A stretch of 58,273 nucleotides of DNA from an uncultured Bacteroidia bacterium (GTDB lineage Bacteria > Bacteroidota > Bacteroidia > NS11-12g > UBA9320). A program made the translations under genes and the position numbers. Each line of letters begins with the position of its first letter. The stretch's first letter is position 1. Below the pieces are notes generated by a model. That model was not told where the DNA came from, ran no database searches, and saw nothing but the letters and a program-made list of their open reading frames with translations. Shown one piece after another: positions 1 through 58,273 of the stretch. The stretch lies in NCBI GenBank assembly GCA_905478335.1, contig CAJQIC010000027.1:1-58273 (forward strand). Direction: 5' to 3'.

Positions 1-2
1 GT

Positions 3-467
3 GTATTAGCATCCTCGCCCCCAGGAAGAACGTTTACAATCATGGAATGTTCCCACAAAAACGGAGGTAAGCTATACCCACATAGAACGCATCAGAACGG
101 TTTGAGTATAGATTTTATGATGCCTTTAGTAAAAGATGGAAAACCTTATTACAAACTAGACACGATCGGTCAATTTCATTATTTATTGGACTTTGATAAC
201 ACAGGACGATTGACTCAAGACACTTCAATACACATTGATTTTGAGCTCGTGGCCAATCATATCGTAACACTGGATTCTGTTGGTAGTACGAATGGACTAT
301 CCATTAAGAAAGTAATAGTTAACACAGACCTAAAAGACGAATTGTACGCAGGATCTTGGGGAACGCGTCTGAAAACCAGTTCCGTTTATGTGGTTAGAAG
401 TTTAACGCCCTTAATCAATAGTTTGCACGACGATCACTATCATATTGATTTTGAGATCATCGATTAA
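3..467 (+). CDS. Penicillin-insensitive murein endopeptidase-like protein (M74/LAS family), 5' end cut off
   Basis: The reading frame is open from base 3, so the N-terminus lies outside the window. Two zinc-site signatures of LAS-type peptidases (MepA, VanX, M15 relatives) are visible: an HxxHQNGLSIDF segment near the left end and HDDHYHIDF close to the C-terminus. In MepA these histidines and the aspartate bind zinc and the enzyme cuts meso-DAP cross-links in peptidoglycan. The MepA assignment is by motif only, and another LAS peptidase is possible. The stop is about 10 bp from the stop of the opposing downstream gene. The ATG at 42 is internal to the family fold and is not a credible start. 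Confidence 0.7.
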   Translation, partial: VLASSPPGRTFTIMECSHKNGGKLYPHRTHQNGLSIDFMMPLVKDGKPYYKLDTIGQFHYLLDFDNTGRLTQDTSIHIDFELVANHIVTLDSVGSTNGLSIKKVIVNTDLKDELYAGSWGTRLKTSSVYVVRSLTPLINSLHDDHYHIDFEIID

Positions 468-476
468 AAGCGCAGA

Positions 477-1616
477 CTAAAGGATGGTTTCACGTTTCAC
501 ATACGTCACGCCCCTGTCTTCTAAGTATTGTAGAATAAAATCAAAGCAACGCTTGTTGTGTCCCACCAATTCAGGCGGAAAAACACCTTTGTCGTCAAAC
601 AAACCACCTAACATCATATTCACAGCTGCCGTAGCCGTGTAACCCGTGGTTCTAGCCATAGATGAAGTCTTTGTGTTTACATCAAACGCGTCATACAAAT
701 CGTATTGCACTTGAATGCGTCTACCATCTGCATTTTCGCCTTTCAGTGTTATGCGCATAACGGTAAACTCTTCTTCCTCTCGCCCAAGCTTCCACTCTCT
801 AAACAATAACTCGCTGGTAAATGCTAACGGTGAAACCGAACTTCCATTAACTTCAATCGGATTGGGATTAAAGAACCCAGCTTCTTTTAGCACTTTTATG
901 TATTCTACATGTCCTGGGTACCGAAGGGTTTTTTCTTTCATGTTTGGAATGTGTGCCATGGTATGAATTATCGAACGAAGCCCGTCAGAATTAAAGGACT
1001 CTAGTGTTCCAACGTTAGCGAAATCAACAAATTCGCAATCTGTAAGTGCCTCACGCGTAACCACTTGTCCGTTTTCTACGTAACGCGCAGGTCGTGTATA
1101 TTCTTCAATCACATCCATGGGCGAGAAGGGTGCTTTATAGTTAAACGGCCACTTCTTTTCTTTTGGCAAACCACCTACAAGACACTCAAAATCCGTCAGT
1201 TTTAATTGACTATTATAATACCCCAGAATAACATTACCCATTCCTGGAGCAACACCACAATCAACAATAGCCGTAACCTCGTTTTGCTTAGCCAATGCAT
1301 CAAGTGCCAATGCATTTTCAGGGAAAAACGAAATGTCCACAACATCCTTACCTGACTCAATAATAGATTTAAGTGTGTTGTAACCAAGAAAACCCGGAAC
1401 TGCACAAACAATCAAATCAAATGATGCAATAGTTGCTTGTAAGGCATTTTTGTCTGTCACATCTAATGTTTGAATTGACAGCCCTGACTCTCTTTTTTGC
1501 AAGCGTTGCAAAACATCTGCACTTTTATCTGTTACGGTTACTTCATGCTGCTTTGCTAAATCAATGGCCATGGCACTGCCCACCATTCCTGCCCCTAAAA
1601 CGATTATTTTGCTCAT
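477..1616 (-). CDS. Saccharopine dehydrogenase family protein
   Basis: About 379 residues. The N-terminus carries a Rossmann dinucleotide-binding motif (VLGAGMVGSAMA) directly after the chosen ATG. The rest fits the saccharopine dehydrogenase / lysine-ketoglutarate reductase family: a catalytic-domain stretch around DCGVAPGMGN and the long alpha/beta C-terminal part. These enzymes act on lysine-glutamate adducts with NAD(P), but many bacterial members have other or unknown substrates, so no gene symbol is given. An ATG six codons upstream (1634) is possible. I prefer 1616 because it places the GxGxxG motif at the usual distance from the N-terminus. It is transcribed alone, converging with the peptidase gene. 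Confidence 0.8.
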   Translation of the reverse strand: MSKIIVLGAGMVGSAMAIDLAKQHEVTVTDKSADVLQRLQKRESGLSIQTLDVTDKNALQATIASFDLIVCAVPGFLGYNTLKSIIESGKDVVDISFFPENALALDALAKQNEVTAIVDCGVAPGMGNVILGYYNSQLKLTDFECLVGGLPKEKKWPFNYKAPFSPMDVIEEYTRPARYVENGQVVTREALTDCEFVDFANVGTLESFNSDGLRSIIHTMAHIPNMKEKTLRYPGHVEYIKVLKEAGFFNPNPIEVNGSSVSPLAFTSELLFREWKLGREEEEFTVMRITLKGENADGRRIQVQYDLYDAFDVNTKTSSMARTTGYTATAAVNMMLGGLFDDKGVFPPELVGHNKRCFDFILQYLEDRGVTYVKRETIL

Positions 1617-1721
1617 ATCTTTTCGAATTAGCATTAAAACTTTGACAAGGAATAACTCTTGGATAAAATTCTTAAACCTTTGGTGATGTAAAGTGGGAAT
1701 TATAGAGTCGCTTTAGTTCAG

Positions 1722-1729
1722 TATATTTG
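1722..1729 (+). promoter_or_regulatory. TAnnTTTG -7 box upstream of the gene at 1751
   Basis: TATATTTG lies 21 nt before ATG 1751. It matches the Bacteroidota -7 consensus. No clear TTTG -33 box is seen at the usual spacing. Confidence 0.5.
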
Positions 1730-1750
1730 AGAAACCTATATACTTTAAGC

Positions 1751-2497
1751 ATGAAAGCTTTTCCTGTAAGTGCCCTACTAGAACAACACGTTTCAAAATT
1801 GATGCGTAATGCCCGTTCGTTTCGTTTACTCCCCATTTTAGTTTTATCCCTTTGGATGACTCAAGTAAACGGCCAATCCAGTATTCAATTTAGCACTATG
1901 GATACCGTTTTTGTGTCGAAGGCCAATTCAGATGAAATGATTGGCACCACGTTTTTAAGCACACCAAATAGTCAGCTGATTGGGGAATGGGAAATAATTT
2001 TGGACTCAATTCCCAGTGATTGGGAAATAGTTTCGTTGTGCGACAATGTGTTGTGCTATTTTGCACCAATCCCTGAAGTCTCTTTTCTTGACACCATATT
2101 AAAAAATGACCCAAGTGACATCCATAAATTTGAGCTGACACTTCATACACCGTCAAATGGAAAAGCCATTTTTTCTTTTCGGTTTAAAGACACCAAGCTC
2201 AATGATTCTGCCAACCTTACATTCGTGTTTGATAGGCAAGATTTAAACCAGGTTAAAACGATTTCCGAAAGCAAATACGTCGTTTACCCAAACCCTGTTG
2301 AATCTCAACTGCATATCCAAACAGATCAACCCGAAAGCGGTCGCTTTGCGCTAACAGACGGACTTGGCCAATTGATTGATCAAGGTTACCTCAGTGCCTC
2401 ACCACTAGACGTATCTCATTTAGAATCAGGCATATACCATATGAAAATCACACAGCCAAACGGTATGTCAACTACACACCGAGTCATAAAGCGCTAA
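1751..2497 (+). CDS. Secreted protein with type IX sorting domain, function unknown
   Basis: About 248 residues. A signal peptide ends near VNGQ and the C-terminal 70 residues form a typical type A type IX sorting domain: YPNPVESQL start, a central ALTDGLGQLI strand, an LESGIYHMKI strand and a basic tail VIKR. The protein should therefore cross the inner membrane by Sec and the outer membrane by type IX secretion, with the sorting domain cleaved by PorU. The middle part is beta-rich and unrecognised. The ATG at 1802 would give a shorter, textbook signal peptide and is a real alternative. A TTG at 1727 lies inside the -7 box and is not a start. Confidence 0.75.
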   Translation: MKAFPVSALLEQHVSKLMRNARSFRLLPILVLSLWMTQVNGQSSIQFSTMDTVFVSKANSDEMIGTTFLSTPNSQLIGEWEIILDSIPSDWEIVSLCDNVLCYFAPIPEVSFLDTILKNDPSDIHKFELTLHTPSNGKAIFSFRFKDTKLNDSANLTFVFDRQDLNQVKTISESKYVVYPNPVESQLHIQTDQPESGRFALTDGLGQLIDQGYLSASPLDVSHLESGIYHMKITQPNGMSTTHRVIKR

Positions 2498-2531
2498 CCC
2501 TAGCCAGTTTTCAACGATAAGGTAGAAGCAT

Positions 2532-2565
2532 AAAAAAAAGCCTTAATCGATTTCTCGACTAAGGC
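2532..2565 (-). terminator. Intrinsic terminator of lpdA
   Basis: An 11-bp stem (2540-2550 with 2555-2565, one G-U pair) with a 4-nt loop is followed on the minus strand by eight T residues. It lies just beyond the lpdA stop codon. Confidence 0.85.
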
Positions 2566-2586
2566 CTTCAGTTTCTTTGGTTATTC

Positions 2587-3972
2587 TTATAAGTGAATCA
2601 CCTCATCGTAAGCTGCTGCCGCTGCTTCCATTACCGCTTCACTCATAGTTGGATGTGGGTGAACCGTTTTGATAATCTCGTGACCAGTTGTTTCCAACTT
2701 TCTTGCTGCAACAACTTCGGCGATCATTTCTGTAACATTCATACCAATCATGTGGGCGCCTAAAAACTCCCCATATTTTGCATCAAATATCACTTTAACA
2801 AAGCCTTCTTTAGCCCCTGCTGCGCTTGCTTTACCACTCGCAGAAAACGGGAACTTTCCAATCTTTAATTCGTAACCCGCTTCTTTTGCTTTCGCTTCGG
2901 TCATGCCCACAGAAGCTATTTCTGGAGAACAGTATGTACAACCAGGAATATTGCCGTAATCTAGAGGCTCAGGATTCTCACCTGCAATTTTCTCGACGCA
3001 AATAATTCCTTCAGCGCTTGCCACGTGAGCCAATGCTGGTCCGGCAACAATGTCGCCAATCGCATAAACTCCAGGAACGTTTGTTTGATAATAATCGTCA
3101 ACAACCACGTGACCTTTATCCGTTTTAATGCCCATGGTTTCAAGACCGATGCCTTGGATATTGGTTTGAACACCCACTGCCGATAATACAATTTCAGCAG
3201 ACATTTCTTCCATGCCCTTAGCCGTTTTTATAGACACTTTGCAATCCTTTCCAGATGTATCTACTTTTTCAACAGACGAAGACGTCATCACATGGATGCC
3301 TTGTTTTTTGAACTCTTTAGCAAGTGCTTTAGACACATCAATGTCTTCATTTGGCACTATATTAGGTAAGAACTCAACCAAGGTTACGTCAGTTCCCATG
3401 GCGTTGTAGAAATAAGCGAACTCACTTCCAATCGCGCCACTACCAACGATCACCATTGACTTTGGCAATTTTGGTAAAACCATTGCTTCATGGTAACCAA
3501 TCACCTTTTTCTTGTCTATTTTTAAGTGTGGCAATTCGCGCTCTCTAGCACCAGTTGCCAACACTATATTTTTCGCTTCTGCAATTGACTTCTTTCCATC
3601 GTTGTCGACTTCTACTTTTCCTTTGCCAACGAGTTTACCAAAACCGGTAAGCACTTCAATCTTGTTTTTCTTCATCAAGAATTGAATGCCTTTGCTCATG
3701 CCGTTTGCGACCTCACGACTTCGTTTTACTACGGCTCCAAAATCTGCCGAAGCTTCTTTAACTGATATTCCATAATTTGAAGCATGGTTAATGTAATCAA
3801 ACACTTGAGCAGACTTTAATAGCGCCTTTGTTGGGATACAACCCCAGTTCAAACAAACACCACCAAGCTCAGCTTTCTCAACTATGCCTACTTTCATTCC
3901 AAGTTGTGCTCCTCTAATGGCAGCTACATAACCGCCAGGACCACTACCTATCACTAATAAATCGTATGCCAT
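2587..3972 (-). CDS. lpdA: Dihydrolipoyl dehydrogenase (E3)
   Basis: 461 residues, the normal family length. FAD-binding GSGPGGY is at the N-terminus, the redox-active disulfide motif GGVCLNWGCIPTKA follows near residue 40, and an NAD-binding GSGAIGSEF motif is central. The C-terminal dimer interface carries the catalytic HPHPTMSE (His-Glu pair). The enzyme reoxidises lipoyl groups of pyruvate/2-oxoglutarate dehydrogenase complexes or the glycine cleavage system. No E1/E2 genes are adjacent, so the partner complex cannot be named. It is monocistronic, with its own -7 box and terminator. Confidence 0.97.
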   Translation of the reverse strand: MAYDLLVIGSGPGGYVAAIRGAQLGMKVGIVEKAELGGVCLNWGCIPTKALLKSAQVFDYINHASNYGISVKEASADFGAVVKRSREVANGMSKGIQFLMKKNKIEVLTGFGKLVGKGKVEVDNDGKKSIAEAKNIVLATGARERELPHLKIDKKKVIGYHEAMVLPKLPKSMVIVGSGAIGSEFAYFYNAMGTDVTLVEFLPNIVPNEDIDVSKALAKEFKKQGIHVMTSSSVEKVDTSGKDCKVSIKTAKGMEEMSAEIVLSAVGVQTNIQGIGLETMGIKTDKGHVVVDDYYQTNVPGVYAIGDIVAGPALAHVASAEGIICVEKIAGENPEPLDYGNIPGCTYCSPEIASVGMTEAKAKEAGYELKIGKFPFSASGKASAAGAKEGFVKVIFDAKYGEFLGAHMIGMNVTEMIAEVVAARKLETTGHEIIKTVHPHPTMSEAVMEAAAAAYDEVIHL

Positions 3973-3986
3973 TTTTTAATTTTTTG

Positions 3987-3994
3987 CAAATGTA
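3987..3994 (-). promoter_or_regulatory. TAnnTTTG -7 box of lpdA
   Basis: TACATTTG on the minus strand, 14 nt before the lpdA ATG. Confidence 0.6.
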
Positions 3995-4039
3995 TAATTA
4001 AGTTCAGGAATTGGATACTCTATTGTGAGTCAATTCCTG

Positions 4040-6910
4040 TTATAAGTCAAATACAGATGGAAAGCTGACTAAAATCGTTTTTACCCGTCCATCAGAAAAA
4101 TAATTCGCATTGGTTATACCCGCTTTGAAGCGACCATTTCGAGCATTAATGGATAACTCCCATGTATGGTAATCAATTGTTGAAGAAATACGGTGTTCAA
4201 GTTTCGATTTGACAAAATCATATAATTTTTCATCAAACGAAATAGATCTAACCTTCTGATATTTAAGTTGTTTAGCGATTTCTATTGCTTTTTCAACTTG
4301 CTCAGATTCGGTCAACTCAGCCAAATTGGTTGGGAGATAATATGACGTGTTATAACCTTGTTGACCAATTAACGAAATATTGTAGTCTTTGGATTGAGTC
4401 TCTACAATCAGTTTTGATTTGATATCCGGATATCGTTCTTCAATTTCTTTAAGGCCGTGAAGAACTTCGCGCAAGTTAGATGCTTCTATGTTTTTGATAT
4501 CGAGCCAGACTTTTGATATTTCACTCGCTTTTGCAACAGACAAGTATTCGATTAAGGTCAAATCTGCCATGGCATCCTCCTCCCCATGACCAACGATAAG
4601 CGCACCATCTATGACCTTTACATCAACCTCTAAACTGCGTATGTCGTTCAACTGAATTTCGTTTAGCTTGCCTAAGCTGTTGACCCGATGAACACCTACC
4701 CTATTTGCCTGTCCTAGAGTATCTAACCAATGCACGTTACTAATAAGGTTTGCGTATGGATTATCAACGTTCTCGTAAACAATTGCACCACTTTTCGTTT
4801 TAAAAGTATCGACTGAATAGGCCGTACTAATTACATTTTTGCTTAAATCTTGAAACCGTGTTTCGACATGGGTAAGATCCAGCGCCAACTGAAAAAAGAG
4901 GTCGTTTGAGAATGTCTTACTCGCCCCCTCTTTAATTCTGTTCCACTTATTCTTATATACTGTTTTATACCCCTCATCGGCCCAAATGTACATGGGGATT
5001 TGTGTCATCCTGAAAGTAAATTGACCAGAGTTATGACCACGCCCTTCGCTTAAATCTTCCGCGTGATCAGCGAAATAGGAAAGTAATTTCACTTCTCCTG
5101 GTGCTTGGCTTAGAATCTCGTGGATTTGACCCAATATGTAATCGCTATATAAAATAGAATTGTCGTACGCTTCCCATACCTTAATATCTTTCTTCCCTCC
5201 GAAATCTGTCTTACCACGTGAAGGTAAACCATCAAATGATTTTGGATATCGTTCGCTGTATTGACCATGATTTCCCAAAACGTGTACAAAAATGGCTCTG
5301 TTGCGCTTTGTTTTCTTTTCGACTAGCGCTTTAAATTCTGGCAGCAATCGCTCATCGTATGGGCTGTTTCGCATAGACTCTCCTATGTTCTTGTTTACAT
5401 ACACTTTCTTTTCACAGCTCGCGGCAATGGCGGAAACAATATTGTCCCAATTGCTTAGCATCACCTGATTGCTTAGCCATACGGTCTCAAAATCGGCTGA
5501 ATTGAGTACGTTAATTAAGCTCGGGACATTGGTATATTTTAAATTGTTGTACTGATTGGATTGTGTGAGTGCATCGCGTAAAACCATAATCGTATGGGTA
5601 TGCGACGAATATGCATTCTGAAACAAGGCAATTTCACCGTTAGAGGCTACGGAGTCTAAGAACGGTGTTGTAGGCCTGTGATATCCATACACCGACATGT
5701 GCTCTTTACTTTGAGATTCGCCTATCACAAAAACATAGGTTTCACCCGTTTCCGATTTTGTCGCCTCAATGTTAGACTGGTTATTAAATCGCTGTTGGAC
5801 TTCATTAAACTTTTCAATTTCCTCGTAATACTGGCTGTATGCCTGGCAAGATTCACTAATAAACTGGCTTTCTTGTATGCATAAATAGGACAGCGTAGCA
5901 CTAATAATAAACCAATACAAATAGTTGGACATAAAAGGTTTATCTGAGACTTTTTTGCCAGCGAAAAACAGAATTAATGGGATGAGAACCAGCATAACTG
6001 CTCCTATGATTGGCAACACACCAGCTTCTGCAAATGCAAATTCAATGGTTTCTGAAAAATTTGACTGTAAAACGGCAATAATGGAATCGTAATCCATCTT
6101 GTATCCGTATCGCTTATAATTCCATACAAATCCGCTAAAAATCACAACCATCAGCACCATGAATGCGTCTAAGGCTAGGTTTACATATCGGCCAATTACA
6201 TGAATTTTTGAAATAAAAAACCTGGTGAGTGTAAGCACGACAGCGCCTGAAATAAAACCAATCATTGGCAACCACCACGCGGTTTGTGTATATAAGTGCT
6301 CATTGTAACACGCTACCACAAATAATGCACTTGGCAGTATTAAGTGAATTCCTGACGTGCTGTTAATAAGCCAAATGCCAACAACCAACCAGATAAGGAT
6401 AATGCCGTATATACGACGTTGTTGCTTTCCGTTATCTAACTCAATCTTAATCTCCACTTCGTTTTTCGACGCCGTTTCCGATACCACACGAACCTTGAAA
6501 TAGTCGTTCTTTCTTAACTTAAATTTATTCGTTTTCCGTTTCTTGCTTGAATTGATGAAGGCCTCCTCTACCCCATTGACAAACAACGTTACCACGTTTT
6601 GACCTTCAACTTTGTTTCGGACACTTACTTTATAGGTATTTGAGTTATTGACCAATATTTCTGCTTGTGCCTTCCCATTGCTGTAAGCCACAAGGTCTAT
6701 GACGCCGGAATAATCAACCACGTAACCTTCAGAGGTGTCTGTTTGGTTGTAGAATGCGTAACTCGAGGCGTCTGCGGTTACATATGCTTTGTTGTATGGT
6801 TTTAATATTAAAATCAACAACACGACAGACAGCAGAAACCAGAACAGCCAAAGCATTCTTTGCCAAATTGGTGCTGAATTTTCTTTTGATATTTGCTTTT
6901 CTTCTGTCAC
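4040..6910 (-). CDS. Phosphoethanolamine transferase-like membrane sulfatase-fold enzyme with C-terminal PLC-like (menorin/FAM151-type) domain
   Basis: About 956 residues from a GTG start; a TTG at 6943 would add 11. The order is: one N-terminal membrane helix, an extracytoplasmic beta-rich region, four to five more membrane helices, a sulfatase-fold domain, then about 220 extra residues. Counting from TTG 6943, the sulfatase domain has FVIGES (Glu409), Thr449 exactly 40 residues later, and Asp626-His627. This matches the metal ligands and threonine nucleophile of EptA-type lipid A phosphoethanolamine transferases. The tail (HRVNS, LEVDV, VGHGEED, VWLDIKN, LIVETQ) resembles PLC-like phosphodiesterases of the menorin/FAM151 group. 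The -7 box at 6927-6934 lies inside the longer frame, which favours GTG 6910. Substrate is unknown; modification of envelope lipids or glycans is inferred. Confidence 0.75.
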   Translation of the reverse strand: MTEEKQISKENSAPIWQRMLWLFWFLLSVVLLILILKPYNKAYVTADASSYAFYNQTDTSEGYVVDYSGVIDLVAYSNGKAQAEILVNNSNTYKVSVRNKVEGQNVVTLFVNGVEEAFINSSKKRKTNKFKLRKNDYFKVRVVSETASKNEVEIKIELDNGKQQRRIYGIILIWLVVGIWLINSTSGIHLILPSALFVVACYNEHLYTQTAWWLPMIGFISGAVVLTLTRFFISKIHVIGRYVNLALDAFMVLMVVIFSGFVWNYKRYGYKMDYDSIIAVLQSNFSETIEFAFAEAGVLPIIGAVMLVLIPLILFFAGKKVSDKPFMSNYLYWFIISATLSYLCIQESQFISESCQAYSQYYEEIEKFNEVQQRFNNQSNIEATKSETGETYVFVIGESQSKEHMSVYGYHRPTTPFLDSVASNGEIALFQNAYSSHTHTIMVLRDALTQSNQYNNLKYTNVPSLINVLNSADFETVWLSNQVMLSNWDNIVSAIAASCEKKVYVNKNIGESMRNSPYDERLLPEFKALVEKKTKRNRAIFVHVLGNHGQYSERYPKSFDGLPSRGKTDFGGKKDIKVWEAYDNSILYSDYILGQIHEILSQAPGEVKLLSYFADHAEDLSEGRGHNSGQFTFRMTQIPMYIWADEGYKTVYKNKWNRIKEGASKTFSNDLFFQLALDLTHVETRFQDLSKNVISTAYSVDTFKTKSGAIVYENVDNPYANLISNVHWLDTLGQANRVGVHRVNSLGKLNEIQLNDIRSLEVDVKVIDGALIVGHGEEDAMADLTLIEYLSVAKASEISKVWLDIKNIEASNLREVLHGLKEIEERYPDIKSKLIVETQSKDYNISLIGQQGYNTSYYLPTNLAELTESEQVEKAIEIAKQLKYQKVRSISFDEKLYDFVKSKLEHRISSTIDYHTWELSINARNGRFKAGITNANYFSDGRVKTILVSFPSVFDL

Positions 6911-6926
6911 CTGAATGAATGTTTGG

Positions 6927-6934
6927 CAAACATA
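6927..6934 (-). promoter_or_regulatory. TAnnTTTG -7 box for the phosphoethanolamine transferase-like gene
   Basis: TATGTTTG on the minus strand, 16 nt before GTG 6910. Its position argues against the TTG start at 6943. Confidence 0.5.
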
Positions 6935-7038
6935 CAACTTCAAGATTTTAAAGATTGCTCAGGTTGTTATACACTTTTCATCATGTCTGCTTTAAAGTTC
7001 AGTCTAATTGTTTGATTTTTGCAGTATTAATACACACC

Positions 7039-8307
7039 ATGTTACAGGTACAGGATATACGCAACGATTTTGACGGAATAAACACCCGTTTGGCAAAAAG
7101 AGGCAAGAGTTTCGAGAACGAATTGAACCAGGTTATTTCTCTTGACGACAAGCGCAAGCAAACGCAAACCGCTTTAGACAATTTGTTGGCCAACTTAAAT
7201 ACCGTTTCCAAACAAATAGGCGAATGCTTTAAGACAGGAAAAAGGGAAGAAGCGGAGAAGCTAAAAGCGCAGACTGTTGAGATTAAAGATCAGAGCAAAG
7301 CCTTAGAAGTTGACTTAAAGCAAGCCATAGCGGATTTGACCGACGTATTAACCCAGATTCCGAATGTGCCGAGTTCTGTGGTTCCAGCTGGCAAAACGCC
7401 AGAAGACAACGAAATTGTGTACACGCATGGCAATATGCCAGAATTAAAACATAAAAAACCCCATTGGGAGCTTTGTGAACAATATGACTTGATCGATTTT
7501 GAGTTAGGTGTAAAAGTTACTGGTGCTGGTTTTCCGGTCTATAAAGGCAAGGGTGCGCGATTACAACGTGCGTTAATTAACTTTTTTCTTGATGAAGGAT
7601 TGAAACATGGGTACAATGAAATACAACCACCCATATTTATTAATGAAGCCTCTGGGTTTGGAACTGGACAGTTACCGGATAAAGAAGGACAGATGTATCA
7701 CATGACCGTTGACAACCTCTTTGCTATTCCAACGGCTGAAGTACCCATTACCAATTTATATCGCGACGTGATTGTTAAAAAAGAAGACTTACCGATAAAA
7801 AACATGGGCTACACCCCTTGCTTCCGACGAGAAGCTGGTAGTTACGGAAAAGATGTCCGCGGTTTGAACAGACTGCATCAATTTGACAAAGTAGAAATTG
7901 TCCAAATTGCTCATCCGACACAATCCTATCAAATATTGGATGACATGAGTGCGTATGTACAAAGTCTGTTACAGCAACTTGGATTGAATTACCGTGTATT
8001 GAAACTATGTGGTGGCGATATGGGATTCACAAGTGCCCTAACCTACGACATGGAAGTATACTCAGGAGCACAAGAGAAATGGCTAGAAGTTAGTTCAGTG
8101 TCATGCTTCGAAACATACCAAAGTAACCGTCTAAAATTACGTTTTAAAAACGACGACGGAAAGATGCAGTACGCGCATACGCTGAATGGAAGTGCACTTG
8201 CATTGCCTCGAATTGTGGCTGCCTTGCTTGAGAACAACCAAACAGAAAATGGCATTGAAATGCCAGAAGTACTAAGACCGTATTTGGGTTTTGATCGTAT
8301 AGATTAA
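7039..8307 (+). CDS. serS: Serine--tRNA ligase
   Basis: 422 residues, close to the usual 425. The start MLQVQDIRND is the conserved N-terminus, followed by the long antiparallel coiled coil (about residues 30-105) that contacts the tRNA-Ser long arm. Class II motifs follow: motif 2 around TPCFRREAGSYGKD and motif 3 around LNGSALALPRIVAALLENNQ. The enzyme charges tRNA-Ser and tRNA-Sec with serine. An in-frame start at 6955 exists but would add 28 residues the family lacks. The stop overlaps the opposing gene by 4 bp. Confidence 0.97.
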   Translation: MLQVQDIRNDFDGINTRLAKRGKSFENELNQVISLDDKRKQTQTALDNLLANLNTVSKQIGECFKTGKREEAEKLKAQTVEIKDQSKALEVDLKQAIADLTDVLTQIPNVPSSVVPAGKTPEDNEIVYTHGNMPELKHKKPHWELCEQYDLIDFELGVKVTGAGFPVYKGKGARLQRALINFFLDEGLKHGYNEIQPPIFINEASGFGTGQLPDKEGQMYHMTVDNLFAIPTAEVPITNLYRDVIVKKEDLPIKNMGYTPCFRREAGSYGKDVRGLNRLHQFDKVEIVQIAHPTQSYQILDDMSAYVQSLLQQLGLNYRVLKLCGGDMGFTSALTYDMEVYSGAQEKWLEVSSVSCFETYQSNRLKLRFKNDDGKMQYAHTLNGSALALPRIVAALLENNQTENGIEMPEVLRPYLGFDRID

Positions 8308-8855
8308 ATGACCGCAGTGTCTGCCCAGTTTTTAACAGTAGTTACGCTCGGGTACAAAGATTTCAACTTATTGATATAGCGCCACGGGAAGAATTTTGGA
8401 TCTCGACCGAATTCCTTAGATTTCACCAACGCTTTTATTAATCCATGTTCGACTGCATTTAGGTCGGCTGTAATTTCTGCTTTTTTAAGGAAGTCTTTGC
8501 TGAAATAATACAATATCCCAAATCGAATCAAATTCCAGGACGAACGGTCTTTGTAATCCAAAATATGGCCAAGTTCATGCCCCAACCATCCGACTATTAC
8601 CTCAGACGGTATTCTACCATTTGGCACACGTTTATTCTTTAAGAAGAACTTTTTACGCATGATAATTTGGTATTCTCTTTGGGTCTTGTTACGCAATAAA
8701 GTTGGCACCTTGGGTTGGGCTAACATAAAAGAGTGTTGGGTAAAAACGCCCCACCTAAACTCAATGGCGACCTCTTCCAAATCTGGATAATAAGCCAAGG
8801 CCTTTTCCACTTCTGATTTGATTTTACTGGGATACTTCTTGTTACCCTTGCGCAA
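8304..8855 (-). CDS. Small HExxH zinc metallopeptidase-like protein
   Basis: 183 residues with no signal peptide. HELGH at residues 93-97 and a downstream ExxAD (E127, D131) followed by Ala134 form the zinc-site pattern of gluzincins such as M48 peptidases, but the protein is much smaller than those and has no clear membrane helices. Function is unknown, and I infer only that it binds zinc. The start is TTG: a perfect -7 box lies 4 nt upstream and there is no in-frame ATG near it. It converges with serS with a 4-bp overlap. Confidence 0.65.
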   Translation of the reverse strand: MRKGNKKYPSKIKSEVEKALAYYPDLEEVAIEFRWGVFTQHSFMLAQPKVPTLLRNKTQREYQIIMRKKFFLKNKRVPNGRIPSEVIVGWLGHELGHILDYKDRSSWNLIRFGILYYFSKDFLKKAEITADLNAVEHGLIKALVKSKEFGRDPKFFPWRYINKLKSLYPSVTTVKNWADTAVI

Positions 8856-8859
8856 GTGT

Positions 8860-8867
8860 CAAATGTA
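8860..8867 (-). promoter_or_regulatory. TAnnTTTG -7 box 4 nt before a TTG start
   Basis: TACATTTG on the minus strand, then four bases, then TTG 8855. Transcription would begin at or next to the start codon, predicting a leaderless mRNA. Confidence 0.55.
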
Positions 8868-8877
8868 AACGGTATAA

Positions 8878-8914
8878 CAAAAAAAAGCCACTCTCTTTGC
8901 AGAAAGTGACTTTT
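8878..8914 (-). terminator. Intrinsic terminator of the lipoprotein gene at 8931-9902
   Basis: A hairpin (AGTCACTTT pairing with AGAGTGGCT, with two G-U pairs) is followed on the minus strand by a run of T residues. It lies just after the lipoprotein stop codon and just upstream of the next minus-strand promoter. Confidence 0.75.
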
Positions 8915-8930
8915 ACACGATAGGGGTGGT

Positions 8931-9902
8931 TTATTGTAAGGTCTTTACCAAGGCTTCTAAGTCCTCCTCTGATATGACTTTTAATTCGTCAACTTCTTCC
9001 AAGTGATTGTCGCGTGTTCTGGAATCAATCCATGCGTATTCAAGCTGTTGTTTGTCCCTATCGACATACACCACAATTATGGTTATATCCCAACCATGTG
9101 GTAGATTATAACTTCTTGAATTGTACTCTTCATTCAGGTGATCATAGCCAAGGAACACAACGCCGTTCAAACTTTTAATCGCGAGATATACGACGCAGTT
9201 TTTTCTATCTGCTTGTTTTATTTTTAATCGAACAGGACTGCCTGTACTTGAATTCCAGTAGCGATCTAAGTTGCACCAGCTTAAAAACTTGATTCGCAGC
9301 GTATAGTAATACCCTGGATCGTAGGTTGTGTCAGACCAAGAGGTGTCAGACCGGATGAAGTCTCGAACAACATTAGAGGTGTTAGAAGGCACCCAGTTCA
9401 GGGATGTTCCTGAAGAATCCTCAACCTCCTCCCCTTCAAAAATGATCATGTTTGGATCTTGATCTGTTGAAGGGACTTGTACGCGGAACTCATCTACCAA
9501 TTGAAGATCTTGTCCGTTTTGGCTAACGGTGAGGTTAAACATGGCGCCAGACTCTAAAAAATCTTTGCCAGAAGTTGTTGTTACCCCTGAAAACACCATG
9601 TCCGATTTCGTCAAGTATTCGGTTAGTTTTAAGTTTACTTGCCCAGTTACTGGTTGCCCCGACATTGTTTTAAACGCGTTAGATTTAAATCGATAATGCA
9701 AGCCATTTTTAGATTTGAGGGTAAATCGACTTGATACGTCTTTAGTGAAAACCTCAGCTTCGGGTGCACTGCGTTGTAAGAAAGCTTTTGCCGAAGTAAA
9801 TGATGTGTTCCCACCCTCTAACTGTAATGGCTCTGAATCATCGCAGCCCACAAAGAATAAAAGGAGTAAGACTGGCGATGCAATTTTTAATATTTTTTTC
9901 AT
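8931..9902 (-). CDS. Lipoprotein of unknown function
   Basis: About 323 residues. The N-terminus is a lipoprotein signal with lipobox FVGC followed by Asp-Asp, so the mature protein is probably held in a membrane facing the periplasm or surface. The rest is beta-rich with no recognised catalytic motif. It includes a segment like NGLHYRFKSNAF and a VTGQVNLKLTEY strand seen in some Bacteroidota surface lipoproteins. ATG 9902 gives a clean signal peptide; the GTG at 9935 adds 11 residues that would spoil it. It is monocistronic, with a terminator downstream. Confidence 0.75.
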   Translation of the reverse strand: MKKILKIASPVLLLLFFVGCDDSEPLQLEGGNTSFTSAKAFLQRSAPEAEVFTKDVSSRFTLKSKNGLHYRFKSNAFKTMSGQPVTGQVNLKLTEYLTKSDMVFSGVTTTSGKDFLESGAMFNLTVSQNGQDLQLVDEFRVQVPSTDQDPNMIIFEGEEVEDSSGTSLNWVPSNTSNVVRDFIRSDTSWSDTTYDPGYYYTLRIKFLSWCNLDRYWNSSTGSPVRLKIKQADRKNCVVYLAIKSLNGVVFLGYDHLNEEYNSRSYNLPHGWDITIIVVYVDRDKQQLEYAWIDSRTRDNHLEEVDELKVISEEDLEALVKTLQ

Positions 9903-10025
9903 AATCAATTTGTTTGCCCTTATACACGTAATCACATTTCAAAGGGTTGGTCTGTTTCATTCCTATGACTAAAAAATGATTTAATATTCGTGAACAAACG
10001 TTGCCAACCTTTGAATTCTGAGAAT

Positions 10026-10033
10026 TACATTTG
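10026..10033 (+). promoter_or_regulatory. TAnnTTTG -7 box 4 nt before the Kazal gene
   Basis: TACATTTG, then four bases, then ATG 10038. A TTG at 10001-10003 lies 22 nt upstream and could be a weak -33 box. Predicts a leaderless or nearly leaderless mRNA. Confidence 0.55.
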
Positions 10034-10037
10034 ACCG

Positions 10038-10532
10038 ATGAAGTGGCACCTACTCAAAAATTGTTTTTCTACACTTGGCTTACTTCTTTTCTTCAATATT
10101 TCGGTAGCACAGTTCAATCAACCTTGTGTTGACCCTGGGCGGGTAGATCCATTTTACCAATGCAACGACCCCAGTTTTATACCAGTTTGTGGTTGCGACC
10201 AAGTGACTTACCGGAATGAATGCGTTGCATTTAGAAATGGCGGTGTCAATCAAATCAACTATACCGGCGTATGTCAAAACGACTACATTTTCGCCACTAT
10301 TTACCCCACGTTTGTTACAGAGAGCATCACCTTATATCTTCAGTTTTACGACAAAGGCTCTGCTTTAATACAAATTCGTAATAGTTATGGCAACATTATG
10401 TTTAGCCAGAACTATTTGTCTTTGTCCTCACGTCAATTTACACTAAGCCGCGCTGGCTATGAACCTGGCATCTATTTTTGTTTTGTCATTTCTGGCAATG
10501 TGAGTCGTGTCATTAAGTTTGTGGTTATCTAA
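10038..10532 (+). CDS. Secreted Kazal-domain protein with type IX-like C-terminus
   Basis: 164 residues: signal peptide ending near SVAQ, then a single Kazal-type module (about residues 30-79) with the VCGCDQVTYRNEC core and six cysteines. A C-terminal beta region ends in PGIYFCFVISG and a short VIKF tail, like a degenerate type IX sorting domain. Kazal modules inhibit serine proteases in animals; bacterial copies are less well studied, so inhibition is an inference. It sits 3 nt before the MBL-fold gene, but the two need not be functionally related. Confidence 0.75.
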   Translation: MKWHLLKNCFSTLGLLLFFNISVAQFNQPCVDPGRVDPFYQCNDPSFIPVCGCDQVTYRNECVAFRNGGVNQINYTGVCQNDYIFATIYPTFVTESITLYLQFYDKGSALIQIRNSYGNIMFSQNYLSLSSRQFTLSRAGYEPGIYFCFVISGNVSRVIKFVVI

Positions 10533-10535
10533 AAT

Positions 10536-11378
10536 ATGAGATTAGCACCTATACATACCGGCAACTTTAAACTGGACGGAGGCGCCATGTTTGGGGTAGT
10601 TCCAAAAGTTATTTGGCAACGTTATACAGAACCCGATGCGAATAATTTGTGCAATTGGGCCATGCGCTGTTTGTTGGTTGAAGATGGCAACAGATTAATT
10701 TTAATCGACAATGGTATTGGAGATAAGCAAAGTGAGAAATTCTTTGGGTATTACTATCTTAACGGAGATCATTCTTTAGAGAAGTCTTTACATACTGCCG
10801 GCGTAGATTTTGATGACATCACGGACGTTGTGCTCACCCACTTACATTTCGATCACTGTGGTGGTAGCGTAAAATGGAATTCAGGAAAAACGCATTTGGA
10901 GCCTGTTTTTAAAAACGCCACGTATTGGAGCCACGAAGCCCATTGGAATCACGCCATTCAGCCAAACGCCAGAGAAAAGGCGTCTTTTATTGCAGAAAAC
11001 ATTTTACCCATTCAAGAAAGTGGTCAGCTCAGGTTTGTTGGTGATGACCTAAAAATATCGGATAACATTTCTGTGATTATGGCGAACGGTCATACCGAAA
11101 AGATGATGTGTCCTAAAATCCAGTACCAAGACAAAACATTGGTTTTTGCCGCAGACATGATCCCCTCAGCTGCGCACATTCCACCACATTACGCCATGGG
11201 TTACGACATTCGTCCACTGGTTAGAATGGATGAAAATGAGCGATTTTTGAAGGAAGCCATAGAGCAAAACTACACCTTGTTTTTTGAACATGACTTGCAT
11301 ATTGAGTGTGCCACGGTAAAACAAGAAAACGGCAAGTTTAAAGCAGACCAGACCTTCGCACTTTCTGATTTTATTTAA
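10536..11378 (+). CDS. MBL-fold metallo-hydrolase
   Basis: 280 residues without a signal peptide, so cytoplasmic. The complete binuclear zinc signature is present: THLHFDH (H102, H104, D106, H107), NGH (H186), AAD (D207) and EHD (H252). The layout fits the lactonase/glyoxalase II-like branch of the metallo-beta-lactamase superfamily, but the substrate is unknown. The start lies 3 nt after the preceding stop and the next gene begins 2 nt after its own stop, so the three are probably co-transcribed. Confidence 0.85.
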   Translation: MRLAPIHTGNFKLDGGAMFGVVPKVIWQRYTEPDANNLCNWAMRCLLVEDGNRLILIDNGIGDKQSEKFFGYYYLNGDHSLEKSLHTAGVDFDDITDVVLTHLHFDHCGGSVKWNSGKTHLEPVFKNATYWSHEAHWNHAIQPNAREKASFIAENILPIQESGQLRFVGDDLKISDNISVIMANGHTEKMMCPKIQYQDKTLVFAADMIPSAAHIPPHYAMGYDIRPLVRMDENERFLKEAIEQNYTLFFEHDLHIECATVKQENGKFKADQTFALSDFI

Positions 11379-11380
11379 TA

Positions 11381-11818
11381 ATGGTTAACGTCAACATCGG
11401 ACTAATTGAATTCAACTCAGAACTCTATATCGAGTCTGTTGCGCTAAGACAAGATGTTCTACGAACGCCACTAGGTCTAAAATTCACCAAAGAAAACATG
11501 ACCAATGATGCCAACGAAATGCATATCGCAGCTACGGATGGAGACCAGCTCATTGGTGTATTGCTACTTCGTCCTTTGACAAACCACACGGTTAAGATGA
11601 GACAAGTAGCCGTGAGCGAAGCCTACCAAGGCAAAGGCGTGGGAAAGCAACTGGTCGCTTTTTGTGAATCACTTTGTACAAGTATGGGATTTAAGCAAAT
11701 AGAATTAAATGCCCGTGAAGTTGCGCTGCAGTTCTATTTGTCTCAAAGCTACGAGCAGATTGGTGAGCAGTTTCTTGAAATTGGGATACCTCATTTTAAG
11801 ATGATAAAGAACCTCTAA
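11381..11818 (+). CDS. GNAT family N-acetyltransferase
   Basis: 145 residues. The acetyl-CoA binding motif A is visible as VAVSEAYQGKGVGKQLV, followed by the LNAREVALQFY segment typical of single-domain GNATs of the ElaA/YjcF type. The acceptor is unknown. It begins 2 nt after the MBL gene, in the same probable operon, and ends about 30 nt before the dxs start. Confidence 0.85.
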   Translation: MVNVNIGLIEFNSELYIESVALRQDVLRTPLGLKFTKENMTNDANEMHIAATDGDQLIGVLLLRPLTNHTVKMRQVAVSEAYQGKGVGKQLVAFCESLCTSMGFKQIELNAREVALQFYLSQSYEQIGEQFLEIGIPHFKMIKNL

Positions 11819-11848
11819 CACCATTATTTTTTTGTTTCTTTGCCCTGT

Positions 11849-13591
11849 TTGAAAAACAGGTCTACCATACCACATGAACTTCGACTGCTCAGAGACACAG
11901 ATCGCTCTGAACTGGAGGCATTATGCGCAGCGTATCGCCAATATATCATAGACGAAGTATTGCAGCATGGTGGACATTTTAGTGCCAATCTAGGAACCAT
12001 TGAACTCACTACGGCACTGCATTTTGTGCTCAATACACCTGAAGATCAACTGGTTTGGGATGTCGGTCATCAGGCTTACCTCCACAAAGTATTGACCGGA
12101 CGAAAAGCCCGCTTTGATACCATTCGGAAAAAAGATGGATTAAGCGGATTCCCGAAACAGTCGGAAAGCGAATTTGACGTTTTCGGCACTGGTCACTCCT
12201 CAACGTCTATTAGTGCGGTTTTAGGTCTAGCTGAAGCGGACAACATCCTTGGTATTCAAAGGCAGCATGTTGCCGTTATTGGCGATGGCAGTTTAACTGG
12301 AGGAATGGCATGGGAAGCCCTAAATAATGCTGCACATAGCGACACCAATGTACTGATTGTCATAAACGATAATCAAATGGGTATTGACCCAAATGCTGGC
12401 GCCTTAAATCAATACTTAAATGAATTAAAGCAATCACCCAATTTTTTCACGGAGATGGGTTTCACCTATTCCCATACGAGTGACGGTCATGCCATTGGCG
12501 AACTTGTCTCGCAACTTGAGCATTTAGTCACAGTTAAGGGACCAAAAATCTGGCATGTTAAGACCATAAAAGGAAAAGGATATACAAAAGCCGAAAATGA
12601 GCAAACCAAATGGCACTCGGTTAAATATGTAAAAATTGATGAGCCTGATATCCCGAGTCCTGGTGACAAGTTTCAGGACGTTTTTGGACATACGCTTTTA
12701 GAGTTGGCGAAGTCAGATCAACATATTGTTGGCATTACGCCAGCGATGCCTTCTGGGTGTTCAATGAAAATACTGATGGACGAATTGCCTGAGCAATGCT
12801 TTGACGTCGGTATTGCCGAACAACACGCCGTCACTTTTTCCGCAGGACTTGCAACCAACGGAATGATACCATTCTGTAATATCTATAGCACCTTTTTTCA
12901 GAGAGGCTTAGATCAATTCATACACGATGTTTGTCTGCAAAACTTGCCTGTTATATTTTGCTTGGACCGAGCAGGAGTTGTGGGAGAAGACGGAGCTACC
13001 CACCACGGTGTATTTGACATTTCTTTAGCCCGTGCAATTCCGAATTGTATCATTATGGCGCCAGCTAACAATGCTGAATTGAGACAAATGATGTACACCG
13101 CCGTACATTGCCATCAACCGGTAATCATTCGTTACCCTAAAGGATCTGGTGGCAATCAAGCCTGGAACGTGCCGTTTAAGTCTATGACCATAGGAGAAAG
13201 CATTATAACAAAAAAGGGTACGGATTGCTGTATACTAGCATTAGGCTCCATGTTAGATGAGGCCATGCGTGCAGCCGAAGTACTCCGCAAAAGTGGCATT
13301 TCTGTTCAGGTGATCAACGCACGTTTTGCAAAACCACTAGACCATGCCAAACTTGACCAGGTTTTAGACCAGTTTAACTGCATTCTCACTTTGGAAGACG
13401 GGAGCAAAATTGGCGGTTTTGGGTCAGCTATTGTTTCGTATGCCAACGAGAACAACTACAAGGGAAATGTTCATGTGTTAGGATATCCTGATGAATTTAT
13501 AGATCATGCAAGTAGAGAGGAATTACTGCACCTATATGGTTTAGATGCAGATGGCATCGTAAACAAAATCACAGCACTTAACTTGCCATAA
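11849..13591 (+). CDS. dxs: 1-deoxy-D-xylulose-5-phosphate synthase
   Basis: 580 residues. Family marks: WDVGHQAY, GTGHSSTSISA, thiamine-diphosphate site VIGDGSLTGG ending in INDN, the pyrimidine-binding-domain DRAGVVGEDGATHHGVFD, and a C-terminal transketolase domain. It makes DXP from pyruvate and glyceraldehyde 3-phosphate, the first step of the MEP isoprenoid pathway. It is roughly 40-50 residues shorter than E. coli Dxs because the linker after the INDN segment, before FFTEMGFTY, is cut short. There is no in-frame ATG. I choose TTG 11849 because a near-consensus -7 box (TTTCTTTG, 11835-11842) lies 6 nt before it; TTG 11840 overlaps that box. The 3' end overlaps cmk by 14 bp. Confidence 0.92.
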   Translation: MKNRSTIPHELRLLRDTDRSELEALCAAYRQYIIDEVLQHGGHFSANLGTIELTTALHFVLNTPEDQLVWDVGHQAYLHKVLTGRKARFDTIRKKDGLSGFPKQSESEFDVFGTGHSSTSISAVLGLAEADNILGIQRQHVAVIGDGSLTGGMAWEALNNAAHSDTNVLIVINDNQMGIDPNAGALNQYLNELKQSPNFFTEMGFTYSHTSDGHAIGELVSQLEHLVTVKGPKIWHVKTIKGKGYTKAENEQTKWHSVKYVKIDEPDIPSPGDKFQDVFGHTLLELAKSDQHIVGITPAMPSGCSMKILMDELPEQCFDVGIAEQHAVTFSAGLATNGMIPFCNIYSTFFQRGLDQFIHDVCLQNLPVIFCLDRAGVVGEDGATHHGVFDISLARAIPNCIIMAPANNAELRQMMYTAVHCHQPVIIRYPKGSGGNQAWNVPFKSMTIGESIITKKGTDCCILALGSMLDEAMRAAEVLRKSGISVQVINARFAKPLDHAKLDQVLDQFNCILTLEDGSKIGGFGSAIVSYANENNYKGNVHVLGYPDEFIDHASREELLHLYGLDADGIVNKITALNLP

Positions 13592-14264
13592 TTACCCCTT
13601 TTGCCCAAGTCAGGGCAATACGGGCCTGTTCCTCACGGGTCATCTCCGTATTATTTAAGACTATCGCGTCAGGTGCTTGCATTAAAGGACTAATCTCACG
13701 CGTGGAATCGAATCGATCACGGTGAAGCACATTTTCGTAGATCTCTTGAAGGTCGGCCGCTACGTTATTACTTTTCAATTCTAAGTAACGCCTTTTGGCT
13801 CTAACCATGGGTTCGGCGGTCATAAAGATTTTCAATTCTGCGTCTGGGAAAACAACTGTTCCAATGTCACGACCATCCATCACAACACCCTTTTCTGCAC
13901 CCATGTGTTTTTGCTTGTTCACTAGAAACTCACGAATCTGTTTAACAGCGCTCACTTCACTTACCCATTTCGACACCCGCATGCCACGTATCTCACCTTC
14001 CACACTCTCTCCATTTAAGAAGGTGTTGTAGAACCCTTTCATCGGGTCTAACCTGAAATCAATATCGATATCCAACAATAACCCAGGGTTTTGCTCAACT
14101 TCGTCTAAACTTATTTCATTTTCGAGTAAGTACAGGGTAACGGCTCGATACATCGCGCCAGAATCTATAAACATATAGCCCAATTCTTTAGCTATGTTCT
14201 TGGCTAATGTTCCCTTTCCACAGCTGGAATGACCATCAATCGCGATGTTTATTTTATTTGGCAT
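13578..14264 (-). CDS. cmk: Cytidylate kinase
   Basis: 228 residues, the normal length. A P-loop GHSSCGKGTLAK lies at the N-terminus, followed by IDSGAMYRA and the VVMDGRDIGTVVFP segment that binds CMP. The enzyme phosphorylates CMP/dCMP with ATP. It is transcribed opposite dxs and their 3' ends overlap, with no terminator hairpin between them. Confidence 0.96.
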   Translation of the reverse strand: MPNKINIAIDGHSSCGKGTLAKNIAKELGYMFIDSGAMYRAVTLYLLENEISLDEVEQNPGLLLDIDIDFRLDPMKGFYNTFLNGESVEGEIRGMRVSKWVSEVSAVKQIREFLVNKQKHMGAEKGVVMDGRDIGTVVFPDAELKIFMTAEPMVRAKRRYLELKSNNVAADLQEIYENVLHRDRFDSTREISPLMQAPDAIVLNNTEMTREEQARIALTWAKGVIMAS

Positions 14265-14405
14265 ATAGAACTACTATCGGATGGCAATATAGTAGAAGTT
14301 TTATTAATTGGCATTTCTGTCTTCATTTATTTTGAATGACTTTTCGCATCAGAATAGTCGTATAGTTTTGATGTTATAAATCGGATATAAGATATAGCAT
14401 TTATG

Positions 14406-14413
14406 TAAATTTG
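14406..14413 (+). promoter_or_regulatory. TAnnTTTG -7 box 6 nt before paaN
   Basis: TAAATTTG followed by six bases and ATG 14420. Transcription should start at or just before the ATG. Confidence 0.55.
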
Positions 14414-14419
14414 CCGACT

Positions 14420-16078
14420 ATGACAACAGCGATGAGTTTATACGAGAAACATGCCGAATTGCTAGAGAAAGCGGTAAAGGCTTTGCATACTAGAGATTAT
14501 TTCACTCCATACCCAGAGCACCCAAAAGCTTACCCTGCCGAAAACAATGACGCTGGGCGCACATGGTTCGCTTCTTCAATGAATCACGAGTTCAAAGAAC
14601 TGGGCATAGAGGCCAGCAATTGGGTTAGCGAAGAAGTATCTCCATACTTTCAAACTGGTATAGGTATAAGCTATCCTCAAGTTGACTTAGAAACCTTAAT
14701 GGCCAATGCAAATACTGCCCGTTCATGGAAGGACGTACCAGTTAAAGAACGTGCGGCACTTTTAATTGAATCACTTGAAGGTGTTGTCAATCGTTATTTT
14801 GATATCGCCTATGCCACGATGCATACTACAGGTCAAAGCTTTATGATGGCATTTCAAGCCTCTGGTCCTCACGCCAATGATCGTGCATTAGAAGCTATCG
14901 CCATGGGTTATCACGAAATCAGCAGATTTCCGTCTGAAGTGAACTGGGTAAAACCAATGGGCAAATTTGACTTGTCGTTACATAAAACATGGAAGGCACA
15001 ACCTCGTGGAATTGGACTCGTTATCGGTTGCTCCACTTTCCCAACGTGGAATACTGTACCTGGTATGTACGCGAGTTTAATTACAGGTAATCCTGTAATT
15101 GTGAAACCACATCCTAAGGCTGTCTTACCTATTGCTATTGTGGTTGCCGAATTAAGAAAGGTATTACAAGCGCATAACGTAGACCCTAATGTTATTCAAT
15201 TGGCGGTTGATACCTCAAAAGACCCTGTTACTAAAAAACTAGCCGAACATAAGGATGTAACCCTTATTGACTATACCGGTGGAAACGCATTTGGTGATTA
15301 CATCGAATCTTTGGATAAGATTACATTCACTGAAAAAGCTGGTGTGAATGGTGTTATTATTGATTCGCCAAAAGACATCAAGTCTGTTGCGCAAAACATT
15401 GCATTTTCAGCTTCCTTGTATTCAGGTCAAATGTGTACAGCGCCTCAAAATGTTTATGTACCAGAAGGTGGTATAGAAACGGCCGAAGGTCATGTATCAT
15501 ACGACGAGGTGGTTGCGCACATTGCAAAAGGAGTAGAAGGATTAGTAAATCATCCTAAAATGGGTGCGGGCACGTTGGGTGGAATTCAAAATGACAACAC
15601 CATTAAACGCATTACCGATGGAGGAAATTTCGGCGGAGACCTCGTTCTTGACGGACAAGAAATATCAAATCCAGAATTCGAAAACGCAAGAATTTTCACA
15701 CCAAGAGTTGTTGCAACAGATTATAACAATAGCGCTTCATTTGGAGAAGAATGTTTCGGTCCTATAATCTTTATTGTTAAAACAAAAGATAGAAACCACT
15801 CTCTTGAACTTGCGGCAAACATGGCTGCGACAAAGGGCGCATTGACTTGTTTGGCTTACTGCACAGACGAAGAAATGATGCAACAGATTGAAGAAACGAT
15901 GAATGCGACATTTACACCGGTTTCTTTCAACTTTGGAGGAGCCGCATTTGTTAACCAACATGCCGCTTTTAGTGATTTTCATGTCACAGGAGGCAACCCT
16001 GCAGGGAATGCTAGCTTTACGAATCCAGAATACGTAAATAAACGATTTGTTTGGGTTGGGAATAGGTTTGCAAAATAA
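14420..16078 (+). CDS. paaN: PaaN-type aldehyde dehydrogenase, phenylacetate degradation
   Basis: 552 residues. This is an aldehyde dehydrogenase fold of the PaaN subgroup, recognised by the long N-terminal extension (YFTPYPEHP), the nucleotide-binding segment GCSTFPTWNTVPGMYASLITGN split across two strands, and the catalytic cysteine in SGQMCTAPQ (about residue 339). PaaN-type proteins are linked to ring-cleavage aldehyde oxidation in the phenylacetyl-CoA pathway. No other paa genes are in the window, so it stands alone here. ATG 14420 is chosen over TTG 14411, which lies inside the -7 box. Confidence 0.85.
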   Translation: MTTAMSLYEKHAELLEKAVKALHTRDYFTPYPEHPKAYPAENNDAGRTWFASSMNHEFKELGIEASNWVSEEVSPYFQTGIGISYPQVDLETLMANANTARSWKDVPVKERAALLIESLEGVVNRYFDIAYATMHTTGQSFMMAFQASGPHANDRALEAIAMGYHEISRFPSEVNWVKPMGKFDLSLHKTWKAQPRGIGLVIGCSTFPTWNTVPGMYASLITGNPVIVKPHPKAVLPIAIVVAELRKVLQAHNVDPNVIQLAVDTSKDPVTKKLAEHKDVTLIDYTGGNAFGDYIESLDKITFTEKAGVNGVIIDSPKDIKSVAQNIAFSASLYSGQMCTAPQNVYVPEGGIETAEGHVSYDEVVAHIAKGVEGLVNHPKMGAGTLGGIQNDNTIKRITDGGNFGGDLVLDGQEISNPEFENARIFTPRVVATDYNNSASFGEECFGPIIFIVKTKDRNHSLELAANMAATKGALTCLAYCTDEEMMQQIEETMNATFTPVSFNFGGAAFVNQHAAFSDFHVTGGNPAGNASFTNPEYVNKRFVWVGNRFAK

Positions 16079-16135
16079 CCGTTTGTAAAACCAATGATTA
16101 ACTTCATAAATCCGTTACATAGACAGAGTAGATAA

Positions 16136-16143
16136 TATATTTG
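16136..16143 (+). promoter_or_regulatory. TAnnTTTG -7 box for the 16177-18501 operon
   Basis: TATATTTG, 33 nt before ATG 16177. Confidence 0.5.
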
Positions 16144-16176
16144 AATTCATTAATATTGCCGTAAGTCATAAACAAA

Positions 16177-16725
16177 ATGGTTAACAATATTTTAAAAGTA
16201 ATTTTCTTTTTCCTAGCAATTCTATTTGCATTCTTATTATACAGATCCATAAAAGGGGAAATTGAATACCGAGCTGAAGTAGATCGCGTAGAAGAATTAG
16301 TCATTGGCAAATTAGAAAAAATCCGTGAAGCGGAGCTTGCCTATAAAGATGTAAAAGGAGAGTTTACCGGGGATTATGACACCTTGATAAACTTCATCAA
16401 GACTGGGAAACTAAAAATCTTAGTGGAATATGGTGATAAAGATGATTCAACCTCTGTTTTCAGACAAGAAGTAGAAGAAGTAAGCATTCTTGACAGTATG
16501 TTTAGCGATTTCAACGTTGACTCAATTGCATTTGTACCACCAAGTGACACAGCGAAGTTTGTATTGTTGGCTAGTCGGGTTATTCAAGGAAATGTTGAAG
16601 TACCTGTTTTTCAAGTAACAGACCCTTGGCCATTTGACAAGCAACGCGCAAACCCTAATCACCCAAAAAAGGCATTACAAGTGGGCTCTATTTCAGAGGC
16701 TTCATATTCGGGTAACTGGAAATAA
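16177..16725 (+). CDS. Membrane-anchored protein of unknown function
   Basis: 182 residues. There is one N-terminal membrane helix (about residues 5-22) and then a hydrophilic, charged domain with a short helical stretch (EVDRVEELVIGKLEKIREAEL), so it is probably anchored in the inner membrane facing the periplasm. No catalytic motif is recognised. It is the first gene of a tight operon with a DUF3822 protein, rsmD and coaD. The stop is 5 nt before the next start. Confidence 0.7.
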   Translation: MVNNILKVIFFFLAILFAFLLYRSIKGEIEYRAEVDRVEELVIGKLEKIREAELAYKDVKGEFTGDYDTLINFIKTGKLKILVEYGDKDDSTSVFRQEVEEVSILDSMFSDFNVDSIAFVPPSDTAKFVLLASRVIQGNVEVPVFQVTDPWPFDKQRANPNHPKKALQVGSISEASYSGNWK

Positions 16726-16730
16726 ATATC

Positions 16731-17495
16731 TTGACAACTGAATATTCTCACTCCATACGCAACAGACTTTTTATAGTTCTCAGCGGTGACGAATTAGAAT
16801 ATGTTGTTACCACTAACGACAGACAGGTGGTTACCTCTGGCAAAGTCGCAGTGACTGACAAAGCGATGCTTACAGATGTGCTTGCCAACACGCCTCCCCT
16901 ATCAGAGATTTACAGCAGTGTTGATCTTATATGGTCTCACACCTCCTTTGTAACTTACCCGCAAGCCTTTACAAGCACAAACGACCAGCGGGATTTGTAC
17001 AAGATAAATCACAAAGTACATGCAAGCGATCGATTAGAGACAGGAAGCCTCAATGCGGATATTGCTGTTACTTATGCGGTCACCTATGATTTGCTTCAAC
17101 TCATAAAGTCCAAATTTCCTAATGTGACATACCATCACGAGATTGAATCTTTGTTTAAGTATGTACATACTGAAATTAAAACAACCGGAGAATCAATAGC
17201 GATCTGTTGCGATTCTTCCCAGACATTAATGATCGTAAAAAATGGTCAGCAATTAAAGTTGATTAATCGTTACGACACTAAAGATTTAGACGACATTTTC
17301 TACTATGTTATGTTGGCTGTAGAGCAACTTGAGTTAGATATAGAACAATTAACACTTCATTGGGTCGATGCAAGTGTTGACAACCTAAACAATGGTATCC
17401 CAAACATGTTTACGCCGTACATAAAGTACGTGACCAAAATCGACCTCCACCCGAACATATCTAGCGCACTGTCAACAGCTATAACATGCGCATAA
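16731..17495 (+). CDS. DUF3822 family protein
   Basis: 254 residues from a TTG start; no in-frame ATG is near. It matches the DUF3822 family of Bacteroidota: an N-terminal RNRLFIVLSGDELEY strand region, an AVTYDLLQLI segment and the CCDSSQTLMIVKNG beta hairpin. These suggest an actin-like ATPase (ASKHA) type of fold, but no function is established. The 3' end overlaps rsmD by 10 bp, so the two are translationally close. Confidence 0.75.
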   Translation: MTTEYSHSIRNRLFIVLSGDELEYVVTTNDRQVVTSGKVAVTDKAMLTDVLANTPPLSEIYSSVDLIWSHTSFVTYPQAFTSTNDQRDLYKINHKVHASDRLETGSLNADIAVTYAVTYDLLQLIKSKFPNVTYHHEIESLFKYVHTEIKTTGESIAICCDSSQTLMIVKNGQQLKLINRYDTKDLDDIFYYVMLAVEQLELDIEQLTLHWVDASVDNLNNGIPNMFTPYIKYVTKIDLHPNISSALSTAITCA

Positions 17496-18034
17496 TTGCA
17501 GGAAAGCATAAAGGATTAACCATTCCAATGCCAAAGGGCGGTGAGATTCGACCGACTACAGATCGAGCAAAAGAAGCTCTTTTTAGCATACTTACGAGTC
17601 GATTTGATTTCGAAGATGTCTCAGTATTGGATTTGTTTTCAGGTAGTGGTAACATCGGTTTAGAGTTTGTATCACGTGGTTGTTTGAGCGTCACTTCTGT
17701 CGAAAAAAACAGACGGGTTATAAAGCAAACCGAATCATTCACACAATCGAAGAACATCGAACATATTACATTTCGTTGTATGGATGTGTTCCAATACATC
17801 AAAGGCTGTAACGAAACATATGATGTCATTTTTGCTGACCCTCCTTATCATCTAAAAACCATTCACCATTTACCTGATTTAATTCAAGAACATCAGCTTC
17901 TTAACCCAAAGGGGCTGTTAATTATTGAACACGAATCTAACTTGACATGGGACACACCGTATTTGGTAGAAAGTCGTCACTACGGTCAGTCAGTTTTCAG
18001 TATGTTTCAATTTGATGTATCTTTGAGTCAATGA
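17486..18034 (+). CDS. rsmD: 16S rRNA (guanine(966)-N2)-methyltransferase
   Basis: 182 residues, usual length. The N-terminal MRIIAGKHKG and RPTTDRAKEALF are the RsmD signature, then the SAM-binding LDLFSGSGNIGLE and the catalytic motif DPPY. It methylates G966 in small-subunit assembly intermediates. It overlaps the DUF3822 gene upstream by 10 bp and coaD downstream by 4 bp (ATGA). Confidence 0.95.
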   Translation: MRIIAGKHKGLTIPMPKGGEIRPTTDRAKEALFSILTSRFDFEDVSVLDLFSGSGNIGLEFVSRGCLSVTSVEKNRRVIKQTESFTQSKNIEHITFRCMDVFQYIKGCNETYDVIFADPPYHLKTIHHLPDLIQEHQLLNPKGLLIIEHESNLTWDTPYLVESRHYGQSVFSMFQFDVSLSQ

Positions 18035-18501
18035 GAATAGCACTGTTTCCAGGAACCTTCGATCCATTTACAAACGGGCATTTAGATATCGTTCAAAAAG
18101 GACTAGGCCTTTTTGACGAAGTTGTTGTTGCCGTTGGAGAAAATGCGAGTAAGAAAACAATGTTTAATCTCGAAACTCGAATGCGTTGGATAACCAAGTG
18201 TTTCGAAAATGAACCACGCGTCAGCGTTACCAAATACACTGGATTAACGATTCATTTTTGTAATGAAGTTAAGGCCAAATTCATTTTGCGCGGTTTACGC
18301 ACCATCGGCGACTTTGAATACGAAAAACAAATTGCTATGGTGAACGCTGATCTAGACACTTCAGTTCAAAGTGTGTTTGTATTGAGCGAACAAAAATATA
18401 CCGCAGTTAGCTCAACAGTAATTAGAGATTTAATCTTGCACGGTGGCAATTATGCCCCATACCTGCCAGATGCCGTTACAATTGATTCAAAACCTGCCTA
18501 A
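18031..18501 (+). CDS. coaD: Phosphopantetheine adenylyltransferase
   Basis: 156 residues, usual length. The nucleotidyltransferase motif GTFDPFTNGHLD is at the N-terminus, with LRGLRTIGDFEYE for pantetheine binding and a C-terminal SSTVIRDL motif. It catalyses the fourth step of coenzyme A synthesis. The start overlaps the rsmD stop as ATGA. Its 3' end overlaps the convergent NUDIX gene by 26 bp. Confidence 0.97.
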   Translation: MRIALFPGTFDPFTNGHLDIVQKGLGLFDEVVVAVGENASKKTMFNLETRMRWITKCFENEPRVSVTKYTGLTIHFCNEVKAKFILRGLRTIGDFEYEKQIAMVNADLDTSVQSVFVLSEQKYTAVSSTVIRDLILHGGNYAPYLPDAVTIDSKPA

Positions 18502-19069
18502 CATTTTGATAGGTATTTAAACCATCAATATCTAGGTCGCTCAGCTTAATCCATTTAACCTTTTCAATATCCTCTTCAACTTGTGGCTTTGCTTTTTTCC
18601 AGTCTTTAGACTTCATGTTGTACCAATGAGTTTCTTTAAGCAACCACTTTTTATCGAAATAAATATGATACGTCAGACTCAGCGGACTTTTGATCTTAAT
18701 ATCAAATACATTACACTCTTCTTCTACCTCCCTAATCGCAGCAGCTTCAATCTCCTCGCCTTTGTCAAGTTTGCCCTTTGGCAAATCCCAAACACCTTTA
18801 CGTTTCATTAAAAGAAGATCACCATTGGTATTGATCACTGCACCACCAGCGGCAACAATTATTCTAAACAGACTTTTAAAAGTCTCAAATCCATTCTCTT
18901 GCGTTACCTGAATGATGTGTGTTGATTTTGTTTCTTTTAAATAAAAAAGAATGGCGCTCAACAACTCAACATTGATGTTGTGTAGCACAAGATCTACTTG
19001 ATGTTTGCCAAGCTTATGGTCGAAAACAAAGTAGTGTCTCCGATAGAATATTTTATACTTTTGCCCCAT
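18476..19069 (-). CDS. NUDIX hydrolase
   Basis: 197 residues. The NUDIX box is complete: GKLDKGEEIEAAAIREVEEECNV beginning about residue 98, containing the GX5EX7REVxEE pattern. About 75 residues precede the domain (YKIFYRRHYFVF and on). NUDIX enzymes hydrolyse nucleoside diphosphate derivatives; the substrate cannot be read here. The ATG overlaps the pyrE ATG on the other strand by 2 bases within CCATGG, and the 3' end overlaps coaD. Confidence 0.88.
   Translation of the reverse strand: MGQKYKIFYRRHYFVFDHKLGKHQVDLVLHNINVELLSAILFYLKETKSTHIIQVTQENGFETFKSLFRIIVAAGGAVINTNGDLLLMKRKGVWDLPKGKLDKGEEIEAAAIREVEEECNVFDIKIKSPLSLTYHIYFDKKWLLKETHWYNMKSKDWKKAKPQVEEDIEKVKWIKLSDLDIDGLNTYQNVRQVLNQL
19056..19063 (+). 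promoter_or_regulatory. TAnnTTTG -7 box of pyrE, inside the NUDIX gene
   Basis: TACTTTTG followed by four C residues and ATG 19068. The box lies within the first codons of the opposite-strand NUDIX gene. Confidence 0.55.
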
Positions 19070-19709
19070 GGATGCGCAACCAAATACTTCTGTAAAATTA
19101 GCTGAATTTCTGCTGAAAATAAAGGCGGTGAAATTACAACCAAATCAACCATTTCAGTGGTCCAGTGGATGGAATTCTCCGATTTATTGTGACAATCGGG
19201 TAACGTTGTCGTACCCCGAAGTAAGAAACTTTATCAAGAATGAGATGGCTTCTGCCATTAAACGAGAATTCCCTAATGCCGATGCGCTTTGTGGCGTAGC
19301 TACAGCTGGAATTGCCATTGGTGGTTTAGTTGCTGATGTCCTAGACATGCCATATTCATATTGTCGTCCAAAACCCAAAGCCCATGGAATGAAAAATCAA
19401 TTGGAAGGCCGGTTAGACAAAAACTCTAAAGTTTTGTTGGTAGAAGATCTTATTTCGACTGGAGGCAGTAGTTTGAAAGTAGTTGAGTATCTGCGAGAGA
19501 ATGGATATCAAGTGGAAGGTTTGATCTCTATATTTACCTATAGTTTCCAGTTGGCCGATAACAACTTTGAGCAGGCAAATTGCAAACACTTCAGTTTAGG
19601 TGGGTATAACGACTTGTTGACTCAAGCTATGACAGATGGGATAATTACAGCGTCTGACCTACCAACACTAGAAGAGTGGCGTAAAGATCCTTCTAATTGG
19701 GGTAATTAA
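19068..19709 (+). CDS. pyrE: Orotate phosphoribosyltransferase
   Basis: 213 residues. The PRPP-binding motif [14 protein letters not shown] is at about residues 122-135, with [14 protein letters not shown] near the N-terminus for orotate/PRPP binding. It converts orotate plus PRPP into OMP in pyrimidine synthesis. It begins within the CCATGG shared with the NUDIX start and ends overlapping the stop of the opposing TerB/DnaJ gene by 4 bp. Confidence 0.97.
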
Positions 19710-20449
19710 CGCATTCCACGCATTTTCTTAACCTCCTCGTAGGCATTCTTCATTTTCTTGAAATGGTCTTCAGCAGACTTGACTTGTGCTGGTCCTAAGT
19801 TTGCGACACGGTCTGGGTGATATTTTCTTGCCAACCGTCTGTACGCTTTTTTAACCTCTTCGTCTGTGGCAGACGATTCAATCTCTAACAAGGTATAAGG
19901 AGATACATCAGAGGCTGGTTTGTAACTCGCAAAGGCTGAATTAAACTCCTGAACAGATAAACCAAAATAGTTGGAGATTTGATACAGCACTTGACGCTCT
20001 TTATCATCCACATGACCATCAGCTGTTGCAATACCTACTAAGTAGTAGAACAGTTGTCGACGATTTGCAATTGGCATCGCACGCCTTACTTGACTCAAAA
20101 CATCACCAAGGGGTATTTCCTTTTTAAGAAGATCACGGAGCATTAACATGTCTCGCTTGGTTTCTTCTGCACCAAAGTTTTGGACAAAAAAGCGCTTAAC
20201 ATAATCGAGTTCCGATTTTAATATTTTACCGTCAGCTTTCATCACTGCTGCCGTAAGCACTAAAAGTGAGGCCTTAAAATCAAAAACAGTTGTGGTGCGC
20301 TCTCGGGGGTTAAAACTGCCTCCACCCTGTAATCGCTTGGTTTGGTTATCGCCACCCAACCAACTGCCAATACTGAAACCAATTAGCGCACCAATCGGTC
20401 CACCAAATGCCCAGCCAAGACCTGCTCCTATCCACTTTTCAATACCCAT
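19706..20449 (-). CDS. TerB-DnaJ domain protein (DjlA-like co-chaperone)
   Basis: About 247 residues. A glycine-rich hydrophobic N-terminus ([25 protein letters not shown]) suggests membrane association. A TerB-like domain follows (about residues 57-170, [10 protein letters not shown] and [10 protein letters not shown] acidic loops), then a C-terminal J domain with the HPD motif in ARKYHPDR. It should stimulate a DnaK partner. The order TerB-J resembles E. coli DjlA but without its clear N-terminal membrane helix. ATG 20449 is chosen because a perfect -7 box lies 3 nt before it. Confidence 0.85.
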
Positions 20450-20452
20450 ATG

Positions 20453-20460
20453 CAAACGTA
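20453..20460 (-). promoter_or_regulatory. TAnnTTTG -7 box 3 nt before the TerB-DnaJ gene
   Basis: TACGTTTG on the minus strand, then three bases, then ATG 20449. Confidence 0.55.
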
Positions 20461-20502
20461 GTTATCTCGTTTAGTGTTTTGTTTTGGTTGTCGATAAATA
20501 TC

Positions 20503-20540
20503 AAAAAAAATCCCTCTAAAACCGCAGTTATAGAGGGATT
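20503..20540 (-). terminator. Intrinsic terminator of ahcY
   Basis: Stem TCCCTCTA (20511-20518) with TAGAGGGA (20531-20538), followed on the minus strand by eight T residues. Confidence 0.85.
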
Positions 20541-20559
20541 AGAAATATCTAATTACAGA

Positions 20560-21870
20560 TTAGTATCTGTACATGTCTGATTTGTAAGGTCCTGCTGGAT
20601 TAACACCAATATAAGATGCTTGGTCTGCAGTTAGTTCCTCCAATTCAACACCAATTTTAGCCAGATGTAATCGAGCTACTTTTTCGTCAAGGTGTTTTGG
20701 CAATGTGTAAACCTCATTGTCATAATTAGCAGAATTCGCCCATAATTCCATTTGAGCTAAAGTTTGATTTGTAAAACTGTTAGACATAACAAACGATGGG
20801 TGGCCAGTTGCACAACCCAAGTTTACCAATCTACCTTGTGCTAAAATTATGATTTCGTTTCCGTCAACATTGTACACATCCACTTGTGGCTTAACCTCAT
20901 ATTTTGACGCGCCGTGATTGTCTTCAATCCAAGCCATGTCAATTTCGTTGTCGAAGTGACCAATGTTACAAACGATAGTTTTATCATGCATCATTTTGAA
21001 ATGCTCACCCGTAACGATATCCTTGTTTCCAGTTGCTGTAACAACGATGTCTGCACGTGGTATAGCGTTTTCCATTTTCTTTACTTCAAAACCGTCCATT
21101 GCAGCTTGTAAAGCACAAATTGGATCAATCTCCGTAACGATAACTCTTGCACCTGCACCTCTTAAAGAAAGCGCTGTTCCTTTTCCTACGTCACCGTATC
21201 CTGCAACAACAGCTACTTTACCAGCCATCATTATGTCTGTCGCACGACGAATAGCGTCAACTGCAGATTCTTTACAACCGTATTTGTTGTCAAACTTAGA
21301 TTTTGTTACAGAATCGTTGATGTTGATAGCAGGCATTGGAAGCGTGCCATTTTTAACTCTGTCGTATAATCTCAAAACACCCGTAGTGGTTTCCTCAGAA
21401 ATACCTTTGATGTTTGGCACTAACTCAGGAAATCTATCCAACACCATATTGGTTAAATCACCACCGTCATCCAAAATCATGTTTAAAGGCTTACCACCTT
21501 CGAATGCGTCAAGTGTTTGCTCAATACACCAGTCAAACTCTTCTTCATTCATTCCTTTCCAGGCAAAAACTGGAACACCAGTAGCAGCAATTGCTGCAGC
21601 TGCTTGATCCTGAGTTGAAAAGATGTTACAAGACGACCAAGTAACTTCAGCGCCTAACGCTGTAAGCGTTTCAATCAGAACTGCAGTTTGGATAGTCATG
21701 TGCAGACAACCAGCTATTCTTGCACCTGCAAGTGGTTTACTGTCACCGTATTCTTCACGTAACGACATTAGTCCTGGCATTTCTGCCTCAGCTAAGTTCA
21801 TTTCTTTTCTACCCCAATCTGCTAGATTGATGTCTTTTACCTTGAAATTAGTTGTTGTCAACGTAGTCAT
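20560..21870 (-). CDS. ahcY: Adenosylhomocysteinase
   Basis: 436 residues. NAD-binding GYGDVGKG, substrate motifs [15 protein letters not shown] and FDNEIDM, and the conserved C-terminus PYKSDMYRY are all present. It hydrolyses S-adenosylhomocysteine to adenosine and homocysteine, removing an inhibitor of methyltransferases such as the RsmD and RsmE encoded here. It has its own -7 box and terminator. Confidence 0.98.
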
Positions 21871-21893
21871 ATTTATGTTGTTGAATTTTTTTG

Positions 21894-21901
21894 CAAAGTT
21901 A
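21894..21901 (-). promoter_or_regulatory. TAnnTTTG -7 box of ahcY
   Basis: TAACTTTG on the minus strand, 23 nt before the ahcY ATG. Confidence 0.55.
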
Positions 21902-21985
21902 TGCTTTTAAAACGCTTATAAAAACAATTCCAATTAGGGTTTGTTTTGAGTATGTAATAATATTTGCAAAACTTTATAAATTAAT

Positions 21986-22399
21986 ATGTACCCAGAAGAA
22001 TTAGTAAGACCTATGAGGTCTGAATTAACAAGCAATGGTTTCACAGAACTCAAGTCTGCTGCTGATGTTACCACTGCGATGGATAGCGCCAAAGGAACGA
22101 CTTTAGTAGTTGTTAACTCGGTTTGTGGATGTGCTGCAGGCACTGCACGACCTGGCGTAGTTCATTCGTTAGGAGGTGAAAAAAGTCCTGATAACCTATT
22201 TACTGTGTTTGCTGGTCAAGATAAAGAAGCAACAGATACAGCTAGATCACAAATGGCTCCATATCCACCTTCTTCTCCGTCTATAGCGTTGTTTAAGGAT
22301 GGCGAATTGGTCCATATGGTGGAACGTCACCATATTGAAGGACGGTCGGCTGAAATGATTGCACAAAATCTACAAGCAGCTTATCAGAATTTCTGTTAA
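21986..22399 (+). CDS. BrxA/BrxB family bacilliredoxin
   Basis: 137 residues, full family length. The N-terminus MYPEELVRPMR, the thioredoxin-like active-site motif VCGCAAG and a C-terminal cysteine are typical of YphP/YqiW bacilliredoxins. In Bacillus these remove bacillithiol from oxidised proteins. Whether this organism makes bacillithiol cannot be judged from the window. It is divergent from ahcY and ends at a strong bidirectional terminator. Confidence 0.9.
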   Translation: MYPEELVRPMRSELTSNGFTELKSAADVTTAMDSAKGTTLVVVNSVCGCAAGTARPGVVHSLGGEKSPDNLFTVFAGQDKEATDTARSQMAPYPPSSPSIALFKDGELVHMVERHHIEGRSAEMIAQNLQAAYQNFC

Positions 22400-22418
22400 A
22401 CTAAAATCCTAAGAAAAA

Positions 22419-22451
22419 GAAAAGGGTCCGCCAAATGGCGGACCCTTTTTT
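22419..22451. terminator. Bidirectional terminator between the bacilliredoxin gene and gldJ
   Basis: A 12-bp perfect stem, AAAGGGTCCGCC (22421-22432) with its complement at 22437-22448, has an AAAT loop. Poly-A and poly-T flanks let it work on both strands. Confidence 0.9.
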
Positions 22452-22468
22452 AATGTCTTTTTGTTTTA

Positions 22469-23887
22469 TCAAGGTGCTCCTACGCGATGCATTGCACATC
22501 TGAAACCTAATGTTGATAGTGACTGTCTTTGATCTAAGAACCTTCTTGTTCCTGGAGACATCCAATATCCACGATCATTCCATGATGCACCTTTGTACAC
22601 GTGTGCCTGATCGTTAACCAGTGAAGACACGCCATATTCATACATTTGGTTATCACCATTGTAAACCTCTTCGTCTAAGTATCCAACGTTATCGGCTTTT
22701 TGATAATTACGTCTTTCTTGAACATCAACTGTTTCAACGTCTTCGTAAACAATTCGGCCCAAACTATCTTTAACATCAATTACACCCCATTGGTCTAACT
22801 TAGGTTTTTGGTAGTCGTTACCTCTAAACGGATTGAAGTCCGTGTTATCATCAAGTGAAAGCGCACGATATACATCCATTACCCACTCACTTACGTTACC
22901 ACTCATGTTATACAGACCATAGTCATTAGGCCAGTATGCTTTAACCTCGGTAGTAATAAGTGCACCGTCGTTTAACCAACTTGCAATACCACCTTGATCA
23001 CCTTTACCTCTTTTAAAGTTCGCATTGATTAAACCACGATCTTTTTCTTTACCCGTTTGATTTCTTACCGTTAAACCTCCCCAAGAATAAATTTTCTTGT
23101 CGTTGACGTTTTCGTATAAAGATGATCCAACGTTTGCTGTAGCAGCATATTCCCACTCCGCTTCTGTTGGCAATCTATAGTCAGGTAGGAAGATTCCATC
23201 CTCCATTTTCACGTTACGTGTTCCTTTTTTCACATTGATGTCTTTCACCAAATGTTTACCGTCCATGCCTTGGTATTGACCAACTAAGTAAGCACCAGTA
23301 ACGAAGTTCTCTTCGTTCATTTGATTAATATCTGGCTCAAGAATACCCTCACGGATAAGAATCATTTCGTTTACACGGTCTGTTCTCCACTTCGCAAACT
23401 CTGTTGCTTGCAACCAACTAACACCAACAACTGGGTAGTTTTTGTATGCAGGGTGACGCAGGTAATACTCAACATAAGGCTCGTTATACGCAAGCTTGTC
23501 TCTCCAGCAGTTTGTGTCTGGCAATGCCGTTTCGTACACTTCTGGCAAGTCAGCAAAAATCCGCTTTAACCAATACAGGTACTCGAGATAGTGTAAGTTA
23601 CTTACTTCAGTTTCATCCATATAGAATGAAGCAACCGTTACTTTTCTTTCGAAGTTGTTTCGATCGTACAGTACGTCTTGCTCAGATGAACCCATGGTGA
23701 AATTACCACCTTTAACGTATACCAATCCTGGACCAGTTTCTTGACCTGCATAATCGTAAGTCTCGAACCCGCCCCATTTAGCATCGTTATAATTCCATCC
23801 AGTGATGGATGATTTTTCCTTTTTACACGCTGTTTGAAATATGATCAAACTACATGCAAATAAAAAAACTAAGTTATTTCGTTTCAT
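22469..23887 (-). CDS. gldJ: Gliding motility / type IX secretion lipoprotein GldJ
   Basis: 472 residues. A lipoprotein signal with lipobox QTAC opens the protein. The rest is the formylglycine-generating-enzyme-like (SUMF1) fold: YVKGGNFTMGSSEQD, SFYMDETEVSN, YRLPTEAEWEYA, MSGNVSEWV and a GFRCA end. The sequence YGLYNMSGNV and LRHPAYKNYPVVGVSW are close to GldJ rather than GldK. GldJ is an outer-membrane lipoprotein needed for gliding and type IX secretion in Flavobacterium. Its neighbourhood with porU and porV is the conserved one. It seems shorter at the C-terminus than the F. johnsoniae protein. Confidence 0.88.
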   Translation of the reverse strand: MKRNNLVFLFACSLIIFQTACKKEKSSITGWNYNDAKWGGFETYDYAGQETGPGLVYVKGGNFTMGSSEQDVLYDRNNFERKVTVASFYMDETEVSNLHYLEYLYWLKRIFADLPEVYETALPDTNCWRDKLAYNEPYVEYYLRHPAYKNYPVVGVSWLQATEFAKWRTDRVNEMILIREGILEPDINQMNEENFVTGAYLVGQYQGMDGKHLVKDINVKKGTRNVKMEDGIFLPDYRLPTEAEWEYAATANVGSSLYENVNDKKIYSWGGLTVRNQTGKEKDRGLINANFKRGKGDQGGIASWLNDGALITTEVKAYWPNDYGLYNMSGNVSEWVMDVYRALSLDDNTDFNPFRGNDYQKPKLDQWGVIDVKDSLGRIVYEDVETVDVQERRNYQKADNVGYLDEEVYNGDNQMYEYGVSSLVNDQAHVYKGASWNDRGYWMSPGTRRFLDQRQSLSTLGFRCAMHRVGAP

Positions 23888-23960
23888 ATTTTTTCGAAAA
23901 TATCGTCTTTCTACTAAACTGCAATTCTACCGAATTATTGTCTAAAATTCTATTATTTGA

Positions 23961-24971
23961 TTAAAAATCAGGGCAGTGAAGTGGTTTGTGTTTAATGATT
24001 GGTCGTCTTGGACACCATTCAATAGCTGTACTTATTTCGTGTGAACCTCGAGCCGCTGCTTTCTTTGAATCAACCGTTAGGTCAAAGCTATAGCCAAATT
24101 TAAACTTGTCTTTTCTAAACCCTACTAGCAACATCAACGCATCTGAGTTCTTAACTTCTCCTAAGGTTTGACGGAACCAAAGACCAGATACAAGTGGTCC
24201 TCTGTTTAAGTAAAACCCAACGTTCAACTGAGTAAACTGACCTTGCATCATAAACAAGGCGTTTGGACTAAACGTGCTATTTGAGTTACGTCTTTTGTCC
24301 AATGGGATTACAGATCCTAAATGTGCTGTATATCGTCTAGGTAATTTTGCTTCTGGATCTCCATAAAACGACTGAACAGGTTCAATCATATTATGGACAG
24401 CAATACCTCCATAAAACTTTTCGGTGTAAATCAACCAACCCGTGCTAAAATTCGGTGTTGTTATTTTAGCTGGAGGAATTGGTTCTGAAGTTGCATTCAC
24501 AAAACCACGTGTCGCATCAATTTGATCTTCCCAACGTAACTTAGACCAATCTAAACCGCGTTGCATTACTTGACCTTCCAGACCGAACCGCATAAATACC
24601 TTTCTACTCACGACTAACTGGTAAGAATAAATTGCGCTTAATTGAGTAGTTGTCAATAAACCTTCACCTGCAACGTCTCTAACCGCTAATAATCCTAATC
24701 CACCATTAATTTTATCAAAATGCTGGTCATAAGAAAATGCCGTTGTCACAAATGTACCAGGTAAACTTGGCCATTGGTTACGGTAATTAATTACCGCACG
24801 ACCACCACCACCGCCTCTGTTACATTGGCCGGTACCTGCCATCGCAGGGTTGGTATAAATTGGTGTGGCATAAAATTGTGAGAATTCTGGATCCTGACCA
24901 GATGCACTGTCACGACCTAACCCAAAAAGTAGCCCGATGGTTAATGCACTGAGAAGTATTCTTTTTATCAT
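23961..24971 (-). CDS. PorP/SprF family type IX secretion outer-membrane protein (copy 1)
   Basis: 336 residues: signal peptide ending near ASGQ, then QDPEFSQFYATPIYTNPAMAGTG, the PorP/SprF N-terminal signature, and a beta-barrel pattern of alternating strands. PorP-like proteins support type IX secretion and in SprF help export one large adhesin. It is very similar along its whole length to the next upstream gene, a clear tandem duplicate. About 175 nt with no recognised element separate the two. Confidence 0.9.
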   Translation of the reverse strand: MIKRILLSALTIGLLFGLGRDSASGQDPEFSQFYATPIYTNPAMAGTGQCNRGGGGGRAVINYRNQWPSLPGTFVTTAFSYDQHFDKINGGLGLLAVRDVAGEGLLTTTQLSAIYSYQLVVSRKVFMRFGLEGQVMQRGLDWSKLRWEDQIDATRGFVNATSEPIPPAKITTPNFSTGWLIYTEKFYGGIAVHNMIEPVQSFYGDPEAKLPRRYTAHLGSVIPLDKRRNSNSTFSPNALFMMQGQFTQLNVGFYLNRGPLVSGLWFRQTLGEVKNSDALMLLVGFRKDKFKFGYSFDLTVDSKKAAARGSHEISTAIEWCPRRPIIKHKPLHCPDF

Positions 24972-25146
24972 CTTGTTCTATTAAATCTTCTTTTACTCTG
25001 TATGTTGCAAAATATCTTGTAAAGATAGTCTCTTTCGATATTCCACGCAAAATATTGTTAAAATTTAAACATAATTTCAGCCACTTTATTGTCAGGCTAT
25101 CATTGTTTTCTGTTCAAATTACTTCAAATTCATCCGTACGGTTTGA

Positions 25147-26268
25147 CTAAAACGATGTTGGACAAACCAATGGCTTATAGTTTCGTTTTGGCCTTTTCCC
25201 ACACCACTCAATAACAGCACTAATCTCGTGTGATCCTCTGGCGGCCCACCTTTTGGAATCAACCGTAAGATCATAGCTATAAGCAAACTTGAATCGGTCT
25301 TTTTTAAACCCTACTAACGCAATAAGTGCATCAGAGTTTAATGCCTCTCCAAACGTTTGTCTAAACCAAAGTCCAGTTACTAAAGGCCCTCGATTCATAT
25401 AAAAACCCATATTCATTTGAGTAAACTGACCTTGGGCCATAAACAACGCATTCGGGCTAAAAGTACTACCGTTTACCTTTCTTTTATCTAATGGGATCAC
25501 TGAGCCAATATGCGCTGTATAACGTCTTGGCTGCACTGCGTCCTGTTTATAAAATGATTGAACCGGTTCTATTAAATTATGAACTGCTAATCCTGCGTAA
25601 AATCTTTCGCTATATATCACCCATCCTGTACTAAAATTGGGCGTTGTAATTTTATGTGTAATCGGTGTTTCAGACGTTGGTAGCACAAAACCTCGAGTTG
25701 CTTGTATTTGATCTTCCCATCTAAGCTTTGACCAATCTATCCCTCGCTGCATAATTTGGGCTTCTAGACCGAACCGCATCACCAACTTCCTATTTATCGG
25801 CATTTGAAACGAATAAATCCCGCTAATCGAGTTTGAAGTCAAAAGCCCTTCACCAGCTACGTCATTAACAACCAGCAGGCCTATTCCTCCACTAATTGCG
25901 TCATATTGTTGATCAAATGAAAATGCCGTTGTGGTAAACGATCCTGGTAAACTTGGCCATTGATTTCTATAATTTATACTCGCTCTTCCGCCTCCACCTT
26001 CGTGGTAGCACTTACCCGTCCCAGCCAACGCTGGGTTGGTGTAAACTGGTGTAGCATAAAATTGTGAAAACTCAGGATCCTGTGCATTTACTTCTGACAC
26101 GTGACTAAAAAAACACAGCAAGACAACGACAAAAAGGCCCTTGTTCTTTATAAGAGATTTTACAAATTCATGGCTGTGATTTCGCTTTAAACTGACCAAA
26201 TGCCAATAATTGATTAGCAAAAAATTACTTAAAACCAACAATATTTTATCGTGTTTCTTGTTTATCAT
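25147..26268 (-). CDS. PorP/SprF family type IX secretion outer-membrane protein (copy 2)
   Basis: 373 residues as drawn. The mature part (from QDPEFSQFYATPVYTNPALAGTG) closely matches copy 1, including the C-terminal DLTVDSKRWAARGSHEIS. The first 37 residues are an odd extension with a second hydrophobic stretch ahead of the real signal peptide (GLFVVVLLCFFSHVSEVNAQ). There is no in-frame ATG or GTG nearer the signal, so the true start may be a TTG within the extension. It is divergent from porU, with 48 nt between. Confidence 0.87.
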   Translation of the reverse strand: MINKKHDKILLVLSNFLLINYWHLVSLKRNHSHEFVKSLIKNKGLFVVVLLCFFSHVSEVNAQDPEFSQFYATPVYTNPALAGTGKCYHEGGGGRASINYRNQWPSLPGSFTTTAFSFDQQYDAISGGIGLLVVNDVAGEGLLTSNSISGIYSFQMPINRKLVMRFGLEAQIMQRGIDWSKLRWEDQIQATRGFVLPTSETPITHKITTPNFSTGWVIYSERFYAGLAVHNLIEPVQSFYKQDAVQPRRYTAHIGSVIPLDKRKVNGSTFSPNALFMAQGQFTQMNMGFYMNRGPLVTGLWFRQTFGEALNSDALIALVGFKKDRFKFAYSYDLTVDSKRWAARGSHEISAVIEWCGKRPKRNYKPLVCPTSF

Positions 26269-26316
26269 CTTAACATTGTGTGTCGTAAAACACTGTTGTC
26301 TAAACCCTTTTTTTGA

Positions 26317-29300
26317 ATGAACAGAATTAAAGTCGTTTTTATTACTGCCATTTGCATTTGTTCCAATTATGCATTTTCACAAAACAGCTCAGATGTAAAG
26401 AGGACACTTAAATGGAACAATTCGTTGCAGGGCTCTGTAAATAAAACCTCCCAGCTGTCTTTCGATGATTGTTATTTCGACATAACCAACAACATTACAG
26501 TACCCGTTTATTATGAGCGGATCCCCGTAAACAGCCAATGGGTGAGGGCGTCAGTAACTGACATACAATACGCCGAAAACACCATTGAAGATGCTTTAAT
26601 TGAATCCGTTGCACAACAACAACTTGATATTAAACAGTACATTTCCTTTCAGCAAGGTCGGCCAATATTAAACGTTGAATTCTCACCAATCATAAAAAAT
26701 ATTACAGGAGAATTGTTGCTTATTGAATCCTTCAGATTCAATCTAGCTTCCATAGCTAAAACAACCAAAAACGTTCATAAAAAAGCCAATACGTTTAAAT
26801 CTTCAAGTGTCTTGCAGCAGGGAGACTGGTACAAATTCAAAATTGATTCTGACGGTGTTTACAAAATCTCTGGGAGTCAATTGGCTAGCGCTGGAATTGA
26901 CATCGCAAACATCGAGGCAAATACATTTAAAATTTATGGCTTCGAAGGAGGTCCGCTATCTGAAGCAATCCCAGACTATAGAAGCAATGATTTAGAACAA
27001 TTTGGCATCGAACTCGTCGACTTAAATAGTAATAATCGATTAGATGCCGACGACTTCATTCGATTCTATGCGCAAGGACCTCATGGCTGGAAGCTAACAA
27101 ATGGCCAATATGTGCATCAGCAAAATGTATACAGCAATAGTGCTTTTATTTTTCTGACACATAGCGGAAACACAGCTAAAAAGGTAGGCGTTTCTCAAAG
27201 TAATCAAGGAAATAGTTTTGATGAAAACCTAGATTATTATTTTGACCTCGTTCATCACGAACAAGATGAGTTAAACTTCATTCAAAGTGGGAGAATTTGG
27301 TATGGTGACGAGTTTCGTGTTAATAAGATCCAAACTTTTAACCACAATTTTTCGAATGTAGATCCAACGTACAACGCTTATATTTCACACCGCTTTGCAG
27401 CAAGAGCCATTGGCGCAAATGCCTCTTGTGCACTCGACGTTAATGGTCAAAATTGGCACAATATGTTCTTCGGTTCCGTAAGTGGCGACTACGACGACAC
27501 CTTTGGACGCATAGCCAGCAAATCAGGGGTATTTCAAATAACTGGAGATAATGTTTCTCTAAACTACACCTACAATTTACCTTCAAATGAGGGAAATGCT
27601 TGGATCGATTATTACACGTTAGCCGTGCCGGTTAAACTTGGCTTAAGCGGTACACAAAAAACCGTTCGCAGTAAAGAGGCTGCCTTGTTCGAAAAGGTAA
27701 GATATCAATTTTCAGGAAGCTCATACTCGATATGGAATATTTCAGATTTCTTCAACCCTCAAGTGCAAGAAACATACGATGAATCAGGTGTAAGAAATGC
27801 TATTGTTGCTTCAGATAGCCAGCAAGTAAAGTTTGTACTATTTCAGCCAGGCAACGAAAAATCTACTGAATTTGTTGAGACTGTCGCAAATCAAAATATT
27901 CATCAAGCGGCTGATATTGATTTTATAATCATCACACATCCTGATTTTGCGCCTGAAGCTGAGCGTCTTGCTGCCTTGCACCGATCAGAGTACAATCAAA
28001 ATGTACTGGTCACCAATCTGCGACATATATACAATGAGTTTTCAGGAGGTCGTCAGGATCCGGTAGCCATTCGCGAATATATTAGAATGTTTTACACCCG
28101 TGGTCTTGCATCAGGCAAACCATTGGAAAACGTATTGTTAATGGGAGACGGCAGCTACGATTTTCAAAATCGAGTTGAGGAAAACACCAATTATATTCCT
28201 ACCTTTCAGAGCCGCAATACAACAGACCCTGTAAACTCCTACTCGTCGGATGACTTTTATGCCATTTTAGATGATAGTGAAGGATATTACGACCTCACCC
28301 TTGCAGCGGAAGACTTAGATATAGGCATAGGAAGAATCCCGTGTAACTCCATTGCACAAGCCAAAATAATGGTTGACAAAATTGTGAAGTATCACGATCC
28401 TTCGTCTCACGGTGATTGGCAAAATACCGTTACGTTTTTAGGGGATGATGAAGACGGTGCGATTCATCTCGATGACTCAGAAACCATGTCGAACTATGTT
28501 AAATCACAAGAACCCGTTTTTAACATAAACAAAATATACCTTGATGCTTATGAGCAAAAGAGTTTTGGCAGTGGTGAGAAATACCCAGATGTCAATATCG
28601 CGATTACCAAAGCCTTGGAAAAAGGAACACTTATCTTTAATTATTTGGGACATGGTGGCACCTCAGGCATGGCTCATGAACGCGTGGTAACCCGTGATGA
28701 TATTAGGTCGTGGGACAACTTTGACAAGTTAGCTTTAATGGTTACTGCCACTTGTGAATTAAGTCGATTCGATGATCCTGCACAAGATTCACCTGGCGAA
28801 CTCATGCTTTTCAACGAAAACGGTGGAGCCGTTGGTCTTGTTACCACTATGCGTCTGGTTCAAATCAGTTTAAACACGCGATTAAGTGTTCAAATTTGGG
28901 ACGATAACATTGTTGCCTTGCAAGGTGGACCAAAGTCCTTAGGCATTTTCTTTAGAGATACAAAAAACGAAACACAACGTGCTGTGAACCAAAGGAATTT
29001 CTCTTTACTTGGCGATCCGGCAATGACGTTGGCTTTTCCTAAATACGACGTCGTAACAACTAGAATAAACGACTCAACAATCGGTGTGCATACTATAGAT
29101 ACTTTAAAAGCATTTTCTAGAATTAAAATCGACGGAGAAGTGCACGATGAAAGTGGCAATAAAGCAGTCAACTACAATGGTTTTGTCTACCCAACCATAT
29201 TCGACAAGTTCTTAGATTTTGAATCACTAGGAAATGATGAACTCAGCTATATCCGGAAATACCAGCTTCAGAATAGTGTTTTATACCGTGGTAAAGTCTC

Positions 29301-30132
29301 AGTTACGAACGGAGATTTTTCATTTCAATTTGTTGTGCCGAAAGATATTTCATACAACTTTGGCGATGGGAAAATTTCATACTTTGCTGATAATGGAATC
29401 ATAGATGCGCATGGGTACGACACATCCATTACTGTTGGAGGTTCGATTACGGAGATAGCTGATGATAAGACTGGACCTGAAGTAGAATTGTTTTTAGATG
29501 ACGAATCGTGGGTGTTTGGTGGCACTGCCGACCCTACCCCATTGTTGTTGTGTAAGGTCTTTGACGAAAACGGCATTAACACGGTTGGCAACGGCATTGG
29601 GCGAGACATCACAGCCATCATTGACGCCGGCACGGAGCAAGAACAAACCATTGTTTTAAATGATTTTTACCAATCAAAACTCGACTCTTATCAAGAGGGA
29701 GAAGTAGAATACCAAATGGAACCAATCGCACCAGGTGTACACACATTAAAAATACGTGTTTGGGACGTATATAATAACGTTTCAGAGGACGAAACAGAAT
29801 TTGTCGTGGCTGACGATGCCGAGTTAGCCTTACATAATGTTATCAACTTCCCTAATCCGTTTACCTCATCTACCGTGTTTCATTTCGACCACAATAAGGT
29901 AGGTCAACAAATGGATGTATTACTCCAAATAATTACACCCACAGGTCGTATTGTAAAAACATTTAATGAACAGCTGATTAGTGCAACGAGCCACTTTGAC
30001 GGCATAACATGGAATGGTAAAGATGATTTTGACGATCAACTTGCGCGGGGTGTTTATTTATACAAATTATCAGTAAAGACTGAGGACGGAAATAAGGCTG
30101 ATGTGACACAGAAATTGGTCATCTTAAAATAG
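26317..30132 (+). CDS. porU: Type IX secretion system sortase PorU
   Basis: 1271 residues, normal for PorU. A signal peptide ends near AFSQ. The gingipain-like C25 peptidase domain holds the catalytic dyad: His779 in YLGHGGTSG and Cys813 in TATCELSRFDDP. Beta-rich domains follow and the C-terminus (NFPNPFTSSTVF, GVYLYKLSV, KLVILK) is itself sorting-domain-like. PorU sits on the cell surface with PorV, cuts the sorting domain from secreted proteins and attaches them to lipopolysaccharide. It is followed 58 nt later by porV and is on the opposite strand to gldJ. Confidence 0.95.
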   Translation: MNRIKVVFITAICICSNYAFSQNSSDVKRTLKWNNSLQGSVNKTSQLSFDDCYFDITNNITVPVYYERIPVNSQWVRASVTDIQYAENTIEDALIESVAQQQLDIKQYISFQQGRPILNVEFSPIIKNITGELLLIESFRFNLASIAKTTKNVHKKANTFKSSSVLQQGDWYKFKIDSDGVYKISGSQLASAGIDIANIEANTFKIYGFEGGPLSEAIPDYRSNDLEQFGIELVDLNSNNRLDADDFIRFYAQGPHGWKLTNGQYVHQQNVYSNSAFIFLTHSGNTAKKVGVSQSNQGNSFDENLDYYFDLVHHEQDELNFIQSGRIWYGDEFRVNKIQTFNHNFSNVDPTYNAYISHRFAARAIGANASCALDVNGQNWHNMFFGSVSGDYDDTFGRIASKSGVFQITGDNVSLNYTYNLPSNEGNAWIDYYTLAVPVKLGLSGTQKTVRSKEAALFEKVRYQFSGSSYSIWNISDFFNPQVQETYDESGVRNAIVASDSQQVKFVLFQPGNEKSTEFVETVANQNIHQAADIDFIIITHPDFAPEAERLAALHRSEYNQNVLVTNLRHIYNEFSGGRQDPVAIREYIRMFYTRGLASGKPLENVLLMGDGSYDFQNRVEENTNYIPTFQSRNTTDPVNSYSSDDFYAILDDSEGYYDLTLAAEDLDIGIGRIPCNSIAQAKIMVDKIVKYHDPSSHGDWQNTVTFLGDDEDGAIHLDDSETMSNYVKSQEPVFNINKIYLDAYEQKSFGSGEKYPDVNIAITKALEKGTLIFNYLGHGGTSGMAHERVVTRDDIRSWDNFDKLALMVTATCELSRFDDPAQDSPGELMLFNENGGAVGLVTTMRLVQISLNTRLSVQIWDDNIVALQGGPKSLGIFFRDTKNETQRAVNQRNFSLLGDPAMTLAFPKYDVVTTRINDSTIGVHTIDTLKAFSRIKIDGEVHDESGNKAVNYNGFVYPTIFDKFLDFESLGNDELSYIRKYQLQNSVLYRGKVSVTNGDFSFQFVVPKDISYNFGDGKISYFADNGIIDAHGYDTSITVGGSITEIADDKTGPEVELFLDDESWVFGGTADPTPLLLCKVFDENGINTVGNGIGRDITAIIDAGTEQEQTIVLNDFYQSKLDSYQEGEVEYQMEPIAPGVHTLKIRVWDVYNNVSEDETEFVVADDAELALHNVINFPNPFTSSTVFHFDHNKVGQQMDVLLQIITPTGRIVKTFNEQLISATSHFDGITWNGKDDFDDQLARGVYLYKLSVKTEDGNKADVTQKLVILK

Positions 30133-30152
30133 ATGGTCTCGAAATAAAAATA

Positions 30153-30160
30153 TAAATTTG
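30153..30160 (+). promoter_or_regulatory. TAnnTTTG -7 box upstream of porV
   Basis: TAAATTTG, 30 nt before GTG 30191 and 20 nt after the porU stop. It suggests porV has its own promoter in addition to read-through from porU. Confidence 0.45.
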
Positions 30161-30190
30161 CCTTTATCGTTCCTTAAAAAAACGAACATA

Positions 30191-31438
30191 GTGAAAGTTA
30201 CAAGTAAAGTAAAATCGTACCTCATAGCAATCGCATTGCTGTCATCAACTCAAATGACCTTCGCTCAAGGAGGTTTACAAACTGATCAAAACCTTCTTGG
30301 TCAGCTGAATACCATTACAACGGCCGTTCCATTCCTTACAATCACACCTGATGCGCGCGCAGCGGGTATGGGAGACATAGGAGTAGCAACGTCGCCAGAC
30401 GCCAATGGTCTTCATTGGAATCCGGGGAAAATGGCCTTTATCGAAGAAGATGCTGGATTGTCTTTGGGTGCAGCTCCTTGGCTTAAGCGTTTGGTACCTG
30501 ACATTTGGTTCTACTATTTATCTGGATATGCCAAAGTAGGCGATAAAAAACGTGGAACCGTTGCAGCGTCTTTACGATACTTTAGTTTAGGTAGTATCCA
30601 ATTCACTGACGAATCTGGAAACCCTACTGGTAATGATGAACCAAAAGAATTCTCTTTTGATGTATCATACTCTTTGCAGTTATCTAAAAAGTTCTCTCTG
30701 GGAATTGCTACACGCTATATTAATAGTCGTCTAATTTCTAAAAGGTTAACTGGCGCAAATATTCGTCCAGGACAAGCAGTTGCTGGTGATATTGGAGCCT
30801 ACTATAAAGATGAGATTAAAATCCAAGACAGAGATTGGAAATGGGCGGTTGGTGCGAGTATCACCAACATGGGTTCAAAAATAACTTACACCAATGATGC
30901 AAACAGAGATTTCATTCCTGTGAACTTGCGTATCGGTACATATTGGGAAACAGAAATTGACGAACACAATAAGATTGGTTTTGGGATTGACCTTAACAAG
31001 TTAATGGTACCAACTCCACAACCTATTTATCTTCAGAATACCGGAGGTCAAGACTCTGTTTTTGATGATGGTTCTAGATTGATTGTTGGATGGGAAACTT
31101 CAGATGCACCTCCAATTACGGGTATGTTTCAATCATTTGGTGATGCACCAGGTGGCATCAGAGAAGAACTTAAGGAATTCATTACGAATGTTGGAATGGA
31201 ATACTGGTATGACGAAAGCTTTGCCATTAGAGCTGGTTACTTTCATGAAGCAGAAACGAAAGGTGGAAGAAAGTATCTTACTTTAGGTGCTGGTATTCAC
31301 TACAACGTTTTCGGTTTAGACATTTCATACCTCATGCCATTTAAAACACAACATCCACTTCAAAACACCATTAGGTTTACTTTATTATTTGACATGGATG
31401 CATTCTCGAAGCAGAATTCAACTTCTACAACGCGATAA
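30191..31438 (+). CDS. porV: Type IX secretion system outer-membrane protein PorV
   Basis: 415 residues. GTG 30191 gives a clean signal peptide (MKVTSKVKSYLIAIALLSST, cleavage after TFAQ). A TTG 33 nt upstream lies in the -7 box and is rejected. The mature protein begins with the conserved PFLTITPDARAAGMGDIGVATSPD segment and continues as a FadL-like 14-strand barrel. PorV shuttles sorting-domain substrates from the translocon to PorU. The terminator at 31453-31487 follows. Confidence 0.95.
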   Translation: MKVTSKVKSYLIAIALLSSTQMTFAQGGLQTDQNLLGQLNTITTAVPFLTITPDARAAGMGDIGVATSPDANGLHWNPGKMAFIEEDAGLSLGAAPWLKRLVPDIWFYYLSGYAKVGDKKRGTVAASLRYFSLGSIQFTDESGNPTGNDEPKEFSFDVSYSLQLSKKFSLGIATRYINSRLISKRLTGANIRPGQAVAGDIGAYYKDEIKIQDRDWKWAVGASITNMGSKITYTNDANRDFIPVNLRIGTYWETEIDEHNKIGFGIDLNKLMVPTPQPIYLQNTGGQDSVFDDGSRLIVGWETSDAPPITGMFQSFGDAPGGIREELKEFITNVGMEYWYDESFAIRAGYFHEAETKGGRKYLTLGAGIHYNVFGLDISYLMPFKTQHPLQNTIRFTLLFDMDAFSKQNSTSTTR

Positions 31439-31452
31439 AAAAAAGAACTTAC

Positions 31453-31487
31453 AAAAAAAGGCCTCGTGAATCACGAGGCCTTTTTTA
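31453..31487. terminator. Bidirectional terminator between porV and lon
   Basis: A 12-bp stem AAGGCCTCGTGA with its complement across an almost absent loop, flanked by poly-A and poly-T. It serves both converging genes. Confidence 0.88.
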
Positions 31488-31500
31488 TTGTCCGTTTCTT

Positions 31501-33963
31501 CTATTTCTTGGTCTCAACGTCCCAAGTTTTATGATTGTCTACTTTATCGTTTGTTAAAGCAACATCCAATACGTTCAACATATTTTTAACGTAATGAAAG
31601 TTCAAGTCCTTCACGTATTGTGCAGGGATATCTTGAATATCTTTTCTATTCGTTTCAGATAAAACAATATCCTGAATTCCAGCACGTTTAGCCGCCAGAA
31701 TTTTTTCCTTTATCCCGCCAACCGGAAGTACTTTCCCTCTCAAAGTGATTTCACCTGTCATGGCCAAATGTGATTTCACCTTGCGTTGTGTTATCATACT
31801 TGCCAAAGACGTCAATATCGTTATTCCTGCAGAAGGTCCATCTTTAGGCACTGCCCCTGCCGGGAAGTGAATATGAAAATCGTACTGATCAAAAACGTGG
31901 TAGTCAATATCCAAATAGTCACTATTGGCTTTTAAATAGGTTAACGCCGTTATCGCAGATTCCTTCATAACGTCGCCTAGCTGCCCTGTTAAGGTAAGTT
32001 TACCTTTGCCCTTAGTCATTGAACTTTCTACAAACAGAATCTCACCACCAACAGACGTCCAAGCCAAACCAGTGACAACACCCGCAGTATCATTGTTTTG
32101 ATATTGTTCTTTTTCGATTCTTTGATTCCCCAAAATTGTTACCACATCTTTAGCGGTAATCTTTGATGACATCTCTTCCTTGCCCACTATTTGCTTAGCT
32201 CTAAATCGTGCCAATGAGGCAACCTTTTTCTCTAATCCACGAACACCACTTTCACGTGTATACTCGTCAACTATTTTACCCAATATGGCATCCGACAATT
32301 TGAACTGATTTGATTTTAGTCCATGTTCTTTGCGTTGTTTTGGGACCAAATATTTCTTAGCAATTTCGATCTTTTCTTCCTGCGTATAGCCGTTGATCTC
32401 AATGATTTCCATTCTATCTAAAAGCGCAGGCTGTATGGTATCAAGGCGGTTTGCCGTTGCCACAAACATGATCTTAGATAAATCGTAATCAATATCTACA
32501 TAGTTATCATGGAAAGAATTGTTTTGCTCTGGGTCTAGTATCTCAAGTAAAGCTGAAGAAGGATCACCTCTAAAGTCGTTACCGATTTTGTCAATCTCAT
32601 CTAGCACAAAAATTGGATTTGATGTTTGCGCTTTTTTAAGGGACTGAATAATGCGACCTGGCATAGCACCAATGTATGTCTTTCTATGTCCTCGCAGTTC
32701 GGCTTCATCATGTAAACCACCAAGCGACATACGCACATACTTTCTGCCGACTGCCTTTGCAATTGACTTACCAAGCGATGTTTTACCAACTCCTGGAGGG
32801 CCGTATAAGCAAAGTATAGGACTCTTCATGTCCCCCTTAAGCTTCAAGACAGCCAAGTATTCTAAAATTCTATCCTTAACTTTTTCTAAGCCAAAATGAT
32901 CTGCATCTAACGTTTTCTTCGCTCTTGCAATATCAAAGTTGTCTTTTGAATACGTATTCCACGGAAGCTCAAGCAATAACTCAACATAGTTTAAACTAAC
33001 TGAATAATCTGGCGCCGCTGGATTGGTTCGTTGAAGTTTATCAAGCTCTTTAAAAAATATTTTAGACACAGACTCAGGCCAGTCTTTGTGCTTCCCTTTT
33101 AACCTTAAGTTCTCTACTTCCTTGTCTGGTGATTCCTGTCCTAATTCTTCTTGAATTGCACGAATTTGCTGGTGCAGAAAATACTCACGTTGTTGTTTGT
33201 CTAAATCTACCTTTACCTTAGACTGAATTTGTGTCTTCAGTTCAAGCATTTGCAACTCCTTGGTTAGGTGCTGCAAGACTTCTTCGGCCTTTTGCGGTAG
33301 ACTTTTCAACTCCAAAATAGTTTGCTTCTCGTCAATCCCTACATTGAGGTTCGACGCGATGAAGTTTATTAGGAAATTGGGGCTATCAATGTTCTTAAGT
33401 GCAAAATTGGCTTCCGTCGGTATATTCGGCGACAGTTCTACAATTTGCGTAGCCATTTCTTTGACCGAACTCAATAATGCATTAAAGTTCTTATCCGCCT
33501 TGTATTGCTCTTCAGGCTCAGAAACTACACGTGCTTTAAAGTAAGGTTCAGTAGCTGAAAATTCAGCAATCTTAAACTTTCGTTTCCCTTGAATAATGGC
33601 TGTTGTATTGCCGTCAGGCATGCGAATCATCTTCACAATGTGCGCCATTGTGCCTATGGTGTGTAAGTCCCCAATCGAAGGGTCCTCAATTTTGGCATCT
33701 TTCTGCGAAACAACTCCAATTGTTTTAGTGGATTTGTACGCATCTTTTATAAGCTTAATTGATTTGTCTCTACCAAGTGTGATAGGAAATATCACGCCTG
33801 GGAAAAGAACCGTGTTCCTTAAGGGTAACACCGGCAGCTCATCAGGAAATTCTTCTTTATTTATTTCGTTTTCCTCATCTTGGGTCATTAGCGTAACGAA
33901 ACCAGGGTTGTCGATGTCGTCGTCATTCTCCAAGTGGAAGTAACCATTCGTTTTGTCAAACAT
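31501..33963 (-). CDS. lon: ATP-dependent endopeptidase Lon
   Basis: 820 residues. The order is an N-terminal substrate-binding LAN domain ([15 protein letters not shown]), coiled coil, AAA+ module with Walker [10 protein letters not shown] and Walker [10 protein letters not shown], and a C-terminal protease domain with the Ser-Lys dyad (serine in [10 protein letters not shown]). It degrades misfolded and regulatory proteins. ATG 33963 is used; the TTG two codons earlier is less likely. A sigma-54-like element lies upstream (34011-34026). Confidence 0.97.
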
Positions 33964-34010
33964 TGTCAATGTGTCAGATTAAATCTTATTCTAATTGGTA
34001 TTATCAATTG

Positions 34011-34026
34011 ACAATTGTCGTGCCAA
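34011..34026 (-). promoter_or_regulatory. Sigma-54-like -24/-12 element ahead of lon
   Basis: On the minus strand TTGGCACG is followed by ACAA and TTGT. The -24 half is perfect and the spacing is right, but the -12 base is T rather than C. A start near 33999 would give lon a 36-nt leader. It overlaps a low-complexity TTGACAATTG stretch, so chance is possible. Confidence 0.3.
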
Positions 34027-34027
34027 G

Positions 34028-35866
34028 CTACTGGAACAGTTTTCCTCTGGCGGCAAACCATCGGAACAAAATAAAACTCACTACACCTGTAATGCCATAA
34101 AGAAGAGCCGAATTCCATTCTTGAAAGATTACCTTACCGCTGCAAAATAACAAGCTATACACCATAATAACACCCGCTAACCAAGCACCTGACAACCAAC
34201 GCATTGGTGTATTGTCTGGACTTCCAAAACGCCCCCAAACCCCAGTAGGCTTAACCTTATTGTAGAAGGCTTGAAGCTTATCTGTATCTGTTGGTTTAGT
34301 CAAATAGGTAACAATTAACCAAGCCACAGTGGTGATACCCACAGAGAACAAAACCCCATTGGCAAAATCATAATACCAAATGTCTTTGGTTAGTTCGTCG
34401 AGGGTTTTCACAGTGGTTGTTATCTGACTTTCGAATATGAATCGTTTGAACTGAATGTATCCATACGCGACGAAAGGTGCTATTGTGGCAGTTATTTCAC
34501 TCCATACATTAATTCTATGCCAAAACCAGCGTAAAATGAGTACAAGACCTAAGCCACTCCCACATTGAAAAATAAACTCCCAAACGCCTGTTATTGTGGT
34601 GATTTGCGTAGTGACCATCAACCCAAAAGCCATAATTATAAAGGTTCCAATTCGGCTCGCTTTTACAAGCTTCTTGTTGTCTAAAGGTTTGTCTGTACTG
34701 GACTGTCTCCTGTCCTTTAAAGGTACATACAAATCGTTTATCAAATAACTAGCACCCCAATTCAATTGTGTCGATATGGTACTCATGTAAGCCCCAAGGA
34801 AAGCGACCAATAACATCCCGCGTAATCCTGTGGGTAGAAAATCTTTCATGGCCATTACGTAACCCAACTTTTGATCTGCCGGACTCAAATCAGGATAAAG
34901 GACTAACGCCGCCAATGCGACAATAATCCAAGGCCAAGGTCTTAAACAGAAGTGGGCAATTTGAAAAAAAAGTGTTGCAAAAACCGAGTTCTTTTCGTCT
35001 TTGGCCGCCATTATGCGCTGTGCAACATAACCACCGCCGCCAGGCTCAGCGCCAGGGTACCAGCTACTCCACCATAGTACGCCTACATAGGTTAAAAATG
35101 TTGTCAGTGTAAGCGTGAGTTGTTTACCCGCATTCATAACACCTCCTACCCCATCAGCTCCATCGCCAATTGAAGGAAATAACTTAAATGCAGAAGGCGG
35201 CAACTTTTCTTTTAAGCCGGTTATCCCACCTACTTTCTCGCTTTGTAAAACCAAAATGGCCAGAATGATACAGCCAAGAATAGCAATGACAAATTGTACC
35301 GCATCCGTCACGGCTATGCCTTTCAATCCTGAGATGGACGAATAAGCAAAAACAAACACCATTGCGGCTGCCGTAATGAGATAAAGATTGGTGCCTTCAA
35401 CGCCAAAAAACACTTGGATAAGCGCCATAAAAGCGAGGTTAACCCATGCAATGATCATGGCGTTGATAAACAAACCAAGGTATACGGCCTTAAAGCTTCT
35501 CAAAAACTTAGCGGCTTTGCCACTATACCTGATATTGATAAATTCTACTTCGGTAAGTACACCAGACCTTCGCCAAAGACGTGTAAAAAAAATGGTTGTC
35601 AGCAATCCACCCGACAAGGCATTCCACCATAACCAGTTTTTGGCTACACCACCTTGAGCAACAAGCTCTGTAACCGCCAAAGGCGTATCGGCAGCAAAAG
35701 TTGTTGCCACCATGCTTAAACCAGCCAAATACCACGGCAAATTTCTTCCACCCAGAAAGAACCCAGTCAACCCAGATTCACCCAATTGTTTGTAACGAAA
35801 ACTTATACCAATTGAGAGAGCGAAAAAGGCTCCTATAATCAGCCAATCTATCCAACTTAAAACCAT
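34028..35866 (-). CDS. Sodium:solute symporter family transporter
   Basis: 612 residues with about 14 membrane helices. The N-terminus (IDWLIIGAFFALSIGISF, then GESGLTGFFLGGRNLPWYLAGLSM and FAADTPLAVT) is that of SSS-family members which import sugars, amino acids or nucleosides with Na+. The substrate is unknown and there are no adjacent catabolic genes to suggest one. It lies upstream of lon on the same strand with 64 nt between. Confidence 0.85.
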   Translation of the reverse strand: MVLSWIDWLIIGAFFALSIGISFRYKQLGESGLTGFFLGGRNLPWYLAGLSMVATTFAADTPLAVTELVAQGGVAKNWLWWNALSGGLLTTIFFTRLWRRSGVLTEVEFINIRYSGKAAKFLRSFKAVYLGLFINAMIIAWVNLAFMALIQVFFGVEGTNLYLITAAAMVFVFAYSSISGLKGIAVTDAVQFVIAILGCIILAILVLQSEKVGGITGLKEKLPPSAFKLFPSIGDGADGVGGVMNAGKQLTLTLTTFLTYVGVLWWSSWYPGAEPGGGGYVAQRIMAAKDEKNSVFATLFFQIAHFCLRPWPWIIVALAALVLYPDLSPADQKLGYVMAMKDFLPTGLRGMLLVAFLGAYMSTISTQLNWGASYLINDLYVPLKDRRQSSTDKPLDNKKLVKASRIGTFIIMAFGLMVTTQITTITGVWEFIFQCGSGLGLVLILRWFWHRINVWSEITATIAPFVAYGYIQFKRFIFESQITTTVKTLDELTKDIWYYDFANGVLFSVGITTVAWLIVTYLTKPTDTDKLQAFYNKVKPTGVWGRFGSPDNTPMRWLSGAWLAGVIMVYSLLFCSGKVIFQEWNSALLYGITGVVSFILFRWFAARGKLFQ

Positions 35867-35925
35867 GACGCTTGTAATAAAAAGGTAAGTTTGGGCAATT
35901 ACTTATTTTTTTCTTGAGTGAAATG

Positions 35926-35933
35926 TATCTTTG
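35926..35933 (+). promoter_or_regulatory. TAnnTTTG -7 box for the lipoprotein gene at 35958
   Basis: TATCTTTG, 24 nt before ATG 35958. Confidence 0.55.
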
Positions 35934-35957
35934 CTCAAAACTTATAGACAATAGATA

Positions 35958-36854
35958 ATGAAAAACGTAAAATTCAAACTGTTAGTTGGTCTTTTAGCAG
36001 TAAGTGCATTAACATTCAATTCTTGTACAGACGACACTGTTGGAGATCCAGCAGGACCAAAATTAAACTTCCTTGCCGGTGCGGGGTATACTTCGGCTGA
36101 TGGTGATATTGTATCAGGATCAGACTTCACTGTAGGATTAAATGCATCTCACTCTTCAAAAATTGAAACATTAACAATTACCAAAAGTGTTGACGGTGGT
36201 ACGCAGGTTGCACCTTTAAATTGCACACTATGTGATACTACATTTAATTCAGAATCATTTGAAGTAGATTTCACAGGTACAGTTGAAAACAAACCAGGAA
36301 CAGAAACTTGGTTCTTTACAGTTGCTGACAAAGATGGTAACTCAACAACGGAATCAATTACTTTTAACAGAACAGCAGTACCAAAGGCAGTTAGAAAAAT
36401 TGACATCACTTTAGGAAATCAAAATTCTAGTAACGTTGGATCGACTTTAAACATGACCGACATGTCGGTTAACTTGTTGGCAGCAGCAAGAGGTGCTTCT
36501 GAGAACATGGACTTAATTTATATTGTTGACGGAAATGGTTCATCATATTTCGGCGCTCCAAGTTCTGACGACATTAATACATTCTTAAAGACTTCTGATT
36601 GGACAACTAGAAACGCAACAAAAATTCGTCAAACAAATATCACTGTTGGACAATTCAGCTCAATGAGCGACTCTAAAGAGTTGTTGGCTGAGTTTACAAG
36701 TAGCGCAGCTACTACGCAGTATACAGAAATCAAATCTGGAGACGTGTTGTTTGTGAGCCCAGTAAGTGCTTCAGGAAAATTTGCCTTGGTAAAAGTAAGC
36801 TCTATCGGAGTTGACAATACCATTTCTCTCGAAATCTTAGTTGAGGACGATTAG
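35958..36854 (+). CDS. Lipoprotein of unknown function
   Basis: 298 residues. Signal with lipobox FNSC followed by TDD. Two Ig-like beta segments are suggested by alternating strands (SDFTVGLNASHSSKIETLTI and NKPGTETWFFTVADKDGN); the C-terminal half (MTDMSVNLLAAARGASENMDLIYI) recurs in Bacteroidota cell-surface proteins of unknown role. It is monocistronic, with its own -7 box and an intrinsic terminator. Confidence 0.75.
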   Translation: MKNVKFKLLVGLLAVSALTFNSCTDDTVGDPAGPKLNFLAGAGYTSADGDIVSGSDFTVGLNASHSSKIETLTITKSVDGGTQVAPLNCTLCDTTFNSESFEVDFTGTVENKPGTETWFFTVADKDGNSTTESITFNRTAVPKAVRKIDITLGNQNSSNVGSTLNMTDMSVNLLAAARGASENMDLIYIVDGNGSSYFGAPSSDDINTFLKTSDWTTRNATKIRQTNITVGQFSSMSDSKELLAEFTSSAATTQYTEIKSGDVLFVSPVSASGKFALVKVSSIGVDNTISLEILVEDD

Positions 36855-36874
36855 GAATTTATTTATAAAATTGG

Positions 36875-36907
36875 AAAGACCGATGATTGCTCATCGGTCT
36901 TTTTTTT
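36875..36907 (+). terminator. Intrinsic terminator of the lipoprotein gene
   Basis: A 12-bp stem AAAGACCGATGA (36875-36886) with its complement at 36891-36902, loop TTGC, then a run of T. It ends just before the pfkA start region. Confidence 0.9.
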
Positions 36908-36920
36908 GCTTATTTGTACA

Positions 36921-37904
36921 GTGAGTAACGAAATAAAAAGAATAGGGGTATTTACTTCAGGAGGAGACGCTCCTGGGATGAATGCCGCGATACGCGCAGT
37001 TGTCCGAACAGCAGCGTATAGCAATATAGATGTGTATGGTATTCGACGTGGGTATCAGGGCATGATTGACAATGACTTTGTTGAATTAAAATCTAGATCG
37101 GTAGCCAATATTATTCAATCTGGCGGGACGGTTCTAAAAACAGCCCGGTGCGATGATTTTCGAACACCCGAAGGTCGTGCTTTAGCAGCCAAACACTTAA
37201 GAGATCAACAAATAGATGCATTGGTATGCATTGGCGGTAATGGCTCCTACACTGGAGCTATGAAGTTGTACGAAGAACATCGTATCCCAACGATTGGCTT
37301 ACCTGGCACCATTGATAATGATTTATACGGTACTGACTTCACCATAGGTTACGACACAGCCATTAACACGGCGTGCGATGCAATCGACAAAATTAGAGAT
37401 ACCGCAGGATCGCACAATCGCGTGTTTTTGGTTGAAGTTATGGGTAGAGATGCAGGATTTATTGCCCTAGCTGTAGGAATATCGGGTGGAGCAGAGGCAA
37501 TTTTTATCCCCGAACAAAAAGGGGAAATGACACACCTAATGGATCATTTCAAAAATACCGCAAGAAGAACCAAATCTTTTTCGATTGTTGTTGTTGCAGA
37601 AGGCGATAGGCAAGGCGGAGCCTTGGCCATTCAAGAAAGGTTAGAAACGGAGTTTAACGATATTGATGTACGAACGACAATTCTTGGCCATATTCAAAGA
37701 GGTGGCAGTCCAACGGCTAGAGACAGAGTATTAGCCAGCCAATTGGGATATGAGGCTGTTGAGGCATTAAGAAAAGGAGAGGTTTCTAAAGCTGTTGGTA
37801 TAGTTGGAGGAGAAGTCGTTTTAACAGATTTTGAAGTGGCAATTGGAAAATCAAAACAGGTTAATCCTGACTTGATAAGAATGGCCGAAATCCTAGCCAA
37901 CTAA
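36921..37904 (+). CDS. pfkA: 6-phosphofructokinase
   Basis: 327 residues from GTG 36921. Motifs are typical of bacterial ATP-type PFK: GVFTSGGDAPGMNAAIRA, GLPGTIDNDL with catalytic Asp132, VEVMGRDAG and GHIQRGGSPTARDR. It phosphorylates fructose 6-phosphate in glycolysis. Odd: the loop usually written GGDGS reads GGNGS (Asn107), so the aspartate that aligns with E. coli Asp103 at the Mg-ATP site is replaced. A TTG at 36906 lies in the upstream terminator tail and is not used. The 3' end overlaps the convergent gene by 12 bp. Confidence 0.93.
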   Translation: MSNEIKRIGVFTSGGDAPGMNAAIRAVVRTAAYSNIDVYGIRRGYQGMIDNDFVELKSRSVANIIQSGGTVLKTARCDDFRTPEGRALAAKHLRDQQIDALVCIGGNGSYTGAMKLYEEHRIPTIGLPGTIDNDLYGTDFTIGYDTAINTACDAIDKIRDTAGSHNRVFLVEVMGRDAGFIALAVGISGGAEAIFIPEQKGEMTHLMDHFKNTARRTKSFSIVVVAEGDRQGGALAIQERLETEFNDIDVRTTILGHIQRGGSPTARDRVLASQLGYEAVEALRKGEVSKAVGIVGGEVVLTDFEVAIGKSKQVNPDLIRMAEILAN

Positions 37905-38639
37905 TTCAGCAACAGTAATACCTGTAGCCGCATTGGTTAAAATTATTGTATTCGCTTGCGCAATATCTTGAAGACGAATAGACGTAAATTCAACACTTAA
38001 GGCTTTAGCAATATACCTTTGATAAACGCCTTGAACTGGTCCGTGCTGTTCAGCAACGCCACACCACTTGTTCGCTTTTTTTATCAGAATGTTGCTAGAA
38101 AGGGCTTCGCAGATTAACCCCTTATCGTTTAGCAAAATGACATCGTCCAAATCTGATTGGTTTTTTAGATATAATCCAGCTTTTACAAACAAGAGCGCTG
38201 AAGTCGACTTTAACCCAGATAGCACATTTGCTGATTTGGTTATTTCCTCATATATGCCAATTCGGATCGGCTGTCTTGATGACAGCACCTGCTCGACTTG
38301 TTCGAGGTTGAGTACAAAGGAACCAGACCGCTCAGGCACCGGTCTATACCTATAAGTGAGACCAACGTCACACGACTCAGGTATATAGGTTCCGCCGCCC
38401 TCCCTGAAAAAGTCTAACCGAACAATGTCGTTCCCTTTAGGTTGATTTTGAAGGATTTCCGTTTTTAAGCTATCAAACGTTGACGCGTCTGGCCATGTGA
38501 ACTGTAGCAATGCGCCTGCCTTTTTTGCCCGGTCTAGATGAAGAGACCACAAAGGAATATCGTTGTTGATTATGCGCATGGTTTCGAAAAAACCATCGCC
38601 ATACAAGAAGCCACGATTAAAATTGTTTACACTAGCCAT
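37893..38639 (-). CDS. Aminotransferase class IV (PabC/IlvE-like PLP enzyme)
   Basis: 248 residues. Fold-type IV PLP enzyme: GFLYGDGFFETMR near the N-terminus, the PLP lysine in NVLSGLKSTSAL, and the C-terminal TNAATGI phosphate-binding segment. Length and the N-terminal sequence fit 4-amino-4-deoxychorismate lyase (folate pathway) as well as a branched-chain or D-amino-acid aminotransferase. ATG 38639 overlaps the stop of the upstream transporter (ATGGCTAG), so the two are translationally coupled. Confidence 0.82.
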   Translation of the reverse strand: MASVNNFNRGFLYGDGFFETMRIINNDIPLWSLHLDRAKKAGALLQFTWPDASTFDSLKTEILQNQPKGNDIVRLDFFREGGGTYIPESCDVGLTYRYRPVPERSGSFVLNLEQVEQVLSSRQPIRIGIYEEITKSANVLSGLKSTSALLFVKAGLYLKNQSDLDDVILLNDKGLICEALSSNILIKKANKWCGVAEQHGPVQGVYQRYIAKALSVEFTSIRLQDIAQANTIILTNAATGITVAELVG

Positions 38640-39969
38640 AAAACATTCCTGCAACTGCAGCTGTCATTAAGCATGCTAATGTTCCACCTAACAAAGCCCT
38701 TAATCCTAATTTTGCTAACGTGGGGCGTTGATTTGGTGCGATTGTACCAATGCCCCCAATTTGAATGCCTATAGAAGCAAAATTAGAAAATCCACACAGT
38801 GCATATGTCATAATCACTACTGTTCGATTGTTGGCTATTAAACCATTGGATTGCATATTGCCCAAAGAGATATAAGCGATAAATTCATTGATTACTGTTT
38901 TTTCGCCTAACAATTGACCTGCCAAAAGGGTATCGTTCCACGGAATTCCAATCACCCACGCAACGGGAGCAAACAAATATCCAAGTATCATTTGCAATTT
39001 AAACTCCGTATACGTGCCGTCGCTAACCACTTTAACCCATTCATTAAGGCCTGTATTGTGACCTATTACATTTGCTAATAAGTAATTAATCATGGCAATA
39101 AATGCCAAGAATACGAGGATCATTCCACCTACATTAACGGCTAACTTAATACCTTCTGTTGTTCCATTCGAGATAGCCTCTAAAGGCCCGCTTCCAATTT
39201 TCGTTTTATCAATATGTAAATCCTTGTCCACATTTTCCTTTTCGGGAAGCAACATTTTACTAAAGACTATCGCTGCTGGCGCACTTAGCACAGATGCGGT
39301 TAATAAATGTTTGGCGAACATTTGTTGCATTTCAATACTATCGCCTCCAAGCAATCCAATAAATGCGGCAAATACCCCACCAGCTATTGTTGCCATTCCT
39401 CCTGTCATAAGACATAGTATTTCCGAATTGGTCATACTTTTTATATAAGGCTTAACCACAAGTGGCGCTTCAGTTTGCCCAACAAAAACATTGGCTGCAG
39501 CTGCCAAACTTTCTGCACCGCTCAAGCGCATTGTTTTACTCAATATCCATGCAAAACCGTATACAATTTTCTGAAGCACACCCAAATAGTACAATAAAGA
39601 CGTAAGTGCTGAAAAGAAAACTATGGTTGGCAATACTTTAAAAGCAAAGACATACCCTATTGTATGCGTAACTTGTGTAGAGGTACCATCTACGTTCTCC
39701 ATTGAAAACAATTGCGCTACGTCCGGCCACTTCCCAAAAATAAACTGTGCACCTTCATCTGTAAAAGACAATAGCTTAGTAAAGGATGCGGCTAATACTT
39801 CAAATACTTTATCAAACCCTGGCACCTTAAATATTAATAATGCCAGAACGAGCTGCATAGCAACGCCTGACAATACCAATCGCCAATTGATTGATTTTCT
39901 ATGACTACTAGAAATAAATGCTATGGCCAACAGTACGATAAGACCAAGTAATCCTTTAAGTATGTACAT
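38632..39969 (-). CDS. CNT family nucleoside transporter (NupC-like)
   Basis: 445 residues from ATG 39969, with about 10 helices. Signatures of the concentrative nucleoside transporter family are visible: VGQTEAPLVVKPY and MTGGMATIAGGVFAA, and a C-terminal CGFSNFASIGIQIGGIG. It brings nucleosides in with H+ or Na+. The longer frame from 40041 adds 24 residues not seen in the family. A near-consensus -7 box (CACCTTTG, 39974-39981) lies 4 nt before ATG 39969. It is coupled to the following PLP gene. Confidence 0.9.
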   Translation of the reverse strand: MYILKGLLGLIVLLAIAFISSSHRKSINWRLVLSGVAMQLVLALLIFKVPGFDKVFEVLAASFTKLLSFTDEGAQFIFGKWPDVAQLFSMENVDGTSTQVTHTIGYVFAFKVLPTIVFFSALTSLLYYLGVLQKIVYGFAWILSKTMRLSGAESLAAAANVFVGQTEAPLVVKPYIKSMTNSEILCLMTGGMATIAGGVFAAFIGLLGGDSIEMQQMFAKHLLTASVLSAPAAIVFSKMLLPEKENVDKDLHIDKTKIGSGPLEAISNGTTEGIKLAVNVGGMILVFLAFIAMINYLLANVIGHNTGLNEWVKVVSDGTYTEFKLQMILGYLFAPVAWVIGIPWNDTLLAGQLLGEKTVINEFIAYISLGNMQSNGLIANNRTVVIMTYALCGFSNFASIGIQIGGIGTIAPNQRPTLAKLGLRALLGGTLACLMTAAVAGMFYG

Positions 39970-40071
39970 CGGGCAAAGGTGCAAAAAAATGGAATACTTG
40001 GTGACACTTATCGAGACGAATAAAGTCTCCTTTTGAGACATTTTGTTCTTTTTGGGAATTTATCCAATATT

Positions 40072-40087
40072 TGAACAGGCGTGCCAA
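40072..40087 (-). promoter_or_regulatory. Weak sigma-54-like element facing the CNT transporter gene
   Basis: Minus strand TTGGCACG, then CCTG, then TTCA. The -24 half is perfect, but the -12 half has CA where GC is expected. Start would be near 40060, 91 nt before ATG 39969. Confidence 0.2.
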
Positions 40088-40159
40088 CCACACAATATAT
40101 CGCACTAAGCCCTCACTACCAACGCATTATGTAGTTATTTTATTGATTCATCCAAGTTG

Positions 40160-40174
40160 TGGCACAAGGATTGA
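40160..40174 (+). promoter_or_regulatory. Sigma-54-type promoter of small RNA A
   Basis: TGGCAC, five bases, TTGA. The GG and the -13 G are 12 bases apart as RpoN requires; the only consensus mismatch is A for C at -12. Predicted start about 40186. Confidence 0.6.
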
Positions 40175-40185
40175 AATAAACATAA

Positions 40186-40384
40186 CACATCGAATGATCG
40201 ATAAAGACTTTTGATAAATACTATACTACACTACTTATTACTTACTACTTACTACTTACTACTTAAAGTTATTAATTACTGATCTACTACTAAACAAAAC
40301 GCCAAGCGTTTAAATTAATTTAACTTTATTATTAACCATCGCTCGACTCGAGCAGAAAAGCCACCTCACCAGGTGGCTTTTTCA
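40186..40384 (+). ncRNA. Candidate small RNA A (about 200 nt, sigma-54 type promoter)
   Basis: No open reading frame of note. In order: a 5' hairpin (ATCGA/TCGAT, 40189-40202); a tract at 40210-40250 that matches RNA B in 40 of 41 bases and contains no G after its first few bases; two more ACTACTT heptamers to 40264; a small hairpin AAACGC/GCGTTT (40297-40311); ATTAACCAT; a hairpin GCTCGA/TCGAGC (40341-40353); then a terminator. The size, promoter type and paired layout resemble GlmY/GlmZ of enterobacteria, but no sequence similarity is seen. Function unknown. Confidence 0.6.
40358..40382 (+). terminator. Intrinsic terminator of small RNA A
   Basis: Stem GCCACCT (40360-40366) with AGGTGGC (40371-40377), loop CACC, then five T residues. 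Confidence 0.85.
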
Positions 40385-40522
40385 TTTCATGACATTTCTT
40401 TTTTGATTTTGAGACTATTTCTACTTTTGAGAATATATTCCCAATATGCGCTATTTTCTTATTATTGGCACAGTGTGTATTTCGCCAAAAACTATACTTA
40501 AGTCACTGTTTACAAAACACTT

Positions 40523-40541
40523 ATGCCGTTTTTTGCGGCAT
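40523..40541 (+). promoter_or_regulatory. Inverted repeat upstream of the RNA B promoter, possible activator site
   Basis: ATGCCG and CGGCAT separated by seven bases, ending 12 nt before the -24 element. Sigma-54 promoters need an enhancer-binding activator, and such a dyad could be its site, though activator sites usually lie further upstream. A weak terminator or structured leader is an alternative. Confidence 0.35.
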
Positions 40542-40553
40542 TTTCGAATTTGT

Positions 40554-40568
40554 TGGCACACGCATTGC
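40554..40568 (+). promoter_or_regulatory. Sigma-54 promoter of small RNA B
   Basis: TTGGCACACGCATTGCAT at 40553-40570: TGGCAC, five bases, TTGC. All core positions match the RpoN consensus with exact spacing. Predicted start about 40580. Confidence 0.7.
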
Positions 40569-40579
40569 ATTATGTAAAT

Positions 40580-40792
40580 CGTTCAACACGAACAAAGAAA
40601 TTAAAACATTTGATAAATACTACACTACACTACTTATTACTTACTACTTGAAAATTATTTAAAATTCTGTTTTTACTATTTTTACTACTATTAAGCTTAA
40701 GCCCGTGAGGGACAAGTAAAACTAACCACTAATTACTACCATGCTCTAATTAAGAGCTTAAAGGCCGCCTTAACTAAGCGGCCTTTTCTTTT
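40580..40792 (+). ncRNA. Candidate small RNA B (about 210 nt, sigma-54 promoter)
   Basis: No credible coding region. Architecture parallels RNA A: 5' hairpin GTTC/GAAC (40581-40593), the shared tract at 40609-40649 (only one base different from A), a hairpin CCC-GTGA-GGG with a GNRA-type loop (40702-40711), ATTACTACCAT, a hairpin GCTCT/AGAGC (40743-40757), then a terminator. Hairpins at matching positions have different sequences but keep pairing, which supports selection on structure. The alternative is a regulated leader for icmF, whose -7 box starts about 20 nt after the terminator. Confidence 0.6.
40761..40790 (+). terminator. Intrinsic terminator of small RNA B
   Basis: Stem AAGGCCGC with GCGGCCTT across a 9-nt loop, followed by a T-rich tail. 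It ends about 20 nt before the icmF -7 box. Confidence 0.82.
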
Positions 40793-40811
40793 ATGTCAAA
40801 TACGAAAAGAA

Positions 40812-40819
40812 TATCTTTG
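40812..40819 (+). promoter_or_regulatory. TAnnTTTG -7 box of icmF
   Basis: TATCTTTG, 18 nt before ATG 40838. It lies downstream of the ATG at 40793, so that longer frame is not the product. Confidence 0.55.
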
Positions 40820-40837
40820 CCCTTCGTTTTTGCAATT

Positions 40838-43800
40838 ATGGAAAATCAGTCTCCCTATACCCCTAAAAATAAAGTTCGTATCGTTACTGCAGCATCTTTG
40901 TTTGACGGACATGATGCAGCAATCAACGTGATGCGACGTATCATCCAATCAACAGGTTGCGAAGTCATACATTTAGGGCACGACAGAAGTGCTGAAGAAG
41001 TAGTCAACACTGCAATACAAGAAGATGCCAATGCCATAGCCATGACGAGTTACCAAGGTGGTCATAACGAGTATTTCAAATACATGTATGACTTACTTAA
41101 CGAAAAGGGGGCAGGTCACATCAAGCTGTTTGGTGGAGGAGGTGGTACGATTCTTCCATCTGAAATTGCTGATTTACAAGCTTATGGCATAACGAAGATA
41201 TATCATCCTGATGATGGGAGATCAATGGGACTTCAAGGAATGATCAACGATTTGGTTGAACAATCTGATTATCCAACGGGTTACGGACTTAATGGAGAGG
41301 TAGAGTCATTCCGCAAGCAGAACAAAATGTCTATTGCGCGGGTTATTTCCGCAGCAGAAAACTTCCCTAAAGAAAACAAAGACTTATTAGACTCCATAAA
41401 AATTGAAGCGCAAACAATAGCAACTCCAGTATTGGGAATTACCGGAACTGGTGGAGCAGGCAAGAGCAGTTTGGTTGACGAATTGGTACGTAGGTTTTTA
41501 AACGATTTTGCAGACAAATCAATAGCCATTATCTCTGTTGACCCTAGTAAAAGAAAGACTGGAGGCGCTTTGCTTGGTGATAGAATTCGCATGAACAGCA
41601 TACGCAATGACCGTGTGTACATGCGCTCTTTAGCCACACGTCAAGCCAACTTAGCCCTTTCAGCGCATATTGATACGGCTAAAGATATTCTTAAGGTTGC
41701 CGGTTATGACTTGATCATTCTGGAAACCTCCGGTATTGGCCAAAGCGATACAGAAATTACAGACCACAGTGATGCTAGCCTTTATGTGATGACACCTGAA
41801 TACGGTGCTGCGACACAGTTGGAAAAAATCGATATGCTAGACTTTGCTGATGTCATTGCCATTAACAAGTTTGACAAACGCGGTGCTTTAGATGCCTTAC
41901 GTGATGTTAAGAAGCAATTTCAGCGCAATCACAAATTATTTGATGCCAAGGTGGACGACATGCCAGTGTATGGCACGATTGCAAGTCAATTTAACGACCC
42001 AGGTGTTAATGCGCTTTACAGCACCCTGATTGACACGATTAATACAAAGACGGGATCGAATTTTTCTTCTTCTTATGGAGAAGAGGTTTCAGAATCCGAA
42101 AAAATATACATCATCCCTCCACAACGTGTACGTTACCTTTCTGAGATTTCAGAGAATAACAGGGGGTACGACAAATGGGCTAAAACCCAAGCTGGTATTG
42201 CCCAAAAGTTGTTCGGCATTCGCAAAACGATAGAAACAATCAGAGAGACAAAGGTTTCAGACGCCGACCGGATAATCAAAGATTTGGACGAAACCTATAC
42301 CAAAGTCGCGTTAGACTTTGACCCAAAACTTCAGGTGCTAGTTGACGAATGGCCAGCGGTAAAAGAAGCTTACGCAAACGACATTTACTCGTATTTCGTT
42401 CGAAACAAAGAAATCAAAGTAGAGACAAAAACAACGTCCTTGTCTCATCAAAAAATCAGCAAGGTGTCGCTGCCTAAATACGAAGCTTGGGGAGACGTGC
42501 TACAATGGAATTTGCAAGAAAATGTTCCAGGCAAATTCCCATACACCGCTGGAATTTACCCTTTTAAACGACAAGGTGAAGACCCAACACGGATGTTTGC
42601 TGGAGAGGGTGGACCAGAACGAACCAACAAACGCTTTCACTACTTAAGTAGCGATATGCCAGCCAAAAGGCTGAGCACGGCCTTCGACTCCGTCACTCTT
42701 TATGGAAACGACCCAGATTACAGACCAGACATCTATGGCAAAATTGGTAATGCTGGCGTTAGTATTTGCTGCTTAGACGATGCCAAAAAACTTTACTCTG
42801 GCTTCAACTTAGCTCACCAAATGACGTCGGTATCGATGACTATAAACGGTCCAGCGCCAATGTTACTTGGGTACTTCATGAATGCCGCAATAGACCAGCA
42901 ATGCGAGCTATACATTAAGGAAAACAACCTAGAAGCAGAAGTCAAAACCAAAATCGCTTCGTACTTCAAGGATAAGGGAACAAACCAACCTACTTATAAC
43001 GGAGATCTGCCAGAAGGAAACGACGGACTCGGTTTAATGCTATTGGGTTTAACAGGCGACAAAGTTTTGCCAGCTGAGGTGTACAACGACATCAAAGCCA
43101 AGACGTTAAGTCAGGTTCGAGGGACGGTGCAAGCAGACATACTTAAAGAAGATCAGGCCCAAAATACGTGTATCTTTTCTACTGAATTCGCCTTGCGATT
43201 AATGGGTGACGTACAAGAGTACTTTATCCAAAGCAAGGTTCGAAACTTTTACTCGGTTTCTATATCAGGATACCACATTGCTGAAGCAGGTGCTAATCCA
43301 ATTTCTCAACTTGCCTTTACACTTGCCAACGGTTTCACATATGTGGAATACTACTTAAGTCGTGGCATGGACATCAACGAATTTGGCCCCAACCTGTCGT
43401 TCTTCTTTTCTAACGGTATCGACCCAGAATATGCTGTGATTGGACGTGTTGCCAGACGCATATGGGCAAAAGCCATGAAACTTAAATACGGTGCAGACGA
43501 GCGAAGTCAAATGTTGAAATACCACATTCAGACCAGTGGGCGCAGTTTGCATGCACAAGAAATAGACTTTAACGATATCCGTACAACGCTTCAGGCTTTG
43601 TACGCCATTTATGACAACTGCAATAGCCTGCACACCAATGCGTACGATGAAGCCATCACAACGCCAACCGAAGAGAGTGTTAGACGCGCGGTTGCGATTC
43701 AGTTAATTATTAACCGTGAGCTAGGTTTAGCGAAAAATGAAAACCCGCTTCAAGGCTCATTTATCATTGAAGAGTTGACCGACTTGGTAGAAGAAGCGGT

Positions 43801-44218
43801 ATTGACTGAATTTGACAAAATCACTGACCGTGGTGGCGTACTTGGCGCCATGGAAACCATGTACCAACGCTCGAAAATACAGGAAGAAAGCCTGTACTAT
43901 GAAACCTTAAAACATACAGGAGAATTCCCTATCATCGGCGTAAACACATTCTTGAGCAGCAAAGGGTCGCCAACCATCTTACCTAAAGAAGTTATTCGTG
44001 CAACTAAGGAAGAAAAGGAATTTCAGATAGACACCTTGACGTCGTTGCATAAGAGAAACGAAGGTGAATCAAAAGACCTACTTAAAAGCCTACAGCAAAG
44101 TGCTTTACGAAACGAAAACGTGTTTGACAAACTCATGGAAGTATGTAAATACTGCTCGTTAGGAGAAATTACTGAAGCACTATTTGAAGTAGGTGGGCAG
44201 TACAGAAGAAACATGTAA
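40838..44218 (+). CDS. icmF: Fused isobutyryl-CoA mutase/GTPase IcmF
   Basis: 1126 residues, the IcmF size. N-terminal cobalamin-binding domain ([15 protein letters not shown], with GGGGGT later), a MeaB-like G-protein chaperone module with P-loop [10 protein letters not shown] (about residues 200-210) and NKFD, then the TIM-barrel acyl-CoA mutase domain to the end. IcmF interconverts isobutyryl-CoA and n-butyryl-CoA, or isovaleryl/pivalyl-CoA, with adenosylcobalamin; the G-domain loads and protects the cofactor. Domain order and fusion separate it from methylmalonyl-CoA mutase. It is transcribed alone. The exact acyl-CoA substrate is not fixed by what I can read. Confidence 0.93.
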
Positions 44219-44235
44219 GCGAAAGAAGTTCTGCG

Positions 44236-45231
44236 CTACTTTGTTTCAGCAGAATACGTATACGTTACTTCGGCTACTGTAATTCGGGGTGGACCACCAC
44301 CTTTTGAATCGTACGTCACTGGAGAAAGTTCCCTTTCAATTTTGCCGTTTGTCTGATCTCGAATAAAGGTTGTTGTCGATTTGATGCCAGATATTGGATC
44401 AGATTTGGTATTCATCAACTCATATCCATTTCTATCGTATCGATGATCTTCTAGCAACACCCATTCTTCTTTATAATAGACTTTGCTTGCTTTCAGTTGC
44501 CAATTCAGATCATACCGACTTATGCGCATTAAGGTGGCGCTATCCCCTCGATAAAGATTATATCTTATTTCTTGTTCTTCCCCAAGGTCAGAAATTGTCA
44601 TTGATGAATAAACCGTTTCGGTACCCTTCAAAACGAGTTTACCATCTCTTAACCACAAGTAACTTGGGTTTGGATCTGGAAATGGGCTACCATCTAAACC
44701 AACGAGAGGACCAACTCGTTTATATCTGGCCATATCTCCAATTAACGTATCATAAACGATTGTGGGCAGTAACGTTAACCGCTGATAAGGCTGATCGAAA
44801 TAAGACCACCCCTCGTCAATACGGTCTACGTTACCATTAATGCGGTATGTCCAAGTCTTGTGATATACGCTGTCCCAACCTGAATTCGTCTTAAACGAAT
44901 CAATTTTTGCGATTAGCCTAGACAGGCTATCGTAGGTATAAATCGTCAGCTTATAACTGTCCGAACCATCCGAATCAATTACGGAGTCCAACGTGGCCCG
45001 ATCATTATAATAATAGGCAACTATTCGCGTAGTGCTGTTTCCGGATTTAACCATCTTTTCAAGATACCTTGTACCGCTGGCTTTGATGTACGCATGTGTG
45101 TGGATATCAACCAAACGACAGTCTTCATAAAACGGGTTGTCGTATACGAATACCACGGCATCCTGACTTAGCGCCACCATTGGAGAGCAAATGACAAAAA
45201 TGAATAGTAGTCGTAATTGCTTTTGAAGCAT
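44236..45231 (-). CDS. Secreted protein of unknown function
   Basis: 331 residues from ATG 45231, with a signal peptide ending near ALSQ. The body is beta-rich with repeated tyrosine-aspartate turns (IYTYDSLSRLIAKID, SRYDLNWQLK, DHRYDRNGYEL) like the YD motifs of RHS-type proteins, but no toxin or core domain is seen. The longer frame from 45276 adds 15 polar residues before the signal; a perfect -7 box 3 nt before ATG 45231 settles the start. It is divergent from the bestrophin gene. Confidence 0.7.
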   Translation of the reverse strand: MLQKQLRLLFIFVICSPMVALSQDAVVFVYDNPFYEDCRLVDIHTHAYIKASGTRYLEKMVKSGNSTTRIVAYYYNDRATLDSVIDSDGSDSYKLTIYTYDSLSRLIAKIDSFKTNSGWDSVYHKTWTYRINGNVDRIDEGWSYFDQPYQRLTLLPTIVYDTLIGDMARYKRVGPLVGLDGSPFPDPNPSYLWLRDGKLVLKGTETVYSSMTISDLGEEQEIRYNLYRGDSATLMRISRYDLNWQLKASKVYYKEEWVLLEDHRYDRNGYELMNTKSDPISGIKSTTTFIRDQTNGKIERELSPVTYDSKGGGPPRITVAEVTYTYSAETK

Positions 45232-45234
45232 CCC

Positions 45235-45242
45235 CAAAGATA
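45235..45242 (-). promoter_or_regulatory. TAnnTTTG -7 box 3 nt before ATG 45231
   Basis: TATCTTTG on the minus strand, then GGG, then ATG. It decides the start of this gene and predicts a leaderless mRNA. Confidence 0.55.
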
Positions 45243-45285
45243 ACGCTGAATTATAGTTTTCGTTATGGGTTTTCATTCCTTCTAC

Positions 45286-45293
45286 TATTTTTG
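45286..45293 (+). promoter_or_regulatory. TAnnTTTG -7 box 6 nt before the bestrophin gene
   Basis: TATTTTTG, six bases, ATG 45300. A TTG start at 45291 would lie in the box. Confidence 0.5.
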
Positions 45294-45299
45294 TCTGAC

Positions 45300-46166
45300 A
45301 TGATTAAGTACAATCCTAAAATTTGGTTCAGGCACATCTTTAAGTTTACCAAAGGTGATACACTACGCGTTTTGCTACCCGAAATGATAATTCTCTCTTT
45401 ATTCGTTTTTGGCTTAACCTATGTCGAGCTAAAATACCTAGAGGATCTTCACATCTTTAAAGATGCCATAGCCGTATATTCCTTAATTGGATTTGTTCTT
45501 TCGCTGTTATTGGTTTTTAGAACCAATACGGCGTATGACCGTTGGTGGGAAGGCAGAAAAAAATGGGGTGAATTGGTAAACGACACAAGAAGCCTGGCGC
45601 TAAAAGTATCCATATCAAGAGGCAACGAAGAAGATAAAGCGTTTTTTAAGCGTGCTATAGTGGACTATGTTTACACATTGAAGTGGCATTTAAGAAAGCA
45701 AGACGACGATTTACCACATAACATGAGCGATGGAGATTTTAAGCGCTTTAATGAGGCATCACACAAACCAAGTCATGTTGCCCAGAAGATGTACCACCGT
45801 TTACAAAAGATGTTGAAAGAAGACAGCATTTCGCAAAACGATTATCTGACACTTGACACCAACCTTAATAATTTTTCAAATATTACCGGAGCCTGTGAGC
45901 GTATTCTCAACACGCCTATGCCCTACTCTTACAGTATTTTCTTAAAGAAATTCATATTTATCTATGTAGTCACGTTACCTATAGGTTTCGTTTCTACCTT
46001 TCAATATGGTACGATACTGATTTCCGTTTTTATCTTTTACGTATTGGTGAGCATGGAACTTCTTGCTGAGGAAATTGAAGACCCCTTTGGCAAAGACGAC
46101 AATGACTTACCGTTGGACGAATTATGTGGTAAGATAAAAGCCAATGTTGAGGATATTCTTTCCTAA
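45300..46166 (+). CDS. Bestrophin family ion channel
   Basis: 288 residues with four membrane segments. The bestrophin signature FRTNTAYDRWWEGRKKWGELVNDTRSL is present, and the C-terminal part carries AEEIEDPFGKDDNDLPLDEL. Bacterial bestrophins form pentameric channels in the inner membrane, some cation selective. Physiological role here is unknown. Confidence 0.9.
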   Translation: MIKYNPKIWFRHIFKFTKGDTLRVLLPEMIILSLFVFGLTYVELKYLEDLHIFKDAIAVYSLIGFVLSLLLVFRTNTAYDRWWEGRKKWGELVNDTRSLALKVSISRGNEEDKAFFKRAIVDYVYTLKWHLRKQDDDLPHNMSDGDFKRFNEASHKPSHVAQKMYHRLQKMLKEDSISQNDYLTLDTNLNNFSNITGACERILNTPMPYSYSIFLKKFIFIYVVTLPIGFVSTFQYGTILISVFIFYVLVSMELLAEEIEDPFGKDDNDLPLDELCGKIKANVEDILS

Positions 46167-46343
46167 TTTTTAATGTTTAATTAAGGCGTCGTTAAGAGGT
46201 TTGAGAAACGAGTACGGAGGAATCTCCTTTTTTAAAGTCCAGTTAAATTCGATAGATTCTTCGCCTGTTTCTGCATCAGAAGCTCTGAATGACGATCCAA
46301 TCCAACATTTTCAATTTTCAACTCTCAATTATCAATTGTCTCC

Positions 46344-46351
46344 TACCTTTG
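46344..46351 (+). promoter_or_regulatory. TAnnTTTG -7 box of menB
   Basis: TACCTTTG, 22 nt before ATG 46374. It sits in a stretch of AATT-rich low complexity that fills much of 46167-46373. Confidence 0.55.
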
Positions 46352-46373
46352 TCTAAACATTTTTTCAAAGAAC

Positions 46374-47207
46374 ATGATCTGGGAAACCGTTAAAGAATAC
46401 GAAGACATCACCTATAAAAAATGTGATGGTGTAGCACGAATTGCGTTTAACCGTCCGAATGTGCGTAATGCATTTCGGCCGAAAACAACAAGTGAATTGC
46501 TTGATGCCTTTCATGACGCTCAAGAAGACACCAGTATTGGTGTTGTATTGCTTTCTGCTGAAGGACCAAGTACAAAAGACGGCGTATACTCCTTTTGTAG
46601 TGGTGGAGACCAAAAAGCACGCGGCCACCAGGGATATGTTGGAGACGACAAATACCACAGATTAAATATTCTCGATGTTCAAAGACTCATACGTTTTATG
46701 CCCAAAGTTGTAATCGCCGTCGTACCTGGATGGGCCGTAGGTGGTGGACATAGTTTACATGTTGTTTGTGACATGACTTTAGCCAGCAAAGAACATGCTA
46801 TTTTCAAACAGACAGATGCCGACGTAACTAGTTTTGACGGCGGATATGGCTCTGCGTATTTGGCTAAAATGGTTGGTCAAAAGAAGGCTCGTGAAATTTT
46901 CTTTTTGGGCAGAAACTACAATGCACAAGAAGCATATGAAATGGGAATGGTGAACGCCGTTGTACCGCATAAAGAGTTGGAAGACACTGCATATCAGTGG
47001 GCACAGGAAGTGTTAGCCAAGTCGCCAACAAGTATAAAAATGCTCAAGTTTGCTATGAACCTCACCGACGACGGAATGGTTGGCCAACAAGTATTTGCAG
47101 GAGAAGCAACGCGACTAGCCTATATGACGGACGAGGCCAAAGAAGGGCGTAATGCCTTTTTGGAGAAACGGAAGCCAGACTTTGGTAAGGATAAGTGGAT
47201 ACCGTAA
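46374..47207 (+). CDS. menB: 1,4-dihydroxy-2-naphthoyl-CoA synthase
   Basis: 277 residues. Crotonase fold with the MenB-specific elements: RPNVRNAFRP, FCSGGDQKARG, PGWAVGGGHSLHVVCD and VTSFDGGYGSAYLA. It closes the second ring of the naphthoquinone in menaquinone synthesis. No other men genes are next to it. Gliding Bacteroidota normally use menaquinone, so this fits the assigned lineage. Confidence 0.95.
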   Translation: MIWETVKEYEDITYKKCDGVARIAFNRPNVRNAFRPKTTSELLDAFHDAQEDTSIGVVLLSAEGPSTKDGVYSFCSGGDQKARGHQGYVGDDKYHRLNILDVQRLIRFMPKVVIAVVPGWAVGGGHSLHVVCDMTLASKEHAIFKQTDADVTSFDGGYGSAYLAKMVGQKKAREIFFLGRNYNAQEAYEMGMVNAVVPHKELEDTAYQWAQEVLAKSPTSIKMLKFAMNLTDDGMVGQQVFAGEATRLAYMTDEAKEGRNAFLEKRKPDFGKDKWIP

Positions 47208-47267
47208 ACAATGTCTGAATGTCCGAATCACTGAATGTCGGAATATGGGAATGTGGGAATGATTGAT

Positions 47268-47291
47268 GGATTGAAGGATTGAAGGATTGAA
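47268..47291 (+). repeat. Short tandem repeat GGATTGAA x3
   Basis: Three perfect 8-bp copies within a wider GAATG/GATTG low-complexity tract (about 47210-47300). A related tract lies at 51048-51085. Confidence 0.8.
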
Positions 47292-47400
47292 GAATGTAGA
47301 ATTAATGATTTATGGCTTGTTGATGCAGGACGTATTGATAGAAGACGATACTATCTGACATTCCACGATGCATACAACCAGTCATTGAGGTCTTAATTCT

Positions 47401-48273
47401 TTAAGACAGGACCTTTAAAGCGGCTGGTACTACTTCTACCTTAACTTCAGCAAACTTCTCAAGTGGTTCACCATCTATATGCGTGTAAATCATTTCATTA
47501 AGGCGAATAGAAGCATTTTTCATTTGACGCCTAGTTATCAGACCATTATCCCATTTAAAGAATAAACACAGGGCTAAATAAGGCGCCTGAAAGACTGTTG
47601 GTTTTTGCAAAAAGACCAAATCTAAAATACCGTCTGAAAACGACGCTTTTGGCGCCACATAGAAGTTATTCCCCCACTGTCGGCCATTGGCTATACTCAA
47701 CAAAAAGGCATCAGATTCGAAACTTCCTTGCTCAGTAGTAACTTTAAAATGAAGGTTAATCGAACCACCAAAGTCCTTCATTATAGAGCGCGCATAAGAC
47801 TTCAAACCGCGTTTATCAAGGTGGGCAAAGGAGTGACTCACTTTTGCATCGAACCCCCAACCGGCGACATTGACAAACACCTTACCATTCAGCTTACCAA
47901 CATCTACAATATGTTCCTTTGCCGTATTAAGTTGACGCAAAGCCGTTTTAATCTTTCTTGAAATTTTGAATTCCCTTGCAAAACCGTTTCCACTGCCTTG
48001 TGGAACTATGGCCAATCGGACACTTGAGTTGATCAAACAAGAAGCAACGGCGTTTATTGTTCCATCACCACCTAAAGCCACTATGGCATAACCATCTTTC
48101 TTTGTAAAGGACTCAATGGTTTTGGGTAAGTCGTCAATAATCTCCCAGGCATACACTTCATATGAATAGATTGCATGGTTAAGATAGGTATTGATTAGCG
48201 CTGGAACACGCGCTTTAGATTTACCACCGGATATTGGATTAACAACAAACAGAAGATGTTTCTTGCCTGCCAT
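47401..48273 (-). CDS. Diacylglycerol kinase family lipid kinase
   Basis: 290 residues. The DAGK catalytic motif GGDGTINAV and the PQGSGNGFARE segment are present; the N-terminus reads VVNPISGGKSK. Soluble members of the DgkB/YegS group phosphorylate diacylglycerol or related lipids. The substrate is not proven. The stop of the DUF4159 gene lies 3 nt upstream, so the two are probably in one transcript with rsmE and the MFS gene. Confidence 0.88.
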   Translation of the reverse strand: MAGKKHLLFVVNPISGGKSKARVPALINTYLNHAIYSYEVYAWEIIDDLPKTIESFTKKDGYAIVALGGDGTINAVASCLINSSVRLAIVPQGSGNGFAREFKISRKIKTALRQLNTAKEHIVDVGKLNGKVFVNVAGWGFDAKVSHSFAHLDKRGLKSYARSIMKDFGGSINLHFKVTTEQGSFESDAFLLSIANGRQWGNNFYVAPKASFSDGILDLVFLQKPTVFQAPYLALCLFFKWDNGLITRRQMKNASIRLNEMIYTHIDGEPLEKFAEVKVEVVPAALKVLS

Positions 48274-48276
48274 AAC

Positions 48277-48936
48277 TTAGTGTGTTACTGCGTACTGAAC
48301 CAAATTGGCGCCCATTTTCAAGGCTTTTTGACGAGTTTCTTCTGAATCGTTGTAAACACCCGCATCTTCCCAACCATTTCCCAAATCACACTCTACATCG
48401 AAAAAACACACGAGCCTCCCTTTGTATAACAAACCATATCCCTTAGGCGGTTTACCATCATGTTCATGAATTTTAGGCAAACCATTGGGGAACTCATATT
48501 TCTTTTTATAAATGTCGTGGGTGAACGGTAGTTCCACAAAATCTAACTCTGGAAAAACCTTTTTCATCTGTGGTCGGATGTACTTTTCTAATCCATAATT
48601 ATCATCGATATGCAAAAATCCACCAGCTTCTAGATAACTGCGCAGATTGTCGGCGTCTTTGTCAGAAAAAACGACATTACCATGCCCAGTTAAGTAAATG
48701 AATGGGTAATTGTATATATCGCTGCTAGACAACTCAACTACTTGATCTTGTGGGTCGATATTTGTGGCTAAATATGAATTGCAAAACTGAATGAGGTTAG
48801 GCAGCGCCGTGCGGTTTGCATACCAATCTCCTCCTCCTGCATATTTCACCTTGGCCACTTGAAATGAATGCCGTTGGGTGAATGAGCTACTCCCAAACAA
48901 AATCAAACATCCAACAATGAAAAATCTATATTTCAT
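48277..48936 (-). CDS. DUF4159 domain protein, exported
   Basis: 219 residues with a signal peptide ending near SSFT. DUF4159 family features are YAGGGDWYANRTALPNLIQF and YLTGHGNVVFSDKD, then GGFLHIDDNYG. The family is a ThuA/GATase-like flavodoxin fold of unknown function common in Bacteroidota. It begins 1 nt after the rsmE stop. Confidence 0.82.
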   Translation of the reverse strand: MKYRFFIVGCLILFGSSSFTQRHSFQVAKVKYAGGGDWYANRTALPNLIQFCNSYLATNIDPQDQVVELSSSDIYNYPFIYLTGHGNVVFSDKDADNLRSYLEAGGFLHIDDNYGLEKYIRPQMKKVFPELDFVELPFTHDIYKKKYEFPNGLPKIHEHDGKPPKGYGLLYKGRLVCFFDVECDLGNGWEDAGVYNDSEETRQKALKMGANLVQYAVTH

Positions 48937-48937
48937 A

Positions 48938-49642
48938 CTACTTTAAGGTAACGTAAAAATGGTTGAATAAAGTACCTGCCACAACCGCGGCTGTCTCTGT
49001 TCTATATCTTGGCAAACCTAAGGATAATGGGACAAAATTTGCAGCTTCTGCTGCACGAACTTCGGATTCAGAAAAATCTCCCTCTGGGCCTATACAAATC
49101 GTTATGGATTGATGAGCGTCTTTGGCATTTAATAACGTTTTGTCTTTATCAAAACAATGTGCGATAAACTTTTTACTCGATTGATCTGACTGCAGAAAGT
49201 CTTTAAACTTGACCGCTGTTTGAATCTCTGGCAACCACAAATTCCCAGATTGTTTCATGGCTGATATGGCTTTTTTCCAAAGTCGCTTTTCGTTTATTCG
49301 TGAACGTTCCCCTTTTTCTGTTTGTATAAAAACGATTTGTGAAACACCAATTTCGATAAGCTTTTCCACCATCCATTCCATGCGATCAGCACTCTTGGTC
49401 GGACTCACGGCCAAGGTTAGCGAAAGCGTTGGTGAAGACTCCTCTTCTACTGTTTCGATTATTTCAGCAACAACTTGTTTTTTGGCCACTGTAATACGAC
49501 ATCGAAACTTTTTTCCTTTTCCATCGAAAACCAATATCTCGTCACCAATCGAAAGCCGCATCACTTTCGTGCAGTGACGACTTTCGTCCTCACTCAGCTC
49601 GATAGTATTGTTCGTGATATGTTGACTATAGAAATGATGCAT
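48938..49642 (-). CDS. rsmE: 16S rRNA (uracil(1498)-N3)-methyltransferase
   Basis: 234 residues, typical. N-terminal PUA-like domain (SRHCTKVMRLSIGDEILVFDG) and a C-terminal SPOUT domain with the trefoil-knot SAM site CIGPEGDFSESE and LGLPRYRTETA. It methylates U1498 at the decoding site. It is in a minus-strand operon with DUF4159 and the lipid kinase. Confidence 0.95.
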   Translation of the reverse strand: MHHFYSQHITNNTIELSEDESRHCTKVMRLSIGDEILVFDGKGKKFRCRITVAKKQVVAEIIETVEEESSPTLSLTLAVSPTKSADRMEWMVEKLIEIGVSQIVFIQTEKGERSRINEKRLWKKAISAMKQSGNLWLPEIQTAVKFKDFLQSDQSSKKFIAHCFDKDKTLLNAKDAHQSITICIGPEGDFSESEVRAAEAANFVPLSLGLPRYRTETAAVVAGTLFNHFYVTLK

Positions 49643-49653
49643 AACGTGCGCAA

Positions 49654-51009
49654 CTAGGTCTGCGAAGCATCCAACACCCCGTCATCATCTAACCGTGATG
49701 GCCTGGTTGACTTCACACCAAACAACGCTATAAATCCGAAGATAAATATTGATCCCAAAATAATCACAGACTTTCGCATATCCCCGTCAAAAACGCCCGT
49801 AGCATACCCGAACAGGAATGGCCCAATGATTAAACCAATCTTCTCTAAAACATCGTAGAAACTGAAGTACGACGCATGATCCGTTGTCTCTGGCAACATC
49901 TTAGAATAGGTAGATCGGCTCATCGATTGAATACCACCCATTACAAAGCCAACTGCAGCAGCTAGGCCATAAAATTCAGTTGGCTCGGTTATAAAATATG
50001 CCGTTACACATATGCCGATCCAAATCACAACAGCAATCTTGATTACAGCGATGTTTCCAATCTTCTTAGATAACCGCGACATAATAAATGCACCGACAAC
50101 GGCTACCAATTGTATCAGAATTATACTTACAATTAATCCCGTCTTATCTGCTTCTCCTGTCACCTCGTCAACGGGCCAGTTTATTTCCATATCGGCAAAA
50201 ACTACGGCCAAAAGCATAATGGTTTGCACGCCCATATTGTAGATAAAATAGGCAAGTAAAAAGCGTTTTAATTGTACTTGTTCAGATAATTCTCCCCACA
50301 CCTTTCTCAACTCACGATATCCTTTATATATGTAGCCCTTTTCTTTATCTGGCTTTTTATCGTAAACGTTATTAGGCAAGCGCAAATAAGTAATTTGAGC
50401 AAAACCAGCCCACCATAATCCTACTGCAACAAATCCCCAACGCGTTATTTGTCCACTGATATCAGGATACATTTTAAGCGCCACTATGATTGAAATAAGC
50501 AGCAGTATACTTCCGATATAACCCAACGAAAAACCTTTCGCACTGATGCGGTCGTGTTGATCAGGTGTTGCAATTTCTGGCAAATAGGAATTATAAAACA
50601 CCAAACTTCCCCAAAAGCCTATACTTGCAAAAAATGGAGATAACATACTTATTTCAAGATGATTAACATCAAAGAAAAACATGGATATACACGACAAAGC
50701 GCCGAGATAACAGAAAAACTGCATAAAACGCTTCTTGTTCCCCAGATAATCGGCAATTCCACTAAGCAAAGGCACAAGGGCCGAAACGACTATGAACGAT
50801 ACAGAGAAGACATAAGAGTATATTTCTACGTTGTTAAACGCTCTACCAAAAAACATCACTGTATCAGCCGGCATGCCCTCAATGTGGCTCGTCTGAGCTA
50901 AGAAGAACTTAGGAAATACAACAGAAGTTATGACTAGATTGTAGACCGAATTTGCCCAATCATAAAATGTCCAACCATTTATGATTTTGGGATCGTTTTT
51001 AACTATCAT
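49654..51009 (-). CDS. MFS transporter, UMF1 family
   Basis: 451 residues with 12 predicted helices. The N-terminus IINGWTFYDWANSVYNLVI and the SRSTYSKMLPE segment are typical of the UMF1 (Atg22-like) branch of the major facilitator superfamily, common in Bacteroidota. Substrate unknown. A near-consensus -7 box (TTTCTTTG, 51016-51023) lies 6 nt before the ATG, so this gene probably heads the four-gene run to 47401. Confidence 0.85.
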   Translation of the reverse strand: MIVKNDPKIINGWTFYDWANSVYNLVITSVVFPKFFLAQTSHIEGMPADTVMFFGRAFNNVEIYSYVFSVSFIVVSALVPLLSGIADYLGNKKRFMQFFCYLGALSCISMFFFDVNHLEISMLSPFFASIGFWGSLVFYNSYLPEIATPDQHDRISAKGFSLGYIGSILLLISIIVALKMYPDISGQITRWGFVAVGLWWAGFAQITYLRLPNNVYDKKPDKEKGYIYKGYRELRKVWGELSEQVQLKRFLLAYFIYNMGVQTIMLLAVVFADMEINWPVDEVTGEADKTGLIVSIILIQLVAVVGAFIMSRLSKKIGNIAVIKIAVVIWIGICVTAYFITEPTEFYGLAAAVGFVMGGIQSMSRSTYSKMLPETTDHASYFSFYDVLEKIGLIIGPFLFGYATGVFDGDMRKSVIILGSIFIFGFIALFGVKSTRPSRLDDDGVLDASQT

Positions 51010-51125
51010 CTAGGTCAAAGAAAGTCTTTGTGCCCGAACTACACAACAGAATGAATGAATTATTGAAGGATTGAATAATTGAATGATTAAAATTTATGCT
51101 TAAACTTAATCTTCAACTTAAAAAT

Positions 51126-52364
51126 CTAAGCTGCTTGCTGCTGGAATTTGTTCAATTTGGTTTCGGCGTCTTTTAATGAAACCTTAATCACATCCTTTGA
51201 TTCGTCTGACGGCGCCTCATACATGTAGTCTAACAACAGCGCCTCACACATAGACCGCAGACCTCTTGCGCCTAATTTATATTGCAAAGCCTTGTCGACG
51301 ATGTAATCAAGCACATCCGCACCAATTTCAAGCGTTTTTCCTTCAAGTTCAAACAACCGTTGGTATTGTTTGACCAATGCATTTTTTGGCTTAGTTAAAA
51401 TCTGAAGCAACGCATCTCTATCAAGTGCTTCCAAATTGGTAAGCACAGGCAGTCTACCAATAATTTCAGGTATTAACCCAAAGCTGCGTAAATCAAAAGG
51501 AGATAAAAACTGCAAGATGTGATCACGGTCGTTGGTGACCAATTGCTCTGAAGTTTTCTTAAAACCAACCTTAGAAGTAGCGACCCTGCGTTGGATGATT
51601 GATTCGATACCTTCAAACGCCCCACCACAGATAAACAAAATGTTTCGCGTATCTACAGCGATGTATTTTTGGTCTGGGTGTTTACGTCCACCTTGTGGTG
51701 GTACGTTGGTTACCGTACCTTCCAAAAGCTTTAACAAACCTTGCTGTACACCTTCGCCACTCACGTCACGCGTGATGCTCGGGTTATCACTTTTACGGGT
51801 TATTTTGTCTATCTCGTCGATGTATACAATGCCGCGTTCTGCTGCCGTAACATCATAATCAGAAGCCTGCAGTAAACGGGTAATAATGCTTTCTACATCT
51901 TCACCCACATAACCTGCTTCTGTTAACACTGTTGCATCAGCTATACAAAATGGCACCTTTAGAATTCTTGCTAATGTTTTAGCAATTAACGTTTTACCAG
52001 TTCCAGTTTGACCAACCATCAGAATGTTAGACTTTTCAATATCTACATCGTCTTGGTCGTTCTTTTTGACCGCCATCAACCTTTTGTAGTGGTTATACAC
52101 CGCAACAGAAAGCACTTTTTTTGCATCGTCTTGACCGATGACATATTCATTAAGATGGGTTGTAATTTCTTTGGGTTTTAGCAGATCAACTTTAAAACCG
52201 GCTTTCTCGCCAATCTTTTGTTTGTGAGATTCTTCTTCTCCCAAAATTCGATGGCCTTGCTCGATACACTCATTACAAATGTGTGCATCAATACCAGAAA
52301 CCAAGAGGCCTACCTCTCCACTTTTTCTACCACAAAACGAACAAATGATATCGTCTTTGCTCAT
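51126..52364 (-). CDS. clpX: ClpX, ATPase subunit of ClpXP
   Basis: 412 residues. N-terminal zinc-binding domain with Cys8, Cys11, Cys30, Cys33, then an AAA+ domain with Walker [16 protein letters not shown], Walker B VYIDEIDK, the pore loop GYVGED, and the IGF-like loop region that docks ClpP. It unfolds substrates and feeds them to ClpP. It starts 5 nt after the clpP stop, forming one operon with clpP and probably tig. Confidence 0.98.
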
Positions 52365-52369
52365 TGTTC

Positions 52370-53059
52370 TTATGATTTAGGTTTAGCACGCATGAGTATG
52401 TCGTCGACCATACCATATTTTTTTGCTTCTTCAGAAGTCATCCAATAATCTCTGTCAGAATCGGCAGACACTTTTTTGAACGTTTGCCCACTGTGATGTG
52501 CGATGATATCGTATAATTCTTTCTTGAGTTTCTTGATTTCATTCACTGTGATTTCCATATCAGTTGCCTGACCTTGTGCACCACCTAATGGTTGGTGAAT
52601 CATCGTTCGTGAATGCTTCAGTGCAGTACGTTTGCCGGTTGTACCTGCACACAATAACACGGCAGCCATACTAGCAGCAATACCTGTGCAAATCGTTGCC
52701 ACATCAGAATTTATGTATTGCATGGTATCATAAATACCCAAACCTGCGTATACCGACCCACCCGGGCTGTTGATGTAAATCTGAATGTCTCTGTTGGGAT
52801 CTGTTGAATCTAAAAACAACAATTGACCCATGATGATATTGGCTACTTGATCGTTGATAGGTACTCCTAAAAAGATGATGCGATCCATCATCAATCGAGA
52901 GAATATATCCATTGAAGCCACATTTAACTGTCGTTCTTCAATAATGTTTGGGGTTAAACCAACTGGTTGCATGCTGCTTTCGATGTAGTGATCTACATGC
53001 ATGCTGTTCATCCCCATATGTTGTGTAGCGTATTTCTTAAACTCTTTACCGTAATCCAT
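52370..53059 (-). CDS. clpP: ClpP protease subunit
   Basis: 229 residues. Catalytic triad visible: Ser130 in [10 protein letters not shown], His155 in MIHQPLGG and Asp204 in SDRDYWM. A propeptide-like N-terminal stretch precedes EERQLNV. It forms tetradecamers with ClpX. It follows tig after 131 nt that hold a probable tig terminator and the clpP promoter region. Confidence 0.97.
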
Positions 53060-53156
53060 AGTATATAATTTTTACCAAAACAACGTATTTTTTTTCATTA
53101 AAGCACAGTGCGCTCATCTGAAAAAATAGACGATTGATAGTCAACTGACCAGTCTA

Positions 53157-53192
53157 CAAAAAGGCGTTGTTTTAGATAAAAAACAAATGCCT
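53157..53192 (-). terminator. Probable intrinsic terminator of tig
   Basis: An imperfect stem (AGGC plus TTGTTTT pairing with AAAACAA plus GCCT) followed on the minus strand by TTTTTG. It begins at the tig stop codon. One bulge and one mismatch reduce certainty. Confidence 0.5.
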
Positions 53193-54573
53193 AGTGATTA
53201 TGTTCATGATTGTGTTTCTCAATCATTTTGTAGAAAGCGTCTAGTGCGATTTTTTTGTCTTTGACAGTAATCATGGTTTTTACATGATCAGTAACTTTAC
53301 GATCGATAGCGATATCGCCAATCTTACGCATGTAGTTTTTATCCTCTTTGTTTTTCTCTTCGAAGTATCGAATAGTTTCCAAATCTGGATTGTTCATACC
53401 ATACTGACGTAACATTTGAGCTGTGTAACCAACAGAAATTTGGTTTATGTCTTCTTGTGTTACTTCCAATTTAAACTCAGCAACTACCTTCTCCATAATT
53501 AACTGACGACGCAATTGGTCTGACTCTTTACCATATAACTCATCAATGTTTTCGGCATTGTAGTTGTCTGGATAGGTTTTAATCAACCAACGCTTTAAGA
53601 ATGCGTCTGGCAAGTTAATTGAATTGTGTTTGTCTGAAATTAAATGAGAAACAGAGTGGTCCAATTGGTTCTCTGCTTCTGACTTATAGTACTGCTCAAT
53701 GTTTTCAGATAATTTCGCTTTAAACTCATCTTCAGTTTTAACAACGTCTTTACCTAAAACTTGGTCGTATAAATCTTGACCTAAAGTAGCTTTTTCGAAT
53801 CGCTTAACTTCAGTGATTTCTAGTTTGAAATCTTTGTTCAAATCTTTGATACCTTCTGCAGGAAGTTCAACCGTACTGGCTAAAACTTTTTCGTTGTCGT
53901 TAAAGAATTTGAAGATGTCAACGTTTACAACGTCTCCAACTTTTTTACCGATAAGCGCCTTTTGAGTTGGCTTGTGTTTTACCATTTCTAGTAAAACTGT
54001 AGTCTCCTTTTCTGCAACACCACCTTCTAATGGCTCACCTTTTTTGTCAAGCTCAGTCAACATACCTTTTACTGTATCCTGATCGCCTTCCGTTTTGTCG
54101 ATTTCCAACATTTTTCCAAAACGACGTAGATTGTTGTCTACTTCCTTTTCAACTTCGTCTTCAGGAATCGTGATTTGGTAACGGCTTAATTTGTCTTTTG
54201 CACTGATATTTAAATCAAACTTTGGTGCAAGACCAAGGTCGAATTTAAAAGTAAAGTCACTCGGATTTTCGAAATCCATGTCGCTTTGGTCATCAGAAGC
54301 CAAAGGCTGTCCTAAAACATCAATCTTGTTATCTTCAAGATGCTTAAACAATGACTCGCTAGCCAATTTGTTGATTTCATCAACTAGCATAGATGGTCCA
54401 ACCATTTTCTTGATAACGCCCATAGGTGCTTTTCCAGGTCTAAAACCAGGAATGTTAGCACGGGTGCGATACTTCTTTAATTCTGCGTCTACCTTTGGCT
54501 GATAATCTTCTGGATTTAGCTCAATAGTTAGCAACGCATTTAAAGCGTCTTTTTCTTCAAATGTTACGTTCAC
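53191..54573 (-). CDS. tig: Trigger factor
   Basis: 460 residues from a GTG start. The N-terminal ribosome-binding signature is clear (GFRPGKAPMGVIKKMVG). The middle segment, where FKBP-type PPIase sequence sits in Proteobacteria, is divergent (GMLTELDKKGEPLEGG), as usual in Bacteroidota, so prolyl isomerase activity is uncertain. The C-terminal chaperone arms follow, with a His-rich tail (HNHEHNH). It acts on nascent chains at the ribosome exit. It lies about 45 nt downstream of tRNA-Leu. Confidence 0.95.
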   Translation of the reverse strand: MNVTFEEKDALNALLTIELNPEDYQPKVDAELKKYRTRANIPGFRPGKAPMGVIKKMVGPSMLVDEINKLASESLFKHLEDNKIDVLGQPLASDDQSDMDFENPSDFTFKFDLGLAPKFDLNISAKDKLSRYQITIPEDEVEKEVDNNLRRFGKMLEIDKTEGDQDTVKGMLTELDKKGEPLEGGVAEKETTVLLEMVKHKPTQKALIGKKVGDVVNVDIFKFFNDNEKVLASTVELPAEGIKDLNKDFKLEITEVKRFEKATLGQDLYDQVLGKDVVKTEDEFKAKLSENIEQYYKSEAENQLDHSVSHLISDKHNSINLPDAFLKRWLIKTYPDNYNAENIDELYGKESDQLRRQLIMEKVVAEFKLEVTQEDINQISVGYTAQMLRQYGMNNPDLETIRYFEEKNKEDKNYMRKIGDIAIDRKVTDHVKTMITVKDKKIALDAFYKMIEKHNHEHNH

Positions 54574-54617
54574 GTCTTAATGAAATAGTTAAAGTTGAGT
54601 TGTGTTAAGAAAAAAAG

Positions 54618-54699
54618 TGCGGGTGAAAGGACTCGAACCTTCACGCGGTTAAGCACTAGATCCTAAGTCTAGCGTGTCTACCAATTTCACCACACCCGC
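54618..54699 (-). tRNA. tRNA-Leu(UAG)
   Basis: 82 nt. Acceptor stem GCGGGTG with CACCCGC, D-arm with TTGGTAGACA, anticodon stem CTAGA/TCTAG with loop CTTAGGA (anticodon TAG), a long variable arm as in class II tRNAs, and a T-arm with GGTTCGAGTCC. CCA is not encoded. It precedes tig and flanks the hairpin-rich region. Confidence 0.95.
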
Positions 54700-54782
54700 A
54701 GTGTTATTTTTAAGGGTCGCAAAGGTAGAATTATTAATTAATTATTTGAATTAAAATTGATTTTTTTCTTTGATTTGACACC

Positions 54783-55460
54783 AAGGGCCTGCCTGCCCTT
54801 AAAACCTGGCTTTCATTTTTTGATTAGGCTTAAGGGCTGGACTTTAGTTGATAATTGATAGTTTATAATTGACAGTTGATAATTATCGTCTATTAGGCTA
54901 TCGCCTTTTGTCTTTCGTCGATTAAGGGTTACCACCCTTCTCTTCGTCCATTAGGCTTATCAGCCTATAACCGATCCAACTTTTTGAGCGCAAAAAGTAG
55001 TCAAAAACGCTTCCCAAAAATATGCTCCCTAACACAGGCCAGCGCGTCCCCCGCATTTTTGGTGGGCCAAGGCTCTTGTACTACGTCGGACAAACAGTGC
55101 AACAATACGAAGCGCGGGAGGCCAAAAATAATCGGCGGTGTGCGATGTGGGGTTTTGGTGGCCTAGATGAGGCGTAGGGTTGAGCGTGCCAAAACGAAGG
55201 GCTTATTATTTTTAAGGCTTTTCTTGTTTCGTTCTTTTTGCCTAAAAAGAATGAAATCGGGTTATAGGGCAGACGCCCTAAGCAACGAAAAGCCTTTCGT
55301 AGATTTCAAGGAAAAATTCAGAAGTCTTGATTTTTTTGTTTCGTTTTTTTATCAAGAAAAAAATGAAAAGCGGGTTACAGGAGCCTGTCCGACCACCGGC
55401 GGAGTGCTAACCCCTAAGCGAGTAACAAATAAAATCTAAGGTTATAGGGCGGAAGCCCTA
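54783..55460. repeat. Gene-free hairpin-rich region next to tRNA-Leu
   Basis: Contains small inverted repeats, most with four-base loops: 54783-54800 (six-base loop), 54895-54906, 54924-54939, 54952-54967, 54979-54998, 55265-55280, 55377-55388 and 55445-55460. Two longer T/A hairpins at 55227-55256 and 55339-55368 are each followed by GGGTTAYAGG and a tetraloop hairpin. At 54952-54998 the same arrangement appears in inverted orientation, so 54952-55388 could be an element with inverted ends. Open frames here (54984-55166, 55167-55439) look like chance translations of repeat. No transposase is present. Confidence 0.6.
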
Positions 55461-56885
55461 ATTGACAATTAAAGAATCTAATACATAAACATCATAATGC
55501 TCCGACTTAAAGACTACATCATATCGCAGTTCACTCATACTTGGTTGATGCTTATCAACTATTAGATATTTTGCGCCTAGTTGTGCCAGAGAATCTACAA
55601 ACCCCGGATTGGATGCTTCTGAATTTCGAACCGCCCACCCTTTGCGATGTGCGAAATAGATATTCTGCGGTGTGGTACCACCGTTTATAACAACGAGGTC
55701 GTCGGTTGGAATAACCCTTTCCATTGTTGACGCTAATTCAAGTTTGTATAATTCCGAATCGCGCAAAAAGAAATCATGCTGTTGGTTGGCGATGCCTTCA
55801 ATTAGAATAACGCCGAGCAACACAACACCAATTTTTTTAGGAAGTTGCAGCAAAAAGTATGCTGCCACAATAGCCATTACAGGGGCAAATGGAACGGTAT
55901 AGTAACTGTGGGTCGGAAACACACTTCCGGTTTTTAAAATAAAGAAGCCAAATACGATGCTAATAGACAACAAAGCCAGTTGGAGCAATCTGTTTCCTCG
56001 TTTGACCAAAAAAAACAAACCCAACAAAAAGCAGCTAAAGGCTACAAATGAATTGAGTGAAGAGAAATAAAACTTCTCAAACAAATCTGGAAGTACTGTG
56101 GTAATTTCCTGAAAACCTTGACGCAAGCTTTTGGGAAAGAACAATTGATAATCGTGGGTAGCATATACGTGGGGTAACCAATAGAAATACCACAACCAGA
56201 CAAAACTCAAACCAAGTAAACCAGCTAACACGATAGGAATGATTCTGGCACGTTTAACCTCTTTTATCCATGGCACAATAACCAAACCAGCACACAGACT
56301 TAAGGCTGGTATTTTACTCAGCACACCTAACGTTGTAAAGCCAAAAAATAACACTAGGTGGAACCATTTCCCACCACTCAAATAAGCGTATGCGGCATAC
56401 AACCCAATAAACACCAGTGACACACTAAAAGTATCGGGCATGATTTTGCGACTATAGGCAAACCAGAGCGATGCCAAGGTGATAAGGGTAGCATACAACG
56501 CAATGTCTCTGTTAATCAGTTTGGCAAGCAACTGATAGAAGTAAAAAAGTCCAATGGTAGAAATGATTAGGTTAATCCAACGGCCATGCCAATGATTAAA
56601 TCCAAATAGTTTCGACACACCATAGATCAGATAATTATATGCCGGAAATTCGGACGTCATGACTCCGCTCTTTTCTCCAGCAATATCAATGGTTGGAAAT
56701 CTGATATCCGCCTTGTCCTCGTAAAAGTTACGTGCCACCATATTGGTGAGCGTTTGCCTCCAGTTATGCCCCGACTCCAACGGCGGGTTCGTAATACCAA
56801 TTAGTCGAACGACAAAAAACAGCAACAACCAAAATCGGATGTCTTTGAAAAGGGCTCTATTAAGGCGATTGAAACTTGTTGTCAT
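55458..56885 (-). CDS. GT39/ArnT-like membrane glycosyltransferase
   Basis: 475 residues with about 10 helices. The first periplasmic loop has SGHNWRQTLTNMVARNFY and TSEFPAYNYLIYG, in the position of the catalytic acidic loop of PMT/ArnT-type transferases. The segment LWFAYSRKIMPDTFSVSLVF is typical of PMT_2 proteins. Such enzymes move sugars from polyprenyl phosphate to lipid A, proteins or polymers. Donor and acceptor are unknown. The stop lies within the 55445-55460 hairpin. Confidence 0.75.
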   Translation of the reverse strand: MTTSFNRLNRALFKDIRFWLLLFFVVRLIGITNPPLESGHNWRQTLTNMVARNFYEDKADIRFPTIDIAGEKSGVMTSEFPAYNYLIYGVSKLFGFNHWHGRWINLIISTIGLFYFYQLLAKLINRDIALYATLITLASLWFAYSRKIMPDTFSVSLVFIGLYAAYAYLSGGKWFHLVLFFGFTTLGVLSKIPALSLCAGLVIVPWIKEVKRARIIPIVLAGLLGLSFVWLWYFYWLPHVYATHDYQLFFPKSLRQGFQEITTVLPDLFEKFYFSSLNSFVAFSCFLLGLFFLVKRGNRLLQLALLSISIVFGFFILKTGSVFPTHSYYTVPFAPVMAIVAAYFLLQLPKKIGVVLLGVILIEGIANQQHDFFLRDSELYKLELASTMERVIPTDDLVVINGGTTPQNIYFAHRKGWAVRNSEASNPGFVDSLAQLGAKYLIVDKHQPSMSELRYDVVFKSEHYDVYVLDSLIVN

Positions 56886-56895
56886 GCTTACGGAC

Positions 56896-56903
56896 CAAAC
56901 ATA
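56896..56903 (-). promoter_or_regulatory. TAnnTTTG -7 box of the GT39-like gene
   Basis: TATGTTTG on the minus strand, 10 nt before ATG 56885. Confidence 0.5.
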
Positions 56904-57013
56904 AGCAATTCTTGATTTTTAATGTTTAATCAATATAAACCAATCGTCATTCCGAGGATTGAGGATTATAAGACTGAAGGACAGGATTCTAGTCTTGCGT
57001 CCTGAGTCAACAT

Positions 57014-57061
57014 ATTAGCCATTAGCCATTAGCCATTAGCCATTAGCCATTAGCCATTAGC
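57014..57061 (+). repeat. Tandem repeat of the heptamer ATTAGCC
   Basis: Six full copies and a seventh lacking its last base, between the GT39-like gene and the secreted-protein gene. The unit contains no complete coding signal. Confidence 0.9.
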
Positions 57062-57087
57062 AAAAATTAAACATTAAGAATTCAAAA

Positions 57088-58273
57088 TTACCTAACCACC
57101 TGCATCTTCTTCGTTACCTCACTATCTCTCGTTTTTAAGGTGTAGAAATAAACGCCAGAAGTCAACCCAGAACCGTCTATGGATATTTTGTGGTTACCTG
57201 ATCCTTTATAACCCATTGCTTGATTTGAAACCACCTTACCTGTAGCATCCGAAACCGTGCAAGTCAAATCACTTCCAGCACGCAAATAAATCACCACGTT
57301 GGTGCTTTGACTAAACGGATTGGGTTGGTTTTGGCTCACCACAAACACTTTTGATTCTTTAACAATCGGGGTAACATTCAAAGTATTTTGACCCAACACA
57401 CTGTCCATCAGGTCTTGAACAGGAATAGCCGCATATAAAATCTTGTTTTCTACGTTTGGATGTAAGTTACCCGTTCCACTATTGATCACATTCGTACCAG
57501 GATGAGGATCCATCTGAAAAATAAAATGCACAAAATCGTCAGTTCGCTTAGTTAAACAAGCATAAGCCGCCTCTTGAGAACGTATTTGTGTTGCATTTTG
57601 GGTGGTTGCCCACGTAGCTCCGCCATCGGTAGAATACGAAATATGAACGTCTCTGTAATTGGCTAAATAATCATTAAATGTAAACTCTACCGGACAATCC
57701 CATGTTACATATATATTATTCTTTGCGTCTACCGACAAACTTGGGTGCGTCGAGATACTGGTGTTTCCATATCGGGCTGCATAAGCCAGTCCACCCGATG
57801 GGTTGCCATCGGCTCCCATTCTGTTGGTTGTTTCTGCCGTTATGTCGTAAGGAGACCCGGTTGATGAAGGTTGTCCATCCATATCAATAGGTGTTCCGCA
57901 GGTTTTCCAAATCGGTGCGCTTTCCGACCAGTGGTATAAATTATAGTAGCTACCTGATCGTGCTAAGTCGTCTGTAGTATCGTCATCAGAATAACTCAAA
58001 CGTCCACTTACCACATGAACGTCCCCGTTGTTGTCTATTAATACATCTAAGGCGCCGTCGTTACACGTTACTGGGTTGTTAGGGTCTTGGTAATGACTTC
58101 CCCAAACGAATCGAGGGAAGGCAAACGAATCAATGATGCTAGTCGTCCAAGTTGAGCCCGAATCATTCGATTTAAAAAGTGTTACATCTCTGTACGTCCC
58201 ACCAATCACAATAGCCACGGTAGAATCTCTTGCATCAATGGCATAGGTGTCGCCATCGCCTTCTATAATACGC
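57088..58273 (-). CDS. Secreted type IX substrate with BNR/sialidase-like repeats, 5' end cut off
   Basis: The frame is open to the right edge of the window, so the N-terminus is missing; GTG 58218 is internal. The visible part has Asp-box-like motifs SNDSGSTWT and STDGGATWA, as in beta-propeller sialidase/BNR proteins. It ends in a type IX sorting domain (QPNPFSQSTNVVIYL, GLTSGVYFYTLKT, KKMQVVR). It should be surface-exposed or released after PorU cleavage. No catalytic residues identify an enzyme; a propeller for binding is equally possible. Confidence 0.8.
   Translation of the reverse strand, partial: RIIEGDGDTYAIDARDSTVAIVIGGTYRDVTLFKSNDSGSTWTTSIIDSFAFPRFVWGSHYQDPNNPVTCNDGALDVLIDNNGDVHVVSGRLSYSDDDTTDDLARSGSYYNLYHWSESAPIWKTCGTPIDMDGQPSSTGSPYDITAETTNRMGADGNPSGGLAYAARYGNTSISTHPSLSVDAKNNIYVTWDCPVEFTFNDYLANYRDVHISYSTDGGATWATTQNATQIRSQEAAYACLTKRTDDFVHFIFQMDPHPGTNVINSGTGNLHPNVENKILYAAIPVQDLMDSVLGQNTLNVTPIVKESKVFVVSQNQPNPFSQSTNVVIYLRAGSDLTCTVSDATGKVVSNQAMGYKGSGNHKISIDGSGLTSGVYFYTLKTRDSEVTKKMQVVR

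Follow-up and report, generated by a model that had tools for sequence, protein, structure and literature searches.

Tandem small RNA genes with conserved sigma-54-type promoters, confined to one genus of Bacteroidia: possible decoys for a regulator of surface-protein translation

Two tandem small RNA units upstream of a mutase-type gene

The DNA analyzed here (the window) is a whole 58,273-nt stretch, contig CAJQIC010000027.1 of an uncultured Bacteroidia bacterium. Between a nucleoside-transporter-like gene and a fused mutase-type gene, it carries two transcription units of ~205 and ~215 nt, A and B (Table 1). An earlier note, made from the letters of this DNA, had described two such units with a nearly identical 41-nt tract. 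Both were found where it had placed them, and the two tracts (40210-40250 and 40609-40649) are identical at 40 of 41 positions.

Table 1. Positions of the genes, promoter elements and RNA features at the locus
Feature	Position	Strand	Basis or remark
Nucleoside-transporter-like gene	38632-40041	minus	
Upstream element, unit A (GTCTCCTTTTGAGAC ... TTTTTGGGAATTTATCC)	40025..40065	+	aligned upstream regions, 9 copies; degenerate; -135 to -108 relative to the -24 box; possible enhancer-binding-protein site
Sigma-54 -24/-12 element, unit A (TGGCACAAGGATTGA)	40160..40174	+	-12 is GA, not GC
Small RNA A	40186..40386	+	start inferred from promoter; covariance-model match 40210-40386
Conserved ACUAC-rich tract, RNA A	40210..40264	+	lengthened by extra ACTACTT units
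Middle hairpin, RNA A (AAACGCCAAGCGTTT)	40297..40311	+	fold
ACCAT and GCTCG/CGAGC hairpin, RNA A	40335..40353	+	sequence and fold
Intrinsic terminator, RNA A	40356..40384	+	fold and family comparison
Upstream element, unit B (TTCTACTTTTGAGAATATATTCCCAATATGCG)	40419..40450	+	degenerate copy of TTCCCATTTTGAA direct repeat
Sigma-54 -24/-12 element, unit B (TGGCACACGCATTGC)	40554..40568	+	perfect match
Small RNA B	40580..40791	+	start inferred from promoter; covariance-model match 40609-40791
Short 5' hairpin, RNA B (GTTCAACACGAAC)	40581..40593	+	sequence and fold
Conserved ACUAC-rich tract, RNA B	40609..40649	+	sequence comparison
Middle hairpin, RNA B (CCCGTGAGGG)	40702..40711	+	fold
ACCAT and GCTC/GAGC hairpin, RNA B	40738..40757	+	sequence and fold
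Intrinsic terminator, RNA B	40760..40790	+	fold and family comparison
-7 box (TATCTTTG), mutase gene's own sigma-A promoter	40812..40819	+	kept in relatives
Fused methylmalonyl-CoA-mutase-type gene	from 40838		domains: B12-binding, MeaB, mutase

Distribution and structure of the RNA family

By exact pattern search, three further MAGs that go by the names Bacteroidetes or Bacteroidia also proved to carry the tract. Their tandem copies (3, 2 and 2, respectively) occupy the corresponding position, 5' of the same mutase gene. A covariance model run over 108 genomes of the order returned 11 copies, located in exactly the 5 genomes of the genus (all 5 species available); each genome has 2-3 copies, and two divergent ones occur in G032. 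Neither the pattern nor the covariance-model search found a family member in the order's 103 genomes outside the genus, and the 11 copies, all from one genus, are not independent. One match, in G012 (L007), was located within a coding sequence and was taken as chance. In Rfam 15, which covers the sequence families of known decoy and pairing sRNAs, no family reached the gathering threshold for either RNA, in agreement with the proposal of an unrelated family, and at gathering and permissive thresholds the window yielded just a tRNA and weak terminator-like matches. The names of the relatives likewise bear out the assignment of the family to Bacteroidota.

A strong intrinsic terminator, noted earlier for the two units of the window, is present in 11 of 11 copies, and the terminator helix (10 pairs) is the only one in the RNAalifold consensus. 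RNA A and RNA B fold better than dinucleotide shuffles (z of -5.75 and -3.27, respectively). Upstream of the terminator the RNAs are largely unstructured and ACUAC-rich, with 2-6 mostly unpaired ACUAC sites per RNA (shuffles have ~1) and a G content of 10-15%. Of the other hairpins, the middle and GCTC/GAGC ones recur at the same position across copies with different sequences; the 5' hairpin is short and could not be clearly recognized in the divergent pair of copies from G032. A 24-codon ORF in one G032 copy (L117) has no counterpart in the other copies, and a coding role was rejected. The conservation of promoter cores and terminators among the 11 copies in 5/5 genomes supports the earlier reading of two homologous, sigma-54-type, terminator-ended small RNA genes, with units A and B as members of a tandem family restricted to this genus.

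Conserved sigma-54-type promoters

The TGGCA-N6-TTG promoter core is invariant in 11/11 copies from the 5 species; most flanking columns agree in 4-8 of the 11. It is located 47-56 nt upstream of the tract-opening TTTGAT in ten copies and 71 nt upstream in one. The -12 dinucleotide is GC in 6 of the 11 copies and a non-consensus GG or GA in the other five. Of the two RpoN -24/-12 elements originally proposed for the window, that of unit B is a perfect match, and that of unit A has the core but departs from the consensus at -12. A strict sigma-54 pattern matched 8 times genome-wide and 8 times in the reversed control, i.e., at the level of chance, and the sigma-54 argument therefore rests on conservation and not on number. 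A search for rpoN and an enhancer-binding regulator, suggested in the earlier note, found both in the genome: an RpoN whose RpoN box is intact, and two GAFTGA-bearing activators. In Flavobacterium psychrophilum, a mapped sigma-54 regulon has typical -24/-12 elements and includes the sprB surface-adhesin operon (PMC9723704), which indicates that such promoters work in this phylum.

Several copies have two TTCCCATTTTGAA-like half-sites 5' of the -24 box, at distances of ~117 and ~136 bp from it and 19 bp apart. The pair is exact in G032 (L117), near-exact in L005 and degenerate in the window, and in a 269-kb scan the best TTCCCATTTTGAA-like pairs were located mainly upstream of sigma-54 RNAs. 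It is possible that these repeats serve as an enhancer.

An element shared in sense with mRNA leaders

Elsewhere in the genome, the core of the tract has a single further exact match, 23 nt long when its flanks are included. It is in the same orientation and immediately precedes the start codon of a gene for a LamG-like surface protein. Relatives of this protein, which were found by protein similarity and not by the motif, mostly have leaders like ACTACTATTACTACTACTACTTAATTATTGATGAA-ATG; the motif is weak in one of them (L028). One LamG relative carries a T9SS sorting tail. In the genus's 5 genomes, all 13 perfect ACTACTACTACTWAA sites fall in sense leaders, with 0 for the reversed control. 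They belong to LamG relatives (five sites), a large PKD-domain protein in 5/5 species, a response regulator in two species and a small secreted protein in one. The order's other 103 genomes have 5 such sites, one in a leader of a neighboring genus and the others not in clear leaders. ACUACU-repeat tracts just 5' of start codons are a feature of LamG-like and PKD surface proteins and of the response regulator. A literature search on ACUACU leader elements found nothing relevant.

Similarity between leaders and RNAs was also scored, using samples and pattern searches. Candidate leaders, of which those found by the motif are selected for similarity and the LamG relatives are not, had sense scores of 11-23, compared with a mean of 8.4 and a 95th percentile of 10 for 157 control leaders. 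The top control score (19) was that of the mutase leader, which overlaps RNA B, and the next was 14. Antisense and reversed scores were at background in the 18 candidate and 157 control leaders. At 15/18, no near-complete complement of the tract was detected in the genome apart from one at L025:1500-1525 (G000:C73), where AAGTAGTAAGAATAAAGTAGTG, directly 3' of the stop codon of a lipoprotein gene, could pair with the tract at 19 of its 22 positions; this may be a chance match or a pairing partner.

In the PKD mRNA, a hairpin immediately 5' of the start codon, GCUGAC-AAUGCG-ACUACUACUACUAAA-...-GUCAGC, presents the repeat as its loop. The G032 version has a compensatory change in the stem (GCUGGC/GCCAGC) and keeps the loop. 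The stability of the stem is not unusual compared with shuffles (z of -0.5 to -1.8), and the single compensatory change is therefore the better evidence for this hairpin.

Several further occurrences were noted. In the window's genome, an ACTACT stretch is present in the leader of a small secreted protein (L127:16200-16250), and an ACTACT leader (L130:9068-9120) precedes the gene for an Hpt-domain protein directly 3' of a GAFTGA activator. In G034, two neighboring surface-protein genes are preceded by a shared hairpin-containing sequence, AGTTTAAGTAATCAGTAAAGTAATATCCGGCTCTGAGAC-GAGCCGGAT (L032:1450-1498 and 3480-3533). The divergent G032 RNA copy on the minus strand of L117 contains CTACTTGATGAAA and ATGCGACTAC, which resemble parts of LamG and PKD leaders.

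The LamG-like genes have repeats in their promoters as well: TTCCCATTT-TGGA ... GTCTATATTTGAA, ~21 bp apart and overlapping the -33/-7 region (L026, L027, L029, L033-L038). These resemble the half-sites upstream of the sigma-54 RNAs, and one regulator may possibly act on both. In four species, a sigma-54 activator gene with a receiver domain was found directly 5' of a LamG-like gene (L124:9102-12895; L125:8940-12858; L034; L036); the window's own genome yielded no pair of this kind. The paired activators of G034 and G035 are without an obvious C-terminal DNA-binding helix-turn-helix, and that of G033 has an internal TAG.

Alternative explanations

The likeness of the RNAs to the leaders is in sense, and so suggests that both have a partner in common more than that they pair with each other. 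Most multicopy sRNAs do act by pairing. The FopS RNAs, which are paralogous with single-stranded 5' regions, pair near start codons (PMC11697453). The RNAs could be base-pairing sRNAs with the tract or another single-stranded part as the mRNA seed and only a secondary likeness to leaders. The 22-nt stretch in L025 could be such a target, and the leaders examined are a minor part of those in the genome. However, antisense similarity stayed at background in control and candidate leaders alike while sense similarity rose above it, and no further near-complete complement was found in the genome at 15/18; we consider pairing unlikely. A common partner may itself be an RNA: the leaders might be repressed by a small RNA whose seed is of the GUAGU type and which the sigma-54 RNAs sponge, and a motif in a hairpin loop would also suit loop-loop pairing. 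However, among the genome's matches examined (one on C49 left out), no intergenic complement to ACTACTACTACTTAA was found at 13/15; shorter seeds would still fit, and we regard such a sponge as somewhat less probable again.

Alternatively, ACUACU may simply mark an unstructured, translation-friendly type of leader, and the small RNAs would be a duplicated leader that does not act on it. The motif is G-poor and unpaired, and the divergent copy L117 keeps CTACTTGATGAAA, which resembles a LamG leader together with the beginning of its gene. Against this, the motif is rare (3 of 122 sampled leaders of the window's genome) and confined to a few surface and regulatory genes, the PKD leader presents it in a loop with a compensatory change, and the tract is kept in 11 copies across species despite diverged flanks. 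This explanation appears improbable. Least of all do we favor a cis-acting leader (riboswitch or attenuator) of the mutase gene. A copy is indeed always directly 5' of this gene where the contig shows it, but each of the two or three copies is a full unit that has both a promoter and a terminator, and a conserved -7 box belonging to the mutase gene itself, 3' of the last terminator, separates this gene from RNA B. A cis-acting role is thus very improbable.

A possible decoy for a translational regulator

The RNA family, its conserved sigma-54 sites and terminators, and the element shared in sense are supported by the genome comparison. The reading that we prefer, to which we give roughly even chances, is that the sigma-54 RNAs are decoys which titrate a translational regulator that binds ACUACU in surface-protein leaders. 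RpoN polymerase with an enhancer-binding activator would transcribe the tandem RNAs A and B, and the regulator would bind ACUACU near the start codon in the LamG-like, PKD and response-regulator leaders. When the activator is on, the RNAs would titrate this regulator, and the output of surface proteins would follow the sigma-54 signal. Expression of the RNAs, the binder, the sign of regulation and the acting activator are parts of this scheme that we infer. The same applies to the identity of the binder's site, because the repeated unit in the leaders is mainly ACU repeats and that in the RNAs is ACTACTT. The decoy reading is new, and the more general idea of a sigma-54 small RNA family, put forward in the earlier note, holds.

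Hfq was not detected in the genus's 5 genomes, although control genomes were positive. Each genome encodes two RRM proteins, which are candidate binders of ACUACU; their own leaders lack the motif, giving no sign of autoregulation. More tentatively, the ACUACU repeats next to the start codon in mRNAs for secreted adhesin-like proteins, in some cases displayed in a hairpin loop, are perhaps read by an RRM protein that the tandem sigma-54 decoys titrate, in a system convergent with CrcZ-Hfq and CsrB-CsrA.

Comparison with known systems

The analogy drawn earlier with GlmY/GlmZ and Qrr applies to the multicopy sigma-54 design but not to Qrr-like pairing, as the likeness to leaders is in sense and not antisense; a decoy role like that of GlmY or CrcZ fits better. 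Qrr RNAs of Vibrio are multicopy and sigma-54-driven, as are the RNAs described here, but they act by base pairing that involves Hfq, which is missing here. The CsrB/RsmZ decoys of CsrA carry a repeated motif of target leaders, where it occurs in hairpin loops. The logic is the same here, but theirs is a GGA motif with different promoters, whereas our RNAs are G-poor.

GlmY and GlmZ of enterobacteria are likewise homologous RNAs with sigma-54 promoters, and GlmY is a protein decoy (PMC7073468). In contrast, GlmZ pairs with glmS, while no pairing target was seen here, and the copies described here are tandem, ACUAC-rich and without an Rfam match. CrcZ/CrcY of Pseudomonadaceae are RpoN-dependent RNAs with A-rich motifs in several repeats, and they keep Hfq away from sites of translation initiation (PMC4063720; PMC6292655). 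They share with our RNAs an RpoN-type promoter, an enhancer-binding activator, more than one copy and a repeated unpaired motif that also occurs at target translation starts. They differ in motif (A-rich versus ACUACU), in length (407 versus ~200 nt, the latter without an Rfam match) and in targets (catabolic genes versus putative surface-protein targets); Hfq is absent from our genus, and the decoy role of our RNAs is putative. Within the phylum, Bacteroides has the FopS/GibS RNAs and RbpB, an RRM-class RNA-binding protein (PMC11697453). Like our RNAs, FopS/GibS are paralogous, have a conserved tract that is single-stranded and occur in genomes that encode an RRM protein, but they are 65-70 nt long, have sigma-ABfr promoters and pair near start codons; our RNAs have no Rfam match.

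Hardly any decoy RNAs or translational repressors of the Csr or Hfq/Crc type are known from Bacteroidota, and the rules by which the RRM proteins of this phylum recognize RNA are still largely open. At this locus, a defined RNA motif comes together with a small set of candidate target leaders, a putative regulated decoy and candidate binders, which makes what these proteins read directly testable. If the decoy reading is true, it would link sigma-54 signaling to secreted surface proteins and would represent a post-transcriptional circuit, in bacteria without Hfq, that is a counterpart of CrcZ-Hfq and CsrB-CsrA.
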